Origin: Novosphingobium sp.
GTDB taxonomy: Bacteria; Pseudomonadota; Alphaproteobacteria; Sphingomonadales; Sphingomonadaceae
Length of the DNA: 64,000 nt
Direction of reading: 5' to 3'
Assembly (NCBI GenBank): GCA_016719755.1
Contig: JADJYM010000015.1
Coordinates: 62,001 to 126,000 of the forward strand
The first letter of the stretch is position 1. The number at the start of each line of letters is the position of its first letter. Shown in pieces: positions 1 to 64,000 of this stretch. The notes below the pieces were generated by a model. It searched no databases. It saw only the letters and a list, made by a program, of their open reading frames with translations, and had not been told where the DNA came from. Made by a program: the position numbers and the translations under genes.

Positions 1-249
1 CTGCTGGCCGGCGACGGCGGCGAGATCAAGGATGCCAAGGGCGTCGTGGTTTCGGCCGAAATCATCGCGCAGGCGAAGTCGGAAAAGGTGATCGTCTTCA
101 AGAAGCGTCGCCGCCACAACTATCGCCGCAAGAACGGCCATCGCCAGCAGATGACCCTGCTGCGCATCCTCGCCGTGGGCGGTGCTGCCCCCGCGAAGAA
201 GGCCGCGGCCAAGAAGGCCGCTCCCGAAGCCGCCGCGGCTGCTGAATAA
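1..249 (+). CDS. rplU: 50S ribosomal protein L21 (C-terminal part)
   Basis: The reading frame is open from the first base, so the gene starts before the window and 82 residues are visible. The segment with [20 protein letters not shown] is the conserved rRNA-binding end of L21, a large-subunit protein that binds 23S rRNA. After the usual end of the family comes an Ala/Lys-rich tail ([21 protein letters not shown], about 20 residues), a low-complexity extension often seen in alphaproteobacterial L21. rpmA follows after 19 bases, the classical rplU-rpmA operon. The family call is certain; the start cannot be seen. Confidence 0.97.
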
Positions 250-268
250 GAATCCGGAGTAGATCGAC

Positions 269-535
269 ATGGCACACAAGAAAGCAGGCGGCTCCTCGCG
301 CAACGGTCGCGATTCGGCCGGCCGTCGCCTTGGCGTGAAGAAGTTCGGCGGTCAGGAAGTGATCGGCGGCAACATCATCATCCGTCAGCGCGGCACCCGC
401 GTGTACCCCGGCGCCAACGTCGGCATGGGCAAGGATCACACCCTGTTCGCGCTCACCGAAGGCCGCGTGCGCTTCCATGATGGCAAGCTGGGCCGCAAGT
501 ACGTGTCGGTCGACATGGCAGTTGCCGCCGAATAA
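269..535 (+). CDS. rpmA: 50S ribosomal protein L27
   Basis: An 88-residue basic protein of normal family length. It opens with [16 protein letters not shown], the flexible N-terminus that reaches toward the peptidyl-transferase centre, followed by the L27 core ([17 protein letters not shown]). There is no extra N-terminal cleavage peptide as in Firmicutes. The ATG at 269 has an upstream CCGGAG motif. It is co-transcribed with rplU, and strong hairpins follow it (551-574 and 601-631), so the operon probably ends here. Confidence 0.98.
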
Positions 536-600
536 CGGATGGTCGATGACGGGCCATCCTCGATGGGATGGCCCCGCCGGACACACGAGCCGGCCGAACG

Positions 601-631
601 AGGGAGAGGGGCCAACCCGTCTCCCTTTTTT
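601..631 (+). terminator. Rho-independent terminator of rplU-rpmA
   Basis: AGGGAGA (601-607) pairs with TCTCCCT (620-626), and the stem runs straight into a run of six T (626-631). A second perfect 9-bp hairpin without a T run lies just upstream (551-559 with 566-574). Position after rpmA and the stem-plus-T layout fit an intrinsic terminator. Confidence 0.8.
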
Positions 632-757
632 GATTCTCCCTCAGCCGCCCGACACCGGATGCCCCGCAGGCGAGGCATCCCGGCGCAGGCGTAATGGCTT
701 TGTCACTTCGCCGCCCTAGAGCGGGCCTAGCGGGGTGAACGACGGGAGATTGAGACA

Positions 758-1324
758 ATGTTCATTCGCAGCGAAAGGCTGTTCCTGCGGCCCGGCTGGC
801 CCGAGGACTGGGAAGAGCTGCTTGGCCGTATCGGCGACGAGGCGGTGGTCAGGAACCTGGCCCGCGCGCCCTGGCCCTACACCGCTGACGATGCGCGCTG
901 GTTCGCCAGCCAGCCGCAGGATTCGCGCTGTCCGCACTTTTTCGTGACCCTGCCCACCAGCAGCGCCCCGGCGGAACTGATCGGATGCGTGGGCCTGGCC
1001 GAAAGCGATGGCGAGGTCGAGCTTGGTTACTGGTTAGCGCGCGAGCACTGGGGAAAGGGCTATGCCACCGAAGCCGCCCGGGCAGTGCTGCGGCTTGCCA
1101 GGGTGCTGGGCCACCGCGAGATCGTGGCCGGCCATTTCATCGACAATCCCGCCTCGGGCGCGGTGCTGCGCAAGGTCGGGTTCCGGCCGACCGGGCACCT
1201 GCGCCAGCGTTTCAGCCTGTCGCGGGGCTATGTCGCGCAGTCGGTCGAACATCGCATCCGGCTTGGCCCGCCATGCGATTGCGATGGCGACGATGACACC
1301 GCCGGGGTGATGCGAGCGGCCTGA
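758..1324 (+). CDS. GNAT-family N-acetyltransferase (RimJ/RimL-like)
   Basis: A 188-residue protein beginning IRSERLFLRP, the usual opening of RimJ/RimL-type acetyltransferases. Residues about 86-113 (EVELGYWLAREHWGKGYATE) carry the beta-bulge and the acetyl-CoA pyrophosphate loop (R/Q-x-x-G-x-G/A type, here HWGKGYA), and NPASGAVLRKVGF at about 130-142 is the second conserved motif. Such enzymes acetylate protein N-termini or small amines; the substrate is not evident. It stands alone, 222 bases after rpmA, and converges on the next gene. Family confident, function open. Confidence 0.88.
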   Translation: MFIRSERLFLRPGWPEDWEELLGRIGDEAVVRNLARAPWPYTADDARWFASQPQDSRCPHFFVTLPTSSAPAELIGCVGLAESDGEVELGYWLAREHWGKGYATEAARAVLRLARVLGHREIVAGHFIDNPASGAVLRKVGFRPTGHLRQRFSLSRGYVAQSVEHRIRLGPPCDCDGDDDTAGVMRAA

Positions 1325-1340
1325 TCCCAAACGGAAAGGT

Positions 1341-1356
1341 CCCGCCAATTGGCGGG
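1341..1356. terminator. Hairpin between convergent genes
   Basis: A perfect palindrome CCCGCC-AATT-GGCGGG lies between the stop codons of two convergent genes. No clear T run follows on either strand, so it may be a weak bidirectional terminator. Confidence 0.45.
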
Positions 1357-1385
1357 GCCTCTCGCGTTTACAGGCATGGAGCCGT

Positions 1386-2282
1386 TCAGATCGCCAGCAC
1401 GGCGTCGGGAAACTCGCTCTCCGCCTTGCCGATCAGCGCGCGGTCGTCGTGCTTCCAGGGGTGGAAGCCGGGCATGAAATAGGCGAACCACGCGGGGACG
1501 ATCTTGCGCAGCACGCCCGGCGTGCCGAACAGGTACCAGGCCAGCTTCGCCTTGATCTTCCACCCGGTCAGCCCGTCCTGCGCCAGCAGGTCCAGCGTGT
1601 CGTTCCAGCGATTGCGCACGAAGCTCTGGGTGATCAGCAGCATCATCAGCGACTTGAGCTTCCAGCGCCGCCAGCGGCTCCAGCCCTTGGTGGCGTGGAG
1701 ATAGGTGTCGAAGGCCACGCCCTTGTGCTCAATCTCCTCGATCGCGTGCCAGCGCCACATCGCGGCGGTTTCAGGCTCGGCGTCCTTGAAGTGCTTGGGA
1801 TTGGCAAGGAATTCGTGCGCCATGATCGCGGTGTAGTGTTCCAGCGCGATGGTCGCGGCCAGGTTCACGATCGGCGGGCGCTGCTTGATCATTCCCATGA
1901 CTTCTTCAAGCCGCTGGTCGATCTTCTGCATGTCGTAACCCGCCGCCTCGGCCGCGGTGTTGAATACGATATGTTCGCGCGTGTGGTTGATCTCCTGCTT
2001 CACGAAAGCGCGGATTTCCGCCTCAAGCTTGGGCGAGGCGCCATCGCGGAAGGCCTTGACCGATTCGATGAACATGGCTTCGCCGCGCGGGAAGGTGGCG
2101 GACAGCGCGTTGTGCCAGGCCGATCCGATCGGATCGCCGCCCAGCCACCAGCGGCTGGGGCGCTGCTCGCGCCCGAAGCGCTGGTCGCGCACGGTGATAA
2201 CCAGGTCTGCCGGGGTCGGAACCGCCTTGCCCGATGCGGCGGCGGGTTCTACGTCGAGCGGGAATTTAGTCGGTGCGTTCAT
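1386..2282 (-). CDS. Predicted metal-dependent hydrolase (PF10118 family)
   Basis: A 298-residue soluble protein with the histidine-rich helical pattern of the PF10118 'metal-dependent hydrolase' family: KQEINHTREHIVFN, LEHYTAIMAHEFL and RWHAIEEIEHKGVAFD supply several His and Glu that could bind a di-metal centre. No member has a firmly known substrate as far as I know. I chose the ATG at 2282 because GGAGG lies immediately upstream and because the longer reading frame would run into the divergent regulator. It faces a TetR gene across only 28 bases, so that regulator probably controls it. Confidence 0.8.
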   Translation of the reverse strand: MNAPTKFPLDVEPAAASGKAVPTPADLVITVRDQRFGREQRPSRWWLGGDPIGSAWHNALSATFPRGEAMFIESVKAFRDGASPKLEAEIRAFVKQEINHTREHIVFNTAAEAAGYDMQKIDQRLEEVMGMIKQRPPIVNLAATIALEHYTAIMAHEFLANPKHFKDAEPETAAMWRWHAIEEIEHKGVAFDTYLHATKGWSRWRRWKLKSLMMLLITQSFVRNRWNDTLDLLAQDGLTGWKIKAKLAWYLFGTPGVLRKIVPAWFAYFMPGFHPWKHDDRALIGKAESEFPDAVLAI

Positions 2283-2310
2283 TCCTCCAAAGCTAGTATA
2301 ACTTACACCC
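2283..2310. promoter_or_regulatory. Short divergent control region, TetR/hydrolase
   Basis: Only 28 bases separate two divergent start codons. The A/T-rich centre (AGCTAGTATAACTTACA) contrasts with the GC-rich surroundings and is the likely place for overlapping promoters and a TetR operator. Part of each promoter must lie inside the opposite coding region. No perfect inverted repeat is visible. Confidence 0.4.
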
Positions 2311-2907
2311 ATGTCAATAAGAAAACGCCTGACCCAGGAAGAAAGCCGCCTGGCCGCGCTCGAAGCGGCGCGCGCGTTGCTGATCGAGCTGGGTCCGCAG
2401 GCTGTCACGCTGAAGGCCGTGGCCACGCGAATCGGCCGCACCCATGCCAACCTGCTCCACCACTTCGGGTCCGCATCGGGGCTGCAAAAGGCGCTGGCGG
2501 AATATCACGCCGAACAGGTCTGCGAAGTGATTGCCGAAACGGTAAAAGCCAACCGCGCGGGCGAGGGCGGATCGCCGCGCCAGATCGTCGACCTGGCCTT
2601 TGACGCTTTCGACCGCGAGGGCGGGGCGGCGCTGGCCGGGTGGATGCTGCTCCACGGCAACGAGGATGCGCTCGATCCGCTGGTCGAAGTAATCCATGAT
2701 CTGGTCAACGAACTTGATGAGCATGGCGCGGGCAAGATGCGCCCGGCGGCCCACGCGCTGTGCATGATGGCGCTGGGCGATGCGATGCTGGGCGCGCCGC
2801 TGACCCGCTCGCTGGGGCTGGACCGCGATTCGGCCCGCGAAACGGCGACCCGGATGCTGGTCGAGGCAGCGGTTGTTGCGGGAATTGCGCCGGTCCAGGC
2901 CTGCTGA
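2311..2907 (+). CDS. TetR/AcrR-family transcriptional regulator
   Basis: A 198-residue protein with an N-terminal TetR DNA-binding domain: the helix-turn-helix covers about residues 29-55 (VTLKAVATRIGRTHANLLHH, then the conserved HFGS). The rest is a variable ligand-binding helical domain. It is divergent from the PF10118 hydrolase at 28 bases, the usual layout for a local repressor of its neighbour. The inducer cannot be read from the sequence. Confidence 0.88.
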   Translation: MSIRKRLTQEESRLAALEAARALLIELGPQAVTLKAVATRIGRTHANLLHHFGSASGLQKALAEYHAEQVCEVIAETVKANRAGEGGSPRQIVDLAFDAFDREGGAALAGWMLLHGNEDALDPLVEVIHDLVNELDEHGAGKMRPAAHALCMMALGDAMLGAPLTRSLGLDRDSARETATRMLVEAAVVAGIAPVQAC

Positions 2908-2922
2908 GCGGCTTCCCTCATC

Positions 2923-3012
2923 CATCGTCATTGCGAGGCCCGCAGGGCCGCGGCAATTCAGAGGTGGTTTAGGCCGCAACTGGATTGCTTCGCTGCGTTC
3001 GCAATGACGATG
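2923..3012. repeat. 90-bp palindromic repeat element (GTCATTGCGAG family)
   Basis: A perfect 14-bp terminal inverted repeat (CATCGTCATTGCGA at 2923-2936, its complement at 2999-3012) frames an element with inner sequences GCGGCAATTCAG and CTGGATTGCTTCGCTGCG. It lies between convergent genes. Related sequences occur at 7460-7489 and 54588-54674. It looks like a REP/MITE-type element rather than a gene. Confidence 0.7.
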
Positions 3013-3024
3013 GGGGCGGCGCGA

Positions 3025-3747
3025 TCAGGCCGGGTTAGGCTCCAGCGTCATCCAGTCCGGACGCCATTCGGGCCGGATATCCTCCACCCGGCGGTGATCG
3101 ACCGCAAGGCCCAGTTGCGGATAAGCGGCGCGCTGGCGGGCCGGGTCGCTCTCCGCCAGCGGCACCACCACCAGCCGCCGGTTGACCTTCTGCCGCCAGT
3201 TCATCCGCGCGGTGTTCTCCTGGCCGACGTAGCAGCCCTTGGTGAAGGATACGCCGTTCAGTTCCGCCGCGTTGCATTCCAGCCAGAGCAGGTCGCCCAG
3301 TTCGCCCGTACCTTCACAGACGCCGTGCGAAAGGCGGTGCGCAAGCCATTGATCCTCGGCGCTTGTCCCCTCGGGCGCGCCAAGCCAGCGCTGGCCCAGC
3401 GCGGCCAGGCGCGGATCGGGGGAAGGGCCATCGCCAGCCTGCCAGTGGACCGCAAGTGCTGCGTCCACGGCAATGCCGATGCGGCGGCGCAGGCGGTAGA
3501 GGGACAGGCGCTTGGCCAGCGCCTCGGCCGTCGCAGCCTCGCAATCGAGCAGCAGGTCCGCGCCATCGGGCCAGACCAGGAAATCGAATAGCGCCTTGCC
3601 CTGGGGAGAAAGCAGGCCGGCCCAGACCGGCAGCGCGCCGGTCACGTCATGGGTGACGAGCCCTTGCAGAAAGGCGCGGACATCCTCGCTCGCTTCAAGC
3701 GGAGTCAGGCGGATCACGGCGCGGCTGGTCAGGCGGGTAGCAGTCAT
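3025..3747 (-). CDS. ygfZ: Folate-binding YgfZ/GcvT-like iron-sulfur maturation protein
   Basis: A 240-residue GcvT-like protein. The family signature K-G-C-Y-x-G-Q-E is present at residues about 170-177 (KGCYVGQE), including the conserved cysteine. Known family members bind tetrahydrofolate and help assembly or repair of [4Fe-4S] enzymes, including MiaB, which is also encoded in this window. The ATG at 3747 gives the usual length; the frame is open further upstream, but that part overlaps the pyrC region and has no YgfZ similarity. It is divergent from pyrC. Confidence 0.9.
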   Translation of the reverse strand: MTATRLTSRAVIRLTPLEASEDVRAFLQGLVTHDVTGALPVWAGLLSPQGKALFDFLVWPDGADLLLDCEAATAEALAKRLSLYRLRRRIGIAVDAALAVHWQAGDGPSPDPRLAALGQRWLGAPEGTSAEDQWLAHRLSHGVCEGTGELGDLLWLECNAAELNGVSFTKGCYVGQENTARMNWRQKVNRRLVVVPLAESDPARQRAAYPQLGLAVDHRRVEDIRPEWRPDWMTLEPNPA

Positions 3748-3901
3748 GGGAAGGAAGGTGGGGGCTGGGGCGGCGGTTGGCAATGCGCGTTGTCGCGCCG
3801 ACAGCGCGACACGAACGGATGGACGGGGTGGGGACCTTTGACGAACGGCATTGCCGGACGACAAGCTGTCATCGCGGGAAACGCTGCGGTATGGGCGCGC
3901 C

Positions 3902-4948
3902 ATGACCAGCACCGCGAATCGCCTGACCATCCGCCGCCCCGATGACTGGCACGTCCACCTGCGAGACGGCGCGGTGATGGCGGGCGTTGTGCCCCACACC
4001 GCGCGCCAGTTCGCGCGCGCCATTGTCATGCCCAATCTCTCGCCGCCGGTCAGCACCGTGGCGGAAGGTGCGGCCTATCGGGACCGCATCCTTGCCGCGC
4101 TGCCGCAGGGCACGGACTTTACCCCGCTGATGGTCAGCTACCTGACCGACGGGATCGCGCCCGAAGAGCTGCGGCGCGGATTTGGCGAAGGCGTGTTCAC
4201 CGCCGCCAAGCTCTATCCCGCCCATGCCACCACCGGATCGGCCCACGGCGTCACCGATGTCGCCAATATCCATCCCGCGCTGGAGGCGATGCAGGAAATC
4301 GGGATGCCGCTGCTGGTCCACGGCGAAGTGACCGACCCGGCCGTCGACATCTTCGACCGCGAGGCGGTGTTCATCGAGCGGGTGATGATCCCGCTGCTCG
4401 CCCGCTTCCCGGCGCTGAAAGTGGTGTTCGAACATATCACCACGGCTGATGCTGCCCAGTTCGTTGAGGCCGCCGCGCCGCACGTGGGGGCGACGATCAC
4501 CCCGCAGCACCTGCATATCAACCGCAACGCGATGTTCGTCGGCGGGATCCGTCCGCACGCCTATTGCCTGCCGGTGGCCAAGCGCGAACACCATCGGCTG
4601 GCGCTGCGCAAGGCAGCGACCGGGGGCAGCGCGAAGTTCTTCCTCGGCACCGACAGCGCCCCCCACGCGGTTGCCGCCAAGGAAGCCGCCTGCGGCTGCG
4701 CAGGGATATTCAACGCGCCGTTCGCGCTGGAAAGCTATGTCGCCGTGTTCGAGGAGGAAGGCGCGCTGGACCGGTTCGAGGCCTTTGCCTCGCTCAATGG
4801 TCCGGCCTTCTATGGCCTGCCGGTCAATGCGGGCACGGTGACGCTGGAAAAGGCGCCGTGCGAGGTGCCCGCCGTGATCGATGCGAACGGCACCCCGATT
4901 GTCCCGTTCCACGCGGGCGAAACGCTAGGCTGGCGGTTGGTTGGCTGA
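3902..4948 (+). CDS. pyrC: Dihydroorotase (class II, homodimeric type)
   Basis: A 348-residue enzyme of pyrimidine synthesis that cyclises carbamoyl-aspartate to dihydroorotate in the cytoplasm. The metal-binding HVHLRDG lies at residues 18-24. The lysine that becomes carboxylated is in [11 protein letters not shown], further histidines in LLVHGE and VFEHITT, and the catalytic Asp in FLGTDSAPH. Length and motifs match the E. coli PyrC class rather than the long class I enzymes. The ATG at 3902 leads directly into the conserved N-terminus; an in-frame upstream ATG at 3851 adds 17 unlikely residues. The last 24 bases overlap the convergent rarD gene. Confidence 0.96.
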
Positions 4949-5836
4949 TCTGCGGCGCGCGGCGATCAGGTCCCAGACGAACAGGGCAATCGCCGCCCAG
5001 ATGATCGCGAAGCTGGTCAGCTTGAGCGGATCGAGCGGCTCGCCGAACACGGTCAGCCCCAGCACGAAGACCAGCGTGGGCGAGGAAAACTGGACCATGC
5101 CCAGCAAGGAAAAGTCCATCCGCCGCGCGGCGATGGCGAACAGCAGCAGCGGCACGGCGGTGATCGCCCCGGCGGCGGCGATCAGCGCGCTGATGGGCAG
5201 GTCGCGGCCAAAGCTGGAGCCTGTCGGGCTGCCTTCGAACCACAGCACGGCGGCGGCGGCGGGCAGGGCCAGCACCATGGTTTCCACCGTCAGCCCCGGC
5301 AGCGAACCGACCGGCACGAAGCGCCGCACCAGGCTGTAGCTCGACCAGCTCAGCGCCATCGCCAGGCTGATCCCCAGCATATCCAGCGCGCCGCGCGCCA
5401 GCAGCGCGACGCCCACGCCGGACAGCAGCACGGCCAGCCATTGCCGCTGGCTCAGCCTTTCGCCCAGCAGGGCGGTGCCCGCCACCACCTGCAGCAGCGG
5501 GGTGATGTAATAGCCCAGGCTGGCGGCAAAGACGTGTCCGGCCTGGATCGCGGCGACATAGATCGCCCAGTTCGCGCCGATCAGCAGTCCGCTCAGCACC
5601 AGCAGGCGCAGCACGCGCCAGTCGGTCAGCGCCGCGCGCAGATGTGCCCCCTGTCGCAGCGCGACGATGAACAGCAGGCAGAACGGCAGGGTGAACAGCA
5701 CGCGCCAGGCGACGAATTCGATCGCGGGAACCTCGCGCACCAGCATCAGGTAGAGCGGCAGCAGCCCCCAGACGAGATGCGCCCCCAGCGCATAGGGCAG
5801 GCCGCCGCGTGGGGGCTGGGGGGCAGGACCGGTCAT
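4925..5836 (-). CDS. rarD: EamA-family transporter, RarD type
   Basis: A 303-residue inner-membrane protein with about ten hydrophobic segments in two EamA/DMT repeats. [20 protein letters not shown] near the N-terminus is typical of RarD, and so are [12 protein letters not shown] and [18 protein letters not shown]. RarD proteins are drug/metabolite-superfamily permeases; the transported compound is not established. The 3' end overlaps the convergent pyrC by 24 bases, so both stop codons lie within the other gene. Confidence 0.9.
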
Positions 5837-5962
5837 CGCAGCGGGCTAGCGGCGCGGCGGGGCGGGGGCAAGCGCGGCTTGGCTGCTTGCTGACAGCCGC
5901 GTTGCGGGCCGTTCAGATTCGAGGCGTTATAGATGAACGCATCGAATCACGGAGTACGTGCC

Positions 5963-6487
5963 ATGACCCTTCGCTTCAAGACCGCCCTCATCGCCCTTGC
6001 CGTTCCCGGCGCGCTGGCCGCCGCCACCCCGGCGCTGGCCGATGGCGGTTCCTACCGCGATGGCTATCGCGGCGACCAGTACCGCGGCGATCAGTATCGC
6101 GGCGACTATGGGCGCGGGGACTATGGCCGGGTCGATTACCGCCGGGGCGATACCTATCGCGGCGACTACCGCCGGGGCGATCAGTACCGGGGCAACTATC
6201 GCGGGTCCTACGGCGGTGCCTACAACGGCAATTATGGCCGCTATGATGGTCACTACGGCGAGCCGGTCTATGCCAGCACCCGGGTGTGGCGGGGCAGCAA
6301 CGGCAACTACCACTGCCGCCGCCAGGACGGGACCACCGGCCTGCTGATCGGCGGTGCGGTTGGTGCGGTGCTGGGCCACGAAGCAGCCGGACGGCGCGGT
6401 GACCGCACGGTGGGCGCGCTGCTGGGCGGAACGGTCGGCGCGCTGCTTGGCCGCGAAATCGACCGCAGCGATTCGCGCTGCCGTTAA
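5963..6487 (+). CDS. Secreted glycine-zipper protein with YRGD repeats
   Basis: A 174-residue protein with a cleavable signal peptide (cleavage likely after ATPALA, about residue 26). A Tyr/Arg/Gly/Asp-rich region of about 60 residues follows, with YRGD or YRRGD repeated roughly every 5-10 residues. The C-terminal third contains two glycine-zipper stretches (LLIGGAVGAVLG and ALLGGTVGALLG), as in the 17-kDa surface antigen/2TM glycine-zipper family (PF05433), which inserts in or lines the outer membrane. There is no lipobox cysteine. The ATG at 5963 is preferred because it starts the signal peptide; another ATG lies at 5933. A strong terminator follows. Confidence 0.75.
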   Translation: MTLRFKTALIALAVPGALAAATPALADGGSYRDGYRGDQYRGDQYRGDYGRGDYGRVDYRRGDTYRGDYRRGDQYRGNYRGSYGGAYNGNYGRYDGHYGEPVYASTRVWRGSNGNYHCRRQDGTTGLLIGGAVGAVLGHEAAGRRGDRTVGALLGGTVGALLGREIDRSDSRCR

Positions 6488-6535
6488 GCCCGTTCAACAC
6501 GATCGCAGCACCGGGTCGCGCTGTTGTGCTGCGGG

Positions 6536-6571
6536 GAACGCCCCCGGTCTTGTGGCCGGGGGCGTTCTTTT
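6536..6571 (+). terminator. Rho-independent terminator after the glycine-zipper gene
   Basis: A perfect 12-bp stem, GAACGCCCCCGG (6536-6547) with CCGGGGGCGTTC (6556-6567), is followed by TTTT (6568-6571). It sits 48 bases after the stop codon. Confidence 0.88.
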
Positions 6572-6601
6572 CGTCTGGCACTGTTTCCGCCGGGGCCGAT
6601 C

Positions 6602-6658
6602 GTGTCGAGCGAAGCCGGGACACGGACTGCGCCAAGGTGTCTCGACTTCGCTCGACAC
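6602..6658. repeat. Palindromic repeat (GTGTCGAGCGAAG arms)
   Basis: A perfect 13-bp inverted repeat: GTGTCGAGCGAAG at 6602-6614 and CTTCGCTCGACAC at 6646-6658. It lies between a terminator and the TTG start of the next gene. The pattern resembles REP-like intergenic palindromes of GC-rich Proteobacteria; only one copy is seen here. Confidence 0.6.
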
Positions 6659-6693
6659 GAACGGCACAAGGGACGGGATCAGGGGAACCCGGC

Positions 6694-7413
6694 TTGCGCT
6701 CGTCACTGTCCATTCGAATTGCCATTCTGTCCCTCCCGCTGCTGCTTGCGGCTTGCGGGGACGGGGCGGACAAGCCCGATCCGCGCAGCGACCGCGATCC
6801 GGCGATCAGCGGCGCGCTGTCCGATCCGCTGATGACCGATCCCGATCTCGCATCGCAGAACGAGGGCGGCGCGGTGCTGAGCGGCGGAGGCCCGGCAAGC
6901 GGCGAAGTGCCGCGCCCCAAACAGGGTCCAGAGGAAGTGGCGGCGGCCCGCGCGGCGGCTGAGGCGCTGCTGGGGGGCAAGGTTGCACCTGCTCCCGCCC
7001 CGTCAGCAACCCTGCCGGAATCGCGGCTGGCCGGGGCTTTCACGCCGCAGGCCATGGCCGATGCGCTGGCGCTGGCTCCCTCCGCTTGCAAGCAGAAGCT
7101 GAGCTACGGTTTTGGCTGGGCGGGGGCGTTGCCGGCCGAACTCGCCCCCTATCCGCGCGGCCATACGCGCGTCGCGGCGGGCAGCGATGCGGCAGGGTGC
7201 AGGCAGCGCGCGGTGAGTTACCTCACCCCGTTGCCGGTCAGCGAAGTGATCGATTTCCACTTTGCCCGCGCCGCTAAGCTGGGCGCCGAGCGGCGGCGCG
7301 AGGGCGCGGACGAGGTGGTGGCCGGCAGCAAGGGCGGCCAGCGTTTTGCCATCCATGCCCGCGCGGCGGAGGGCGGTTTCACCCAGGTGGACGTGGTGAC
7401 GGCGGGGTTCTGA
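6694..7413 (+). CDS. Putative lipoprotein of unknown function
   Basis: A 239-residue protein with a short lipoprotein signal (ILSLPLLLAAC; lipidated Cys about residue 21), so it is probably anchored in the outer or inner membrane. The middle is Pro/Ala/Gly-rich and likely disordered. The C-terminal part (SACKQKLSYGFGWAGALPAE to the end) looks folded and contains two cysteines. I recognise no named domain. The start is most likely TTG at 6694, with AGGGGA eight bases upstream; extending further would read through the terminator and the palindromic repeat. Confidence 0.6.
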   Translation: MRSSLSIRIAILSLPLLLAACGDGADKPDPRSDRDPAISGALSDPLMTDPDLASQNEGGAVLSGGGPASGEVPRPKQGPEEVAAARAAAEALLGGKVAPAPAPSATLPESRLAGAFTPQAMADALALAPSACKQKLSYGFGWAGALPAELAPYPRGHTRVAAGSDAAGCRQRAVSYLTPLPVSEVIDFHFARAAKLGAERRREGADEVVAGSKGGQRFAIHARAAEGGFTQVDVVTAGF

Positions 7414-7459
7414 GACGCAGCTCGTTGCCAGGCTGGGGCGCCGGTTCGCTCAATCCGTT

Positions 7460-7489
7460 CGTCATTACTGCGCTCCGCTCGCAATGACG
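7460..7489. repeat. Short member of the GTCATTGCGAG repeat family
   Basis: CGTCATT (7460-7466) and AATGACG (7483-7489) enclose TGCGCTCCGCTCGC, giving a compact hairpin related to the ends of the elements at 2923-3012 and 54588-54674. It lies between convergent genes and looks like a solo or deleted copy. Confidence 0.5.
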
Positions 7490-7512
7490 TTGCCTTGGAA
7501 ACCGGGGCTGCC

Positions 7513-8927
7513 TCAGCCCTCGCGCAGGCCCACGCCGATCATCGCGCGCGGCTGTTCCATCTCGTTCGAGGCAACCGGATAGGCGCAATAGTCCGCCGCG
7601 TAATAGGCGCTGGGACGGTGGTTGCCCGACAGGCCGACGCCGCCGAACGGCGCGGCAGAGCTGGCGCCGTTGGTCGGGCGGTTCCAGTTGATCACCCCGG
7701 CCCGAACATTGGCCCAGAAGCGGTTGTATTCCTGCGGATTTCCGCCGACCAGCGAGGCGGACAGGCCGAACCGCGTGGCGTTTGCCTCGGCAATTGCCTC
7801 GTCGAAATCGCTGACCTGCACCACCTGGAGCAGCGGGCCGAACAGTTCCACGTCCGGGCGTTCCTTGACCGTTGTGACATCGATGATCGCGGGGACAGGA
7901 ACGGCAGATCGTCGCGCGGGCGGACCAGATGCTTGATCGCGCGGCCACCGTGGCTGAGCAGGTAGAGGAAGCTTTCGGTCAGGCCATCGGCCGACTGGTT
8001 GTCGATCACCGGGCCCATGAAGGGGCTGGGATCGTCAAACGGGGCGCCGACGATGATCCGGTCGGACAGGCGCTTCACTTCGGTGATCAGCGCATCATAC
8101 ATGGTCGACTTGACGATCAGCCGCCGCGCGGCGGTGCAACGCTGCCCGGCGCTGGTGAAGGCTGACTGCACCACCAGCGCGGCGGCATCGGTGACCTTGG
8201 GCGTGTCCCAGACCACGATCGGATTGTTGCCGCCCATTTCCAGTGCGACGATCTTGTCCGGCCGGGCGGCCAGTTTGCGGTTGATGGCGATGCCGGTGTG
8301 GGCAGAGCCGGTGAACAGCACGCCGTCCACCCCTTCGTGCGCGATCAGTTGCTGGCCTTCCTCCGGCCCGCCGACCAGTAGCTGGACCACGGCGGCGGAA
8401 ATGCCCGCGCGGTGAAAGCATTGCAGCAGCAGTTCACCCGTGGCGGGGGTCTTTTCCGAAGGCTTGAACACGATCGCGTTGCCCGCGATCAGCGCGGGCA
8501 CGATGTGGCCGTTGGGCAGGTGCGCGGGGAAGTTGTAGGGCCCCAGCACGGCCATCACCCCGTGCGGCTTGTGGCGCACGGCGGCGGTGCCCTGCATGGC
8601 GTTGTCAAGCTTGCGCTGCGAGGTCCGGTCCGCATAGGCGCGGATCGAGATCTCCACCTTGTTGATGACGCTTTCGACCTCGCTGCGCGCTTCCCACAGC
8701 GGCTTGCCGGTTTCGCGCGCGATCAGGGTGCTGAGCTTGTCATTCTCCTTGCGCACTTCATTGGCGAAGCGGCGGACCAGTTCCATGCGGGTGGCAAGCG
8801 GCTGCGCGGCCCAGGCCGGCCAGGCACGACGCGCGCGGCCAACGATGTCATCGACGTTGCCGCGCTTCCCGCGCCACAGTTCGGCGCCGGTGGCGGGCTC
8901 AAAGGAAACGATCTGGGAAGTGCTCAA
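7513..8927 (-). pseudogene. astD: N-succinylglutamate 5-semialdehyde dehydrogenase, frameshifted
   Basis: AstD oxidises succinylglutamate semialdehyde in arginine degradation. The first 346 residues are intact and contain the NAD-binding fold, the general-base Glu in ALEMGGNNP (Glu230) and the nucleophile Cys in SAGQRCTAAR (Cys264). After LPFLSP the frame shifts. The remaining conserved sequence ([12 protein letters not shown], then [17 protein letters not shown]) continues in another frame to 7513. Adding one G/C pair near 7889-7895 would restore about 471 residues, the family length. No other ast genes adjoin. It could be a true pseudogene or a one-base sequencing error in a GC run. Confidence 0.82.
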
Positions 8928-9041
8928 TTATTCCACCCTGTCCTTGCCGGATGCGACCCCGGGCTTGTCCGGTCCTTAGACCGGGCGCCCGGGAATCGGA
9001 AGGCTTGTAGTCCGAAATATCAGCCAAGCCTGATTATTCGC

Positions 9042-10433
9042 TTAATGCCCTCGCAGTGCTTCGCCCAGGCGGCGGATTGCCGCGATTTGCGCGGCAAGCG
9101 GTTGCCAGTCATCCTGCCCGGCGATCGCGGACCAGATTTCCTCGACCCGGTCGATCACCAGTGTTGGCGGGGCCTCCTCCGCCCACAGCGGATGATCCGC
9201 CCCCGCGGGGGCATAGCGGCGCAGCGCCTCGCCAAACGGCCCCTCGGGCGGATTGCGGCCGTGGCGGTGGCGGTGGAAGAAGGCGTCGGGCGCAAGCTGG
9301 CCCTCACGCATATGGCGCTCCGCTTCGCCGATCAGGGCGGTGTCGGCTTCCTCACCCTGCGGCTCCAGCCCCAGCCGCCACAGGAAGCGCTGCGCCAGCG
9401 CCGCCTGATAGAGCGGCCCGAAGCGTTCCAGCGCGGCGACCAGCGGCGGTGCCTCGGCCAGCTGGCGCAAGGCTACGGCCAGCTGGCCGCAGTTCCAGTA
9501 CAGCGCCTCGGGCTGGCGGCCAAAGGCATAGAGCCCGGAATGGTCGAAATAGGCGGCGGTAAATCCCGGGTCCCAGCGCGGCAGCCAGCGCCACGGGCCA
9601 TAGTCGAAGCTTTCGCCCGAAATGTTCATGTTGTCGGTGTTGAGCACGCCGTGGACGAAACCGGCGGTCATCCATTCCGCCGCCAGCCGCGCCAGCCGCT
9701 CCACCACCTGGTGCAGCAGGATCGCGGCGGGTTCATCGCGGCCGGGGGCATCCTCGGGCGGGGGCGGGCCGGGAAATTCGCGCAAGGCATAGTCGACCAG
9801 CGCGGCCATGTGCTCGCGCTCCTCAAGATAGGCGAGCCGCTGGAAGGTGCCGATCCGCACGTGGCCGTGGCTGAGCCGGACCAGCACGGCGGAGCGGGTC
9901 GGGCTGGGTTCGTCCGAGCGGAACAGATCCTCACCGGTTTCGATCACCGAGAAGGTTTTGCTGGTGTTCACGCCCAGCGCTTCCAGCATTTCGGTGGCAA
10001 GAATCTCGCGCACCGCGCCTTTCAGGGTCAGCCGTCCGTCGCCGTCGCGGCTCCACGGGGTCTGGCCCGAACCCTTGGTGCCCAGGTCAAGCAGCCGCCC
10101 CGCGCCATCGCGCAGCTGCGCGAACAGAAAGCCGCGCCCGTCGCCCAGGTCCGGGTTGTAGGTGCGGAACTGGTGGCCGTGATAGCGCAGCGCAAGTGGC
10201 TGGGGCAGATTGCCGGGCAGCGCCTCGAACCGGCCGAAGTGGCGCACCCACTGTGCATCGTCCAGCGAATCGAGGCCGACGGCGGGCGCCCAGCGATCAT
10301 TACGAAAGCGCAGGCGCGCGTCCGGGAAGTCGGCCGGGGCAACGGAATCGGCCAGCCACGGCGCCAGTGCGGCGATCGGCGTGTCGGGACGGTAGGGGGC
10401 TGCTTGCGGTGTCGCTTGCGGTTCGGGTCGCAT
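9042..10433 (-). CDS. selO: Protein adenylyltransferase SelO (YdiU/UPF0061)
   Basis: A 463-residue pseudokinase-fold protein. Conserved parts are LALRYHGHQF, GDGRGFLFAQL, LGTKGSGQTPWSRDGDGRLT with the nucleotide-binding Lys, the Glu-containing VREILATEM, and HGVLNTDNMNISG with the metal-binding Asn/Asp. Known SelO enzymes transfer AMP to Ser/Thr/Tyr of target proteins and are linked to the oxidative stress response. The C-terminus ends LGEALRGH without the redox-active Cys/Sec pair found in some homologues. It lies upstream of astD on the same strand with a 114-base gap and is divergent from the alpha/beta hydrolase. Confidence 0.94.
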   Translation of the reverse strand: MRPEPQATPQAAPYRPDTPIAALAPWLADSVAPADFPDARLRFRNDRWAPAVGLDSLDDAQWVRHFGRFEALPGNLPQPLALRYHGHQFRTYNPDLGDGRGFLFAQLRDGAGRLLDLGTKGSGQTPWSRDGDGRLTLKGAVREILATEMLEALGVNTSKTFSVIETGEDLFRSDEPSPTRSAVLVRLSHGHVRIGTFQRLAYLEEREHMAALVDYALREFPGPPPPEDAPGRDEPAAILLHQVVERLARLAAEWMTAGFVHGVLNTDNMNISGESFDYGPWRWLPRWDPGFTAAYFDHSGLYAFGRQPEALYWNCGQLAVALRQLAEAPPLVAALERFGPLYQAALAQRFLWRLGLEPQGEEADTALIGEAERHMREGQLAPDAFFHRHRHGRNPPEGPFGEALRRYAPAGADHPLWAEEAPPTLVIDRVEEIWSAIAGQDDWQPLAAQIAAIRRLGEALRGH

Positions 10434-10519
10434 CCGGCGATAGTGGGCGCGAACAGGATCACTTACAAGCCAGCCGGTGTCAGGCCAGCCGGCTGCCTCG
10501 GGGAATCGCGAAACATCCC

Positions 10520-11377
10520 ATGACCGACTATGCCGACCGTTTCTGGACGAGCCGGGACGGGCTCAAACTGCATTACCGCGACTATGCGGGGCGCGATGAC
10601 CGTCCGCCGGTGTTGTGCCTGCCGGGGCTGACCCGCAACGCGCGCGATTTTGCCGACGTGGCGGCGCGGCTGGCGGGGGAGTGGCGGGTGATCTGCCCCG
10701 ATCTGCGCGGGCGGGGCGACAGCGCCTATGCCAAGGATTCGGCCAGCTACAACCCGCTGCAATATGTCGACGATGTAACCCTGCTGCTGGAGCAGGAAGG
10801 GATCGAGCGGGTGGTGGCCTTCGGCACTTCGCTGGGTGGGCTGATGACCATGATCATGGCGATGATGGCGCCGCAGCGGCTGGCGGGCGCCCTGCTCAAC
10901 GATGTCGGGCCGGAAATCGAGCCGGAAGGGCTTGAGCGGATCCGCGGCTATGTTGGCCAGGGGCGCAACTTCCCCACCTGGATGCACGCCGCGCGCGCGC
11001 TGGAGGAAAGCCAGGGCGACGTGTTCCCCGACTGGGAAATCGCCGACTGGCTGGCCATGGCCAAGCGCTGCATGGTGGTGGGCAGCAACGGGCGGATCCA
11101 TTTCGATTACGACATGCGGATCGCCGAACCCTTCAGCAAGCCCGGCGGTGAGGCGGGGGTTGATATGTGGCCGGGCGTTGCGTCGCTGGCCGGTTGCCCG
11201 GTGCTGCTGGTGCGCGGCGAATTGTCGCAGATCCTTTCTGCCGCGACTCTGGAACGGATGACCGCCATGCTGCCCGGTGCCGAGGCGGTGACCGTGCCGC
11301 GTGTCGGCCACGCGCCGATGCTGGATGAACCCGAAGCGGTGACCGGGATCGACCGCCTGCTGGCGCGGATTGGCTGA
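10520..11377 (+). CDS. Alpha/beta-fold hydrolase
   Basis: A 285-residue enzyme with the oxyanion-hole segment PVLCLPGLTRNARDF, the nucleophile elbow GTSLGG (Ser104) and a C-terminal catalytic histidine in VGHAPMLDEPEA. The strand/loop PDLRGRGDS supports the epoxide-hydrolase/esterase branch. There is no signal peptide, so it is cytoplasmic. The substrate is unknown. Its last eight bases overlap the glycosyltransferase start, suggesting translational coupling. Confidence 0.85.
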   Translation: MTDYADRFWTSRDGLKLHYRDYAGRDDRPPVLCLPGLTRNARDFADVAARLAGEWRVICPDLRGRGDSAYAKDSASYNPLQYVDDVTLLLEQEGIERVVAFGTSLGGLMTMIMAMMAPQRLAGALLNDVGPEIEPEGLERIRGYVGQGRNFPTWMHAARALEESQGDVFPDWEIADWLAMAKRCMVVGSNGRIHFDYDMRIAEPFSKPGGEAGVDMWPGVASLAGCPVLLVRGELSQILSAATLERMTAMLPGAEAVTVPRVGHAPMLDEPEAVTGIDRLLARIG

Positions 11378-12533
11378 GAACGGCGTGCCGGGGGAAAAAC
11401 GCAGGCCGCGCCTGCTGCACTTGCATTCCAGCTTCGATCCGGGCGGCAAGGAAGTGCGCACGGTCAAGCTGATGAACCTGTTCGGGGCAGGGGTGGAACA
11501 CGCGCTCGTTTCCTCCAATCCCGAGGCGCGCGGCGCGGCGCACCTGATCGACCCGCGCCTCACCATTGACTGGCCGGCTTTTCCGGACCTTGCCGGCAAG
11601 CCCTATCCCCGCCGCCTCCAGCGCCTGGCCGAGGCGATGCGCGGCTATGACCTGGTGCTGACCTACAACTGGGGGGCGATGGACGCGGTGATGGCCCACA
11701 CCCTGTTTGGCGACTGGCTGAAACTGCCGCCGCTGGTCCACCACGAGGACGGCTTCAACGAGGACGAGGCCGGGGGGCTGAAGCCTTCGCGCAACTGGTA
11801 TCGCCGCATCGCGCTGTCCCGCGCGCAGGGGCTGATGGTGCCCTCGCGCGCGCTGGAGCGGATCTCGCTGGAAGTGTGGAAACAGCCGCGCGCCATGGTC
11901 CGCCGGATCGTCAACGGCATTCCGGTCAGGGCCTATGGGGTGAAGCCAAGGCCCGATGCCCTGCCGCGCGTGATCAAGCGTGAGGGCGAGCTGTGGCTGG
12001 GCACGCTGGCGGGTCTGCGCGCGGTCAAGAACCTGCCCCGGCTGGTCCGCGCCTTCACCGAAATGCCGGCTGACTGGCAACTGGTGATCCTGGGCGATGG
12101 TCCCGAGCGCGAGGCGATCCGCGCGGAGGCAATGCGGCTGAACATCGGCCACCGCGTCCACCTGCCCGGCCATGTCGCGGACCCGGCCAAAGTCATGGGC
12201 CTGTTCGACCTGTTCGCCCTGTCGAGCGACAGCGAACAGTTCCCGATTTCCGTGGTCGAGGCGATGGCGGCGGGCCTGGCCGTGGTTGCTCCGCGCGTGG
12301 GTGACGTTGCGGCGATGGTGGCGAGCGAAAACGTCCCCCACCTGACCGAGCCGGGCAACGAGGCGGAACTGGGCTGCGCGCTGGCCGCGCTGGCGGTCGA
12401 TCCCAAGGCCCGCGCCGCGATCGGCAAGGCCAACCGCAAGCGGGCCGAGGCGGAATACGACGAGGCCGCGATGCTGAAAGCCTATGACAAGCTCTACGCC
12501 GGAGCGATGGGGCGGGTCAGTCTGCTGGATTGA
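11370..12533 (+). CDS. GT4-family glycosyltransferase
   Basis: A 387-residue protein with two Rossmann-like halves. The N-terminal half has HLHSSFDPGGKEVRTVKL, the acceptor-side glycine loop. The C-terminal GT4 motifs are LGTLAGLRAVKNLPRLVRAF, LVILGDGPERE, VHLPGHVADPAKVM and the E-x7-E motif around SEQFPISVVEAMAAGL. It probably adds a sugar to an envelope polysaccharide or lipid. The longest start is TTG at 11370 overlapping the previous gene; GTG at 11385 is an equally possible start. No other polysaccharide genes are adjacent. Confidence 0.85.
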   Translation: MAENGVPGEKRRPRLLHLHSSFDPGGKEVRTVKLMNLFGAGVEHALVSSNPEARGAAHLIDPRLTIDWPAFPDLAGKPYPRRLQRLAEAMRGYDLVLTYNWGAMDAVMAHTLFGDWLKLPPLVHHEDGFNEDEAGGLKPSRNWYRRIALSRAQGLMVPSRALERISLEVWKQPRAMVRRIVNGIPVRAYGVKPRPDALPRVIKREGELWLGTLAGLRAVKNLPRLVRAFTEMPADWQLVILGDGPEREAIRAEAMRLNIGHRVHLPGHVADPAKVMGLFDLFALSSDSEQFPISVVEAMAAGLAVVAPRVGDVAAMVASENVPHLTEPGNEAELGCALAALAVDPKARAAIGKANRKRAEAEYDEAAMLKAYDKLYAGAMGRVSLLD

Positions 12534-12556
12534 GTCTCTTGTCCCGCTGACGCGCA

Positions 12557-12641
12557 GGCATCACCGGCCCGCTCCCCCGGCCCGGCCACCCGATAGGATA
12601 CACTGTGGGTGGCCGGGCCGGGGGAGCGGGCCGGTGATGCC
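12557..12641. repeat. Perfect 35-bp hairpin, copy 1 of a two-copy family
   Basis: Arms at 12557-12591 and 12607-12641 are perfectly complementary over 35 bp, with a 15-base A/T-rich loop (GATAGGATACACTGT). The conserved core is CCCGCTCCCCCGGCCC. A second copy lies at 46962-47045. Two smaller hairpins follow (a CGGTTGC/GCAACCG stem, and TTCCCCCG at 12669-12676 with CGGGGGAA at 12693-12700). The remaining bases from 12534 to 12785 hold nothing else I can identify. Confidence 0.85.
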
Positions 12642-12785
12642 CGGTTGCGCGGCAACCGCAAACAGACTTCCCCCGTTCACCCGCGCTTCACCGGGGGAAA
12701 GCCAGAGATCATACGTTGAAATGCATTGCCTATCCGCTAAACAGCGCGGCACAGTCTTTTATCAGCCAGTGAAGGCATACAGAAC

Positions 12786-13538
12786 TTGGCCCTGCCACCA
12801 GACCGCACCCCGCCTGCCTCCTCCAACAAACAGGACCGCGATGCCGCGCAGCAGGACGGCTTTCTGCGCGAGGTGGACGAGGCGCTGCGCCAGGACCAGA
12901 TGCTGGGCGCGGTCCAGCGTTATGGCAAACCGCTGGCCGCCGCGATCGTGCTCGGTCTCGCCGCGCTGGCGGGCTACCTGTGGTGGGACCATTCGACCAA
13001 GCAGGCCGCTGCCGAACGTTCGGAACGCACCGTTCTGGCGCTTGACCGGCTGGGTTCCGGCGGCCCCGCCGCCGAGGCGGCTGCCCGCGATCTTGAGCCG
13101 CTGACCACCGAGGGCAGCGATGGCAGCAAGGCCGCGGCCGCGCTGCTGCGTGCCGCGATCAGCCAGGAACAGGGCAAGGGAGAGGAGGCCGCCAAGGCCT
13201 TTGCAGCGATTGCCGCCGATACCCAGGTGCCCGCGCCGCTGCGCGACTATGCCGTGGTGCGCGAAACCGCGATCCGCTTTGATGCCCTGCCGCCGCAGCA
13301 GGTGGTTGACCGGCTGAAGCCGATGGCCGTGCCGGGCAACCCGTGGTTCGGCAGCGCCGGGGAAATGACCGGCCTGGCCCTGCTCAAGCTGGGCAAGCCG
13401 GATCTGGCGGGGGCGATGTTCGCCGCCGTCGCCAAGGACAAGGAAGCTCCGGATTCGCTGCGCGACCGGATGCGCCAGATGGCCAACCAGCTTGGCGCCG
13501 ATGCGGGCGAAGCCCCCGCGCCGGCCCAGCAGCCCTGA
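12786..13538 (+). CDS. TPR_21/YfgM-like membrane-anchored protein
   Basis: A 250-residue protein with a cytoplasmic N-terminus, one membrane segment (about residues 49-67, AAAIVLGLAALAGYLWW) and a periplasmic helical repeat domain rich in Ala and Leu, as in the PF09976 family (E. coli YfgM, an ancillary SecYEG/chaperone factor). It directly precedes bamB, the same order as yfgM-bamB in many Proteobacteria, so a role in envelope protein biogenesis is likely. The start is TTG at 12786; there is no ATG near it in frame. Confidence 0.75.
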   Translation: MALPPDRTPPASSNKQDRDAAQQDGFLREVDEALRQDQMLGAVQRYGKPLAAAIVLGLAALAGYLWWDHSTKQAAAERSERTVLALDRLGSGGPAAEAAARDLEPLTTEGSDGSKAAAALLRAAISQEQGKGEEAAKAFAAIAADTQVPAPLRDYAVVRETAIRFDALPPQQVVDRLKPMAVPGNPWFGSAGEMTGLALLKLGKPDLAGAMFAAVAKDKEAPDSLRDRMRQMANQLGADAGEAPAPAQQP

Positions 13539-13569
13539 TCGACACGAATACAAGTCAAGGACTCGCCGC

Positions 13570-14913
13570 ATGACCTCTACCACGCTTTCCCGCCGCCTCG
13601 CCGCTCCGCTGGCCCTGGCGCTCGCCTTTGGCCTTGGGGGCTGCGGGGTGTTCGGCGGCAAGGACAAGCCGTCCACCCCCACCATCGGCAACCGCGTGCC
13701 GATCCTTTCGCGGATCGAAAGCGGGGCCAAGGTCGATCCGGCCCAGGCCGGAGTGGCGGTGATCGTGCCGCCCGCCGCCGCCAATCCCGATTGGGCCCAG
13801 GCCGGCGGCACGGCCAGCAAGAGCTATGGCAACCTGGCGCTCGCCGCCGGGCCGCAGCGCGTCTGGACCGTGTCGGTCGCGGGATCGAGCTCGTCGCGCC
13901 GCCTGGCCGCCGCGCCGGTGATCGGCGGCGGGCAGATGTTCGTGATGGACACCCAGGGCGTCGTCCACGCCTATGACGCGGCGACCGGGCGCGAACGCTG
14001 GACCCGCAACTTCAAGATCGAGGGCGATAGCGCCCCGGCGGTCTACGGCGGCGGCGCCAGCTATGCCGACGGGCGCCTCTACATCACCACCGGCGTGGGC
14101 GAAGTTGCCGCGCTGGAAGCCGCCGACGGCAAGCAGGTGTGGAAGGTCAAGCCGTCCGGTCCGCTGCGCGGTTCGCCGACCATCGCCTACAACGCCATCT
14201 ACGTGATGACCCAGGACAACCAGATCGTCGCGCTCAGCGCCGCCGATGGCGCCACCCAGTGGACCAAGGCTGCCGCATCGGGCCAGAGCGGGGTGTTCGG
14301 CGTTGCCGCCCCCGCCGCCGGGCAGGGCACGGTCGTGGCCGGCTACTCGACCGGCGAACTGATCGCCTATCGCTATGAGAACGGCCGCGAGCTGTGGTCC
14401 GATGCGCTGGCGCGAACCTCGCTGGCGACTTCGGTGGGCGTGCTGACCGACGTCGATGCCGATCCGATCATCGATCGCGGGCGGGTTTTCGCGCTGGGCC
14501 AGGGCGGGCGCATGGCCGCCTATGAACTGGTCACCGGCCAGCGCATCTGGGAACTCAACCTGGCGGGGATTTCCACTCCGGCCGTGGCGGGTGACTGGGT
14601 TTTCACCCTGACCGACGATGCCAAGCTGCTGTGCATCGCCCGCGCCACCGGCAAGGTGCGCTGGATGACCCAGCTGATGCGCTATCGCAACGAGAAGAAG
14701 AAGAAGGACCAGGTGTTCTGGACCGGCCCGGTGCTGGCGGGTGACCGCCTGTGGATCGCCAATTCGCGCGGCGAGGTCCATTCCGCCAGCGTGGCCGATG
14801 GCCGGGTGGTGCTGGCCGCCGAACTTGGCAGCCCGGTGACGCTGGCTCCGGTGGTCGCCAACAGCACGCTTTACGTGCTGGACGACAGCGGCAAGATCAC
14901 CGCGCTGCGCTGA
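13570..14913 (+). CDS. bamB: Outer membrane assembly lipoprotein BamB
   Basis: A 447-residue PQQ-like beta-propeller. The lipoprotein signal ends in LGGC (Cys25), so it is anchored to the periplasmic face of the outer membrane. Repeating blades are seen as FVMDTQGVVHAYDAATGRERW, VAALEAADGKQVWK, IVALSAADGATQW and similar. BamB supports BamA in beta-barrel insertion. It is 31 bases behind the YfgM-like gene. The GTPase gene der, which often follows bamB in related genomes, is not next here. Confidence 0.92.
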   Translation: MTSTTLSRRLAAPLALALAFGLGGCGVFGGKDKPSTPTIGNRVPILSRIESGAKVDPAQAGVAVIVPPAAANPDWAQAGGTASKSYGNLALAAGPQRVWTVSVAGSSSSRRLAAAPVIGGGQMFVMDTQGVVHAYDAATGRERWTRNFKIEGDSAPAVYGGGASYADGRLYITTGVGEVAALEAADGKQVWKVKPSGPLRGSPTIAYNAIYVMTQDNQIVALSAADGATQWTKAAASGQSGVFGVAAPAAGQGTVVAGYSTGELIAYRYENGRELWSDALARTSLATSVGVLTDVDADPIIDRGRVFALGQGGRMAAYELVTGQRIWELNLAGISTPAVAGDWVFTLTDDAKLLCIARATGKVRWMTQLMRYRNEKKKKDQVFWTGPVLAGDRLWIANSRGEVHSASVADGRVVLAAELGSPVTLAPVVANSTLYVLDDSGKITALR

Positions 14914-15002
14914 GCGGATGAGATCCCGGCGCGCGCCTGGATCGCGGGCGGCACAGAACCGTCGTTACCGGTGACTTAACCCTTTCCCGCTAGGGCAAGG
15001 GG

Positions 15003-16373
15003 ATGAGCGCCAGTTTGTCCAGTGCCGATCCCCGGCCATCCAGCGACGTTTCCGCCCCGGTCGGCTGGCTGGGCGTGGCGGGCCTGTCCGTGTGGATCCT
15101 GGTTTGCCATTACTGGCCGCAGATCGCCGACGCCTTTCAGTTGCCCGGCCCGCGCGAGCGGCTGACCGGGCCTTACGCGGCGCTGATGGGCCTTGTGTTC
15201 ACTGCCCTGCCGATGGTGGTCTGGTCGCTTGCCGTGGACAAGGTCCACCGCCGCGCCTCGACCGGGCTGGACTGGTCACTGCGGCGCCCGCTGGGTGATG
15301 TGCTCGACGTGTCGATCACCAAGCTGGCGGGGCTGTGGACCACCTGGGCAGTGATTGGCGCGCTCTATTGCCTGGGGCGCTGGTACTGGAGCGATCCCTA
15401 CCTGATCGCGATGGACGTGCTGGGCACGCTGGTGGTGCCGCTGTTCGTGGCATCGGTGCCCTATGTGCTGTGGCTCGATCGCCATATGGTCAATCCGCGC
15501 GATGCCTGCTGGCATTTCGGCGCGCTGCTGATCGGGCGCGAACCGTTTGACATCGAACAGGTGAAAATTCACGGGCGGGCCTGGGCGGTGAAGGGCTTTT
15601 TCACGGCATTCATGATCTCGATCGTGCCGGGCGGCTTCGCCAACCTGGTCGGGCCGGACTGGAGCGGCTTTCTCGCCAGCCCGGTGGCGCTGGCGATGCT
15701 GCTGGTCACGCTGATGTTCGTACTGGACGAGCAGATCGGCTCGGTCGGCTATATCCTGACGATGAAGCCGCTCGACGCGCAGATCCGCTCGGCCAATCCC
15801 TATCTCGCGGGCTGGCTGGCGGCGCTGCTGTGCTATCCGCCGTTCCAGATGATGGCCCCCGCCGACCGTCCGCTGTTCTATCTGGCCAACACCCGGGGCG
15901 ATGACAACTGGATGCACGTGCTGGCCGGGCAGGATGAGCTGCTGTGGGCCTGGGCGGTGCTGCTGGTGCTGCTGACCTTCTGCTATGCCTGGGCGACGGT
16001 CGCCTTCGGCATCCGCTTTTCCAACCTGACCTATCGCGGGGTGCTGACCAACGGCCCTTACCGCTTTACCCGCCACCCGGCCTATCTCGCCAAGAACACG
16101 TTCTGGTGGTGTGCCTCGATGCCGTTCTTCGTCTCCAATGGCTCGGCGGTGGATGCGGTGCGCAACACCTTCTTCCTCGGCTGCGTGAGCGCGATCTATT
16201 ACTGGCGCGCGCTGACCGAGGAGCGGCACCTCCTTGCCGAGGACCAGAAATACCGCGATTACCACGCCTGGATGAACCGCAACGGGGCAATCACCGCGCC
16301 GCTCCACCGGCTGGGGCAGGCGCTGCTGAGAAACCGCGCCGCGCTTGCCGCCAAGGGAGCCGAACAGGCGTGA
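15003..16373 (+). CDS. ICMT/PEMT-like multi-pass membrane methyltransferase
   Basis: A 456-residue protein with about eight to ten hydrophobic segments. The C-terminal 100 residues carry the signature of isoprenylcysteine carboxyl methyltransferase/phospholipid methyltransferase families: GPYRFTRHPAYLAKNTFWW, then EERHLLAEDQKYRDYHAWM, which bind S-adenosylmethionine at the membrane. The N-terminal 330 residues are unusual for that family and have no domain I recognise. A GTGA overlap couples it to the next membrane protein. The acceptor could be a lipid or quinone-like molecule; this is a guess. Confidence 0.7.
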   Translation: MSASLSSADPRPSSDVSAPVGWLGVAGLSVWILVCHYWPQIADAFQLPGPRERLTGPYAALMGLVFTALPMVVWSLAVDKVHRRASTGLDWSLRRPLGDVLDVSITKLAGLWTTWAVIGALYCLGRWYWSDPYLIAMDVLGTLVVPLFVASVPYVLWLDRHMVNPRDACWHFGALLIGREPFDIEQVKIHGRAWAVKGFFTAFMISIVPGGFANLVGPDWSGFLASPVALAMLLVTLMFVLDEQIGSVGYILTMKPLDAQIRSANPYLAGWLAALLCYPPFQMMAPADRPLFYLANTRGDDNWMHVLAGQDELLWAWAVLLVLLTFCYAWATVAFGIRFSNLTYRGVLTNGPYRFTRHPAYLAKNTFWWCASMPFFVSNGSAVDAVRNTFFLGCVSAIYYWRALTEERHLLAEDQKYRDYHAWMNRNGAITAPLHRLGQALLRNRAALAAKGAEQA

Positions 16374-18331
16374 GCCAAAGCGAAATGCCGCCGCCCGACG
16401 AACTGGCCATCGCGCCCGCGCTGGCCGGGGAAGAGCACTTCCGCCTGGTCAGCGGCTTTGCCGACCTGTTCAGCGCGATCGTGCTGGGGATCGGCCTGTC
16501 CGCGCTTTCCGGCCTGCTGGTCGGGATCGGCGGCGGGCTGGGCGGGCTGGGCGTGGCCGGGGTGGCCTGGGTTCTGGCAGTCCCGCTGGTGCGCCAGCGC
16601 CGGTTTGCCGCCTGCGCGATCGTGCTGGCAGTGGGCTTTGCCGCCGGCCTGCTGGCCGCAGCCGTGCAGCTGGCCGGGGTCGCCGGATCGCTGCTGGTCG
16701 CCGCCGCCTGCTGGGGGATGTGGCACGTTTACCGCATCCCGATTTCCGCCGCGCTGGCCTTCGTCATTCCGGTAACGGTGCTGGGCGGGCTGAGCGGGTT
16801 CTATGACCTGATCGGCGTGGCCGGGGTGGGGAAATCGGCCCCGGCGCTGGCGACCGTGCTGGGGTTGCTGCTGTTCGCCATCGCCATGGCCTGGGATCTG
16901 TCGGACGCCAAGCGGCGCACCCGGCGCAGCGATGTTGCGTTCTGGCTTCACCTCGCCGCCGCGCCGCTGGTGGTCCACGGCGTCTTCGCGCTGGCGGGAA
17001 TTACGCCCGGCAAGGCCGACGAGGCACAGCTGGTTCCGGTCCTCGCGCTGTTCGGGGCGCTCGCGCTGGTCGCGCTGCTGGTCGACCGCCGCCCGATCCT
17101 CGTTTCCAGCCTGTCCTACCTGATCTACGCCATGGCGACCCAGGTGGAGCGCGACAACGTGCTGGGCGGCGCTGCCGCCATCGCGCTGGTGCTGGGGCTG
17201 GGCATTCTGGCGCTGGCGGTGGGCTGGAACCTTTTGCGCCAGGGACTGCTGATGCTGGTGCCCGGGCGGATGTCAGAGCGCCTCGCGCAGCCGCAGCCCA
17301 TTGGCCAGCCGGTGCCCGAACCCGCCCACGCCGAGGCAGAGACCGAACCGCTGCGGCTGGTGTTCGGCTTCAACGACATTTTCGTCAGTCTGGGCCTGAT
17401 CGCGCTGGTGCTGGGCGCGGTCCTGCTGTCCGCGACCATGGCCGATCTGCCCGCGATCGAGCGTGGCTCCACCCGCCCGGCGCTCGACTGGCGCTGGCTG
17501 GTGCCGCCGCTGCTGGCGATCTGGGGCGCGGCGGAATTCTTCGTGCGCCACCGCCGCATGGCGCTGCCCGCGATCGTGCTGGGGCTGGCCTTCATGCTGC
17601 TGTCGTGGGCCGGGGGCGTGCTGTTTGTCGAGCGGGTCTGGCTGCCGCTGCACGGACTGGACAGCATTGCCCAGCTCGCCTCGGGCGGGCGCGGCGCGAT
17701 TCCCGAGATGTTCTACGAGCTTCAGCGCAGCGGGGCCTGGGCGATGGCCGGGTTTGTCCTCGTCGCCAACCTGCTGTTCGGCCTGCGCCACCGCGTGCCG
17801 CTCAGCGCCGCATTGGCACTGAGCGGGGCGATCTTTCCGCTGCTGTCCGATGCCGCGCTGCTGCGGCAGGACCCGGCCTGGGCAGAGGCGCACGTGCTGC
17901 TGCCCGACATCAAGGCGCGGCTCGCGCTGCTGGGTGTGCTCGCCTTTGGCGCGGCGCTGGCCTGCGACCTCAGCGACCGGGCGCGGACGACCCTGCGCGG
18001 CGATACCGCGTTCTGGCTCCACCTGCTGGCCAGTGCGCTGCTGCTGCCGGTGGCATTCTCGACCACGGCGGACTGGCCCTTGCCAGAGCTGGCCGGGGCG
18101 CTGCTGCTCTACGCGGGCGTGCTGTTTGGCGCCGTGCTGCTGGATCGCCGGGCGCCGCTGCTGGTCGGCCTGCCGTTCATGGTGGCAGCGCTCGGCAAGG
18201 TCGGGCTGGGGGGTAGCCTGGGCCTGCTTGCGGTCTGCGCGGTGCTGACGGCTTGCGGACTCTACTGGGAAAAGCTCCGCGCGCTGCTGCTGATGGACAA
18301 GGGCGCGGCGCAGGCCAAGGTTCAGGTCTGA
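16370..18331 (+). CDS. Large multi-pass membrane protein with internal duplication
   Basis: A 653-residue, very hydrophobic protein with roughly 18-20 membrane segments. Two halves resemble each other: FRLVSGFADLFSAIVLG (about residue 24) recurs as LRLVFGFNDIFVSLGLIALV (about 327), and WDLSDAKRRTRRSDVAFWLH (about 174) recurs as CDLSDRARTTLRGDTAFWLH (about 532). I recognise no named family and infer no activity. It starts at GTG 16370, overlapping the stop of the ICMT-like gene, so the two are probably co-translated and may act together. Confidence 0.7.
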   Translation: MSQSEMPPPDELAIAPALAGEEHFRLVSGFADLFSAIVLGIGLSALSGLLVGIGGGLGGLGVAGVAWVLAVPLVRQRRFAACAIVLAVGFAAGLLAAAVQLAGVAGSLLVAAACWGMWHVYRIPISAALAFVIPVTVLGGLSGFYDLIGVAGVGKSAPALATVLGLLLFAIAMAWDLSDAKRRTRRSDVAFWLHLAAAPLVVHGVFALAGITPGKADEAQLVPVLALFGALALVALLVDRRPILVSSLSYLIYAMATQVERDNVLGGAAAIALVLGLGILALAVGWNLLRQGLLMLVPGRMSERLAQPQPIGQPVPEPAHAEAETEPLRLVFGFNDIFVSLGLIALVLGAVLLSATMADLPAIERGSTRPALDWRWLVPPLLAIWGAAEFFVRHRRMALPAIVLGLAFMLLSWAGGVLFVERVWLPLHGLDSIAQLASGGRGAIPEMFYELQRSGAWAMAGFVLVANLLFGLRHRVPLSAALALSGAIFPLLSDAALLRQDPAWAEAHVLLPDIKARLALLGVLAFGAALACDLSDRARTTLRGDTAFWLHLLASALLLPVAFSTTADWPLPELAGALLLYAGVLFGAVLLDRRAPLLVGLPFMVAALGKVGLGGSLGLLAVCAVLTACGLYWEKLRALLLMDKGAAQAKVQV

Positions 18332-18367
18332 GACCTGACTGGCCCGGGACGGCGCCAGGTCCGAAAG

Positions 18368-18670
18368 CTAGAGCGTCTGCCCTTCGCCGGCCTCGAACAC
18401 GGTGATCGCGCGACCCGTAAGGCCCAGCGCGGCGCGTTCCTCGGCCCAGACGGCCATGTGCGGGGCCTTCATGTGCGCGCCCAGTTGCGCGCGGCCTTCC
18501 CACACTTCGCTGACCCGGATCAGGCCGGGATCGAGCACGTCCTCGGCAAAGTTGTATTCGATGCAGCCCGCTTCCGCGCGGGTCGCTTCCATCACCTTGC
18601 GCATCGCGCCGCGCGCTTCGTCCATGTGCTCGGGAGGGAACCGGAACTGGCCAACCACGACAACCGCCAT
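18368..18670 (-). CDS. ABM-family (YgiN-like) quinol monooxygenase
   Basis: A 100-residue ferredoxin-like-fold protein of the antibiotic biosynthesis monooxygenase family. Hallmarks are VVGQFRFPPEHMDEARGAM, the EAGCIEYNFAEDVLDPG stretch and SEVWEGRAQLGAHMKAPHM. Small dimeric members oxidise quinols or act on reactive metabolites without a cofactor. Its ATG overlaps the gshA stop (TGATG), so it is translated with glutathione synthesis, consistent with a redox or detoxification role. Confidence 0.8.
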   Translation of the reverse strand: MAVVVVGQFRFPPEHMDEARGAMRKVMEATRAEAGCIEYNFAEDVLDPGLIRVSEVWEGRAQLGAHMKAPHMAVWAEERAALGLTGRAITVFEAGEGQTL

Positions 18671-20040
18671 CACATTTCCTCTTCGTAGACGCGGGAAAGG
18701 TCGCCGCCCCATTCGCCGTTGAACTTGTCCAGCAGGCGCTGCGCGGGAACCTTGCCGCTCGCCACGATCTCGTCAAGCGGGGCGAGGAAGCCGCTTTCGT
18801 TGTCGCCCGCGCCGTTCAGCCGGGCCCGGGCGTTGAGGCCGGAGCGGGCGATCGCCAGCACTTCGGCGGCAATGTCGCGCAGGGTGCCGCCGCCCGGCAG
18901 GGGCGCATCCAGACCCAGTTTCGGCACCGCGCTGCGCAGTGCCTCGCGGCCGGCCATGTCCCAGTCCTTGACCAGATCCCACGCCGCATCGAGCGCGCCC
19001 TGGTCATAGAGCAGGCCCACCCACAGCGCGGGGAGCGCGCAGATCCGGTTCCACGGCCCGCCATCGGCGCCGCGCATTTCAAGGAAGCTTTTCAGCCGCA
19101 CTTCGGGGAAGGCGGTGGACATGTGATCCTGCCAGTCCGTCTCCGTGGGAAATTCCCCCGGCAGGGCGGGCAGCTGGCCCTTCAGGAAATCGCGGAACGA
19201 CTGGCCCGCCGCATCGATGTATTTGCCATCGCGGAACACGAAGTACATCGGCACGTCGAGCATGTATTCGACATAGCGGTCATAGCCGAACCCGTCCTCG
19301 AACACGAACGGCAGCATCCCGGTGCGCGCCGGGTCAGTATCTGACCAGATGTGGCTGCGGCATGACAGGAAGCCGTTGGGCTTGCCTTCGGTAAACGGCG
19401 AATTGGCGAACAGCGCGGTTGCCAGCGGCTGGAGCGCAAGGGAGGTGCGGAACTTCTGCACCATGTCCGCCTCGCTGCCATAATCGAGGTTGACCTGGAT
19501 GGTGCAGGTGCGCAGCATCATGTCGAGCCCCATCGTGCCAACGCGCGGCATATGGCGCAGCATGATCGCATAGCGGCCCTTGGGCATGATCGGCAGATCT
19601 TCGCGGCGCTTGTCGGGCCACATGCCCAGGCCAAGGAAGCCCTTGCCGGTGCGCGCGCCGATGGCCTTCACCTGATCGAGATGGCGCGAGGTTTCGGCGC
19701 AGGTCTGGTGCAGGTTGTCCAGCGGCGCGCCGGACAGTTCCAGCTGCCCGGCCGGTTCCAGGCTGACCGCGCCATCCGAGCCCGACAGGGCAATCACGTG
19801 CCCGCCTTCCTCTACCTCGCTCCAGCCGAAGTCCTTCAGCGCCATCAGCAGGTCGCGGATGCCGCCGGGTTCGTCATAGGAGGGCGCGTGATGGTCGGCG
19901 CGGTCGAACACCAGCTTTTCGTGCTCCGTGCCGATCCGCCAGCGCTCGCGCGGCTTTTCTCCGGCGATCATCGGGGCGACCAGCTGGTCGCGGCTTTCGA
20001 TCACGGGATCGTTGCGATCTGAAACCTGTCGGGTGCTCAT
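18670..20040 (-). CDS. gshA: Glutamate-cysteine ligase, plant/alphaproteobacterial type
   Basis: A 456-residue enzyme that makes gamma-glutamylcysteine, the first step of glutathione synthesis. RWRIGTEHEKLVFD, GAVSLEPAGQLELSGAPL, WPDKRREDLPIMPKGRYAIM and TCTIQVNLDYGSE are the conserved ATP/Glu/Mg-binding parts of the class II (plant-like) enzymes, distinct from the E. coli class. ATG at 20040 gives the usual length; the frame extends upstream but only through a palindromic repeat. The small ABM monooxygenase is coupled downstream. Confidence 0.95.
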   Translation of the reverse strand: MSTRQVSDRNDPVIESRDQLVAPMIAGEKPRERWRIGTEHEKLVFDRADHHAPSYDEPGGIRDLLMALKDFGWSEVEEGGHVIALSGSDGAVSLEPAGQLELSGAPLDNLHQTCAETSRHLDQVKAIGARTGKGFLGLGMWPDKRREDLPIMPKGRYAIMLRHMPRVGTMGLDMMLRTCTIQVNLDYGSEADMVQKFRTSLALQPLATALFANSPFTEGKPNGFLSCRSHIWSDTDPARTGMLPFVFEDGFGYDRYVEYMLDVPMYFVFRDGKYIDAAGQSFRDFLKGQLPALPGEFPTETDWQDHMSTAFPEVRLKSFLEMRGADGGPWNRICALPALWVGLLYDQGALDAAWDLVKDWDMAGREALRSAVPKLGLDAPLPGGGTLRDIAAEVLAIARSGLNARARLNGAGDNESGFLAPLDEIVASGKVPAQRLLDKFNGEWGGDLSRVYEEEM

Positions 20041-20183
20041 GGCGCGGGAGTTAGTGCCTTGAAAGCAACTGCGCCAGCAAATTTGTATGGCTCGGGCAGC
20101 GTCCAGCGCCGCGATGCGTTTCGCGGAAACGCCATTCCCCGGCGGGGAGGAGGCCGCATACCCACGTCGGACACCCCCACCCA

Positions 20184-20205
20184 CCCTCCCCCTCAAGGGG
20201 GAGGG
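20184..20205. repeat. CCCTCCCCCTCAAGGGGGAGGG hairpin repeat
   Basis: A perfect 9-bp stem (20184-20192 with 20197-20205) closed by TCAA, preceded by CACCCCCACCCA. Similar elements occur at 23145-23173 and, on the other strand, at 58347-58376. It separates rsmE from gshA, both read leftward, and could also work as a transcription stop. Confidence 0.6.
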
Positions 20206-20231
20206 CTTTATGGGTAGCGCAGCCTTGCCAC

Positions 20232-20975
20232 CTACCAGTCGCCGCAGGTGCCCATCCACAGCGCAGTTGCGGCCAATGCCGCGGTTTCGCCGCGCAATAT
20301 GCGGGGGCCAAGCGTGATCGCGCGCGCCTGCGCAAGGGCGCGGATCGCGGCGCGTTCAGCCTCGTCGAAGCCGCCTTCGGGGCCGGTCAGCAGGGCGGCG
20401 GCCCCGCGATTTGCGGCAAATTGCTGCGCAGCATTCTCGCCGCCGTTCTCGTCCGCGAAGAACAGGGTGCGCGCACCATCCCAGCCTTTCAGCAGGGCAT
20501 CGAGCTTCACCGGCTCGGCCAGTTGCGGCAGGGCGGTGCGGGCGCATTGCTCCGCCGCCTCGACCAGCACCGCGCGGGCGCGTTCCAGATTGAGTTTGTC
20601 GGCCACGCAGCGCCGGGTCAGCACCGGCTGGATGCGGCGGACGCCCAGCTCGCACGCCTTTTCAAGGATCAGGTCAAACCGGTCCTTCTTGAGCAGCGCG
20701 GCGCAGAGCGTGAAATCGGGCGCCTCCTCGCGCGGGCGCAGCTGCGTGTCCAGTTCGACCAGCACTTCGCGCTTGCCCGCCTCGATCACCCGGGCGGCCC
20801 ATTCGCCGGTCTGATCATCGCACAGCACCACCGCGTCGCCAGTGGCTGCGCGCATCACGCGCGCCAGGTAATGCGCCTGCCCGCCTTCGATCGAAAGCCG
20901 CGCGCCGTGGGCAAGCGGTCCGGGAACGAACAGGCGCGGCGCGCTCTTCGGGGGCCAGGCGGGGGTTGCGGGCAT
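20232..20975 (-). CDS. rsmE: 16S rRNA (uracil-1498-N3) methyltransferase
   Basis: A 247-residue SPOUT-class enzyme. The N-terminal PUA-like part has RLFVPGPL and GQAHYLARVMR. The C-terminal knot contains LLTGPEGGFDEAE and LGPRILRGETAALAA, the SAM-binding signature of RsmE. It methylates U1498 in the decoding region of 16S rRNA. The ATG at 20975 begins the conserved region; an upstream in-frame ATG adds 14 basic residues without similarity. It lies upstream of gshA on the same strand and is divergent from ubiA. Confidence 0.94.
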   Translation of the reverse strand: MPATPAWPPKSAPRLFVPGPLAHGARLSIEGGQAHYLARVMRAATGDAVVLCDDQTGEWAARVIEAGKREVLVELDTQLRPREEAPDFTLCAALLKKDRFDLILEKACELGVRRIQPVLTRRCVADKLNLERARAVLVEAAEQCARTALPQLAEPVKLDALLKGWDGARTLFFADENGGENAAQQFAANRGAAALLTGPEGGFDEAERAAIRALAQARAITLGPRILRGETAALAATALWMGTCGDW

Positions 20976-21023
20976 GGCAGCACCCCTAGCGGGTTTGGCG
21001 CGGCGGCGGAAGAACAAGCGGGG

Positions 21024-21042
21024 CCCCGGATCAGGCCCGGGG
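21024..21042. repeat. CCCCGG...CCGGGG palindrome
   Basis: A 6-bp stem (21024-21029 with 21037-21042) in the 248-base region between divergent rsmE and ubiA. The surrounding bases hold no recognised gene; a 35-40-codon frame ending at 21223 abuts ubiA but lacks a ribosome-binding site. Confidence 0.35.
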
Positions 21043-21223
21043 TGATTCCTCCGCTGCCTGGCGCTGTCCTACTGGCCGCAATTGTGGCAAGGTCGCGCCC
21101 ATGATCGTTCTCTCCATGCCCGCTGACCATGACCGCGCGACAAGCCTGCCAGCCGCGCTGGTCTTGGTGCACAGAACTCTGTCCAATGTGTCCACCCATT
21201 CAGCCCGCGCGGGAGTTTCCTGA

Positions 21224-22132
21224 ATGTCCGCTCCCTCCGCCGTGGTCCCGGATTCGCAGCACAAGGGCCTTGTTGCCATGCTCCCGCCGCGCCTGCGCGA
21301 CTTTGCCCAGCTCGCCCGGCTCGACCGGCCGATCGGCTGGTGGCTGCTGTTCTGGCCCTGCGCCTGGGGCGTGCTGCTGGCAGGCGGGCAGGGGGAGTGG
21401 GCGCTGCTCGGCTGGCTGCTGCTGGGTTCGATCGCGATGCGCGGGGCGGGCTGCGTCTACAACGATATCGTCGATGCCGACATCGACGCGCAGGTCGCCC
21501 GCACCGCCAGCCGCCCGGTGGCGAGCGGGCGGGTGGGCCGGCGCGCGGCCTGGGCATGGGTGGCGGTGCTGTGCCTGATCGGGCTGGTGGTGCTGCTGCA
21601 ACTGCGCTGGCAGGCGCAAGCGGTGGCGCTGGGCAGTCTCGCGCTGGTCGCGGCCTATCCCTTCATGAAGCGCTTCACGCCGTTCCCGCAGGCCTGGCTG
21701 GGGCTGGTCTTCACCTGGGGCGCGCCGGTCGGCTGGATCGCGCTGACGGGTGAGCGGCTTGAAGTGATGGCGCTGCTCTATGCCGGGGCCTGGGCCTGGT
21801 GCGTGGGATACGACACGATCTATGCCTGCCAGGACCGCGAGGACGATGCGCTGGTCGGCGTCGGTTCCTCCGCACTGACGCTGGGGCGCCACGTGCGCGC
21901 CGGGGTGGCGGTGTTCTATGCCCTGGCAATTGCGGCCTGGGGCGGGGCGGTGTGGCTGCTGCGGCCGGACTGGCTGGCGCTGCTGGCTCTGCTGCCCGCC
22001 GCGCTGCACCTGGGCTGGCAGGCGCTGACCTTGCGGGCGGACGATGGCGACAATGTGCTCGCCCGGTTCCGCTCCAACCGCACGGCCGGGCTGCTGGTGG
22101 CGCTGGCCTGCTGGGTGGTGGGCAATGCGTAG
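21224..22132 (+). CDS. ubiA: 4-hydroxybenzoate polyprenyltransferase
   Basis: A 302-residue inner-membrane prenyltransferase of ubiquinone synthesis, with about eight membrane helices. Both Asp-rich motifs are clear: NDIVDADID (about residues 80-88) and DTIYACQDREDD (about 201-212). LARLDRPIGWWLLFWPCAWG at the N-terminus is typical of UbiA. The chain length of the prenyl donor cannot be read from the sequence. Its stop overlaps the ATG of the following lipoprotein by eight bases. Confidence 0.95.
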   Translation: MSAPSAVVPDSQHKGLVAMLPPRLRDFAQLARLDRPIGWWLLFWPCAWGVLLAGGQGEWALLGWLLLGSIAMRGAGCVYNDIVDADIDAQVARTASRPVASGRVGRRAAWAWVAVLCLIGLVVLLQLRWQAQAVALGSLALVAAYPFMKRFTPFPQAWLGLVFTWGAPVGWIALTGERLEVMALLYAGAWAWCVGYDTIYACQDREDDALVGVGSSALTLGRHVRAGVAVFYALAIAAWGGAVWLLRPDWLALLALLPAALHLGWQALTLRADDGDNVLARFRSNRTAGLLVALACWVVGNA

Positions 22133-22514
22133 CGCCGCGCTCCTCGTGCTGGTGGCGCTGGCGGCATGCAAGCCGGCAGAGCAGCCCGCCGCGCCCGCGA
22201 GTCCGGTGATGACGGTGAGCGCGATGCCGCCAAGAATGCAGGCGCTGGGTACCGAGCCGTTCTGGTCGGTCGAGATCGCGCCAGACGGGCTGCGCTATTC
22301 GGACCCGGAAAACATTGAAGGCACCGCCATTGCCGCAACGGCGGTTCCGGACGGAGCCGGCGGGCGCTGGACCGGCACCTTGCGCGGCCAGCCGCTGACG
22401 CTGCTGGTCTTGCCCGGCGCCTGCAGCGACGGGATGTCGGACACGGTCTATCCCTTCAAGGCGACGCTTGAGCGGGGCGGGCAGACCCTCAGCGGCTGCG
22501 CGCGGGCGCGCTGA
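22125..22514 (+). CDS. COG3650-type small lipoprotein
   Basis: A 129-residue protein with signal LLVLVALAAC (lipidated Cys about 14). The conserved segment ALGTEPFWSVEIAPDGLRYSDPE, followed later by CSDGMSDTVYPF, matches the COG3650 family of small predicted periplasmic or membrane-associated proteins; its function is not established. Two cysteines in the mature part could form a disulfide. It overlaps ubiA by eight bases and is three bases ahead of the SRAP gene. Confidence 0.72.
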   Translation: MRSAALLVLVALAACKPAEQPAAPASPVMTVSAMPPRMQALGTEPFWSVEIAPDGLRYSDPENIEGTAIAATAVPDGAGGRWTGTLRGQPLTLLVLPGACSDGMSDTVYPFKATLERGGQTLSGCARAR

Positions 22515-22517
22515 CCG

Positions 22518-23177
22518 ATGTGCAACCTCTACCGCATGACCAAGGGCACGGCCGAGGTTGCGAAGATGTTCGAAGTGGTGGCGGACCTTGCCGCGAACTA
22601 CGCGCAGGAGGTCTATCCAGGCTACCCCGGGCTGGTAATTGCCGAAGGCCGCGCGCGGGCGATGCACTGGGGCTTTCCGCTGGTGCTGAAAGGCAGGCAG
22701 GGCCAGCCGCTGAAGCCCAAGCCGGTCACCAACGCGCGCGAGGACAAGCTGCTCACCCCGTTCTGGCGCGACAGCTTCGCGCAGCGCCGATGCCTTGTCC
22801 CCGTCAGCCAGTGGGCCGAGGCGGAAGGCGCGAAAGGACACATGACCCGCACCTGGTATGGCTTGCCGGGCGAGGAGGTTTTCGCGGTGGCGGGGCTGTG
22901 GCGCGCCAGCGCGGAATGGGGCGACGTCTACACCCTGGTGATGGTCGACGGCCACCCGCAGATGGCCGAGGTGCATGACCGGATGCCGCTGATCCTGTCC
23001 CGCGCGGCGCAGCGGGTCTGGCTGGATGGCAGTCCCAGCGATGCGCTGGCCCTGTGCCGGACTTGGGAAGACGCAATCGCGGTTGAGCGGACGGGCGAAC
23101 GCTGGGCAGGGGGAGGCGGCTCGGTGCGAGCGTCCAGTCACCTCCACCCAACCCTTCCCCTTCAGGAGGAGGGCTAG
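22518..23177 (+). CDS. SRAP-family DNA-protein crosslink sensor (YedK/HMCES-like)
   Basis: A 219-residue protein beginning MCNLYRMT, whose Cys2 is the residue that becomes the N-terminus and bonds covalently to abasic sites in single-stranded DNA. NAREDKL and the histidine-containing VHDRMPLIL are also conserved. Family members shield abasic sites from strand breakage. The start MCNLY replaces the commoner MCGRY/F. The last dozen residues (LHPTLPLQEEG) are encoded by a dispersed repeat (23145-23173) and are probably not part of the fold. Confidence 0.88.
   Translation: MCNLYRMTKGTAEVAKMFEVVADLAANYAQEVYPGYPGLVIAEGRARAMHWGFPLVLKGRQGQPLKPKPVTNAREDKLLTPFWRDSFAQRRCLVPVSQWAEAEGAKGHMTRTWYGLPGEEVFAVAGLWRASAEWGDVYTLVMVDGHPQMAEVHDRMPLILSRAAQRVWLDGSPSDALALCRTWEDAIAVERTGERWAGGGGSVRASSHLHPTLPLQEEG
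23145..23173. repeat. CACCCAACCCTTCCCCTTCAGG repeat inside the SRAP 3' end
   Basis: An imperfect version of the hairpin repeat seen at 20184-20205, here read through by the SRAP frame, which ends at a TAG just after it. The stem pairs CCCTTCCCC with GGAGGAGGG imperfectly. Confidence 0.5.
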
Positions 23178-24004
23178 GCAGTGCCGAACAGCTCTGCGTG
23201 GCGGGCCTCGATCGCGGGCCACAGGGTCGCCGCCTCCGGCACGTCAAGCGCGAAGCGAGCGCGCAGCAGGTCGACCAGTTCCTCGGCGCAAGTCAGTTCG
23301 CGCTCGCTCGAGCCATCCGGCCCGGTCTCGGTCAGCACCTTGCCGCGCAGCATCAGGTGGCCTTCCGCCAGCCTCTGCTGCACCACCAGGTTCTGCACGA
23401 AGATCGATTCGGGATCGCCCGCCTGCCAGGCGCAGAGCCGGGCCAGCAGCGCCTCGTCAGCGGGTTCGGCATGGAAATCGTAGGACAGCGGCATCGGCCC
23501 GCTCATAATCGCGAACTGCCAGAGCCCGTCCGCGGTGCGCTGCACCCGCCCGGCCATTGGCGCCTGCTGCCAGTCGTGTTCCTCCAGCGGGACTGGCTCC
23601 AGCTGGGTCGATCCGAAGCCGACATCGGCAAGGTAGTCGCGGCGCTCGGCACTGACTTTCAGGCACAGGTGCGAACCCATCGCCTCCTCGCCGCGAACGG
23701 CGCGCATCACCCCGCCGCTGAGGCGCGTGACCGCAAAGCCCAGCGCGGCCAGCGCCCGGGCGAACAGGCCGTTCTGTTCGTAACACCAGCCCCCGCGCCG
23801 CGCGCCGACCAGCTTGGCGAAAGCGGCGCGGCCATCGGTGGAAAGCGGGCGGCCCAGCTGGACGTCAAGGTTCTCGAACGGGATCGCCAGCACGTGGGCG
23901 CGGTGCAGCGCGGTCAGGGTCGCCAGGCTGGCATCGCGCGCACCGGCATGGCCGATGCGCTGGAAATAGGCCTCAAGCTCCGCCGGGGTCAGGGGTTCAA
24001 TCAT
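23174..24004 (-). CDS. nat: Arylamine N-acetyltransferase
   Basis: A 276-residue cytoplasmic enzyme with the Cys-His-Asp triad of the NAT family: Cys74 in GGWCYEQNGLF, His112 in GSHLCL and Asp127 in LADVGFG. IPFENLDVQLGRPL near residues 41-54 is also diagnostic. NATs transfer acetyl from acetyl-CoA to aromatic amines and hydrazines, and so can inactivate aromatic drugs. It overlaps the upstream VOC gene by eight bases, so both are one translational unit, probably driven by the SoxR-box promoter at 24427-24457. Confidence 0.93.
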   Translation of the reverse strand: MIEPLTPAELEAYFQRIGHAGARDASLATLTALHRAHVLAIPFENLDVQLGRPLSTDGRAAFAKLVGARRGGWCYEQNGLFARALAALGFAVTRLSGGVMRAVRGEEAMGSHLCLKVSAERRDYLADVGFGSTQLEPVPLEEHDWQQAPMAGRVQRTADGLWQFAIMSGPMPLSYDFHAEPADEALLARLCAWQAGDPESIFVQNLVVQQRLAEGHLMLRGKVLTETGPDGSSERELTCAEELVDLLRARFALDVPEAATLWPAIEARHAELFGTA

Positions 24005-24371
24005 AACTCGCCACCTCGAATTCGATGCCGTCCCAGTCGAAGAAGTAGAAACGGCGCCCGGGTTCGTAGTCGGCGTGGTTGAACGGCACCAACCCCGCTT
24101 CGACGACCAGCCGTTCGGCATCGACCAGATCATCCACCACCAGACCGATGTGGTTGAGCGGAACGCCCTTGGCAAACGGGAGCGGCGGCAGATCCTCGCG
24201 GGTGTAGATCGCCAGGTAGTCGCGGTCATTCCCGACATGGATGGTCGACCCGCCAAGCTGCGATGGTCCGCGCCAGCGCTCCTGCCAGCCGCAGAGCTTC
24301 TGGAGCAAGGCAGAGGTCCGCTCGGGATCGCTGACAGTGATATTGGCGTGTTCAAGGTAGCCGGTTGGCAT
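23997..24371 (-). CDS. VOC-superfamily (glyoxalase/bleomycin-resistance fold) protein
   Basis: A 124-residue protein with two beta-alpha-beta-beta-beta units. The first unit begins YLEHANITVSDPERTSALLQ (metal-ligand type His8) and the second GVPLNHIGLVVDDLVDAERL, ending with FFDWDGIEFEVASYD, where a Glu ligand is expected. Members bind or modify small reactive metabolites and antibiotics. GAGG eight bases upstream supports ATG at 24371. It is the first gene of a two-gene operon with nat, divergent from soxR. The substrate is unknown. Confidence 0.85.
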   Translation of the reverse strand: MPTGYLEHANITVSDPERTSALLQKLCGWQERWRGPSQLGGSTIHVGNDRDYLAIYTREDLPPLPFAKGVPLNHIGLVVDDLVDAERLVVEAGLVPFNHADYEPGRRFYFFDWDGIEFEVASYD

Positions 24372-24426
24372 AAGAAATTCCTCGAGTTCAGTGTTTTACC
24401 GCGCAAACGAATCAAATCGCTTTATC

Positions 24427-24457
24427 ATCATGCAACCTCAAGTTAACTTGAGATCAA
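24427..24457 (-). promoter_or_regulatory. SoxR box in a 19-bp-spacer promoter for VOC-nat
   Basis: The palindrome CCTCAAGTTAACTTGAGA (24436-24453) matches the known SoxR operator CCTCAAGTTAACTTGAGG at 17 of 18 positions. On the minus strand a -35-like TTGATC (24452-24457) and a -10-like CATGAT (24427-24432) are separated by exactly 19 bases (24433-24451). That is the over-long spacing known for SoxR-activated promoters. It points toward the VOC-nat operon. No equally good promoter toward soxR is visible. Confidence 0.85.
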
Positions 24458-24481
24458 GTATTATCGCGCAAGGATCCCGCG

Positions 24482-24922
24482 ATGGACCGCAACGACCTGT
24501 TACCGATTGGCGAACTGGCGAAGCGCACTGGGCTCGCGGTGTCGGCGATCCGTTTCTACGAGGACAAGGGCCTGATCCAGGCCTTCCGGACGATGGGCAA
24601 CCAGCGCCGCTTCCTGCGCAGCGACATCCGCCGCCTCAGTTTTATCCTGATCGCGCAGCAATTGGGGCTGGGCCTGGCCGAGATCGAAAGCGAGCTTTCG
24701 AAGCTGCCGCAGGGCCGCACGCCCACGGTGAACGACTGGCAAAAGATCAGCCGCTCGATGCGCAAGTCGATCGACGCCAAGATCCAGCTGCTCACCCGCA
24801 CCCGCAGCAAGCTGGACGAATGCATCGGCTGCGGCTGCCTCAGCCTCGAACGCTGCCGCCTCTACAACAAGGACGACCGGGCAGGCGCCGGAGGGACGGG
24901 GCCAAGGTTCGTGCTCGAATAG
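24482..24922 (+). CDS. soxR: Redox-sensitive transcriptional activator SoxR
   Basis: A 146-residue MerR-family regulator. The N-terminal winged helix is LLPIGELAKRTGLAVSAIRF, followed by YEDKGLI. A long dimerisation helix leads to the [2Fe-2S] cluster site CIGCGCLSLERC (Cys114, 117, 119, 125), spaced exactly as in E. coli SoxR. The protein is activated by redox-cycling compounds oxidising the cluster. A consensus SoxR box lies just upstream. The stop is one base from the convergent smc stop. There is no soxS, as expected outside enteric bacteria. Confidence 0.96.
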   Translation: MDRNDLLPIGELAKRTGLAVSAIRFYEDKGLIQAFRTMGNQRRFLRSDIRRLSFILIAQQLGLGLAEIESELSKLPQGRTPTVNDWQKISRSMRKSIDAKIQLLTRTRSKLDECIGCGCLSLERCRLYNKDDRAGAGGTGPRFVLE

Positions 24923-24923
24923 G

Positions 24924-27900
24924 CTACTCCGCCGCGAGCAGCTGCTCCGCTGCCTGCAGGTCGACGCTGACCAGGCGGCTGACCCCGCGTTCCACCATGG
25001 TCACGCCGAACAGGCGGTGCATCCGGCTCATCGTCACGGCGTTGTGGGTGACGATCAGGTAGCGGGTGTCGGTTTCCCCCACCATCGCGTCGAGCAGGTC
25101 GCAGAAGCGCTCGATATTGGCATCGTCCAGCGGCGCGTCGACTTCATCGAGCACGCAGATCGGCGCGGGATTGGTGAGAAACAGCGCGAAGATCAGCGCG
25201 ACGGCGGTCAGCGCCTGTTCCCCGCCCGATAGCAGGGTGAGCGATTGCAGCCGCTTGCCCGGCGGCTGGGCATAGATCTCCAGCCCCGCTTCAAGCGGAT
25301 CGTCTGAATCGACAAGCGCAAGGTGGGCCTGTCCGCCTTCGAACAAGCGGGTGAACAAGCGGCGGAAATGCTGGTCGACCGCCTCGAACGCGGCGCGCAG
25401 CCGCTCGCGCCCCTCGCGGTTGAGATTGCCGATCGAGCCGCGCAGACGGTTGACCGCCTCGTGCAGTTCGGCCTGCTCGGCCAGGCTGGTGCCATGGCGC
25501 GCCTCGGCCTCGGCCAGTTCGTCTGCGGCGACAAGGTTGACCGGGCCGATCCGTTCGCGGTCGGCCAGAAGCTTGTCATGATCTGCGCTTTCCTGCGGAG
25601 CGGGGCCAACTTCGGCGGAAGCAAAAGCAAAGCGCTCGGGCAGCAGCGGCGGCGGGCACTGGAACCGCTCGCCGGAGATTCCGGCCATTTCGGCGCGGCG
25701 GCCCTCCTCGTTCTCGGCGCGGGCGGCGGCTCCGGCGCGGGCCTCGCGGGCTGAGGCGAGCGCCTCGTTCGCGGCGGCGAAGGCCTGTTCGGCGCGGCGG
25801 GCGGCCTCGCCGGTTTCGCCCACCCGGGTCTCGGCGGCGGCCAGTTCGGCGGCAAGGCGGCTGCGCACCCCGTCCCCATCCTCGATTTCGCGCATCAGCC
25901 CGGCGGGCTTGGCGGCGATCACCGCGCGCTCTTCCTCGATCTCCTCGAAGCGGCGGGTCATCTGGGCGAGGCGACTGGCGGCATCCCCGGCGCGGGCCTG
26001 CCAGGATTTGATGTCGGCGCGCTGGGCATTGGTCCGCTCGCGCGCGACGGCGATGGCCTGATCGTGCGCGGCAAGGGCGGCGGTTGCCGCCTGAAGGCCG
26101 GAGCGGGCGGCATCGTGGCGGGCCTGCGCGGCGGCGAGCTGGGCGCGGCCCATGGCCGGATCGGGCAGGGCGGCGCGGCGTTCCTCAGCCGCTAGGCGTT
26201 CGGCCTCGGTCTGGGCGCGCTGCTCGGCAAGGTCGGTGGCGGCAGCGGCCAGTTCGGCGCGGCGGGTCTCCAGCCTGGCCTTGGCTGCTTCAGCTTGATC
26301 GACCGCACGCAGGGCGGCGCGTTCGGCATCGGCGGCAGCAGCAACCGCGCGTTCGGCGGCGATAATCCCGGTCTGGATCGCGGCCAGATCGTCCTGCACC
26401 GCTCTGGCGCGGACTTCCGCCTCGGCCAGCGCGGCGCGCAGCGGGGGAAGCTCAAGCTCCAGCGCGGCGAAGCGATTGTCCGCTTCCAGTCGCGCCGCCT
26501 CGGCCGCGCCTTCACCGCGCGCGACGAAGCCATCCCAGCGGCGCAGGCGGCCTGTCAGCGTCACCAGCCATTCGCCCGGAGCCAGCGCGCGGCCATCGTC
26601 GGCCTCTGCCACGTGGACCAGGGCGAGCCGCGCGGCGAGCTGCGGCGGACACTGGGTGACATGGGCGGCAAGGCTGCCGAGAACCGGAGCAGGCGCCTCA
26701 GCCCCGGTCCAGAACCGCCCGTCGCCATCTTCCGGAGCCGGTCCCAGTGGAGCCTTGGCATCGCGCCCCAGCACTGCGGCGAGCGCGCGTTCAAAACCCG
26801 GCGCGGCGCGCACCTGATCGAGCGCCACCGGCAGGCCATGCTTAGCCCCCGCCTGCCTTGCCCGCGCTTCGCGGTCGCGCAGCAGGGCCGCGTGCTCGCG
26901 CTCGATCCCGGAAAGTTCGGCGCGCGCTTCGGCGAGGGCAGAAGAGGCGGCATCGCGCGCGGACTGAAGCTCGGCCTTGCGGGCCTGCTGCATTTCCAGC
27001 GCGGCGCGGGCCTGGGTCAGCGCGGCCTCGGCGGCGGCGCGGCGCTGCTCGGCCCCGGCGAGCGCGGCATCGGGATCGCCTTCGCGCCCCAGCGCGGCGC
27101 GCAGCTCGTCCTGCCGCCGCACTTCGCCATCCAGCCGGGCGAGGCGGTGTTGCGCGGCGGTCAGCGCGGCATCGGCCACGCGCCATTCCGCCTCGACCCC
27201 GGCCTGGTCGGCGGTGGCCTTGGCCAGCGCGAGTTCGGCGGCGCGCAGGGTGCGGTCGGCATCATCGAGTGCTGCGGCGATCACCGGGCGGCGGCGCTCG
27301 TCGGCTTGCAAGGCCTCTTCCCCGCTCGCCAGATCGCGTTCCAGCCGGGCGAGGGCATCGGCGGAATCGCGGGTAAGGCGATCGGCCTCCTGGTGGTCTT
27401 CCTCCAGTCGCTGGCGCTGCCGGTCGAGGTCTTTCAGGCGCTGTTCGGCGGCCTCCAGCTGGCTGGTCAGCTGGGCCATGCGGTGGCCATGGGCCGTGGC
27501 GTCATCGCGCCGGTCGGCCAGTTCATCGCGCGCCTGCGCCAGTGCCTCGGCGCAGGAATGCTGGGCGTCCTGCGCGGCTTTCATCGCCGCCTGTGCTGCC
27601 GCGACGCGCGCCTCGGCGCCCTGGGCTTCGGCGCGCGCGGCCTCGGCTGCCTGGGCGGCATCGCGCCAGCGGGCGAAGACCAGCCGCGCTTCGGCCAGGC
27701 GGATCCGTTCGGTGAGCGCTGTGTAGCGTTCTGCCGCGCGGGCCTGGCGGCGCAGGGTGCCGATCTGCTGGTCGAGCTGGCCCATCAGGTCTTCGAGCCG
27801 CGAGAGGTTCGCTTCGGTCGCGCGCAGCTTCTGTTCGGCATCTTTGCGACGGACGTGGAGCCCGGCGATTCCCGCCGCTTCCTCCAGCATCATGCGCCGC

Positions 27901-28352
27901 TCGGCCGGCTTGGCGGCGATTACCGCCGCGATCCTCCCCTGGCTGACAAGGGCAGGGGAATGCGCGCCCGTTGCGGCATCGGCAAACACCAGCGCGACGT
28001 CCTTGGCGCGCACGTCGCGCCCGTTGACGCGGTAGGCTGACCCGGCGCCGCGCTCGATCCGCCGCACGACTTCCAGTTCGCTGCCCGCCTCCCCGGTGTC
28101 GGCATGAAGCACTACTTCGGCGAAATCGCGCGGCGGACGCTGCGCGGTGCCGGCGAAGATCACGTCTTCCATCCCGCCGCTGCGCATCGACTTGGGCGAG
28201 CTTTCGCCCATCACCCAGCGGATCGCTTCAAGCAGGTTGGACTTGCCGCAGCCGTTGGGGCCGACAACCCCGGTCAGGCCGGGTTCGATGCGCAGTTCGG
28301 CAGGCTCGACGAAGCTTTTGAAGCCGCTGAGCTTGAGCCGCTTGATGCGCAT
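24924..28352 (-). CDS. smc: Chromosome segregation protein SMC
   Basis: A 1142-residue ABC-type ATPase. The Walker A GPNGCGKSN lies at residues 31-39, the signature LLSGGEQALTAVAL at about 1041 and the Walker B VLDEVDAPLDD at about 1067. Between them are two long Ala/Glu/Arg-rich coiled coils around a hinge at roughly 500-640. SMC dimers with ScpAB hold and organise the chromosome arms. It is the last gene of a leftward group behind three DsbA-like genes and dciA. The coiled-coil composition produces long open frames on the other strand that are not genes. Confidence 0.97.
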   Translation of the reverse strand: MRIKRLKLSGFKSFVEPAELRIEPGLTGVVGPNGCGKSNLLEAIRWVMGESSPKSMRSGGMEDVIFAGTAQRPPRDFAEVVLHADTGEAGSELEVVRRIERGAGSAYRVNGRDVRAKDVALVFADAATGAHSPALVSQGRIAAVIAAKPAERRMMLEEAAGIAGLHVRRKDAEQKLRATEANLSRLEDLMGQLDQQIGTLRRQARAAERYTALTERIRLAEARLVFARWRDAAQAAEAARAEAQGAEARVAAAQAAMKAAQDAQHSCAEALAQARDELADRRDDATAHGHRMAQLTSQLEAAEQRLKDLDRQRQRLEEDHQEADRLTRDSADALARLERDLASGEEALQADERRRPVIAAALDDADRTLRAAELALAKATADQAGVEAEWRVADAALTAAQHRLARLDGEVRRQDELRAALGREGDPDAALAGAEQRRAAAEAALTQARAALEMQQARKAELQSARDAASSALAEARAELSGIEREHAALLRDREARARQAGAKHGLPVALDQVRAAPGFERALAAVLGRDAKAPLGPAPEDGDGRFWTGAEAPAPVLGSLAAHVTQCPPQLAARLALVHVAEADDGRALAPGEWLVTLTGRLRRWDGFVARGEGAAEAARLEADNRFAALELELPPLRAALAEAEVRARAVQDDLAAIQTGIIAAERAVAAAADAERAALRAVDQAEAAKARLETRRAELAAAATDLAEQRAQTEAERLAAEERRAALPDPAMGRAQLAAAQARHDAARSGLQAATAALAAHDQAIAVARERTNAQRADIKSWQARAGDAASRLAQMTRRFEEIEEERAVIAAKPAGLMREIEDGDGVRSRLAAELAAAETRVGETGEAARRAEQAFAAANEALASAREARAGAAARAENEEGRRAEMAGISGERFQCPPPLLPERFAFASAEVGPAPQESADHDKLLADRERIGPVNLVAADELAEAEARHGTSLAEQAELHEAVNRLRGSIGNLNREGRERLRAAFEAVDQHFRRLFTRLFEGGQAHLALVDSDDPLEAGLEIYAQPPGKRLQSLTLLSGGEQALTAVALIFALFLTNPAPICVLDEVDAPLDDANIERFCDLLDAMVGETDTRYLIVTHNAVTMSRMHRLFGVTMVERGVSRLVSVDLQAAEQLLAAE

Positions 28353-28392
28353 CGCCGTGCCTGCCCCCCTTTCGTACCGGCCCCGTTCCGGG

Positions 28393-29154
28393 TCAGCGCG
28401 CTCCGAGCTTTTCGAGCTCGGCCTTGACCAGCGGCCAGGTGTTCACATCCAGCTTCGCGCCGTTGATGATGAAGGTTGGCGTGCCCTCGATCTTCAGGCG
28501 TTCGCCCTGTTCGGTCGAGGCGTTGGCGAGCGCGGTGGCCTTGGCGGTGTCGGCCAGGCAGGTGGCGGCCTGTTCCTTGGAGATGCCGCGCGCGGCGAAG
28601 AAATCGGTCATCCCCGCCAACTGGGCAATCGCCAGTCCGCGCTTCTCGGGCGGCTGCGAGAAGGCGGCTTCCTGTGCGGCCTTGCCGGCATCCTGCGCGG
28701 TCTTGAAGAAGGCCGCCTGGTTGGCAAAGGTCTGGTCGGTCAGCGCGAAGTAGCTTTCCGGCGCACCGCAGCGGGTCAGCTGGGTGAGGTAAAGATCCAA
28801 CCCGTCGCGCACCATATTGCGCAGCTCATAGCTGACACGGCCGCTGGCGACGAACTGGTCGCGTAGTTCGGCGGTCGCTTCGTGCGAGAATTCCGCGCAG
28901 TGCGGGCAAGTGAGCGAGGCGTATTCGACCAGCTTGATCGGCGCTTCGGGGTTGCCCATGCGGTAGCCAAGTTCCGGAGTGATGGTCACGACATCGGACC
29001 AGGCCTTGCCAGCGGGCGGCGCTACCTTGGCGATCGGATCGCCAGTCAGGCCGGCGGAGGCCTGTTCGTCCTTGCTGCCGCAGGCGGCGAGGCCCAGCAC
29101 GAGCGGGGCGAGAGCGGTAACAAGCGTGATGCGGGAGAAGCGGTGGGCAGTCAT
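28393..29154 (-). CDS. DsbA-family thiol oxidoreductase lipoprotein (CPHC)
   Basis: A 253-residue secreted protein. The signal peptide ends in LVLGLAAC, so Cys25 is probably lipidated. The thioredoxin-like domain has the active site LTCPHCAEF (Cys83-Cys86), the inserted helical domain and the cis-proline loop EGTPTFIINGAKL. It belongs to the thioredoxin_4/DsbA group and should form or isomerise disulfides in the periplasm. Start ATG 29154 gives a standard signal; ATG at 29166 with an adjacent AGGA is an alternative. It is the third of three related genes, next to smc. Confidence 0.88.
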   Translation of the reverse strand: MTAHRFSRITLVTALAPLVLGLAACGSKDEQASAGLTGDPIAKVAPPAGKAWSDVVTITPELGYRMGNPEAPIKLVEYASLTCPHCAEFSHEATAELRDQFVASGRVSYELRNMVRDGLDLYLTQLTRCGAPESYFALTDQTFANQAAFFKTAQDAGKAAQEAAFSQPPEKRGLAIAQLAGMTDFFAARGISKEQAATCLADTAKATALANASTEQGERLKIEGTPTFIINGAKLDVNTWPLVKAELEKLGAR

Positions 29155-29267
29155 GGCTCTGGTCATTTTCCTGCGTAGTGAGTCTGAAAAGCTAGCCGCT
29201 TGGCTAGCGCGGAAGAAGTCCGGGGCGGGGCGGCGAAGGGCTTCTCCACAGGCCCGTCCCGGGGAAA

Positions 29268-29996
29268 TCAGCTGAACCCCTCGGTCAGCGCGTCGAGCGC
29301 CGCGCGCAGGCTGGCCCAGTCATAGAAATTCTGCAGCGTGCCATTGATCGTGAAGCTGGGGGTGCCGCGCACGCCGATCCTGTCGACCGCCGTTTCGGTC
29401 TGATCAGCCAGTCGCTCCGCCGCCGCGCGGTCGGACAGGCAGCGATCAAGCTCCGCCGGTTTGTAGCCGCGCGTCTGCATCAGGCGGTACAGCCCCAGAT
29501 CCTGCGCCATGGCCTTGGTCCGGGTGGCGAAATCGGGGTGTTCCCAGCGCTTGAGCTGCGCCGGATTGGGAGAGCGCAGCCATTCGGCCTGGCGCTGGAG
29601 GACCAGCGAATGGTTACCATAGAACCGGTCGGCCGGCCCGCAATTGGTCAGCAGGGTGGCGGTTACGTCGATCGCGTTGCGCAGGAACGGGCGCACTTCC
29701 AGCGAGATGTGCGCCGGAGTGATGTACTTCGCCTGCAGCGGCGTGGCGGATTCGGCGTGGAAATGCGCGCAGTGCGGGCAAGTGTAGCTGACGAATTCCA
29801 CCACCTTGACCGGCGCCCCGGGGTTGCCGATCAGGTAGCCTCCCTCGGCCGTGCGGGCTACCGGCTGCGCGGGTGACTGCACTGGTGGGGGCGCTTTGGC
29901 GGCGGGTGCGGGTTGCTTCGCCGCCGCCGGGGCAGCGGCGAGCGGCAGCATGGCGCTTAGCGCCGCGAAGGCAAGTGCGAGGATCGGGCGGGTCAT
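29268..29996 (-). CDS. DsbA-family thiol oxidoreductase (CPHC), second copy
   Basis: A 242-residue protein with a cleavable signal (MTRPILALAFAALSAMLPLA) and a Pro/Ala linker to about residue 50. The thioredoxin domain has the active site YTCPHCAHF (Cys73-Cys76) and the cis-Pro loop RGTPSFTINGTLQNFYDW. An extra cysteine pair (TNCGPADRF and ELDRCLSD) is shared with the third copy. It has no lipobox and should be soluble in the periplasm. It lies 113 bases from the lipoprotein copy and 20 bases from the CSHC copy. Confidence 0.88.
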   Translation of the reverse strand: MTRPILALAFAALSAMLPLAAAPAAAKQPAPAAKAPPPVQSPAQPVARTAEGGYLIGNPGAPVKVVEFVSYTCPHCAHFHAESATPLQAKYITPAHISLEVRPFLRNAIDVTATLLTNCGPADRFYGNHSLVLQRQAEWLRSPNPAQLKRWEHPDFATRTKAMAQDLGLYRLMQTRGYKPAELDRCLSDRAAAERLADQTETAVDRIGVRGTPSFTINGTLQNFYDWASLRAALDALTEGFS

Positions 29997-30016
29997 ACCG
30001 GGAGGTTCTAGCCCGC

Positions 30017-30697
30017 TCAGAAGCGCGCGTCGAGTTGCGGGCGCAGCATCGCCCAGTCGTTGGTTCCGGCCAGCACCGTGCCATTGATCGCGAAGCTGGG
30101 GGTGGAGCGGACCCCCAGGGCCACGGCCTGCTGGCTCTGCTTCATCAGGCGCGCTTCCATCGTCTTGTCCGTCAGGCACTTGTCGGCGGTCTGCCGGTCG
30201 TACCCGCGTGAGGCCATGATCGCGTAGAAGCCGAAATCGGCCGCGATCGCGCGGTTGCGCTGGGCGCTGTCAGGATTGCGCCAGCGTTGCTGCTGGGCGG
30301 GGCTGGCCGAAGCCATCGTCGCTATCCAGCGCGACTGGCTGCGCATCATCGCGGCGTGATTGAGGAAGAACTTTTCCTTCGCGCCGCAATTGGTCAGCAT
30401 CGCGGCCGTCAGGTCGACAGGATCGCGGACAACGTGGCGCACCTCGATCGACAGCTTGCCGGGAGCGACATAGCTGAGCCGCAGCGGGGCCTCGGACTGG
30501 GTCTCGAAAGCGGAACAGTGCGAGCAGGTATAGCTGACGAAAGTGGTGAGCTTGACCTTGGCCGCCGGATTGCCAAGCACGTGGCTGCCATAATCGGTAA
30601 CGGTCACGGCCTGGTTCCAGCCGCCGGAAGCGGCGCCGGTGGTCATCAGCGCGGCGGCGGCGAGCAGCGCGCCCCGGAAAATGCGATTGGCCTTCAC
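30017..30697 (-). CDS. DsbA-family thiol oxidoreductase with CSHC active site
   Basis: A 226-residue secreted protein (signal MKANRIFRGALLAAAALMTTGA). Its active site is YTCSHCSAF (Cys58-Cys61), Ser replacing the Pro of the two sister proteins, which should shift the redox potential. The cis-Pro loop is RSTPSFAINGTVLAGTNDW, nearly identical in layout to the second copy. The start codon is GTG at 30697, which overlaps the dciA stop (GTGA), so translation is coupled to it. Confidence 0.88.
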   Translation of the reverse strand: MKANRIFRGALLAAAALMTTGAASGGWNQAVTVTDYGSHVLGNPAAKVKLTTFVSYTCSHCSAFETQSEAPLRLSYVAPGKLSIEVRHVVRDPVDLTAAMLTNCGAKEKFFLNHAAMMRSQSRWIATMASASPAQQQRWRNPDSAQRNRAIAADFGFYAIMASRGYDRQTADKCLTDKTMEARLMKQSQQAVALGVRSTPSFAINGTVLAGTNDWAMLRPQLDARF

Positions 30698-31230
30698 GTA
30701 TCCCCCTGTTCCTGTTCGCCCAGACTGCGCGCGAGAGATTCCAGCACGGTGCGCAGTTCCGGATCCCCGATGTCGCGCAGCGAATCGCCCAGTTCGACCG
30801 GGATCGGCCGCAACGAGGGCGGGGCTGCGGACGGCCGTGTGCCAGCCGGTGGCTTAACCTCACCTTGCCGCAGCTTGACCCTCGCCACAGCCTTGTAGCC
30901 GAAGAAGCGGTTCACCCGCTCAATGATCTCGGGCACCACGTGCTGGATCAGCGGCGCGTGGGCGGGCACGACGACGAGGTCGAGAATTCCGTCGGCCTTT
31001 TCGCCCGGCGGAAAGCGGATCGCCTCGGGCGCGCAGATCCGGGCGTGGGCCGCGCCGACGATTTCCGGCCAGCGGGTCACTACGCTCGATTGGACGAAGC
31101 CGAACTTGCGGAACGCGGTGCGGCCGATTTCGGGCATCAGTTCGGCAATGGTGCGGGGCGCGCCGCCGCGCGGCCGCTCATAGCGGCGCGGGGCCTTGGG
31201 TTTGCCCGGCTTGCTGTCATCCCGTTCCAT
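30694..31230 (-). CDS. DciA-like DUF721 protein
   Basis: A 178-residue basic protein of the DUF721/DciA family. The conserved block runs from ELMPEIGRTAFRKFGFVQSS through RWPEIVGAAHARICAPEAIRF to VVPAHAPLIQHVVPEIIERVNRFFGYKAVARVKL, a KH-like fold. In bacteria lacking DnaC, DciA helps load the DnaB helicase. The N-terminal 40 residues and C-terminal tail are Pro/Arg-rich and likely disordered. It heads the group dciA - three dsbA-like genes - smc and is divergent from mutY at 29 bases. Confidence 0.82.
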   Translation of the reverse strand: MERDDSKPGKPKAPRRYERPRGGAPRTIAELMPEIGRTAFRKFGFVQSSVVTRWPEIVGAAHARICAPEAIRFPPGEKADGILDLVVVPAHAPLIQHVVPEIIERVNRFFGYKAVARVKLRQGEVKPPAGTRPSAAPPSLRPIPVELGDSLRDIGDPELRTVLESLARSLGEQEQGDT

Positions 31231-31259
31231 CAGGACGCAGGCAATGCCATAGCGGCGGA

Positions 31260-32303
31260 ATGGACGCCAGCGCGCAGACGATTCCCGCTTCCCTGCTCGG
31301 CTGGTACGATGCCCACGCCCGCGCCCTGCCGTGGCGCAGTCCGCCGGGCGAAGCACCGCCCGATCCCTATCGGGTGTGGCTGTCCGAAGTGATGCTTCAG
31401 CAAACCACGGTCGCTGCCGTGATCCCCTATTTCGAGAAGTTCACCGCGCGCTGGCCCAGCGTGGCTGCGCTGGCGGCGGCGGACGAGGCGGAAGTCATGG
31501 CCGCCTGGGCGGGGCTGGGCTATTACAGCCGGGCGCGCAACCTGATCGCCTGCGCCCGCGCCGTGGCGGAGGCCGGCGGGATTTTTCCCGATACCGAGGC
31601 GGGCTTGCGCGCGCTGCCGGGGCTGGGCGCCTATACCGCCGCCGCGGTTGCCGCGATTGCCTTTGGCCGCCGCGCGGCGGTGGTTGATGCCAATGTCGAG
31701 CGGGTTGTGGCGCGGCTGGAGGCGCTGGACAGGCCGCTGCCCCAGGCCCGCGCGCGCATCCGCGAGGTGGTGGAGCGGATCACCCCGGAAGACCGCCCCG
31801 GCGATTTCGCCCAGGCGATGATGGACCTTGGCGCGACTGTCTGCACGCCCCGCAACCCGCGCTGCCTGCTGTGCCCACTGGCCGCTGTCTGCAAGGGGCG
31901 AAGCTTGGGTGCCGAACGCTTTCCGGTGAAGCCCGCGAAGAAGGCCAAGCCCGGGCGCAAAGGCCGGGCTTTCTGGATCGAGCGCGACGGCGCGGTCTGG
32001 CTGGTGAGGCGCGCGGGGCGGGGGATGCTGGGTGGAATGCGCGCGCTGCCTGACGATGGCTGGTCCGCGCGCGACGATGGCGCTGCGCCGCCGCCGCTGG
32101 CCGGGCCATGGCAGGGGGGCGGATCGGTGCGCCACACTTTCACGCACTTCCATCTCGATTTGCAATTGATGCTTTATTCGGGAAGCGATTGGGCTAGGCT
32201 TGACCCTCAGGACGGCGAATGGTGGCCGGTGGAGCGGATCGGGGAGGCAGGCCTGCCGACGCTGTTCGCCAAGGCCGCGACGCGCGCCCGGGGAGAGAAA
32301 TGA
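31260..32303 (+). CDS. mutY: A/G-specific adenine glycosylase MutY
   Basis: A 347-residue base-excision repair enzyme that removes adenine opposite 8-oxoguanine. Catalytic Glu is in LSEVMLQQTTVAAV, the helix-hairpin-helix in LRALPGLGAYTAAAVAAIAF and the catalytic Asp in AVVDANVERVV. A [4Fe-4S] cluster is held by C-x6-C-x2-C-x5-C in CTPRNPRCLLCPLAAVC. The C-terminal third is a Nudix-like domain that recognises 8-oxoG (HTFTHFHLDLQL). The last four bases overlap the serine hydrolase start (ATGA). Confidence 0.97.
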   Translation: MDASAQTIPASLLGWYDAHARALPWRSPPGEAPPDPYRVWLSEVMLQQTTVAAVIPYFEKFTARWPSVAALAAADEAEVMAAWAGLGYYSRARNLIACARAVAEAGGIFPDTEAGLRALPGLGAYTAAAVAAIAFGRRAAVVDANVERVVARLEALDRPLPQARARIREVVERITPEDRPGDFAQAMMDLGATVCTPRNPRCLLCPLAAVCKGRSLGAERFPVKPAKKAKPGRKGRAFWIERDGAVWLVRRAGRGMLGGMRALPDDGWSARDDGAAPPPLAGPWQGGGSVRHTFTHFHLDLQLMLYSGSDWARLDPQDGEWWPVERIGEAGLPTLFAKAATRARGEK

Positions 32304-33607
32304 ACGCAGTTCCGGATCATTACCCATTGTCGCGTCGCGCGCTGCTGCGCGGATCGGCGCTGCTGGGCGTGGGCGCGCTGCTTGGCGGCAAGGCTGTGGC
32401 GCAATCGGGCGGCATCGAGGCCGAATGGCCCGCGGTCACCGCGCTGGTCGAACGCTACGTCAAGTCGCGCAAGGTTGCGGGCATGGTCGCAGCGCTGGGT
32501 TGGGCGGACCAGGCACCGGGCTTCATCGCGCGTGGTCGCGAAGGGTTCGATGACCGCGATCCCGGCAGTCCGGCCAGCCTTTACCGCGCCTATTCGATGA
32601 CCAAGCCGCTCACTGGCATGGCGGCGATGCTGCTGATCGATGAGGGCAAGCTCAAGCTTGATCAGCCGCTGGCCGATTTCGCGCCGGAGTTCGCGCAGAT
32701 GCAGGTCGCGCTCGATCCCGAGAAAAGCCTGGCCGCGCGCCCGGCGGAACGGCTGATCACCATCCGCCACCTGCTGACCCACACCTCCGGCCTCGGTTAT
32801 GCGGTGGTCGGGCGCAACAAGGTGGGGGATGAGCTCAAGCGGCTAGGGGTCAACCCCGGCCTTGTCTCGAAGCGCAAGCTGTCCGGTGTGAACGACGGGG
32901 TGCCAACGCCCGGACCGAACGAATTCCTGCGCCGCGCCGCACAGGTCCCGCTGGTGGCGGAGCCGGGCACGCGCTGGGCCTATTCGATGAGCCTCGACGT
33001 GCTGGGGGTGATCATCGGCCGGATCGCGGGCACCAGTTTCGAACAGTTCGTGATCGATCGGCTGTTCGCTCCGCTAGGGATGAGTTCCAGCTATTTCCAG
33101 GTTCCCGCCACCGCGACGCCCCGCTTCACGACCAATTACGTGCTGATTGCCGGAACCCCGGTTGCGATCGATCGGCCGGGCAGGTCGATTTATCAGGATC
33201 CGATCCCCTTCGCGTTCGGCGGGGCCGGGCTGGTGACTACGCCTGCGGACTATGACCGTTTTCTGGCGATGATCGTCAACGACGGCACGGTTGATGGCCG
33301 CCGGGTGATGAGCGAGGCGGCGGTGCGGCTCGGCACGTCAGACCTGCTGCCCGAAGGCGCCAGCCTGAAAGGCACCTGGGTGGAAGGCAACGGCTTTGGC
33401 GCGGGCGGCATTTCGGGCAAGGGCAAGGAAGAAGGCCTTTACGGCTGGTCCGGCGCGGCGGGAACGGTGGGCTATGCCCAGACCCGGCTGAAGCTGCGAT
33501 CCGGCCTGTTCGTGCAATACATGCCGCAGGACCGCCTGCCGGTGCTCAAGGAATTTCCGCTGGCGGTGGGGGCGGACCTCACTGCGCGGATGCAGGGAAG
33601 AAAATGA
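32300..33607 (+). CDS. Beta-lactamase-fold serine hydrolase (class C-like esterase)
   Basis: A 435-residue protein with a probable Tat signal (SRRALLRGSALLGVGALLGG), hence exported folded. The active-site S-x-x-K is SMTK (Ser99-Lys102) and the second motif is the Y-S-M tyrosine loop (WAYSMSLDVLG). HLLTHTSGL is another family hallmark. Such proteins are esterases, peptidases or beta-lactamase relatives; true beta-lactamase activity is not implied. It overlaps mutY and nudC by four bases on either side, a tightly coupled operon. Confidence 0.87.
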   Translation: MNAVPDHYPLSRRALLRGSALLGVGALLGGKAVAQSGGIEAEWPAVTALVERYVKSRKVAGMVAALGWADQAPGFIARGREGFDDRDPGSPASLYRAYSMTKPLTGMAAMLLIDEGKLKLDQPLADFAPEFAQMQVALDPEKSLAARPAERLITIRHLLTHTSGLGYAVVGRNKVGDELKRLGVNPGLVSKRKLSGVNDGVPTPGPNEFLRRAAQVPLVAEPGTRWAYSMSLDVLGVIIGRIAGTSFEQFVIDRLFAPLGMSSSYFQVPATATPRFTTNYVLIAGTPVAIDRPGRSIYQDPIPFAFGGAGLVTTPADYDRFLAMIVNDGTVDGRRVMSEAAVRLGTSDLLPEGASLKGTWVEGNGFGAGGISGKGKEEGLYGWSGAAGTVGYAQTRLKLRSGLFVQYMPQDRLPVLKEFPLAVGADLTARMQGRK

Positions 33608-34473
33608 TGAAGATAGCCTTTGCCGGGTCGCAGATCGACCGTTCGGACCACATCCGCAGCGATCCCGCCGCGCTGGAAGGATTGATGAACTGGCGCGCAC
33701 GGCTGCTCAGGCTGGACGGGCTGGACCCGGTGATCTCGCCGGAAAGCACTCTGGAATGGGGCACGCTGGCCGATGCCGATCCGGCGAGCGAGCTGGTGTT
33801 CCTGGGCGTAGCTGACGAGCGCGGCTGCTTTGCCGAGGTTCAGACCAAGCTGCAAGGCTCAGTCTCGCCGGCGGGTCCGCGCGTCTGGGCGGCGATGGCG
33901 GCGCTTTCGCCAGAGGATCTGGCAACCTATGGCGGCGCGCGCAGCCTGGTTGACTGGCACGCCCGGCACCGCTTCTGCGCGCGCTGCGGCGCAGCGACCA
34001 CGCTGGCCAAGGGCGGCTGGCAGAGAAGCTGCGGGGGCTGCGGGGCAGAGCATTTCCCGCGCGTCGATCCGGTCACGATCATGCTGGTTGAGCATGATGG
34101 CCGCCTGCTGCTGGGCCGCCAGCCGCGCTTTCCCCCGCGCCGGTTCTCCGCGCTTGCGGGCTTCGTGGAACCGGGCGAAAGCATCGAGGAGGCGGTGGCA
34201 CGCGAAGTGCTGGAAGAGGCGGGAGTCAAGGTGGGGCCGGTGTCCTATGTCGTCAGCCAGCCCTGGCCGTTCCCGTCCAGCCTGATGATCGGGTGCTATG
34301 CGCAGGCGCTGGACGACCAGCTGACCATCGACACCACCGAACTTGAAGAGGCCGACTGGTTCACGGCTGAGGAAGTGGCCGCCGCGATGGCCGGGGACGA
34401 GGACGGGCGCTTCATCGCCCCGCCGCCCCACGCCATCGCCCATCACCTTCTGCAATGGTGGCTTGACCGATGA
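33604..34473 (+). CDS. nudC: NAD+/NADH diphosphatase
   Basis: A 289-residue Nudix hydrolase. The zinc ribbon CARC...CGGC (Cys125, 128, 143, 146) precedes the Nudix box GFVEPGESIEEAVAREVLEE (from residue 186), and SQPWPFPSSLM after it is the NudC-specific motif. It splits NAD(H) to NMN(H) and AMP and can remove NAD caps from RNA. It is flanked by four-base overlaps with the serine hydrolase and the FrnE-like gene. Together with mutY this gives an oxidation-damage flavour to the operon. Confidence 0.95.
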   Translation: MMKIAFAGSQIDRSDHIRSDPAALEGLMNWRARLLRLDGLDPVISPESTLEWGTLADADPASELVFLGVADERGCFAEVQTKLQGSVSPAGPRVWAAMAALSPEDLATYGGARSLVDWHARHRFCARCGAATTLAKGGWQRSCGGCGAEHFPRVDPVTIMLVEHDGRLLLGRQPRFPPRRFSALAGFVEPGESIEEAVAREVLEEAGVKVGPVSYVVSQPWPFPSSLMIGCYAQALDDQLTIDTTELEEADWFTAEEVAAAMAGDEDGRFIAPPPHAIAHHLLQWWLDR

Positions 34474-35162
34474 ACGCTCCTGCAAAACTCATCATCGACA
34501 TCTGGTCCGACGTCATGTGCCCGTGGTGCGTGATCGGCTATTCGCAGCTGCAAAAGGGTCTGGCCCAGCTGGAGGGCGAGGTCGAGGCGGAAATCCGCTG
34601 GCTGCCCTTCGAGCTTAACCCGGACATGCCGGGCGAGGGCGAGGGGCAGGCAGAGCACATCGCCCGCAAATATGGCCGCAGCCCGGCCGAGGCGGAGGCG
34701 AACCGCGACAAGCTGCTCCAGATCGGCGAACGCGCGGGCTATTCCTTTGCCTACACCGGGGAGGGCGAGCCGCCCAATGCGATGATCTGGAACACGTTCC
34801 AGGCCCACAAGCTGCTGAAATGGGCGCTGGTGGAACACGGGCCGGAAGTGCAGACCCGGCTGAAGCGCGCGCTGTTCGACGCGCATTTCCAGCAGCGCCG
34901 GAACATGTCCGATTCCGCCGTGCTGCTGGACGTGGCCGAGGCGCAGGGCCTAGACCGCGCGGGCGCCGAAGCGGCGCTGGCCGACGAGGCGCTGGGTGCG
35001 ATCGTCCGGCGCGAAGAGGCGCAGGCCTGGGACATGAACATTTCCGGCGTTCCGGCGATGGTCGTCAACGGCAAGTACCTGATCCCCGGTGCGCAGGAAC
35101 CGGAGACCTATGTCAATGCCCTGCGCCGCGTGGCGGCAAAGGAGGCGGCAGCGGCGGGTTAG
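34470..35162 (+). CDS. FrnE-like DsbA-family oxidoreductase
   Basis: A 230-residue cytoplasmic protein with no signal peptide. The thioredoxin fold starts IIDIWSDVMCPWCVIGYSQL with redox pair Cys17-Cys20 (CPWC); ELNPDMPGEGE and the cis-Pro loop ISGVPAMVVNGKYLIPGAQE are typical of the FrnE/2-hydroxychromene isomerase-like group. FrnE homologues have been linked to oxidative stress resistance. It is the last gene of the mutY operon (ATGA overlap with nudC). Confidence 0.88.
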   Translation: MNAPAKLIIDIWSDVMCPWCVIGYSQLQKGLAQLEGEVEAEIRWLPFELNPDMPGEGEGQAEHIARKYGRSPAEAEANRDKLLQIGERAGYSFAYTGEGEPPNAMIWNTFQAHKLLKWALVEHGPEVQTRLKRALFDAHFQQRRNMSDSAVLLDVAEAQGLDRAGAEAALADEALGAIVRREEAQAWDMNISGVPAMVVNGKYLIPGAQEPETYVNALRRVAAKEAAAAG

Positions 35163-35266
35163 GGCGCCGTTCACCTCAATTTTACCTTGCGACTTTATCG
35201 TATCTTCAATCGGTTAGGCTAGCCGGACGGCCAGACGCCGGGTTCCGGTGCAGTTGGAGAGACACG

Positions 35267-35656
35267 ATGAACAGGGTCGCAGCCCAATTCCGTGCCCGCA
35301 TGCGCGCGCTTGCCAGCGACCGCGCGGGCCTATCGACCACTGAGCTTGGAATTCTCCTGGCCATGGTCGTGCTTGCCTCGATCCCCGCTCTTTCGCTGCT
35401 CGGTGACGAGACGGCGCAGACGCTGGACCAGAGTTCCTCCGAACTTGCCCGGGACCGCGCGGTGCGGGCCGATCCCTTTGCGCGCGGCGCCGGAGCCGGG
35501 GCGGCGGCGGACGTGCCGGTATCCGGCACTTCGGTACAGGGCACTTCCAACACCGGTTCGCCCGAAGTGACGCCGATTGGTTCGTCGTCAAGCTCGGGCG
35601 GCTACAAGGAGCCTCCGGTCGCGGCCGCATCGCTGCCTGAACCCTACGCCGAATAA
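35267..35656 (+). CDS. Small Flp-pilin-like membrane protein
   Basis: A 129-residue protein whose N-terminal region reads like a class IVb prepilin: a basic leader ends in Gly21, followed by LSTTELGILLAMVVLASIPA, with Glu at +5 from the presumed cleavage site and a hydrophobic helix. The rest is low in complexity (Ser/Gly/Ala/Pro) and probably disordered. No other tad/flp genes are nearby, so this may be an orphan pilin-like or simply a single-pass protein. GGAGAG nine bases upstream supports the ATG at 35267. It precedes the diguanylate cyclase by 12 bases. Confidence 0.6.
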   Translation: MNRVAAQFRARMRALASDRAGLSTTELGILLAMVVLASIPALSLLGDETAQTLDQSSSELARDRAVRADPFARGAGAGAAADVPVSGTSVQGTSNTGSPEVTPIGSSSSSGGYKEPPVAAASLPEPYAE

Positions 35657-35668
35657 GGCTGGCGGGGC

Positions 35669-37516
35669 GTGACCGCCGGGCAGGCATTCCGCAGGCTTCC
35701 GGCAGGGTTGCGTGCCTTGTCCGAATGGTGGCGTCCGCTGGGCGTGGCGGTGGTCATGTGCCTCGCGGTGCTGGTGCTTGGCCCGTCGAGCGCGATGGAC
35801 CGCGAGCTTTCGGACCGCCTGCTGCGGCGCGAGGCGGCCGCCGCCGACCCTGCGCTGCTGATCGTCGAGATTGATGCGGCGGATGCCCGGCATTTCGGCG
35901 GCAATCCGATTACCCGTCCCGGGCTCACCGAACTGCTCGACAGCCTTGCCGCGCGCGGTGCGGAGCGGGTGCTGCTCGACATCTACCTGGGCGAGCCGCT
36001 GTTTCCGGATGCCGATGCCCGGCTGGCGGCGGCCATGGCCCGGTTGGGTCCGGCGCGGCTGGGCCTGGTCAGTGCCGCCACCCCGGACGAGCGCCCTTAT
36101 GACCTGTTCGCGCGCCACGGCACGCTGATCGATGCGCGGCTGACGCCCGATCAGGACGGTTTCAATCGCCGGATCGGCAGGCCCGGCGAGGCAAGCGGCG
36201 CGAACCCTTCCGCCTGGCTTGCCACTGGACGCAGCGATCCGGCCCCGGTCCTGCTTGACCTGCGCGTCGCAACGCGCGGGTTCGAACGGGTCTCTGCGCG
36301 CGCGGCGATTGCCGACCGCTCCAGCCTCGCTGGCCGCAAGGTGGTGATTTCGGCCAGCAGCTCTATTGCGCCAAGCCGCGCCTTTCTGCCGCTCAGCCGC
36401 AGTGCCGACCGCGCGGCGGTGATCGCGCTGGGCGCGCAATCCGATGCCAGTGGCTATCCGGCGCTTCACCGGCGCGGGGAAGCGGCCAACACGGTGCTGC
36501 TCGTGCTGGGCCTCGCCCTTGGTTTCTTCGTTGCCTTTATTGCCAGGTCGGGACGGATGCTGGCACTTTCGGCAGGCTTCGGAGCGGTTCTGCTGGTCAG
36601 CGCCTCGACTTTGGTGGCTCTCCACTGGGGGGCGGAAGTCTATCCACTGCGTCTGCTTGGCTGCTTTGCGGTGATGGTCAATGTCACGCTGGCGCAGCGG
36701 CTCAGGATCGTGCCGATGATGGGTTCGTTCCTGCGCGGCGATATCACTCCGGAAGAGGTCTGGGCCTGGCGCAGTTATGAACAGTCTGCCCATCCCGCGC
36801 TGCTGATCGGCGCCGACGGGCGGATCAAGCGCAGCAATCCCGCCGCCACCCCGCTGATCGAGCGCCACGGCGAGGCCCTGGTCCGCCTGTGTTTGCCGCG
36901 CCTGGGCGAACGCGCGGACGAGCTGGAACTGGAGGAAGGGGACTTCCACCTCGACTGGCCCTACACCCACGTGCCGATCGTGGTGCTGCGCGATGCCGGG
37001 GCCGCGCTGGCGGCGCAGCGCGGCCTGCAGGAGCAACTGCTGCGGGACGAGCTGACCGGTCAGGCCAACCGCCGGGGCTTCGATAGTGCGCTGCACAGTG
37101 CGGCCCAGGCGGGCGGCGCGTACGGCGTGTTCTTTCTCGACATGAACGGGTTCAAGGCGGTCAACGATACCCACGGCCACGACGCGGGGGACGAACTGCT
37201 GGTGGTGGTTGCCGCTCGGCTGGCCGCGCTGCTGCGCGAGGACGACTGCGTGGCGCGGCTGGGCGGCGACGAGTTCGGGATTGTCATTCCGGGGATGGCC
37301 GTGGAGGCGGAAGCGGCCGATCTGCGCCGCCGCCTGGCCGTCGCCGTGGCCGAACCGGTCAGCCTTAGCTGCACCGGGGGGGCGGTGACGGTGGGGGTGG
37401 CGGTGGGCTACGCGCTTACACCAGGCGGCGGCGAGGATCCCGGCGAACTGCTGCGCATTGCCGACCAGGCGATGTACCGCGACAAGCACCGCGCGCGGCT
37501 GCGCGCTGCCGCCTAG
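35669..37516 (+). CDS. CHASE2-PAS-GGDEF diguanylate cyclase
   Basis: A 615-residue inner-membrane sensor. One N-terminal helix, then a periplasmic CHASE2 domain (about residues 45-270: LLIVEIDAADARHFGG, RGAERVLLDIYLGEP), then two or three membrane helices (about 272-345). A PAS-like segment (ALLIGADGRIKRSNPAA) leads to a GGDEF domain with intact LGGDEFGIV. An RxxD product-inhibition site (REDD) sits five residues before GGDEF. It should make cyclic di-GMP in response to an external cue. The start is GTG at 35669, 12 bases after the pilin-like gene. Confidence 0.92.
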   Translation: MTAGQAFRRLPAGLRALSEWWRPLGVAVVMCLAVLVLGPSSAMDRELSDRLLRREAAAADPALLIVEIDAADARHFGGNPITRPGLTELLDSLAARGAERVLLDIYLGEPLFPDADARLAAAMARLGPARLGLVSAATPDERPYDLFARHGTLIDARLTPDQDGFNRRIGRPGEASGANPSAWLATGRSDPAPVLLDLRVATRGFERVSARAAIADRSSLAGRKVVISASSSIAPSRAFLPLSRSADRAAVIALGAQSDASGYPALHRRGEAANTVLLVLGLALGFFVAFIARSGRMLALSAGFGAVLLVSASTLVALHWGAEVYPLRLLGCFAVMVNVTLAQRLRIVPMMGSFLRGDITPEEVWAWRSYEQSAHPALLIGADGRIKRSNPAATPLIERHGEALVRLCLPRLGERADELELEEGDFHLDWPYTHVPIVVLRDAGAALAAQRGLQEQLLRDELTGQANRRGFDSALHSAAQAGGAYGVFFLDMNGFKAVNDTHGHDAGDELLVVVAARLAALLREDDCVARLGGDEFGIVIPGMAVEAEAADLRRRLAVAVAEPVSLSCTGGAVTVGVAVGYALTPGGGEDPGELLRIADQAMYRDKHRARLRAAA

Positions 37517-37926
37517 ACCAGTCCCAGCCGCGCCAGTTCGCTGGCGATGTTGCCGGGCAGGGTGTCGCCCGCGCTCTCGCCATCGGCAAGATCGGCGGGG
37601 GCGTTCTCTGCTTCGAGGTAGCGCCAGCCCTGGTGGGCGCGCTTGGGGCTGGGGTGCAACTCGATCAGGCGGCTGGCGATGACGATGTTGGTGCGCCCGC
37701 CCTCCGCCGCCTCGAAGCGCAGGATCGGGCTGCGCATCACCAACTGGTGCTTGAATATCCAGAACAGCGATCCGCCCGTCGATCCGTCTGGCGGCACGAT
37801 CTCCTCGTGCCGCTTGGGCAGGTAGCGGGTCGTGAGATAGGCAACGTCGCCGCGCGCGGCGAACCAGCCGCGCATTTCTTCAAGCGACTGCGCCCCGTAG
37901 GCGACTTTGGTAAGATGCAGCGGCAT
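37513..37926 (-). CDS. DUF1489-family protein
   Basis: A 137-residue soluble protein matching the alphaproteobacterial DUF1489 family: LTKVAYGAQSLEEM, YLTTRYLPKRHEEIV, GGSLFWIFKHQLVMRSPIL, HPSPKRAHQGWRYL. Its function is unknown. It overlaps the stop of the convergent diguanylate cyclase by four bases and lies five bases downstream of mgtE, so it is probably co-transcribed with that transporter. Confidence 0.82.
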   Translation of the reverse strand: MPLHLTKVAYGAQSLEEMRGWFAARGDVAYLTTRYLPKRHEEIVPPDGSTGGSLFWIFKHQLVMRSPILRFEAAEGGRTNIVIASRLIELHPSPKRAHQGWRYLEAENAPADLADGESAGDTLPGNIASELARLGLV

Positions 37927-37931
37927 GGTGA

Positions 37932-39365
37932 TCAGCCCACCAGCCCGCTGGCGACGGCAAGGCCGAGGAAGGCGAAAAAGCCCATCGAATCGGTGATCAT
38001 CGTCACGAACACCGAACTGGCCACGGCCGGGTCCTGTCCGAAGCGATCGAACAGCACCGGCACGATAACCCCGGCAAGACCGGCGGTGACGATATTGACC
38101 ACCACCGCCGTGGCAATCACCGCGCCGAGCAGCGGGTTGGAAAAGACCAGCGCCGTGGCGATCCCGATCAGCAGTGCCACGGTGACTCCATTGAGCAGGG
38201 CCACGCGCATTTCGCGCCACAGGATGCGGCCCGTGTTGGCGCGGGTCAGCTGATTGGTGGCAAGCGCGCGCACCGCCACGGCCATGGTCTGCGTGCCCGC
38301 GTTGCCGCCGATCGAGGCGACCATCGGCGAGAGCGCGGCCAGCGCCACCAGCTTTTCAATCGCTCCGCCGAAGCTGGAAATGATCGTTGCCCCCAGCAGC
38401 GCGGTCAGCAGGTTGGCGATCAGCCAGCGCACCCGGCTGACATAGGAATCGCGGATCGGCTCGTTGATGTCGCCTTCGCCCGCGCCGGACAGCAGCAGCA
38501 CGTCCTCGCCCGCTTCTTCCTGGATGATGTGGACCACGTCGTCGACAGTGATCTGGCCGACCAGCCTCCCGCTTTCATCGACCACGGCGGCGGAAATCAG
38601 CGCGTACTTCTGAAAGCGCAGCGCCACTTCTTCCTGGTCCATCGTCACCGGGATCAGCGTCTGTTCGCGCTGCATCACGTCGGTCAGGCGGATCGAGCGC
38701 GGGGTGCGCAGGATCCATGACAGCGCGCAGGTGCCGACCGGGTGGAAGCGCGCATCGACGATGAACACTTCCCAGAACTCGTTGGCCAGTTCCGGGCTTT
38801 CGCGCAGGAAATCGATCAGGTCGCCCACGGTCATGTGTTCGGGCACGGCCACGAAATCGCGGCTCATCAGGCGGCCGGCGGATTCCTCCGGATAGGACAG
38901 CGCGCTGACGATGGCGGCGCGGTCTTCCGGCTCCATCTCGGCCAGCACGGCCTGCTGGTCGTCCTCGTCGAGGTCTTCCAGCATCGCCACCGCATCGTCG
39001 GTATCGAGCTGTTCGGCGATGTCGGCGATCGCTTCGGCGGGCAGCGATTCGACCAGCAGCTCGCGGACGTGGTCGTTCAGCTCGGCAAAGACCTCGCTGC
39101 CCATCAGGTCGTTGATTGCGCGGGCCAGCGCCGGGCGCTCGTTCACATCGAGCAGTTCGAACAGGTCGGCGATGTCGGCCGGGTGGAGCGGCTCGACCAG
39201 GGCATAGACCTGTTCGTTCTCGCCCGCTTCAAGCGCCTCGCTGACGCGGCGGACGAAATGCTTCTTCAGCGTGTTCTCTTCATCGAGGCTTTCGGATTCG
39301 CGCGCCGCATCGGCCGCCATGGGGGCGGCTTCGCGTTCGGCGGTGGCGAGTTCCTCGGGAGTCAT
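37932..39365 (-). CDS. mgtE: Magnesium transporter MgtE
   Basis: A 477-residue inner-membrane channel. The N-terminal acidic MgtE_N helical domain (about residues 35-150: PADIADLFELLD, ELLVESLPAEAIADIAEQLD) acts as the Mg sensor. Two CBS domains follow (about 160-290), then five membrane helices with ALSPMVASIGGNAGTQTMAV in the pore. It imports Mg2+, gated by cytoplasmic Mg. No Mg riboswitch is visible in the 112-base upstream gap. The cyclophilin gene is divergent. Confidence 0.95.
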   Translation of the reverse strand: MTPEELATAEREAAPMAADAARESESLDEENTLKKHFVRRVSEALEAGENEQVYALVEPLHPADIADLFELLDVNERPALARAINDLMGSEVFAELNDHVRELLVESLPAEAIADIAEQLDTDDAVAMLEDLDEDDQQAVLAEMEPEDRAAIVSALSYPEESAGRLMSRDFVAVPEHMTVGDLIDFLRESPELANEFWEVFIVDARFHPVGTCALSWILRTPRSIRLTDVMQREQTLIPVTMDQEEVALRFQKYALISAAVVDESGRLVGQITVDDVVHIIQEEAGEDVLLLSGAGEGDINEPIRDSYVSRVRWLIANLLTALLGATIISSFGGAIEKLVALAALSPMVASIGGNAGTQTMAVAVRALATNQLTRANTGRILWREMRVALLNGVTVALLIGIATALVFSNPLLGAVIATAVVVNIVTAGLAGVIVPVLFDRFGQDPAVASSVFVTMITDSMGFFAFLGLAVASGLVG

Positions 39366-39419
39366 GGCGGTGGTCTAGGCCGGTCGGTGCCAAAAGCAAC
39401 CGGGGCAAGCGCAGGAGGC

Positions 39420-39447
39420 GTGACTTTGGCCGCGCGCGCCCTATATC
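39420..39447 (+). promoter_or_regulatory. Putative promoter of the cyclophilin gene
   Basis: GTGACT (39420-39425) and TATATC (39442-39447) are spaced by 16 bases, about 30 bases before the ATG. Matches are partial, but the A/T-rich hexamer stands out in a GC-rich gap between divergent genes. Confidence 0.4.
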
Positions 39448-39477
39448 CGCGAAGCAGATTGCATGGAGATACGTTCA

Positions 39478-39942
39478 ATGGCCGACCAATACCTCACCCT
39501 AACGCTTGATACCGGCAACGGCACCGGCGGTGATGTGAAGATCAAGCTGCGCCCGGATCTGGCCCCCGGCCACGTTGCGCGGATCACCGAACTGGCGAAC
39601 GAAGGGTTCTATGACGGGGTGAAGTTCCACCGCGTGATCCCCGGCTTCATGGCCCAGGGCGGCTGCCCCAACGGCACCGGCATGGGCGGTTCGTCCAAGC
39701 CCGACCTGCAGGCCGAATTCAATGCCGAGCCGCACGTGCGCGGCGTCTGCTCGATGGCGCGGACCAGCGCGCCGCATTCCGCCAACAGCCAGTTCTTCAT
39801 CTGCTTTGACGACGCGACGTTCCTCGATCGCCAGTACACCGTCTGGGGCCAGGTCGAGGAAGGCATGGAACACGTCGACGCCCTGCCCAAGGGCGAACCC
39901 CCGCGTGAACCCGGCAAGATCGTCAAGGCGACGGTCAGATGA
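39478..39942 (+). CDS. Peptidyl-prolyl cis-trans isomerase (cyclophilin, cytoplasmic)
   Basis: A 154-residue cyclophilin-domain protein without signal peptide. Active-site residues are in FYDGVKFHRVIPGFMAQGG (the Arg contacting proline), SMARTSAPHSANSQFFI and FLDRQYTVWGQV. It speeds proline isomerisation in protein folding. GGAG nine bases upstream supports ATG 39478 over the ATG at 39463. A terminator follows, so it is a single-gene unit. Confidence 0.94.
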   Translation: MADQYLTLTLDTGNGTGGDVKIKLRPDLAPGHVARITELANEGFYDGVKFHRVIPGFMAQGGCPNGTGMGGSSKPDLQAEFNAEPHVRGVCSMARTSAPHSANSQFFICFDDATFLDRQYTVWGQVEEGMEHVDALPKGEPPREPGKIVKATVR

Positions 39943-39966
39943 TCGGGCAGGCCTGATGCGAACGAG

Positions 39967-39995
39967 AGGGCGGAGGGGCAACCTTCCGCCCTTTT
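39967..39995 (+). terminator. Rho-independent terminator of the cyclophilin gene
   Basis: AGGGCGGA (39967-39974) pairs with TCCGCCCT (39985-39992) and runs into TTTT. It is between convergent genes and may also serve the leftward periplasmic cyclophilin. Confidence 0.8.
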
Positions 39996-40027
39996 CTGTT
40001 GGGGGAGGCGGGGGCGACTTTCGCCGT

Positions 40028-40726
40028 CTACTGCGCCGCCGCAGGCACTTCCACCCGCCGCACGGTCAGCACCTTGACCACGGGGTCGAGCATCTGCCCT
40101 TTCATCACCCCTTCGCCCTTGGAGGCAGAGCGCGGGGCGCCCCAGATCCTTTCCACCACGTCCATGCCAGACACGACTTTGCCGAAGGCGGCGAAGCCGG
40201 CCTGAAATTCCGGATTGTCGGACTTGGGATTGGCGTCCAGCCCGGTCATGTCGCCCAGCATGATCGAAAAATCGGCGGTGGCCGTGCCCGGCGCATAGCG
40301 CGCCATGGAGATCGTGCCGCGGGTGTGGGACAGGCCGGTCAGGCTGGTCGGTTCGTGCGCGATGGGTTTGAGGATCTTCTGCGGGTGGTTCTGCAGCCCC
40401 GCCTGGACCAGGCCGTTGGGCTGCTGCCCCCAGGCAATATGCATCGCGCGGTAGAACACGATCCCGTCGAAGCGCTTCAACTGAACATAGCGCATGAAAT
40501 TGGCGGTGGTGACCGGGGCGCGCTTGTGGTCGAGTTCCAGCTCGATCGTGCCAAGCTCGGTCACCATCGCCACGTGGACCAGATCGGGCAGCGGCTGCGG
40601 CGCGGGGGGCGGGATGGCGGCACGGGGCTTCGCACCCTTGGGATAGCTGCTGTACTTCGGCTTGTCGGCGGCCTGGGCGGCGCTGGTGGCAAGCAGGGCG
40701 AGGATCAGGGCGAATCGGCGGATCAT
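40028..40726 (-). CDS. Periplasmic peptidyl-prolyl isomerase (cyclophilin)
   Basis: A 232-residue protein with a signal peptide (MIRRFALILALLATSAAQA, cleavage about residue 19), a Pro/Lys-rich linker and a divergent cyclophilin domain: DGIVFYRAMHIAWGQQ replaces the usual FHRVI..F..QGG, and RGTISMARYAPGTATADFSI replaces SMAR...NSQFFI. The loss of the canonical arginine-containing FHRV suggests weak or altered isomerase activity. It lies 17 bases downstream of the LysR gene on the same strand. Confidence 0.85.
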   Translation of the reverse strand: MIRRFALILALLATSAAQAADKPKYSSYPKGAKPRAAIPPPAPQPLPDLVHVAMVTELGTIELELDHKRAPVTTANFMRYVQLKRFDGIVFYRAMHIAWGQQPNGLVQAGLQNHPQKILKPIAHEPTSLTGLSHTRGTISMARYAPGTATADFSIMLGDMTGLDANPKSDNPEFQAGFAAFGKVVSGMDVVERIWGAPRSASKGEGVMKGQMLDPVVKVLTVRRVEVPAAAQ

Positions 40727-40743
40727 TGCGCCATTCTGCCCGA

Positions 40744-41628
40744 TCAGAGCCCTGCCTTCACCAGCCAATCGTGGAAGATCCGAACGCTGCGCAGCTCCAG
40801 CGCGTGCGGGCGGCAGACGAACCAGTAGGAATAGGGGCTTTCCACCTCGACATCGAACAGCTTGGCCAGGCGGTTGTCATGACTTCGGTTGAAGTGGTCA
40901 TCATGCATGATCGCGATGCCCAGGCCATTGGCCGCCGCTTCGAGGATCAGTTGCCCCGAATCGTAGTGGTCGATGGCCGCCGGCTCCAGATCCGGCATGC
41001 CGATCGCCTCCTTCCACGCCACGAAGCTGTCGGGCAGTTCGGTGTGGATCAGGAAAGTCTGGCGCGATAGCACCGTCTGGTCCGGATTGTGCCCGATCTC
41101 CGCCTCAAGCGTCTTCGATGTGAAGGCATAGACCATGTTGTGGTCCAGCCGCACCGAATGGAACGCCGGGTCAGGTTCGTGGGCCAGGATGATCGCCGCG
41201 TCCAGCGTGTCGCCGACCCGGGCAAGCTGGTTGGGGCTGGTGTCGATATCGATGTGCAGGCGCGGGTGCAGCTTCCTGAGTTCCGGCAGGCGCGGGAACA
41301 GGCGCTGGCTGCCGAACAGGGGCAGTACCCCAAGATGCAGGCGCAGCACCTTGCTGTCTTCGACCTGTCCTTCGACCGCGGCGGCCAGTTCGTCGAACTT
41401 CGGGCCGACGGCGGTGTAGAACGCTTGGCCATCGTCTGTCAGGCGCATGGCCTGGTGCTGGCGGGTAAACAGGCGTTTGCCGATGAAATCCTCAAGCGCG
41501 GCAACGCGGCGCGACAGGGCGGAGGGTGACAGGCCAAGTTCGTCCGCCGCCGCGCGGGCAGACCCCAGGCGGACAATCCGGACAAAGGCCTCGATGGCGC
41601 GAAGCGGGGGCAGGCGGCGAATAGCCAA
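40744..41628 (-). CDS. LysR-family transcriptional regulator (GcvA-like)
   Basis: A 294-residue regulator. The N-terminal winged helix covers about residues 7-65 (LRAIEAFVRIVRLGSARAAA, then LGLSPSALSRRVAALE), and the rest is a two-lobed effector-binding domain. The likely start is TTG at 41628, two bases after the corC stop; no ATG is in a sensible place. Unlike many LysR genes it is not divergent from a target but ends a leftward row after corC. The target is unknown. Confidence 0.82.
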   Translation of the reverse strand: MAIRRLPPLRAIEAFVRIVRLGSARAAADELGLSPSALSRRVAALEDFIGKRLFTRQHQAMRLTDDGQAFYTAVGPKFDELAAAVEGQVEDSKVLRLHLGVLPLFGSQRLFPRLPELRKLHPRLHIDIDTSPNQLARVGDTLDAAIILAHEPDPAFHSVRLDHNMVYAFTSKTLEAEIGHNPDQTVLSRQTFLIHTELPDSFVAWKEAIGMPDLEPAAIDHYDSGQLILEAAANGLGIAIMHDDHFNRSHDNRLAKLFDVEVESPYSYWFVCRPHALELRSVRIFHDWLVKAGL

Positions 41629-41630
41629 GG

Positions 41631-42527
41631 TCAGTCGTCCGGGTCTTCCTGGGGGGAGGGAGGATGCAGGCGCAGGCGCGTTACATGCTTTTCGTTGCCA
41701 GCAATCACTTCCAGCGTCCAGCCACTCTCGTGGCTCAGCAGCGCGCCGACGGCGGGAACCTGCTCGGCCAGCACGACAGCAAGGCCGCCCAGTGTGTCGA
41801 CGTCTTCCTCCACCTCGCCCAGTCGCGGATCGACCCGCTGGCCCACTTCTTCCAGCTCGACGCGGGAATCGGCCTCCCACGCGCCGCTTTCCAGCGGAAC
41901 CAGCAGATCCTGCGGGGCATCGTCGTGCTCGTCCTCGATCTCGCCGGTGATTTCCTCGACCAGGTCCTCGATGGTGATGATCCCGTCGGTGCCCGAATAC
42001 TCGTCGATCACGACGGCGAGGTGGATGCGGCTGGCGCGCATGTCGGCCAGCACATCCAGAGCGCCGCGCGCCTGGGGTACGAACAGCGGCTGGCGCAGCA
42101 GCCCGGTCCAGTCACGTGGCGGCTTGCCGCTGGCGAGATAGGGGAACACGTCCTTGATCAGCACCATGCCGACGATTTCGTCCAGCGTCTCGCGATAGAC
42201 CGGCAGGCGCGAATGGCCGTGCTCGGCAAAGGCGGCAACCACTTCTTCCCAACTGGCGCTTTCGGGAATCGCGATAATCTCGCCACGCGGGATCGCCACG
42301 TCGTCCGCGTCATGCTCGGAAAAATGCAGCAGGTTGCGCAGCATCTGCCGTTCGAGCGGGGTAAGGTCGCCGTTGCCGGATGGCCGGGCCTCTTCCTCGT
42401 GCTCGTCGATGGCTTCCTCGATCTGGGCGCGCAGCGACTGATCGCCCTCGCTGCCGTCGAAGAACCTGCGGATCATGCGCCACAGCGAGCGCTTACTGTC
42501 CACCTCCGGTGAATGGCTGTCCGCCAT
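41631..42527 (-). CDS. corC: CorC/TlyC-type CBS-domain protein
   Basis: A 298-residue soluble protein. Two CBS domains (about residues 70-190: HDADDVAIPRGEIIAIPESA, ASRIHLAVVIDEYSGTDGII) are followed by a CorC_HlyC domain (about 215-295). Homologues are linked to Mg/Co efflux or, under the old name, haemolysin C. It follows ybeY and phoH, the standard phoH-ybeY-corC order. ATG 42527 is chosen; ATG 42581, which overlaps ybeY by 14 bases, is possible. Neither has a strong ribosome-binding site. Confidence 0.87.
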   Translation of the reverse strand: MADSHSPEVDSKRSLWRMIRRFFDGSEGDQSLRAQIEEAIDEHEEEARPSGNGDLTPLERQMLRNLLHFSEHDADDVAIPRGEIIAIPESASWEEVVAAFAEHGHSRLPVYRETLDEIVGMVLIKDVFPYLASGKPPRDWTGLLRQPLFVPQARGALDVLADMRASRIHLAVVIDEYSGTDGIITIEDLVEEITGEIEDEHDDAPQDLLVPLESGAWEADSRVELEEVGQRVDPRLGEVEEDVDTLGGLAVVLAEQVPAVGALLSHESGWTLEVIAGNEKHVTRLRLHPPSPQEDPDD

Positions 42528-42567
42528 TTTGAAATTCAGGCCCCTTGTTGGCTGGTTCGTGCAATTA

Positions 42568-43056
42568 TCAGTGGTCGCCATATGGGTCGGCTATACCCAG
42601 CAGCGCAAGGGCCTTTATCTCCACAATTTCCATCGCGCGGGCATCCTCGGGCGATATTTCATGGTCGTGCCCGGCCAGATGGAGCAGCCCGTGGACGATC
42701 AGGTGCGCGGCGTGGTGTTCCAGCGGGAGTCCCTTTGCCTGGGCCTCTTGCGCGCAGGTTTGAAGGGCCAGCGCGATGTCGCCCAGCAGTTCGGGCGGGC
42801 CTTCGGCGGGCAGGTCCAGCAGTTCCTCGCGCTCCAGCATGGGGAAGGAAAGGACGTTGGTCGGTTTGTCCTTGCCGCGCCATTCGCGGTTGAGCGCATG
42901 GACCTCGGCGTCGCCGGTGAACAGCAGGCTGGCCGACAGGCGCGGATTGGCCAGTTCCGGCGCAAGACCGACCAGCGCCTGTGCGGCGCGTTCGGCCAGA
43001 GCTTCCCAGTCGGGCGGGGTGGGCCATTCGGCCTCGATGGAGATTTCGAGTTCCAT
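42568..43056 (-). CDS. ybeY: Endoribonuclease YbeY
   Basis: A 162-residue metalloprotein. The zinc-binding H-x3-H-x5-H lies in VHGLLHLAGHDH (His122, His126, His132), and NREWRGKDKPTNVLSFP is also conserved. YbeY matures the 16S rRNA 3' end and takes part in ribosome quality control. It sits between phoH and corC as in most Proteobacteria. Confidence 0.95.
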   Translation of the reverse strand: MELEISIEAEWPTPPDWEALAERAAQALVGLAPELANPRLSASLLFTGDAEVHALNREWRGKDKPTNVLSFPMLEREELLDLPAEGPPELLGDIALALQTCAQEAQAKGLPLEHHAAHLIVHGLLHLAGHDHEISPEDARAMEIVEIKALALLGIADPYGDH

Positions 43057-43104
43057 CAGGTCCCCTTGCCGTTCGTGCCATGCGAAGTCGAGGGGGATGC
43101 GTGG

Positions 43105-44124
43105 CTACCCGTCCTTGCCTTCATAGGCTTCGACGATCCGGCCGACGATCGGGTGGCGGACCACGTCGGCGCTGGTGAAGCGGGTCACGGCAACGCCCTC
43201 GATTCCTTCCAGCCGGTCGACCGCGTCCTTCAGGCCGCTCATCTGGTCGCCGCCGGGAATGTCGACCTGGCGCGGATCGCCGCAGACCACCATCCGGCTG
43301 TTCTGGCCGAAGCGGGTGAGGAACATCTTCATCTGCGCGGGCGTGGTGTTCTGCGCCTCGTCCAGGATCACGAAGGCATCGGCCAGGGTGCGTCCGCGCA
43401 TGAAGGCGATCGGCGCCACCTCGATCTCGCCGCTGGCGATGCGCCGTTCGACCTGTTCGGGCGGCATGCAATCGTACAGCGCATCGTAAAGCGGGCGCAG
43501 ATAGGGATCGACCTTTTCCTTCATGTCGCCCGGCAGGAAGCCCAGCCGCTCGCCCGCTTCCACCGCCGGGCGGGACAGGATCAGGCGCTGGACCGATCCC
43601 GTGATCAGCTGCGAAACCGCTTGGGCCACCGCGACATAGGTCTTGCCGGTGCCCGCCGGGCCAAGCGCGAAGATGATATCCTTCGATGCCAGGGCGCGCA
43701 TGTATTCAATCTGGGTGGCGCTGCGCGGAACGATGGTTTTCTTGCGGGTGCGGATCATCACGCTGGGCGCATCGGGAGCGCCGGTGACGATCCCTTCCAG
43801 CGTCGGTTCGGCGGACATGGTGATCAGCGCCTCGATCGCGCCTGAATCGAAATCCTGCCCCTTGAGCAGGCGCTGATGCATGCCTTTCAGCACTTCGCGG
43901 GCGCGGGCGACGGAATCTTCCGGCCCTTCGATCTGCACTCGGTTGCCGCGCGCGGAAATGTAAACCCCCAGCCGGTTCTCGATCTGGACCAGGTTGGCAT
44001 CGAACTGCCCGAACAATGCGCCAAGGATGGTGGCTTCCTCGAACTCAATCTCGGCGCGGGCGCGGCGGGACTGTTCGGGGCGGAGCGGGGCCGCTTCATG
44101 GGGCCGGGCTGGTTTGCGGGCCAT
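43105..44124 (-). CDS. phoH: PhoH-like ATPase (PhoL/YbeZ)
   Basis: A 339-residue P-loop protein. An N-terminal KH-like region (about 30-90) precedes the ATPase core with Walker A GPAGTGKT (155-162), [17 protein letters not shown] and Walker [11 protein letters not shown]. PhoH proteins resemble the helicase half of RecD and act in RNA metabolism with YbeY. It is 48 bases upstream of ybeY. The 173 bases before it, up to miaB, contain no gene I can support. Confidence 0.95.
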
Positions 44125-44297
44125 AGGTGCCGGAGGCGCGTTCCTTTCAGCGGGCCGGGCGTGGCCCTGATTCGGAAGATAGGGCGGCGCTGGCGGCGCG
44201 CAAGCGGGGGTGGCGCAGTGCGTGGTGGATTAGTTCTGTTTCGCGCAGATACGCGAAGCCATCGAGGACGTTCAGGAAAGAAGAAAGCTGTGCTATT

Positions 44298-45623
44298 TCA
44301 GTTTATTATGATCCGTCCGGCGAGCGAGTTCGCCCCGGCCTCAACCAGTTCCACCTCCACAAGGTCGCCGATGCCCGCATCGCCGGTGAAGTGGACCGAT
44401 TGCAGCCACGGCGATTTGCCCAGCCACTGGCCCGGATACTTGCCCTTGCGTTCGACCAGCACGGTGCAGCGCTTGCCGACCGAGGCAGCGTTGAACGCCA
44501 GCTGCGAGGCATTGAGCGCGGCCTGAAGGCGCTGGAGCCGCTCGTCCATGACCTCGACCGGCACCTGCCCGTCCATCGTCGCGGCGGGGGTGCCGGGGCG
44601 GGCGGAATACTTGAAGCTGAAGCACTGGGCATAGCCCACCGCCTCGACCAGCTTCAGCGTATCCTCGAACTCGGCATCGGTCTCGCCGGGGAAGCCGACG
44701 ATGAAATCGCCAGACAGCGCAATGTCGGGGCGGGCGGCGCGCACCTTGTCGAGAACAGCGAGATAGCTGGCCGCCGTGTGGCTGCGGTTCATCGCCTTTA
44801 GCACCCGGTCGTTCCCGGCCTGGACCGGCAGGTGGAGGAACGGCATCAACTGCGGCACGTCGCGGTGGGCCTCGATCAGCCCTTCGGTCATGTCGTTGGG
44901 GTGGCTGGTGGTATAGCGGATGCGGGCCAGACCCGGCACCAGCGCCAGCCGCTCGATCAGCCGTTCCAGCCCGCGCCCGTCGGCATCGCGCCATGCGTTG
45001 ACGTTCTGGCCCAGCAGGGTGATTTCGCGCGCGCCAGCCTCGACCAGTTTTTCCGCCTCGGCGATCAGATCGTTGAAAGTGCGCGATTTTTCCGCGCCGC
45101 GGGTATAGGGTACGACGCAATAGGTGCAGAACTTGTCGCACCCTTCCTGCACGGTCAGGAAAGCGCTGGGGCCAACCTTGCGACGCGCGGGCAGGGCGTC
45201 GAACTTGGTCTCGGCGGGCATATCGGTATCGACCGTGCGGCGGCCCTCCACCGCCTCGGCGATCATCGCGGGCAGGCGGTGATAGGCCTGCGGGCCGACC
45301 ACCATCGAGACAGCCGGCGCGCGGGCCATGATCTCCTCGCCCTCGGCCTGGGCAACACAGCCCGCGACCGCGATAAGGGGGGATGTGCCATCCTCGCGGC
45401 GCCAGTCCTTCGTGATCCGGCCGATGTCGGAATAGACCTTTTCCGCCGCCTTTTCACGGATGTGGCAGGTGTTGAGCACCACCAGGTCCGCTTCCTCGCC
45501 CTCGGGTGCGGGGGTGATGCCCTCGGCAGCGAGCAGTTCGGCCATGCGTTCGCCGTCATAGACGTTCATCTGACAGCCGAAGCTCTTGACCCGGTAGGTC
45601 CTGGGGGGCGGGGTGGGGCGCAT
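44298..45623 (-). CDS. miaB: tRNA-2-methylthio-N6-isopentenyladenosine synthase MiaB
   Basis: A 441-residue radical-SAM methylthiotransferase. The N-terminal UPF0004 domain binds an auxiliary [4Fe-4S] cluster through Cys17 (FGCQMN), Cys53 (NTCHIRE) and Cys89 (VAGCVAQ). The radical-SAM site is C-x3-C-x2-C in [13 protein letters not shown] (162, 166, 169), and a TRAM domain closes the protein. It adds a methylthio group to i6A37 of tRNAs. It lies between plsC and phoH in the core cluster. Confidence 0.97.
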
Positions 45624-45663
45624 GGGCTGGCCCGATAAGGCAAACGGGCGGCGAATTGAAGTG

Positions 45664-46425
45664 CTAAGCGCCCAGCTGCTCCAGCATCACCGCACGCGCG
45701 GCCGCGGCGATGGTCTTGCGGCTCGCCACTTGATCGCCGCTCAGCACTGGCAGGAAATGCAGGTCCAGCCGCACCGGTCGCCGCCGCGCGAGGATCCGCA
45801 GGAAGTTGTCGAGCCCGTGCTCCTCGCCCACCCAGGCCACGTCCGCCGCTTCCGGGCCGTAATCGAGCAGCACCGGCTGAACCGCGATCCCTTCGGGCAG
45901 CGGTTCCAGCGCGGACAGCAGCGAGGACTTGAATGGCAGCAGGCCGGTTCCGTCGCTGGTGGTGCCTTCGGGGAAGATCGCCAGCGCCCCGGTATCGCGG
46001 ATCTCCTCGCGCACCAGGGCGACCTGGCGGGCGACGCTGGCCCGGTCATGCCGGGCGACGAACACCGTGTCGTTCAGCTTGCACAGCCATTTGAGCAGCG
46101 GCATCGAGGCGAGGCCATCATGCCCGACAAAGGCGGTGCCAGTGGCCCCGGCCATCGCGGGAATGTCGATCCAGCTGACATGGTTGGCCAGCAGGAAGGC
46201 GCCGCGATGCACTTTCTCGCCGTGCTGGCGCACCCGCACGCCCGCCAGCCACGCCACCGCGCCCAGGAAGAAGCGCGGCAGCGGCTTGTGCCGGGTGAAC
46301 AGAGCCGCAGCATAGTGCAGCGGCAGGCAGGCCAGCAGCAGCAGCGCCATCGCCAGGATTCGCAGCGACACGCGCACCCAGCCCAGTGGCGAAATCGGGC
46401 GCGGCTGGGTCAGCGCGAGCGGCAT
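45664..46425 (-). CDS. plsC: 1-acyl-sn-glycerol-3-phosphate acyltransferase
   Basis: A 253-residue membrane enzyme with an N-terminal hydrophobic anchor (about 18-40). The catalytic N-H-x4-D is NHVSWID (81-87), and the substrate-binding block is FPEGTTSDG (151-159). It acylates lysophosphatidic acid in phospholipid synthesis; a role on ornithine lipids cannot be excluded. It is nine bases from the fur stop, so both are likely on one transcript. Confidence 0.9.
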
Positions 46426-46434
46426 GGCCCGTCG

Positions 46435-46854
46435 TCAGTCCTCGCGGCCCAGGCGCACGCCGAACAGTTCCATGCGGTGATCGACCAGCCGGTAGCCCAG
46501 CTTTTCCGCGATCCGGCGCTGGAGCGCTTCCAGTTCGGGATCGACGAATTCCATCACCTTGCCGGTTTCCACGTCGATCAGGTGATCGTGGTGCGCTTCG
46601 GGCGCGGCCTCATAACGGGCGCGGCCATCGCCGAAATCATGGCGGTCAAGGATTCCAGCCTCTTCGAAAAGGCGCACGGTGCGATAGACCGTGGCGATCG
46701 AGATGCGCGGATCGATCGCGGCGGCGCGCTCGTGCAGGCTTTCCACGTCCGGATGGTCGCGGCTTTCCGACAGGACGCGCGCAATCACGCGCCGCTGGTC
46801 GGTGATCCGCAGCCCGCGCTGCGCACAAAGCGCTTCGATGTCGATCGGTTGCAC
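46435..46854 (-). CDS. fur: Fur-family transcriptional regulator
   Basis: A 139-residue regulator. The winged helix is in ITDQRRVIARVLSESRDHPD and ISIATVYRTVRLFEEAGIL. The metal site retains the His cluster HHDH (88-91) and a C-terminal DHRMELFG, but the CxxC structural zinc pair of E. coli Fur is absent (LIDVETGKV instead), as in alphaproteobacterial Fur/Mur proteins. It may sense iron or manganese. It heads plsC-miaB; three hairpins stand between it and mucR. Confidence 0.92.
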   Translation of the reverse strand: MQPIDIEALCAQRGLRITDQRRVIARVLSESRDHPDVESLHERAAAIDPRISIATVYRTVRLFEEAGILDRHDFGDGRARYEAAPEAHHDHLIDVETGKVMEFVDPELEALQRRIAEKLGYRLVDHRMELFGVRLGRED

Positions 46855-46881
46855 AGAAACTCCGGGAAGTCAGAATGGAAA

Positions 46882-46909
46882 GCCTCGCCGGATCATAGTC
46901 CGGCGAGGC
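46882..46909 (-). terminator. Hairpin terminator candidate after mucR
   Basis: A perfect 11-bp stem, GCCTCGCCGGA (46882-46892) with its complement (46899-46909). Read leftward it is followed by TTT, and it lies just before fur. A 9-bp hairpin (46938-46946 with 46951-46959) and a GGGAAGCCC hairpin (47048-47069) stand nearby. Confidence 0.5.
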
Positions 46910-46961
46910 GATTCTTCAACGCGTCTTTGCCAGGTGCGCCAACTGCGTCCGCAGTTGGCTT

Positions 46962-47045
46962 GCAACACCAACCCGCTCCCCCGGCCCGACCACCCACAGG
47001 GTACCATAAATGGGTGGCAGGGCCGGGGGAGCGGGTTGGTGTTGC
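46962..47045. repeat. 35-bp hairpin, copy 2 of a two-copy family
   Basis: Arms at 46962-46996 and 47011-47045 match over 33 of 35 pairs with a 14-base loop (CAGGGTACCATAAA). The core CCCGCTCCCCCGGCCC is identical to the copy at 12557-12641, while outer arm positions differ in compensated pairs. It fills most of the 242-base gap between mucR and fur. Confidence 0.85.
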
Positions 47046-47096
47046 TAGGGAAGCCCGGACGGGCTTCCCGCACCGCCGTCAGGCGAACAACATAAT

Positions 47097-47537
47097 TTAA
47101 GCCTTCTTGCGGCCGCCGCGCTTGACGCCGGGCTTGCGGCCGAGGCCGATCTTCTTGGCGAGATCGCGGCGGGTCGCCGCGTAGTCCGGGGCGACCAGCG
47201 GATAGTCCGCGCCCAGGTTCCAGCGGGCGCGATAATCTTCCGGGGTCATGCCGTGGTGCGTCATCAAGTGACGCTTGAGCATCTTCAGCTCCATGCCGCA
47301 GTCAAGACAGGTAATCTTGTCCGGCTTGACCGACGAACGCACCGAAACGGCGGGCTTGAGCGGGGCGGCTTCCGGTTCCGGAGCGGCCTGGCCCAGGCCG
47401 GCCAGCGCGCCGTAGACCTTGGTGATGAGGGTCGGAACATCGTCAACCGAGACGCTGTTGTTGCTGACATGGGCAGCAACGATATCCGAAGTCAGCGTGA
47501 TGAGAGTTTCCGTCATGTCGGACTGGATATTGTCCAT
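47097..47537 (-). CDS. Ros/MucR-family transcriptional regulator
   Basis: A 146-residue protein with the prokaryotic zinc finger of the Ros/MucR family: Cys77 and Cys80 in ITCLDCGME and histidines in LKRHLMTHHGMTPEDYRARW (His90, His94/95). A basic tail (KPGVKRGGRKKA) follows. Family members are alphaproteobacterial global regulators of exopolysaccharide, motility and cell cycle genes and bind AT-rich DNA. Its 178-base upstream region is unusually AT-rich for this window and holds a palindrome TGACGG-T-CCGTCA (47603-47615), possibly for self-control. Confidence 0.9.
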   Translation of the reverse strand: MDNIQSDMTETLITLTSDIVAAHVSNNSVSVDDVPTLITKVYGALAGLGQAAPEPEAAPLKPAVSVRSSVKPDKITCLDCGMELKMLKRHLMTHHGMTPEDYRARWNLGADYPLVAPDYAATRRDLAKKIGLGRKPGVKRGGRKKA

Positions 47538-47715
47538 GACCGTTCCTTTCTTGATATGCGAACCGTTTATGATTTTGCATGGTAGCCAGAACCATTACTG
47601 GCTGACGGTCCGTCAATAGGCGCGGCAGTGAAAACGCGCAAGTGCGAAGACTCTTGCCAACAATAACCAATAACGGGACCGGAATGACTATTTCGGGATG
47701 TCGCCGGATTACTGG

Positions 47716-48183
47716 TTATGGACAAATGCAGGCGAAGGTAACCGCATCGATCCGTGAGCCATCGGGGGTGCGGTAATAATTGGGCCGCTGGCCAATCTGT
47801 TCAAAACCGAAGCGCCGGTACAGCGTCTCGGCCGGATTGCCGCGCCGCATTTCAAGCAGCAGCCGCTGCGCTCCGCGTTCGCGCGCTTCGGCGGCGAAGC
47901 GGGTTAAAAGCGCGCCGCCGATCCCCTTGCCGCGCTGCGCCGGGTCGACCGCGATCAGCAACAGTTCGGCTTCCTCATAGCCGTGGCGCGAGAGGTAGAA
48001 TCCCGCCGCCGCTTCGCCCGGTGCGGGTTCCCCGCCATGGGCTGCGGCGAGGCCATAGGAGCACTGGCCCAGCAGCAGCGCGTCTTCCACCTGGCGGCGG
48101 TTCCATGCCTCGCCATAGGCGGGATCGAACCCGGCCTGCATCACGGCCATCAGGCGATCGAGATCGTCGCCGTGAGGGGTCAT
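47716..48183 (-). CDS. rimI: Ribosomal-protein-alanine acetyltransferase-like GNAT (RimI)
   Basis: A 155-residue GNAT enzyme. The acetyl-CoA loop is AVDPAQRGKGIGGALL, followed by LLLEMRRGNPAETLYRRFGFEQIGQRPNYYR, the RimI-type C-terminal block. RimI acetylates the N-terminal Ala of ribosomal protein S18. It overlaps tsaB by four bases, the usual tsaB-rimI pair. Confidence 0.88.
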   Translation of the reverse strand: MTPHGDDLDRLMAVMQAGFDPAYGEAWNRRQVEDALLLGQCSYGLAAAHGGEPAPGEAAAGFYLSRHGYEEAELLLIAVDPAQRGKGIGGALLTRFAAEARERGAQRLLLEMRRGNPAETLYRRFGFEQIGQRPNYYRTPDGSRIDAVTFACICP

Positions 48184-48794
48184 GCGCCGGGCAGGCGCGC
48201 ATCGGGCGCGCGGCCATAGATCAGGTTGATATCGGCCAGCAGTGCCGCTTCGCCCAGTAAGGGCACTTCGCGGGCATCGGGCAGGAGGGGAAGCGCCTCG
48301 CCGGACCCGCGCGCACCGACCAGCGCCTCGGCCTGGCTACCCACGACCAGCGCGGTGCGAGCCGTTTGCGCAGCAGCCGCCGGGGTGAGCGAGGCGGGGA
48401 GGGCAAGCGGCGTGCCGTCGGCGGCGAATTCCTGCACGAACCATTCGCCGTGCCCGCCGCTCATCGCCACGGTCACCGGCTGATCGCCCCGCCGCGCGCG
48501 CGCCATCGCCGCAACCAGGGCAAGGCTGGGATAGCCGCAGATTTCGGCCTGCCACGCCAGAGCCAGCGCCCGCGCTGCCGCGAGGCCGACCCGCAGGCCG
48601 GTGAAGCTGCCCGGGCCCAGCGCGACCGCGATCCGCGCGGCGCGGCCTTTGCCGGGTAGCGCCGCAATCATCGGCACCAGCGCTTCGGCGTGGCCGCGCA
48701 TCAGCACGCGGTGCTCACCCGCGACAAGGCTGCCCGAATCGAACAGCGCGACCGAGCAGGCTTCGGTCGCGCAGTCGATCGCCAGCATGGTCAT
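48180..48794 (-). CDS. tsaB: tRNA threonylcarbamoyladenosine synthesis protein TsaB
   Basis: A 204-residue ASKHA-fold protein: MLAIDCATEACSVAL at the start and ALGPGSFTGLRVGLAAARALA are diagnostic. TsaB is a non-catalytic partner of TsaD and TsaE in making t6A37 in ANN-decoding tRNAs. The ATG at 48794 is used; one at 48788 is equally possible. It is 10 bases from the nitroreductase gene and overlaps rimI. Confidence 0.93.
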   Translation of the reverse strand: MTMLAIDCATEACSVALFDSGSLVAGEHRVLMRGHAEALVPMIAALPGKGRAARIAVALGPGSFTGLRVGLAAARALALAWQAEICGYPSLALVAAMARARRGDQPVTVAMSGGHGEWFVQEFAADGTPLALPASLTPAAAAQTARTALVVGSQAEALVGARGSGEALPLLPDAREVPLLGEAALLADINLIYGRAPDARLPGA

Positions 48795-48804
48795 GCCGGC
48801 CAGA

Positions 48805-49398
48805 TCAGACGATGCGGTTGAACTTGTCGAAATCCGGGCGCGGGCTGCGCTCGAAGATCGTCGCCGGATCGCCGTAGCCAAGCGTGGAAATCATCACCGA
48901 CTTGAACGCGGGAGTTTCGGCCAGGAACGCGGCATCGACCGCATCGTTGGAAAAGCCGGTCATCGGCCCGGTATCCAGCCCCAGCGCGCGCGCCGCGACG
49001 ATGAAATAGGCCGCCTGGAGCGTGGTGTTGAGAAAGGCCGAACGCTCACGCAGGGCATCGTTGCCGGCGAACCACGCGCGCGCATCGGCGTGCGGGAACA
49101 GCCAGGGCAGGTTCTCGTGAAATTCGGTGTCCATCGCCACGATCACGGAGACCGGCGCGGACAGGATCTTGGCCCCGTTGGCGGGCATGGTGCAGGCCGC
49201 CAGCTTTTCCTTCGATTCCGGCGTCGTGCACCACACCAGCCGCGCGGGCAGCTGATTGGCCGAGGTTGGCCCCATCTTCATCAGGTCCCAGATCGCGTGG
49301 AGCTGTTCGTTGGACACCGGCTTGTCGAGATAGCCGTTATAGGTGCGCGCGGTGCGGAAAATCTGGTCGAGTGCCTGATCGGCAAGCGGCTGCGTCAT
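48805..49398 (-). CDS. Nitroreductase-family malonic semialdehyde reductase (RutE/HadB-like)
   Basis: A 197-residue flavoprotein-type enzyme. ARTYNGYLDKPVSNEQLHAI, GPTSANQLPARLVWC and AARALGLDTGPMTGF match the RutE group, which uses FMN and NAD(P)H to reduce malonic semialdehyde or related carbonyl/nitro compounds. No other rut genes are present, so its role here is probably general. It lies between nfuA and tsaB on the same strand. Confidence 0.83.
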   Translation of the reverse strand: MTQPLADQALDQIFRTARTYNGYLDKPVSNEQLHAIWDLMKMGPTSANQLPARLVWCTTPESKEKLAACTMPANGAKILSAPVSVIVAMDTEFHENLPWLFPHADARAWFAGNDALRERSAFLNTTLQAAYFIVAARALGLDTGPMTGFSNDAVDAAFLAETPAFKSVMISTLGYGDPATIFERSPRPDFDKFNRIV

Positions 49399-49436
49399 GT
49401 CGGAAATACCCCCGGGGAAGGAAACTGCGACCGCGT

Positions 49437-50015
49437 TCAGGCGGCGCGGACTTCGGTGACTTCGGGAACGTAGTGCTTGAGCAGCGTCTCGATCCCGTTC
49501 TTGAGCGTCGCGGTGGACGAGGGGCAACCCGAACAGGCGCCCTGCATTGCCAGATAGACCACGCCTTCGCGGAAGCCCCGATAGATGATGTCACCGCCAT
49601 CGTTGGCCACGGCGGGGCGGACGCGCGTTTCGATCAGTTCCTTGATCTGCACGATGACGTCGGCATCGGCCGGATCGTCGCCTTCCACCTCTTCGGTTTC
49701 GCCCGGCACCACGATGCCGCTGGCGTCGGGCGCGCTGAACAACGGCGCGCCGGTGACGAAGTGGTCAAGCAGCACGGCCACCACTTGCGGCTTGAGACTG
49801 CCCCAATCGCTGCCGTGCCCGGCGGTAACGGCGATAAAATCGCGCCCGAACAGCACACCGGTAACATCGCCCAGATCAAACAGCGCCGAGGCGAGGGGGG
49901 AAGCGGCGGCCTCGTCCTCGGTGGTGAATTCGCGGGTCCCGCTGGCCATCACCTGCTCGCCGGGCAGGAACTTGAGGGTGCGGGGATTGGGCGTGGTTTC
50001 GGTTTCGATGAACAT
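49437..50015 (-). CDS. nfuA: Iron-sulfur scaffold/carrier protein NfuA type
   Basis: A 192-residue protein. The N-terminal Nfu_N domain starts MFIETETTPNPRTLKFLPG, and the C-terminal NifU-like domain has the cluster-binding C-x2-C in GACSGCPSSTATLKNGIE (Cys161, Cys164). It carries [4Fe-4S] clusters to targets; MiaB and the MutY cluster encoded in this window are candidates by general knowledge of the family. It is the first gene of the long leftward block. Confidence 0.94.
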   Translation of the reverse strand: MFIETETTPNPRTLKFLPGEQVMASGTREFTTEDEAAASPLASALFDLGDVTGVLFGRDFIAVTAGHGSDWGSLKPQVVAVLLDHFVTGAPLFSAPDASGIVVPGETEEVEGDDPADADVIVQIKELIETRVRPAVANDGGDIIYRGFREGVVYLAMQGACSGCPSSTATLKNGIETLLKHYVPEVTEVRAA

Positions 50016-50143
50016 GAATGTCCATGTAGGCGGCTTGCCCCAAGGGTCAAGGCCGCTGCGGGGTGAAACAGGGGTGGCAGCCTCTGTCGGCCCGCAATTG
50101 CTATTCACTGGCCCTTCACACTTGCCCCGCCTATATTCCGGCC

Positions 50144-53101
50144 ATGCCTTCGCTTTTCCGGCCCGTCGGCCGTTTCGCCTGCCTGATCCCCGCCGTGCTG
50201 CTGGTGCTGCCGCTGCAGCTCCATGCGGAGGCGCCGCAAAAGCAGGCCGCCGCTGCCGCCGCGCCCGCGCAGGACGTGCCGTGGCTCTACCGGGGCAGCG
50301 ACGTGCCGGTGGACCGCGAATGGACCTTCGGCGAGCTTTCCAATGGCCTGCGCTATGCGGTGCGCAAGAACGGCGTGCCGCCGGGGCAGGTCTCGATCCG
50401 CATCCGGGTGGATGCCGGATCTCTGTACGAGGCGGAGAGCGAGCGCGGCTTTGCCCACCTGCTGGAACATCTGGTGTTCCGCCAGTCGAAGTATCTGGGC
50501 GACGGCGAGGCGATCCCTCGCTTTCAGCGGCTGGGCGCAACCTTCGGCAGCGATACCAATGCCGAAACATCGCCGGTCAGCACCACCTACAAGCTCGACC
50601 TGCCGGACGTGACGCCGGACAAGCTGGATGAAACCTTCCGCCTGCTCTCTGGCATGATGATCGCGCCGACGCTGAGCGAGGCCAACGTGCGCACCGACGT
50701 GCCGATTGTGCTGGCGGAAAAGCGCGAGCGGGGCGGCGCGGCGGAGCGCGTATCGGATGCCATGCAGCAGACCCTGTTCGCCGGGCAGAAGCTGGCGGTG
50801 CGCCAGGTGATCGGCACGGTGGAGACGCTGGAGGCGGCGAACGAGGCCAATGTCCGTGCTTTCCACGCCCGCTGGTACCGGCCCGGGAATGTCACCGTGG
50901 TGGCGGTCGGCGATGCCGATCCGGCAGTGCTGGCGGCGCTGACCAGGAAGTATTTTGGCGACTGGAAGGGCGTGGGCAAGCCCGCCCAGGCGCCGGATTT
51001 CGGCGATCCGCTGCCGCCCCGGGTCAAGGGCAAGGCCCCGGACAACCCCGTAGGCGAAACCCGCGTGCTGGTGGAACCCGACCTTGCCCGCGCGGTAACC
51101 TATGGCGTGATGCGCCCGTGGCGGCCGGTGCAGGACACGATCGCCTATAACCAGGGCAACATGATCGACGCGCTCGCGCAGATGATCATCAACCGCCGCC
51201 TGGAAGCGCGCGCCCGTGCCGGCGGCAGCTTCCTCGCCGCGCAGGTCAGCCAGGAAAAACACAACCGCTCGGTTGACGCGACCTTCGTGTCGATCGCGCC
51301 GCTGGGCGAGGACTGGAAGGCCGCGGTGCGCGATGTGCGCGCGGTGATCGCGGACGCCATGGCCAGCGCGCCGACCCAGGACGAGATCGACCGCGAGGTC
51401 GCGGAAATGAACGTCGCCTATGAAAGCTCGGTCGAGCAGCGCCGCCTGCTGCCCGGATCAAAGCTGGCCGACGACGTCGTCACCGCACTCGACATCCGCG
51501 AGGCGATTGCCTCGCCCGAGACGGTGCAGGACATCTTCAACGCCTCGCGCCCGCTGTTTACCCCGCAGGCGGTGCTGGAACGCACCCGGCGACTGTTCGC
51601 CGGCTCTGTCACCCGCGCGGTCTATGTGACGCCCCAGGCGGGCGAGGCCGATCCGGCCGCGCTGCGCCTGGCGCTGGCCGCCCCGGTCGAGGCCGATGGC
51701 AAGTCGCGGGTGGATACCAGGCCGATCTCGTTCGCTGAACTGCCGCCGCTGGGCGAGCCGGGCCGGGTGGCGGGGATCGTGTCGACCGGGCTTGGCGAGA
51801 TCGAGCAGATCGAGTTCGAGAACGGTGTGCGCGCCCTGCTCTGGCCGGTGCGCGATGAACCCGGCCGCGCGGCGGTCCGGGTGCGCTTCGGTGCGGGCTA
51901 CCGCGCGTTTGGGCCGGGCGATGCGGCCTATGTCACGCTGGGCGAACTGGCGCTGGTCCCCTCGGGCCAGGGCAAGCTTGGGCAGGAAGAGCTGGACCGC
52001 ATTTCGACCGGCCGCAAGATGGGTTTCCAGTTCGAGATCGACGATTCCGCCTTTGCCTTTACGGCCGAAACCCGCCCCGCCGACGTCGCGGATCAACTTT
52101 ACCTGTTCGCCGACAAGCTGGTGAACCCGCGCTGGGATGTGGCCCCGCTGCTTCGGTCCAAGGCGGCGGCCAAGCTCAACTACGAATCCTACGCGACTTC
52201 GCCGCAAGGCGTGCTGGAGCGCGACCTGCAATTCCTGCAGTACGGCGGCGATGCGCGGTTCCGCACGCCCGCGCCGGCCGAGATTGACGCTGCGACCCCG
52301 CAGGGCTTCCGCGAGGTCTGGGCTCCGATCCTCGAAACCGGCCCGGTCGAGGTTCAGGTCTATGGCGACGTTGACCGTGCCGCGACGATCGAGGCGCTGC
52401 GCAAGACCTTCGGAGCGCTGCCGCGCCGCGCCCCGCTGCCCGACAGCACCGGCCCGGCGCGCTTCGGCGAGCCGAAGACCGGTATTGAGCCGACCGTGCT
52501 GACCCATCGCGGCGACAAGAACCAGGCTGCGGCACTGATCGCCTGGCCGACCGGCGGCGGCATGGCCGGGATTCGCGAATCCCGGCAGCTGGAGATCCTC
52601 AGCCAGCTGTTCCAGAACCGCCTGCTCGACAAGTTCCGGGAAAAGCTGGGCGAAAGCTATTCGCCGCAGGTCTACAATTCCTGGCCGCTCGACCTTGAGA
52701 ACGGCGGGCAGATGCTGGCGCTGGCGCAGATCCAGCCGCGCGCCGTGCCGATGTTCTTTGCGACCGCCGACGAGATCGCCGCCGACCTGATCGCCCAGCC
52801 GCCCACGGCTGACGAGCTTGACCGCGTGACCGAGCCGCTCAAGCAGAAGCTCAATCGCGCTTCCACCAGCAGTGCCTATTTCATGTCGATGCTGGAAGGG
52901 GCGAGCCAGGACCCGCGCAAGTACGCCTCGATCCGCAATCTCCTGCCGGACTATACCCAGACCACCCCGGCGGAGATGCAGGCGCTGGCGCGGCGATACC
53001 TGACGCGCGGCAAGAGCTGGCGGCTGGCGGTGATTCCGGAAGGCACGACCATCGCCACCACGATCACCCCCGGCCCGGCGACGCGCGGCGCGGCGCAATA
53101 A
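50144..53101 (+). CDS. M16-family zinc metallopeptidase, secreted
   Basis: A 985-residue protein with a signal peptide (cleavage after about PLQLHA, residue 28). The inverted zinc motif H-x-x-E-H is HLLEH (105-109), with the distal Glu expected in the following 75 residues. The N- and C-terminal M16 halves are fused in one chain (second half from about residue 555, EIEQIEFENGVRALLWPV), as in PqqL/pitrilysin-type enzymes. It probably degrades peptides in the periplasm. ATG at 50144 starts the signal. It is divergent from nfuA. Confidence 0.92.
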   Translation: MPSLFRPVGRFACLIPAVLLVLPLQLHAEAPQKQAAAAAAPAQDVPWLYRGSDVPVDREWTFGELSNGLRYAVRKNGVPPGQVSIRIRVDAGSLYEAESERGFAHLLEHLVFRQSKYLGDGEAIPRFQRLGATFGSDTNAETSPVSTTYKLDLPDVTPDKLDETFRLLSGMMIAPTLSEANVRTDVPIVLAEKRERGGAAERVSDAMQQTLFAGQKLAVRQVIGTVETLEAANEANVRAFHARWYRPGNVTVVAVGDADPAVLAALTRKYFGDWKGVGKPAQAPDFGDPLPPRVKGKAPDNPVGETRVLVEPDLARAVTYGVMRPWRPVQDTIAYNQGNMIDALAQMIINRRLEARARAGGSFLAAQVSQEKHNRSVDATFVSIAPLGEDWKAAVRDVRAVIADAMASAPTQDEIDREVAEMNVAYESSVEQRRLLPGSKLADDVVTALDIREAIASPETVQDIFNASRPLFTPQAVLERTRRLFAGSVTRAVYVTPQAGEADPAALRLALAAPVEADGKSRVDTRPISFAELPPLGEPGRVAGIVSTGLGEIEQIEFENGVRALLWPVRDEPGRAAVRVRFGAGYRAFGPGDAAYVTLGELALVPSGQGKLGQEELDRISTGRKMGFQFEIDDSAFAFTAETRPADVADQLYLFADKLVNPRWDVAPLLRSKAAAKLNYESYATSPQGVLERDLQFLQYGGDARFRTPAPAEIDAATPQGFREVWAPILETGPVEVQVYGDVDRAATIEALRKTFGALPRRAPLPDSTGPARFGEPKTGIEPTVLTHRGDKNQAAALIAWPTGGGMAGIRESRQLEILSQLFQNRLLDKFREKLGESYSPQVYNSWPLDLENGGQMLALAQIQPRAVPMFFATADEIAADLIAQPPTADELDRVTEPLKQKLNRASTSSAYFMSMLEGASQDPRKYASIRNLLPDYTQTTPAEMQALARRYLTRGKSWRLAVIPEGTTIATTITPGPATRGAAQ

Positions 53102-53134
53102 AGCTGCGCTTCCGGCGCGGCTAGCTTTGCGGGT

Positions 53135-53163
53135 TTTGCATTTGCGCGCCTGCGCGGCTATGG
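53135..53163 (+). promoter_or_regulatory. Putative promoter of the DAHP synthase gene
   Basis: TTTGCA (53135-53140) and CTATGG (53158-53163) are 17 bases apart and about 30 bases before the GTG start. The match is weak to fair. Confidence 0.35.
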
Positions 53164-53193
53164 GGCGCGCTTCGCATCAGGAGCATTGGTAAA

Positions 53194-54567
53194 GTGGCAA
53201 GCACGTGGACCCCCGATAGCTGGCAGGCCAAGGAAGCGCGGCATCTGCCGTCCTATCCCGACGCCCAGGCGCTGGACAAGGTAACCGGGACGCTTGCGAA
53301 CTTTCCCCCGCTGGTCTTCGCGGGCGAGGCGCGCGCGCTGAAGGCGGACCTGGCCGAAGTGGCGGCGGGCAAGGGTTTCCTGCTCCAGGGCGGGGACTGC
53401 GCCGAAAGCTTTGCCGAATTTCACCCCAACAACATCCGCGACACCTTCCGCGTGCTGCTGCAGATGGCGGTGGTGCTGACCTTTGCCAGCAAGCAGCCGG
53501 TGGTGAAGGTGGGCCGCATGGCCGGACAGTTTGCCAAGCCGCGCTCTTCGCCGGTCGAAGTGCAGGATGGCGTCGAACTGCCAAGCTATCTGGGCGACAA
53601 CATCAACGGGATCGATTTCACCGCTGAATCGCGCATCCCCGATCCGCAGCGCCTGCTCCAGGCCTATTCGCAGTCCGCGGCGACGCTCAACCTGCTGCGC
53701 GCCTTCTCGACCGGCGGCTATGCCAACCTGCGCCAGGTCCACCAGTGGACGCTGGATTTCATGGGGCGCAGCCCGTGGGCCGACCGCTTCGCCGAAGTGT
53801 CGAACCGGATTGGCGAGGCGCTGGACTTCATGCAGGCCTGCGGGATCGACCCGCAAACCGTGCCGCAGCTTCAAGGAACAAGCTTCTATACCAGCCACGA
53901 GGCGCTGCACCTGGCCTACGAGCAGGCGATGACCCGCCGCGATTCGCTGACCGGGGACTGGTACGATACGTCTGCCCACATGCTGTGGATCGGCGACCGC
54001 ACCCGCTTTGAAGGATCGGCCCATGTCGAGTTCCTGCGCGGGGTCGGCAATCCGCTGGGCATGAAGTGCGGTCCGAGCATGAGCCCGGATGAATTGCTGC
54101 GCCAGCTCGACCTGCTCAACCCGGGGCGCGAGGCGGGGCGCATCACCCTGATCAGCCGCTTCGGCGATGAAAAGGTCGAAGCCGGCCTTGCCCCGCTGGT
54201 CCGCGCGGTGAAGCGCGAGGGCCATCCGGTGGTCTGGTCGTGTGATCCGATGCACGGCAACGTCATCAAGGCCGAAAGCGGCTTCAAGACCCGTCCGTTC
54301 GACCGCATCCTCAAGGAAGTGCGCGGCTTCTTCGCCGTGCACCGCGCCGAGGGAACCCATGCGGGCGGTATCCACATCGAGATGACCGGGCAGGACGTGA
54401 CCGAATGCGTCGGCGGCGCGATCGCCATTTCGGACGAACGGCTGGCCGATCGCTATCACACCCACTGCGACCCGCGCCTCAACGCGGCGCAGTCGATCGA
54501 ACTGGCATTCCTGCTGGCCGACATGCTCAACCAGGAAGCCGTCGAACGCGCCCAGCGCGCGGCGTGA
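53194..54567 (+). CDS. Class II 3-deoxy-7-phosphoheptulonate synthase
   Basis: A 457-residue enzyme that condenses phosphoenolpyruvate and erythrose 4-phosphate, the first step of the shikimate pathway. It is the long plant-like class II form: [57 protein letters not shown] and [18 protein letters not shown] are all conserved metal- and substrate-binding stretches. The start is GTG at 53194 with AGGAG ten bases upstream. It stands alone between the M16 gene and a repeat element. Confidence 0.95.
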
Positions 54568-54587
54568 CCGGAACCGCAGCCATCCGT

Positions 54588-54674
54588 CTCGTCATTGCGA
54601 GGGGCGAAGCCCCGCGGCAATCCGGGGGCGTTTGGCGCGGCGCTGGTTCTTGCCTGACGACGATCGCCATGACG
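54588..54674. repeat. GTCATTGCGAG-family repeat element, 87 bp
   Basis: Ends CGTCATTGCGA (54588-54598) and TCGCCATGACG (54664-54674) are inverted with one mismatch; inside are GGGGCGAAGCCCC and GCGGCAATCC. It is related to 2923-3012 and lies between the DAHP synthase stop and the next start codon. Confidence 0.6.
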
Positions 54675-54688
54675 AAGGGACAGGCTGC

Positions 54689-55381
54689 ATGATCGCTCGC
54701 GAATTGCTCGGCACGGCGCAGGTCCCGGGGGGCGAAGAGCTGAAGCTGTTTGCCCACGGACGCGATTTCATGATCGTGCTGGGCCATAACGAGCTGATGT
54801 CCACCCGGATGCGCGGCTCGGAAGAGGCGCTGGCGACCATGACGCTCGACCGGCTGGGCAGCGCTGCCAAGGACGCGCGCGTGCTGATTGGCGGCTATGG
54901 CATGGGATTTACGCTCCGCGCCGCACTTGCCCGACTGGGTCCACGCGGCCACGTGACCCTGGCCGAACTGGTGCCAGAGATCATCGACTGGGCGCGCGGG
55001 CCGATGGCCGAGGTTGCCGCCGGGTGCCTTGACGATCCGCGTGTCACGCTGCGGATGGATGACGTGGCCGATGCCATGCTGCTGGCGCCCGAGCCGTTCG
55101 ACGCGATCCTGCTTGATGTCGACAATGGCCCCGACGGGCTGGTGCGGCCGGAAAACAGCCGGATCTATTCGCGCGCCGGGCTGCGCGCAGTTGTCCGCGC
55201 GCTCAATCCCGGTGGTATCCTCGCCGTTTGGTCCGCCGCGCCCGACCGCGCCTTCACCCGCCGGCTTGAGGGCGAAGGCTTCGAGGTGGAGGAAGTCGAA
55301 GTCCGCGCCCGGATCGACGCCCAGGGCAAGGGCAAGGGCCCGCGCCACACCATCTGGTTCGCGCGGCTGGTGCCGAACTGA
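54689..55381 (+). CDS. Spermidine synthase-like (SpeE-fold) protein
   Basis: A 230-residue Rossmann-fold protein. VLIGGYGMGFTLRAAL is the SAM-type glycine loop, and FDAILLDVDNGPDGLV takes the place of the catalytic Asp-x-x-Asp stretch of aminopropyltransferases. The N-terminal beta domain is short (RDFMIVLGHNELMSTRM). It may be a methyltransferase or aminopropyltransferase relative; activity cannot be assigned. It starts 14 bases after a palindromic repeat and converges on qor. Confidence 0.75.
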   Translation: MIARELLGTAQVPGGEELKLFAHGRDFMIVLGHNELMSTRMRGSEEALATMTLDRLGSAAKDARVLIGGYGMGFTLRAALARLGPRGHVTLAELVPEIIDWARGPMAEVAAGCLDDPRVTLRMDDVADAMLLAPEPFDAILLDVDNGPDGLVRPENSRIYSRAGLRAVVRALNPGGILAVWSAAPDRAFTRRLEGEGFEVEEVEVRARIDAQGKGKGPRHTIWFARLVPN

Positions 55382-55387
55382 CGGTAA

Positions 55388-56362
55388 CTACGGCAGCAGC
55401 AGCGTCGATCCGGTGGTGCGCCGCGCTTCCAGATCGATGTGGGCTTGTGCCGCGTCGGTCAGCGCATAGGTCTGGCCGACAGTGACGGTGAGTTTGCCGC
55501 TGGTGACCATCTCCCACAATCTGGCCGCGCCCGCCGCCGCCTCGGCGGGGTCCTTGTAATAGTCGTAGACGCCGGGGCGGGTGACATAGAGCGAGCCGCG
55601 CGTGGCGAGATCGCGCAGCGCGACGCCGGTGACCGGGCCGCTGGCATTGCCGAAGCTGGCGATGGTCCCGCGCCGCCCGACCGAGTTGAGCGAGACCTGC
55701 CAGGTGGCCGCGCCGACCCCGTCGTAAGACACCCGCACGCCCCCGCCCCCGGTTGCCTCGCGGACCTTGGCGATCAGGTCCGCGTCATCGGTCAGGAACA
55801 CCTGCTCGGCCCCGGCTTCCTTGGCGGCGGCAACCTTGGCGGCGCTGCCGACCGTGCCGATCACCCGCACTCCGCGCGCGGTCAGCCATTGCACCAGCAG
55901 CAGGCCGACCCCGCCGGCCGCCGCCGGGACCAGCGCCCAGCCGCCCGGCATTACCGGGGCGCAGCGTTCGGCCAGCATTTCCACCGTCGCGCCTTTCAGC
56001 AGCACTGCGGCGGCGGTCGGGCTGTCGACGCTGGCTGGCACCGGCAGCAGCTCGGCCGCCTTGATCAGCCGCGCCGTGGCATAGGCGCCGGGCGAGCCGA
56101 TGTAGCCCGCGCGGTCGCCCGGCTTGAAGGCGCTCACGCCTTCGCCCACCGCCTCGATCACCCCGGCCGCTTCCATGCCCATGCCGCTGGGCAGGCGTGC
56201 GGGATAAAGCCCGGTGCGGAAATAGGTGTCGATGAAGTTGAGGCCCACCGCCTCCTGCCGCAGCAGGACTTCGCCCGGACCGGGTGCGGGCAGGTCAACC
56301 TCGCGCCACTGGATCACTTCGGGGCCGCCGGTCTGCTCGAAAAAGGCCTGGGTCGCGCGCAT
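55388..56362 (-). CDS. qor: NADPH:quinone oxidoreductase (zeta-crystallin type)
   Basis: A 324-residue MDR-superfamily enzyme without the structural zinc. VGLNFIDTYFRTGLYPARLP, GMEAAGVIEAVGEGV, VPAAAGGVGLLLVQWL (the NADPH-binding loop) and VSYDGVGAATW are typical of Qor. It reduces quinones by one electron or acts on alkenals. AAGGAG nine bases upstream supports the ATG at 56362. It is divergent from the CocE-type hydrolase at 97 bases. Confidence 0.92.
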   Translation of the reverse strand: MRATQAFFEQTGGPEVIQWREVDLPAPGPGEVLLRQEAVGLNFIDTYFRTGLYPARLPSGMGMEAAGVIEAVGEGVSAFKPGDRAGYIGSPGAYATARLIKAAELLPVPASVDSPTAAAVLLKGATVEMLAERCAPVMPGGWALVPAAAGGVGLLLVQWLTARGVRVIGTVGSAAKVAAAKEAGAEQVFLTDDADLIAKVREATGGGGVRVSYDGVGAATWQVSLNSVGRRGTIASFGNASGPVTGVALRDLATRGSLYVTRPGVYDYYKDPAEAAAGAARLWEMVTSGKLTVTVGQTYALTDAAQAHIDLEARRTTGSTLLLP

Positions 56363-56459
56363 TGCTAATCTCCTTGTCATCCGCAGATTAGCCGGGGGAG
56401 GGCGCTTCGCAAGCGTAACAAAGCTGCTAGCTAGGGAAAGAATCGTTGTGGAGTGTCTG

Positions 56460-58343
56460 ATGCGCCAAGCCGCCGCCCTGTTCCTGGCATTCGCCGCCCT
56501 GCCGCTGATGGCGCAGGCTGCGCCGCCGCTGGACCCGATGGCGAGCGACAAGGTGGCAAGCTATGACTGGGTGCGCCCCGAAGCGGACTATGTCCGGCGC
56601 GAGGTGATGGTGCCGATGCGCGATGGCACGAAATTGTTCACAGTGATCGTGATGCGCAAGGGCACGAAGGATGCCCCGATCCTTTTGAGCCGCACCCCCT
56701 ATAACGCCACCGGCCACACCAGCCGCAACCGCAGCCAGAAGATCGAGGAAATCCTCCCCGTGATGGACGCGCCGTTCGTCAACGATGGCTACATCCGGGT
56801 TTATCAGGACATTCGCGGGATGCAGAAGTCCGAGGGTGATTACGTGATGACCAGGCCCGCGCGTGGCCCGCTTAACAAGACGGGGATCGACCATTCGACC
56901 GACGCCTATGACACGATCGACTGGCTGGTGCAGAACCTGGCCGAAAGCAACGGCAAGGTGGCGGTGATTGGTTCATCGTACCTGGGCTTTACCACGCTGA
57001 TGGCGCTGATCGATCCGCACCCGGCGCTGAAGGCCGCCGTGCCGCAATCGCCGATGGCCGATGGCTGGATCGGGGATGACTGGTTCCACAACGGCGCATT
57101 CCGCACCTTCGGCTTCGATTTCGCCCTTTCGCAAATGGTGGAGAAGGGCGGCGGCGACGTGCCGCGCGGCAGCGGCGATGAATATGACCAGTTTCTGGAG
57201 GCCGTATCCTCGGGCGGCTATGCCCGGCGCTGGGGGCTGGATGCGCTGCCGGTGGTGCGCAAGATGATGCTACACCCCGCCTATGACGCCTATTGGCAGG
57301 AACAGGCGGTCGACAAGCTGCTGGCCAAGCGCAAGCTGACCGTGCCGACGCTGGTGATGCTAGGGCAGTGGGACCAGGAAGACAGCTATGGTGCTCCGGC
57401 AGTGTTCAAGGCGGTCAAGGAGGCCCAGCCGGACGCGCCGATCATGCTCGGCATCGGGCCGTGGCGACATTCGGGCGCGAACTACGAGGGAACGAGCCTT
57501 GGCGCGCTGAAGTTCGAAGGCGATACCGCACTGCAATTTCGCCTGAATTGGATCAAGCCGTTCCTCGACTGCCGGGTGAAGACCGATCCCGCGCCCTGCG
57601 CGCCCATGCCCGCCGCCGTCACTTATGCCACCGGCGCGGACCGCTGGGAAGTGGACGCGAAGTGGCCCGCCGGGATCGAAACCCCGCTGTACCTTGCGCC
57701 GCGCGGCGCGCTCAGCTGGACGAAGCCGGACAAGGCCGGCGCGGACAGCTATGTGTCCGATCCTGCCAGCCCGGTGCCGTTCATGGCCCGCCCGGTCCAC
57801 ATGGACGGCGACCAGTGGAAGACCTGGCTGGTGGCCGACCAGCGGTTCGCTTCCAACCGGCCGGACGTGCTGACCTATACCACGCCGGTGCTGGACAAGC
57901 CTGTCCACATCAAGGGCGCGCCGCGTATCGACCTTGCCGCCGCGACCAGCGGGCGCGACAGCGACTTCGTGGTCAAGCTGATCGATGTTTACCCAAGGGA
58001 GCTGAGCGCCCAGCCCGGCATGGCCGGGTATCAACTGGGGGTGGGGATCGAGATTTTCCGGGGCCGCTACGTTCACGGCTTCGCCACGCCCGCCCCGCTG
58101 GAGCCGGGCAAGACCTATCGCTTCGGGTGGTCGCTGCCCCATGTGAATCACGTGTTCCGGCCCGGCCACCGGATCATGGTACAGGTCCAGTCGAGCCTTT
58201 ACCCGCTGTACGACCGCAACCCGCAGACCTGGGTGCCCTCGATCTTCGAGGCGCAGGCGGGGGACTACCAGAAAGCGACCCAGACGGTGCGTTATGGCGG
58301 GGCCGATGCCAGCGCGGTGTGGCTGCCGGTGGCGAAGGATTGA
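56460..58343 (+). CDS. CocE/NonD-type X-Pro dipeptidyl-peptidase-like hydrolase, secreted
   Basis: A 627-residue exported enzyme (signal MRQAAALFLAFAALPLMAQA). The alpha/beta-hydrolase core has nucleophile Ser173 in GSSYLG, an Asp in GQWDQED and His in GPWRHSG, with a cap domain. The C-terminal jelly-roll is the CocE/X-Pro domain. Relatives are alpha-amino-acid ester hydrolases, cocaine esterase and glutaryl acylases; the substrate is open. GGAG six bases upstream supports ATG 56460. Confidence 0.9.
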   Translation: MRQAAALFLAFAALPLMAQAAPPLDPMASDKVASYDWVRPEADYVRREVMVPMRDGTKLFTVIVMRKGTKDAPILLSRTPYNATGHTSRNRSQKIEEILPVMDAPFVNDGYIRVYQDIRGMQKSEGDYVMTRPARGPLNKTGIDHSTDAYDTIDWLVQNLAESNGKVAVIGSSYLGFTTLMALIDPHPALKAAVPQSPMADGWIGDDWFHNGAFRTFGFDFALSQMVEKGGGDVPRGSGDEYDQFLEAVSSGGYARRWGLDALPVVRKMMLHPAYDAYWQEQAVDKLLAKRKLTVPTLVMLGQWDQEDSYGAPAVFKAVKEAQPDAPIMLGIGPWRHSGANYEGTSLGALKFEGDTALQFRLNWIKPFLDCRVKTDPAPCAPMPAAVTYATGADRWEVDAKWPAGIETPLYLAPRGALSWTKPDKAGADSYVSDPASPVPFMARPVHMDGDQWKTWLVADQRFASNRPDVLTYTTPVLDKPVHIKGAPRIDLAAATSGRDSDFVVKLIDVYPRELSAQPGMAGYQLGVGIEIFRGRYVHGFATPAPLEPGKTYRFGWSLPHVNHVFRPGHRIMVQVQSSLYPLYDRNPQTWVPSIFEAQAGDYQKATQTVRYGGADASAVWLPVAKD

Positions 58344-58346
58344 AGT

Positions 58347-58376
58347 CCTCCCGCTTGAAGGGGAGGTTTGGGTGAG
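58347..58376. repeat. CTCCCC/GGGGAG hairpin repeat, inverted orientation
   Basis: CCTCCC (58347-58352) pairs with GGGAGG (58361-58366), followed by TTTGGGTGAG. The complement reads CTCACCCAAACCTCCCCTTC, matching the repeat at 23145-23173 and related to 20184-20205. It lies between the stop codons of convergent genes. Confidence 0.5.
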
Positions 58377-58388
58377 AATGTAGGCCGC

Positions 58389-59243
58389 CTAACGCTGTGC
58401 CGCGCCCACGATCCGCTCCAGCTCCCTGCCGAATTGCTTCAGGTCGAAATTCTGCGGATCGTCGTGCGCATCGGGGATTCCGCCGTCGATGGTGGCGTGA
58501 AAGCCAGGGATCAGCCAGCGCCCGGCGCGCGCGCTGGTGTAGACGTAAAGCGCGGCAAGCTGGCGGTACTGCGCCTTCGAAAAGCCTGGTTTGGGGCCGT
58601 GGGTCGCGGCCCGTGTCGTCGCACCGGGCAGGAATCGGCGCGGCTGCACCGTCTCGATATGGACGAAGCGCCCCCGCGCGGCCGGGCCGACGACGCGGCT
58701 TTCCAGCTTGGTCGCGCGCCAGCCCTCGGCAAATTCGTGGCCCGGCCAGATCTGGCCATGGCGGTTGAGGAAGATGTGGGCGACGGGTTCCCGCGCGATC
58801 CCGCCGGGAAGGTAGGGTTCAAAGCTGTTGACCCCGGGATCGGTATCGAGCCGCCTGGGGAAGGGTTTGTTTTCGTAGAACGGGGTTGAGGTGTCGTGGA
58901 TCGCGAAATAGGCAAGCGGCAGGCCAGCTGCGGTTTGCGAGACCGGCGCATCGGCGTGGCTCGCCGCATAGGCGCGGTAGGGTTCCTGGAACGCGGCTAT
59001 CGCCGCCGCTTTCTGCTCCGCGCTGGGCGCGCCGCCGTCCTGCATCAGACGGACAATGGCCCTGGGCAGCTTCTGGGGCGTTTTCCGGCCCTGCAACTCC
59101 ACCTTGCGCAGCAGGCAGGTGGCCTGTTCCAGCGGCGTTCCGGCGAAGCTAAGCGTTTCCCGGCTGAAGCGGCACTCGCCGATTTCCTCGGCGGCAGCGG
59201 GCGCCGCTAGCAGTAACAGCGGAAGGGTCAGGAGGCGCTTCAT
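58389..59243 (-). CDS. Secreted amidase_2-like (peptidoglycan amidase fold) protein
   Basis: A 284-residue exported protein (signal MKRLLTLPLLLLAAPAAA). The order of motifs resembles N-acetylmuramoyl-L-alanine amidases of the amidase_2/PGRP fold: AYFAIHDTSTP with a possible zinc His116, VAHIFLNRHGQIWPGHEF, RFVHIETVQPR, and PGFHATIDGGIPDAHDDPQN near the end, where a second His and an Asp ligand would be. Similarity is faint, so this is an inference; it might bind or cleave cell-wall peptides. It is divergent from vapB across 52 bases. Confidence 0.5.
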   Translation of the reverse strand: MKRLLTLPLLLLAAPAAAEEIGECRFSRETLSFAGTPLEQATCLLRKVELQGRKTPQKLPRAIVRLMQDGGAPSAEQKAAAIAAFQEPYRAYAASHADAPVSQTAAGLPLAYFAIHDTSTPFYENKPFPRRLDTDPGVNSFEPYLPGGIAREPVAHIFLNRHGQIWPGHEFAEGWRATKLESRVVGPAARGRFVHIETVQPRRFLPGATTRAATHGPKPGFSKAQYRQLAALYVYTSARAGRWLIPGFHATIDGGIPDAHDDPQNFDLKQFGRELERIVGAAQR

Positions 59244-59284
59244 TTGACGGTCGGTCCCGGAATGTATATACGCGATGTATATAC
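59244..59284 (+). promoter_or_regulatory. vapBC promoter with tandem GTATATAC operator
   Basis: -35-like TTGACG (59244-59249) and -10-like TATACG (59267-59272) are 17 bases apart. Two copies of the palindrome GTATATAC (59264-59271 and 59277-59284) sit 13 bases apart over the -10 and the start-site region, as expected for VapB/VapBC self-repression. GGAGG follows before the vapB ATG. Confidence 0.72.
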
Positions 59285-59295
59285 GGAGGTCTCCC

Positions 59296-59577
59296 ATGGG
59301 CAAGGAATATCGCGCCAAGGTGTTCAAATCGGGCAATTCGCTCGCGCTGCGCCTGCCCAAGGAACTGGGCCTCAAGGAAGGCTCGACCATGGTCCTGCGC
59401 GAGGAGCGGGCCGGGTTCGTGATCGAGCCGGAGGACGTGCCGCGCAAGAAGCTGGATGTCAGCGCGTTCTGGGGCAAGGCGCCCGGACTGAAGCTCGCTC
59501 CGCGCGAGGATTTCGACGAGCGGCCCAGCACGATCGCTGCCCGTGAAGCGGCACGAAAGGCGCGGGAAGCCGAGTGA
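59296..59577 (+). CDS. vapB: AbrB-type antitoxin VapB
   Basis: A 93-residue protein. The SpoVT/AbrB swapped-hairpin domain is clear at residues 1-45 (YRAKVFKSGNSLALRLPKEL, then GLKEGSTM), which binds operator DNA. The C-terminal part (VSAFWGKAPGLKLAPREDF) would wrap and block the toxin. GGAGG nine bases upstream supports ATG 59296. It overlaps vapC by four bases (GTGA). Tandem GTATATAC sites upstream suggest autoregulation. Confidence 0.88.
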   Translation: MGKEYRAKVFKSGNSLALRLPKELGLKEGSTMVLREERAGFVIEPEDVPRKKLDVSAFWGKAPGLKLAPREDFDERPSTIAAREAARKAREAE

Positions 59578-59951
59578 TCCGCTACCTCTTCGACGCCAAT
59601 GTCGCCGTCTATGCGATGGATGGCGGCAATCCCCTGCTGCGCCAGCGCATGGAGGACTGTGAACCGGGCGAGATCGCGATTTCGGTGATCAGCTTCGCCG
59701 AGGTGGCCTATGGCACCTATGTGGGCAAACCGCCTTCCGCCGCGCTGCTGGACGCTTTCTTGGCTGCCATTCCGCTCATCCCCTTCGATGAAGCCGCTGC
59801 GCACGCCTATGCAAGGCTACCCTTCAAACGCGCCCGCTTCGACCGCCTGCTCGCCGCCCATGCACTAAGCATCGGCGCGACGATCATCACCAACAACGAA
59901 GCCGATTTTGCCGACGTACCCGGCCTCCGGGTCGAGAATTGGACCCTATGA
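59574..59951 (+). CDS. vapC: PIN-domain ribonuclease toxin VapC
   Basis: A 125-residue PIN-domain protein. Acidic active-site residues are visible: Asp in [11 protein letters not shown] (first strand), Glu in [12 protein letters not shown], Asp in [13 protein letters not shown] and a final acidic patch [11 protein letters not shown]. VapC toxins cut tRNA or rRNA when the antitoxin is lost. The start is GTG at 59574, coupled to vapB, and the stop overlaps the trmD start (ATGA), so the toxin is also coupled to an essential tRNA-modification gene. Confidence 0.9.
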
Positions 59952-60685
59952 CCTTCGCTGCCACCATCCTCACCCTCTACCCCGAGATGTTCCCCGGCCC
60001 GCTGGGCGTTTCGCTCGCCAATCGCGCTCGGGAAGAGGGCAAGTGGAGCCTGGAAACCGTCCAGATCCGCGATTTCGCAGCCGACAGGCACAAGACGGTG
60101 GACGATACGCCCGCTGGCGGCGGGGCGGGCATGGTGCTGCGCGTGGACGTGCTGGCGAAAGTGATCGACCACGCGCGCGGACTCCATCCTGACTGCCCCG
60201 TCATCGCCATGACCCCGCGCGGCACGCCGCTGACCCAGGCCCGCGTGCGCGAGCTGGCGGCGGGGCCGGGCGTTACCGTGCTGTGCGGGCGGTTCGAGGG
60301 CTTTGACGAGCGGATTTTCGAAGGGCGCGGGGTGGAGGAAGTCTCCATCGGTGATATCGTCCTGTCCGGCGGAGAGCCTGCCGCGCTGATGCTGCTTGAT
60401 GCTTGCATTCGCCTGCTTCCCGGCGTAATGGGCGCGGCTTCGAGTGGGGCCGAGGAATCCTTTGAACAGGGATTGCTCGAATATCCGCACTATACCCGGC
60501 CCGCCTTGTGGGAAGGGCGCACGATCCCTGAAGTGCTGCGATCGGGGGATCATGCGAAGATCGCGGCCTGGCGCAAGTCCATGGCCGAGGTTGATACACG
60601 GTCACGCAGACCGGATCTTTGGGAGCGCCATGAGGGCGCTCGGGTCCAGCCTGCCTCTGGCGCGCGGCAAAAGAAGAAGGACTGA
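59948..60685 (+). CDS. trmD: tRNA (guanine-37-N1) methyltransferase TrmD
   Basis: A 245-residue SPOUT-class enzyme. [52 protein letters not shown] and the knot [20 protein letters not shown] are diagnostic. It methylates G37 in tRNAs reading CNN codons and prevents frameshifts. Normally rpsP-rimM precede trmD; here vapC does, with an ATGA overlap. rplS follows after four bases. Confidence 0.96.
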
Positions 60686-60689
60686 GATC

Positions 60690-61058
60690 ATGAACCTGAT
60701 CCAGCAGATCGAGGCCGAGGAAATTGCCAAGGCCGCCAAGGATATTCCGGAGTTCCGTCCTGGTGACACCGTCCGTGTCGGCGTGAAGGTCATCGAAGGT
60801 GAGCGCACCCGCGTTCAGAACTACGAAGGCGTGTGCATCGCCCGTGCCAACAAGGGCATCGGCAGCAACTTCACCGTTCGCAAGATGAGCTTCGGCGAAG
60901 GCGTGGAGCGCGTATTCCCGCTCTATTCGCCCAACATCGAATCGATCACCGTGGTCCGCCGCGGCGTGGTGCGCCGGGCGAAGCTCTATTACCTGCGCGG
61001 CCGCACCGGCAAGCGCGCCCGCATCGCCGAACGCCGCGACGTTCGCAACGACGCGTAA
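60690..61058 (+). CDS. rplS: 50S ribosomal protein L19
   Basis: A 122-residue protein starting [14 protein letters not shown], with [20 protein letters not shown], then [20 protein letters not shown] and [20 protein letters not shown], the L19 signature. It lies at the 30S-50S interface. It closes the vapBC-trmD-rplS transcript; a strong terminator follows. Confidence 0.97.
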
Positions 61059-61091
61059 GCGCACTGGCGCAGGCGCTGCAAAGCGCTTTAT

Positions 61092-61131
61092 GAGGGCGTC
61101 CCGGCTTCGGTCGGGGCGCCCTCTTCGTTTT
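61092..61131 (+). terminator. Rho-independent terminator after rplS
   Basis: GAGGGCGTCCCG (61092-61103) pairs with CGGGGCGCCCTC (61111-61122) with one G-U pair, followed by a T-rich stretch (TTCGTTTT). Confidence 0.8.
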
Positions 61132-61149
61132 CGGGATCAATGCCTTGCC

Positions 61150-63417
61150 ATGCGTCTTCTTGCCTGCCTGCTTGCCGCAACCATGTTGTCCGCCGCGCCT
61201 GCCCATGCGGAAGAGCCGGCGGTGAGCGCGCCCGTCGCAGCCGCCGCGCCCGCGCTCGATTTTCAGCGCGTCTTCGCCAGCCCCAGCCTGAATGGCCCGG
61301 TGCCGCGCGGGGTGAAGCTGTCGCCCGATGGGCGCTGGCTGACCTTGCTGCGCAGCCGCGCCGAGGATCGGGAGCGCTATGATCTGTGGGGCTATGACCG
61401 CACCACTCGCGAATGGCGGATGCTGGTGGACAGCACGAAGCTGTCTTCCGGCAAGGAATTGTCCGAGGCCGAGAAGATGCAGCGCGAACGGCTGCGGATA
61501 GGCGATCTCAAGGGTGTGGTCTCCTATGACTGGGCGGCCGATGGCAAGGCGCTGCTGGTGCCGGTCGATGGCGAGGTCTGGCTGGTGCCGCTGGAAGGAA
61601 GCCCCCGCCGCCTGGCCGTGCCGCAGGGCGCTCTCAATCCCGCGCTGTCGCCTAAGGGCCAGTGGCTCAGCTTCGTACAGGGGCAGAACCTCGCCGTGCA
61701 GACGGTCGAGAAGCTCGCCGCCGGGGAGCCCGCGCCGCAGGTCACGCCCGATGGCGGGTCGAAGGACGGGCTCGTTTCATGGGGCACCGCCGAATTCGTC
61801 GCGGACGAGGAGATGGACCGCCACACCGGCACCTGGTGGGCGCCCGACGACAGCCGGATCGCCGTGGCCCGGGTCGATGACAGCCCGCTGCTGGTCGTCA
61901 CCCGCGCGGCGATCGGCGCGGACGGGACGAAAACCTACGAACAGCGCTATCCCAAGGCGGGAACGGCCAATTCGCTGGTCGAACTGTGGGTCCAGCGCCC
62001 GGGCGGCGAAGAACGGGTCAAGGTCGATCTTGGCCCCGATCCGGACATCTACCTTGCCCGGGTCGATTGGGCGCCCGATGCGAAGACCCTGTACGTCCAG
62101 CGCCAGAACCGCGCGCAGACCCGGCTTGATCTGCTCAGTGTCGATCCCGCCACCGGCAAGGCAAGCGTGCTGCTCACCGAAATCGCCGCGCCGAAAAGCT
62201 GGATCAACCTGACTAACAACTACCGCTTCCTGAAAGACGGCAGCTTGATCTGGTGGTCGGAACGCGATGGCTTCGGCCACCTCTACCGCTTCAAGGGCGG
62301 TCGTTGGACCCAGCTGACCAGGGGCAAATGGGTGGTCTCCAAACTTGTCGGGGTGGACGAGAAGAACGGCAGGGCGTTCCTGCTGGGCAACCGCGACGAT
62401 CCGCTGGCGGAGCAGCTCTATGCGCTGGACCTCAAGCAGCCCGGCAAGCTGGCCGCGCTGGGCGAGGCGGGGTGGATGCACGATGCCGGCATGGACAAGA
62501 CCGGCCAGGCGCTGCTGGTCACGCGCTCGTCGCCGATCCAGCCGCCGCAGGTTTACCTCGCCGATACCACGGGCAAGCGGCTGGAATGGGTTGAAGAGAA
62601 CCGGCTGGACGCGGATCATCCCTATGCGCCTTACCTGGCCGCTCACCGTGCGCCCAAGTTCGGCACGATTCCGGCGGCGGATGGCACCCCGCTGCACTGG
62701 AAGATGATCGCCCCGCCCATGGTGCCGGGCAAGCGCTATCCGGTGTTCTTCAGTCATTATGGCGGCCCTACCTCGCAAGTCGTCACGCGCGGCTGGGGCG
62801 GGGCGCTCCAGCAGGCAGTGGTGAACCAGGGCTACATCTGGTTCGAACTGGATAACCGGGGCGTCGAGGGGCGCGGCGTGGACTTCGCCAGCCCGATCTG
62901 GCGCGCGATGGGCGGGGTCGAGGTGGAGGACCAGGCGGCTGGCGCGCGGTTCCTTAAAACCCTGCCGGAGGTCGATCCTTCGCGGATCGCCACCTACGGC
63001 TGGTCCTATGGCGGTTACATGACGATCAAGATGCTCCAGGCCGATCCCGGGCTCTATGCCGCCGGGATTGCCGGGGCGCCGGTGACCCGGTGGGAGCTCT
63101 ACGACACCCATTACACGGAACGCTATATGGGCGATCCGCGCACCGATGTCGCCGCATATGAACGCGCCAGCGCCTTGCCCAATTCAGCCAAGGTCAAGGA
63201 TCCGCTGCTCATTGTCCACGGGATGGCCGATGACAACGTGGTGTTCGAGAACAGTTCGGCCCTGATCGCCAAGATGCAGGGCGAAGGCGTTCCGTTCGAG
63301 ATGATGCTCTATCCGGGCTACACGCACCGCGTTTCGGGGCCGAAGGTGGGAGTACACCTGTGGCAGACGATCTTTTCGTTCCTGGAGAAGCACCTGGGGC
63401 CGGGGGGCGGGCGCTAG
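61150..63417 (+). CDS. S9-family (dipeptidyl-peptidase IV-like) peptidase, secreted
   Basis: A 755-residue exported protease (signal MRLLACLLAATMLSAAPAHA). The N-terminal beta-propeller (about 40-500) includes the conserved Glu motif ADEEMDRHTGTWWAPD of DPP-IV enzymes. The C-terminal alpha/beta-hydrolase domain has nucleophile Ser in YGWSYGGYM (about 619), Asp in HGMADDNV (about 693) and His in YPGYTHRVSG (about 726). It removes dipeptides after proline or alanine from peptide N-termini. The next gene starts inside its 3' end. Confidence 0.93.
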   Translation: MRLLACLLAATMLSAAPAHAEEPAVSAPVAAAAPALDFQRVFASPSLNGPVPRGVKLSPDGRWLTLLRSRAEDRERYDLWGYDRTTREWRMLVDSTKLSSGKELSEAEKMQRERLRIGDLKGVVSYDWAADGKALLVPVDGEVWLVPLEGSPRRLAVPQGALNPALSPKGQWLSFVQGQNLAVQTVEKLAAGEPAPQVTPDGGSKDGLVSWGTAEFVADEEMDRHTGTWWAPDDSRIAVARVDDSPLLVVTRAAIGADGTKTYEQRYPKAGTANSLVELWVQRPGGEERVKVDLGPDPDIYLARVDWAPDAKTLYVQRQNRAQTRLDLLSVDPATGKASVLLTEIAAPKSWINLTNNYRFLKDGSLIWWSERDGFGHLYRFKGGRWTQLTRGKWVVSKLVGVDEKNGRAFLLGNRDDPLAEQLYALDLKQPGKLAALGEAGWMHDAGMDKTGQALLVTRSSPIQPPQVYLADTTGKRLEWVEENRLDADHPYAPYLAAHRAPKFGTIPAADGTPLHWKMIAPPMVPGKRYPVFFSHYGGPTSQVVTRGWGGALQQAVVNQGYIWFELDNRGVEGRGVDFASPIWRAMGGVEVEDQAAGARFLKTLPEVDPSRIATYGWSYGGYMTIKMLQADPGLYAAGIAGAPVTRWELYDTHYTERYMGDPRTDVAAYERASALPNSAKVKDPLLIVHGMADDNVVFENSSALIAKMQGEGVPFEMMLYPGYTHRVSGPKVGVHLWQTIFSFLEKHLGPGGGR

Positions 63418-64000
63418 GCGCCTCCACCCGGCGCGGCGTGCTGGGCGGGGCCTTCGCACTGCTGCTGGCGGGCTGCGAACGGGCTGCGCGGGCGGAGCCG
63501 GTCCCTGCCAGCGCGCCCGCACGGCGGCTGATCGCGGCGGCGCGGCGGCAGGTGGGCGTGACGCTCAGCTACGATCCGGCCTATACCGCGCTGGCCTATC
63601 CGCTGGGCGACGTGCCACGGGAGCGCGGGGTCTGCACCGACGTGCTGATCCGGGCCTACCGCGATGCACTGGGCGTCGATCTCCAGCGCGAGGTGCATCA
63701 GGACATGGCCGGGAACTTTGCAGTCTATCCCCGGCGCTGGGGGCTGCGCCGACCGGATCGTAACATCGATCATCGCCGCGTGCCCAATCTCCAGGCCTAC
63801 TGGAGCCGTCAGGGCGCACGGCTGGCGTTGTCCACCGATCCGGCCGCCTGGCAGCCGGGCGATGTGTTCACATCGCTGGTCGGCGGCACCCTGCCGCACA
63901 TCGGGATCGTTTCCGACCGGCTGGGCACTTCGGGGCGCCTGCTTGTCATCCACAACATCGGCGCGGGCACCCGCGAGGAGGACGCCCTGCTTGACCATCC
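63360..64000 (+). CDS. DUF1287-family secreted protein (partial, runs off the window)
   Basis: The frame is open from GTG 63360 to the window end (213 codons). It has a twin-arginine-like signal (STRRGVLGGAFALLLAGC) and then the DUF1287 block: TLSYDPAYTALAYPLGDVP, RGVCTDVLIRAYRDALGVDL, HQDMAGNFAVYPRRWGLRRP and DRNIDHRRVPNLQAYW. The Cys in GVCTDV and His in LPHIGIVSDR suggest a papain/NlpC-like hydrolase. GGGAG seven bases before the GTG supports this start, which overlaps the S9 gene by 58 bases; a later GTG at 63438 would truncate the signal. Confidence 0.75.
   Translation, partial: MADDLFVPGEAPGAGGRALGASTRRGVLGGAFALLLAGCERAARAEPVPASAPARRLIAAARRQVGVTLSYDPAYTALAYPLGDVPRERGVCTDVLIRAYRDALGVDLQREVHQDMAGNFAVYPRRWGLRRPDRNIDHRRVPNLQAYWSRQGARLALSTDPAAWQPGDVFTSLVGGTLPHIGIVSDRLGTSGRLLVIHNIGAGTREEDALLDH

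Follow-up and report, generated by a model that had tools for sequence, protein, structure and literature searches.

SoxR probably switches on the promoter of a two-gene operon in Novosphingobium sp. that encodes a VOC-fold protein and an arylamine N-acetyltransferase (NAT). On comparative sequence evidence, we put the probability of this reading, which is the regulatory part of a SoxR-controlled detoxification module, at roughly 85%; the chemistry that we propose for VOC and NAT is held more tentatively, at a little under even odds. The locus lies in a stretch of 64,000 nucleotides that was analysed as a whole (the window). The first gene of the operon (23997-24371, minus strand) encodes the VOC-fold protein of 124 aa, which matched PF13669 and PF00903, both barely above cut-off. 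The second gene (23177-24004, minus strand) overlaps the first by 8 bp and encodes a protein of 276 aa of the arylamine N-acetyltransferase family (PF00797, 187 bits), and the Cys/His/Asp triad that is the hallmark of these enzymes was kept as Cys74/His112/Asp127 in the profile alignment. A 110-bp intergenic region separates VOC from a divergent soxR gene (24482-24922, plus strand), whose product of 146 aa scored 182 bits with TIGR01950 against a cut-off of 116.9. By alignment, Cys 114, 117, 119 and 125 of this protein form the cluster motif CX2CXCX5C, which PMC4146615 gives as the [2Fe-2S] motif definition for SoxR.

The first-pass annotation had placed a SoxR box with one mismatch in the 19 bp that separate TTGATC from CATGAT on the minus strand, and both features were borne out. 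The operator-like palindrome CCTCAAGTTAACTTGAGA (24436-24453, no strand assigned) differs at one position from the E. coli SoxR operator. It was the sole site in the window within 3 mismatches of that operator, and no such site appeared in 100 shuffles of the window; the genome (3.7 Mb, 16 contigs) held one further site within this limit, a 3-mismatch one on another contig. On the minus strand, the -35 element TTGATC (24457-24452; commonest form in relatives TTGACC) and the -10 element CATGAT (24432-24427; commonest letters in relatives CATAAT) are separated by exactly 19 bp, and the palindrome fills this spacer. The promoter pattern of the relatives, TTGANCTCAAN6TTGAGGTTGCA, matched the genome once, with 0 mismatches, and a search allowing 3 mismatches found no second site. 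A genome scan with the palindrome arms alone (CCTCAAN6TTGAGG, up to 2 mismatches) was uninformative and was set aside: it returned 63 places, and the reversed control 40, so little weight can be put on the arms by themselves. The rarity belongs to the whole promoter, not to its arms.

A promoter matrix was trained on 146 distinct promoters, all taken from VOC loci that have a divergent soxR and including the window's own, and scored this training set at 27.1 to 57.7. The window palindrome scored 54.6 on the minus strand, facing VOC, versus -0.4 facing soxR, as claimed earlier for a promoter directed toward VOC and NAT and not toward soxR; the background maximum was -6.7 over 777,056 positions in the outer parts of 10-kb family loci. 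The same orientation was apparent in a profile of 160 relatives, selected because their arms had 0-2 mismatches, whose commonest letters on the VOC strand, cTTGACCTCAAGTTAGCTTGAGGTTGCATAAT, comprise the -35 element, the 19-bp spacer and the -10 element. Beyond the arms, TTGA of the -35 element was conserved at 99-100%, TTGC at 85-94% and the next A at 100%; within the -10 element, A at position 2 was invariant (100%) and later positions reached 38-66%. On the soxR-facing side, no column exceeded 60% from -20 to -6. The -35 and -10 elements are therefore conserved on the VOC side.

We then compared 224 loci with a VOC match of at least 60 bits, four loci with a weaker VOC (L251, L272-L274) being excluded; 190 remained after removal of duplicates and of loci with less than 200 bp upstream. 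A divergent soxR lay within 1.2 kb at 179 of these 190 distinct loci. The 11 others comprised four distant VOC proteins (< 100 bits; L248, L249, L250 and L271) without a good box and seven close VOC genes, namely those of L224 (Sphingomonas mali), L229 (Sphingomonas pruni), L241, L244, L257, L268 and L269. In front of each of the seven close genes stood the promoter, located at -50 to -72 and with 0-2 mismatches in its arms. None of these promoters was in the training set, and their scores of 13.8 to 33.9 all exceeded background, five of the seven falling under the lowest training value. At L241, soxR adjoins VOC in convergent orientation and the promoter still stands before VOC. Because every close VOC gene without divergent soxR carries it, the predicted SoxR-type promoter is assigned to VOC and follows VOC, not soxR. 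Direct SoxR control of a detoxification-type gene, as first suggested for this locus, is supported by these two counts.

Arm conservation was also clear in the 300 bp before VOC at the 179 loci with divergent soxR, where 160 had 0-2 arm mismatches and 19 had 3-5. Among controls, VOC coding stretches (n = 179) never had fewer than 3 mismatches, and 14 of 1790 shuffled upstream sequences reached 1 or 2. At four of the 19 loci (L033, L069, L079 and L080), a box with 0-1 arm mismatches was found further upstream, before a second, different VOC-like gene that sits between the box and the conserved VOC. The two VOC-like genes of L069, the one locus where the second copy was scanned with Pfam, overlap by 4 bp. 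A separate observation concerns L244 (G519:C7:66210-67061), where three partial overlapping VOC matches follow VOC, as if its end had been tandemly repeated.

SoxR over the curated cut-off was found in 93 of 199 family genomes, at 95 places, all of which were compared (31 with flanks of about 1.5 kb and 64 with up to 5 kb). VOC adjoined soxR at 77 of the 95 places and NAT at four, leaving 18 without an adjacent VOC. Conversely, VOC was present in 79 of the 199 genomes, and 78 of these had SoxR over the cut-off (Fisher p 1e-38, relatedness ignored). The sole exception, G082, has next to its VOC gene a SoxR match that is short and below the cut-off; in G155, VOC and SoxR are on separate contigs. 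Within the genus, 26 of 59 genomes carried VOC. In every one of them soxR was divergent and the box had 0-4 mismatches; four of these 26 also carried NAT. SoxR was present in 38 of the 59, 12 of which had no VOC, and none of the 21 genomes without SoxR had VOC. In a scan of named genomes, divergent soxR was present at 76 of 80 stretches (the best 80 of 307 confirmed); two of the remaining four (L164 and L228) begin at a contig edge, and no soxR was found in the flanks compared for L224 and L229. The named locus of Novosphingobium kunmingense (L156) has the order soxR-VOC-NAT, and over the 469 bases compared it is identical to L130 of G246, a genome of the same genus as the window, so that Novosphingobium is the most likely genus. 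Further afield, matches to the VOC model (E ≤ 1e-12) occurred in 17 of 337 genomes of the class and 45 of 349 of the phylum; these samples share genomes with each other and with the family set, and they take in distant relatives. The VOC gene of Ruegeria sp. TM1040 has an annotated soxR in divergent orientation, and at L274 (G889, from another class of the phylum) both a perfect box and a divergent SoxR (43%) accompany a distant VOC relative. In view of L274, the pairing of SoxR with VOC may predate the Alphaproteobacteria.

The VOC protein was modelled with the paired beta-alpha-beta3 fold (best AlphaFold2 mean pLDDT 91.3; 72.9-91.3 over five models), and Foldseek returned 276 matches to this model at E ≤ 0.001. 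It shares the fold with FosX, glyoxalase I and L-DOPA dioxygenase, which are among the matches listed, but the identities were 14-26% among the 50 listed, and no NCBIfam family matched at E ≤ 0.001 in a library from which a FosA model is possibly absent. His8, Asn10, His45, His74, Tyr102, Tyr109, Glu117 and Glu119 showed no variation in any of the 189 close rows (188 distinct, as the window was entered twice). In four distant relatives, His8, Asn10, His45, His74 and Tyr109 were kept, with Glu117 in three, Glu119 in two and Tyr102 in none. His8, His74 and Glu119, which the model secondary structure places on strands 1, 5 and 8, align with His/His/Glu of FosA (profile match, chain 1npb, E 3.5e-5), and these residues are the metal ligands of FosA.

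The VOC protein had been suggested to act by binding redox-active aromatic compounds. It would then be a sequestering protein free of metal, like those of the bleomycin-resistance or TnmS type, and would protect by holding the compound; the antibiotic-binding proteins TnmS1 (5umq) and TioX (3itw) are indeed among the 50 best Foldseek matches. However, many of the named fold matches are metalloenzymes, and since the FosA-aligned His/His/Glu is kept in all close relatives aligned (Glu119 in two of the four distant ones), a metalloenzyme is likelier than a binder. We therefore consider sequestration unlikely, and the earlier proposal of binding is not supported by this conservation.

The second gene of the operon has a different distribution. 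NAT adjoined VOC in 10 of the 190 distinct loci and was absent from 180, from which it follows that the core system works without it. The idea that NAT belongs to the conserved operon was accordingly rejected. The proposal of a VOC-nat operon as the SoxR target thus holds for VOC, the conserved target, while NAT is accessory. The window NAT aligned over residues 6-260 of 276 with NAT 1 of Mesorhizobium loti (2bsz_A, E 5.3e-37), with Cys/His/Asp kept; it differs in standing behind a SoxR-type promoter and in its overlap with VOC. All 13 of the SoxR-linked NATs that were aligned retained these three residues.

We surveyed NAT at 62 places in 199 genomes (E ≤ 1e-20), scanning up to 1.3 kb upstream (less than 0.5 kb for L340). 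SoxR-type promoters were found at nine of the 62, with scores of 25.6 to 54.6, and the tenth-best score was -15.5; one of the nine fell under the lowest training score, yet above all background. Three layouts were represented: VOC-NAT at four places, a promoter followed by an FMN reductase gene (PF03358) and NAT at three (L113 in G160, L119 in G004 and L125 in G098, of one genus), and a promoter about 110-117 bp before NAT alone at two (L115 in G122 and L331 in G042, of one genus). The four VOC-NAT promoters are in the matrix training set; the remaining five, not being VOC loci, lie outside it, and their NAT genes are unlinked from both soxR and VOC. All nine promoter-bearing places were in SoxR genomes, compared with 37 of the 62 places overall (Fisher p 0.008, relatedness ignored). 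A NAT tree compared nine operon NATs with 26 others, with L331 and a copy bearing a stop left out. The NATs of L113, L115, L119 and L125 grouped in a single supported clade, separate from the NATs linked to VOC, and a single origin of the operon NATs (nine of the ten) was neither established nor rejected (p-AU 0.191).

These data bear on the idea that NAT is a chance passenger in the operon, outside the redox response. In its favour, NAT is patchy among the VOC loci, its state changed on the VOC+SoxR tree at least four times and seven times by parsimony (179 rows, 10 with NAT), and the L066 copy has an in-frame stop. Against it, SoxR-type promoters precede NAT in two more layouts unlinked from VOC, and four of the five NATs concerned, the ones in the tree, form the separate clade. 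A passenger role thus appears improbable, about as much so as VOC sequestration. Judged by its promoters, NAT is a patchy but recurrent recruit behind predicted SoxR-type promoters in three layouts, and its promoters in the two other layouts strengthen the idea of acetylation.

The palindrome might instead autoregulate soxR only, with VOC-NAT as an incidental neighbour, and the box does lie in the shared intergenic region. In addition, two loci (L032 and L049) keep soxR with a high-scoring promoter of the VOC type (43.1 and 51.9), and no VOC was found in either genome. However, the seven close VOC genes that lack a divergent soxR all have the promoter, and on these grounds a box serving soxR only was rejected; the core elements are conserved on the VOC side, and VOC is found almost only with SoxR. 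We regard soxR-only autoregulation with incidental VOC-NAT as highly improbable. Given the L032 and L049 promoters, the site may also serve soxR itself in addition to VOC. A further soxR locus, L093 (G172, the one inspected among the 12 genomes of the genus with SoxR but no VOC), has a lower-scoring box (23.1), with VOC and NAT as if lost; by eye, an ORF near its soxR shares an MCNLY start with the window ORF at 22518-23177.

A scan of 119 family genomes with the near-full promoter, allowing 1 mismatch, gave 58 places in 52 genomes, and the reversed pattern gave none in the same genomes. At 51 of the 58, the promoter adjoined soxR; two of the seven others belong to the FMN reductase-NAT operons found in G004 and G098. 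SoxR-type promoters also stood before an Fe/Mn superoxide dismutase gene in G101 (L325:2223-2846) and a MATE efflux pump gene in G099 (L326:1361-2746). Similar palindromes occurred beside non-SoxR matches of the MerR family in G074, G114 and G021, so the motif is not confined to SoxR sites and alone is no proof of SoxR action. Even so, use of the window box by another MerR-family regulator is the least probable alternative, a very slight chance: such boxes exist, and another MerR-like protein is encoded in the genome (37% over part of the SoxR sequence), but the window box adjoins a bona fide soxR, the promoter has no second genome copy within 3 mismatches, and VOC occurs with SoxR in all but one of its 79 family genomes.

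Two further observations concern these sites. At L327 and L329 (G074 and G021), a similar palindrome promoter precedes what looks by eye like a methyltransferase-like gene, next to the non-SoxR MerR match, which suggests a look-alike site of another regulator. A second SoxR type (41-49% identity) was seen at L006-L015 and L098, with boxes mostly of the form CCTCAAC-N4-GTTGAGG, and the gene next to it at L006 encodes an FMN reductase. The VOC promoters of L224 and L257, which have no soxR beside them, are of this form too. It is as if operator and SoxR type had changed together.

In E. coli, soxR and soxS form a divergent pair with a 19-bp spacer promoter. The window locus resembles this system in the divergent pair, the near-identical operator and the spacer length, but the target there is a second regulator, whereas here it is a putative detoxification enzyme operon. 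According to PMC4146615, non-enteric SoxR regulons are small and consist of transporters and enzymes that modify small molecules. The regulons of Pseudomonas aeruginosa and Streptomyces coelicolor described there are similar to the one proposed here in having a handful of direct targets and redox-active triggers; their targets are transporters, monooxygenases and other redox enzymes, and the introduction of that paper names neither VOC nor NAT. In PMC5288332, S. coelicolor SoxR is reported to respond to three activating compounds: p-benzoquinone, plumbagin and phenazine methosulfate. In the literature searched, we found no published link of SoxR to a VOC or NAT gene; a 2008 SoxR-box survey in Science may list such targets. 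The portion available of PMC4219479, on Sphingomonas wittichii, likens the glyoxalase-family protein Swit_3298 to BphC, and its sole SoxR mention is of E. coli SoxRS. The main text of PMC8007024, a Dinoroseobacter proteomics study, contains no mention of glyoxalase, VOC or bleomycin.

By analogy with SoxR elsewhere, the product of the divergent gene would occupy the palindrome that fills the 19 bp between the -35 and -10 elements of VOC, and a redox-active compound would oxidise its [2Fe-2S] cluster, so that the spacer is distorted and RNA polymerase starts the VOC-NAT mRNA. VOC, the conserved target, would most likely be a metal-dependent enzyme that modifies a redox-active aromatic compound or its reactive product. 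NAT, an add-on here and in a few further lineages, would acetylate aromatic amine or aminophenol forms and so end redox cycling.

A broader and more speculative reading, to which we give somewhat less credence than to the chemistry above, is that sphingomonad SoxR governs a 'phase I / phase II' pathway, dispersed in the genome and tuned to each lineage, in which FMN reductase, VOC and NAT act on aminoaromatic redox cyclers. The FMN reductase would reduce quinone, azo or nitro forms, VOC as a metalloenzyme would modify or open the ring, and NAT would cap the amine so that it is not re-oxidised. Arylamines or aminophenols would then be the real inducers or products, as marked by the recurrence of NAT in three layouts and in separate parts of the NAT tree.

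Non-enteric SoxR answers redox-active small molecules, and its targets have been established in few species. VOC was the commonest SoxR partner in the sphingomonad family sampled and lies beside soxR in a roseobacter too; the VOC substrate should therefore reveal the role of SoxR in these bacteria. The repeated occurrence of NAT behind predicted SoxR-type promoters would tie a classical enzyme of xenobiotic metabolism to redox sensing, a prediction that is easily testable.
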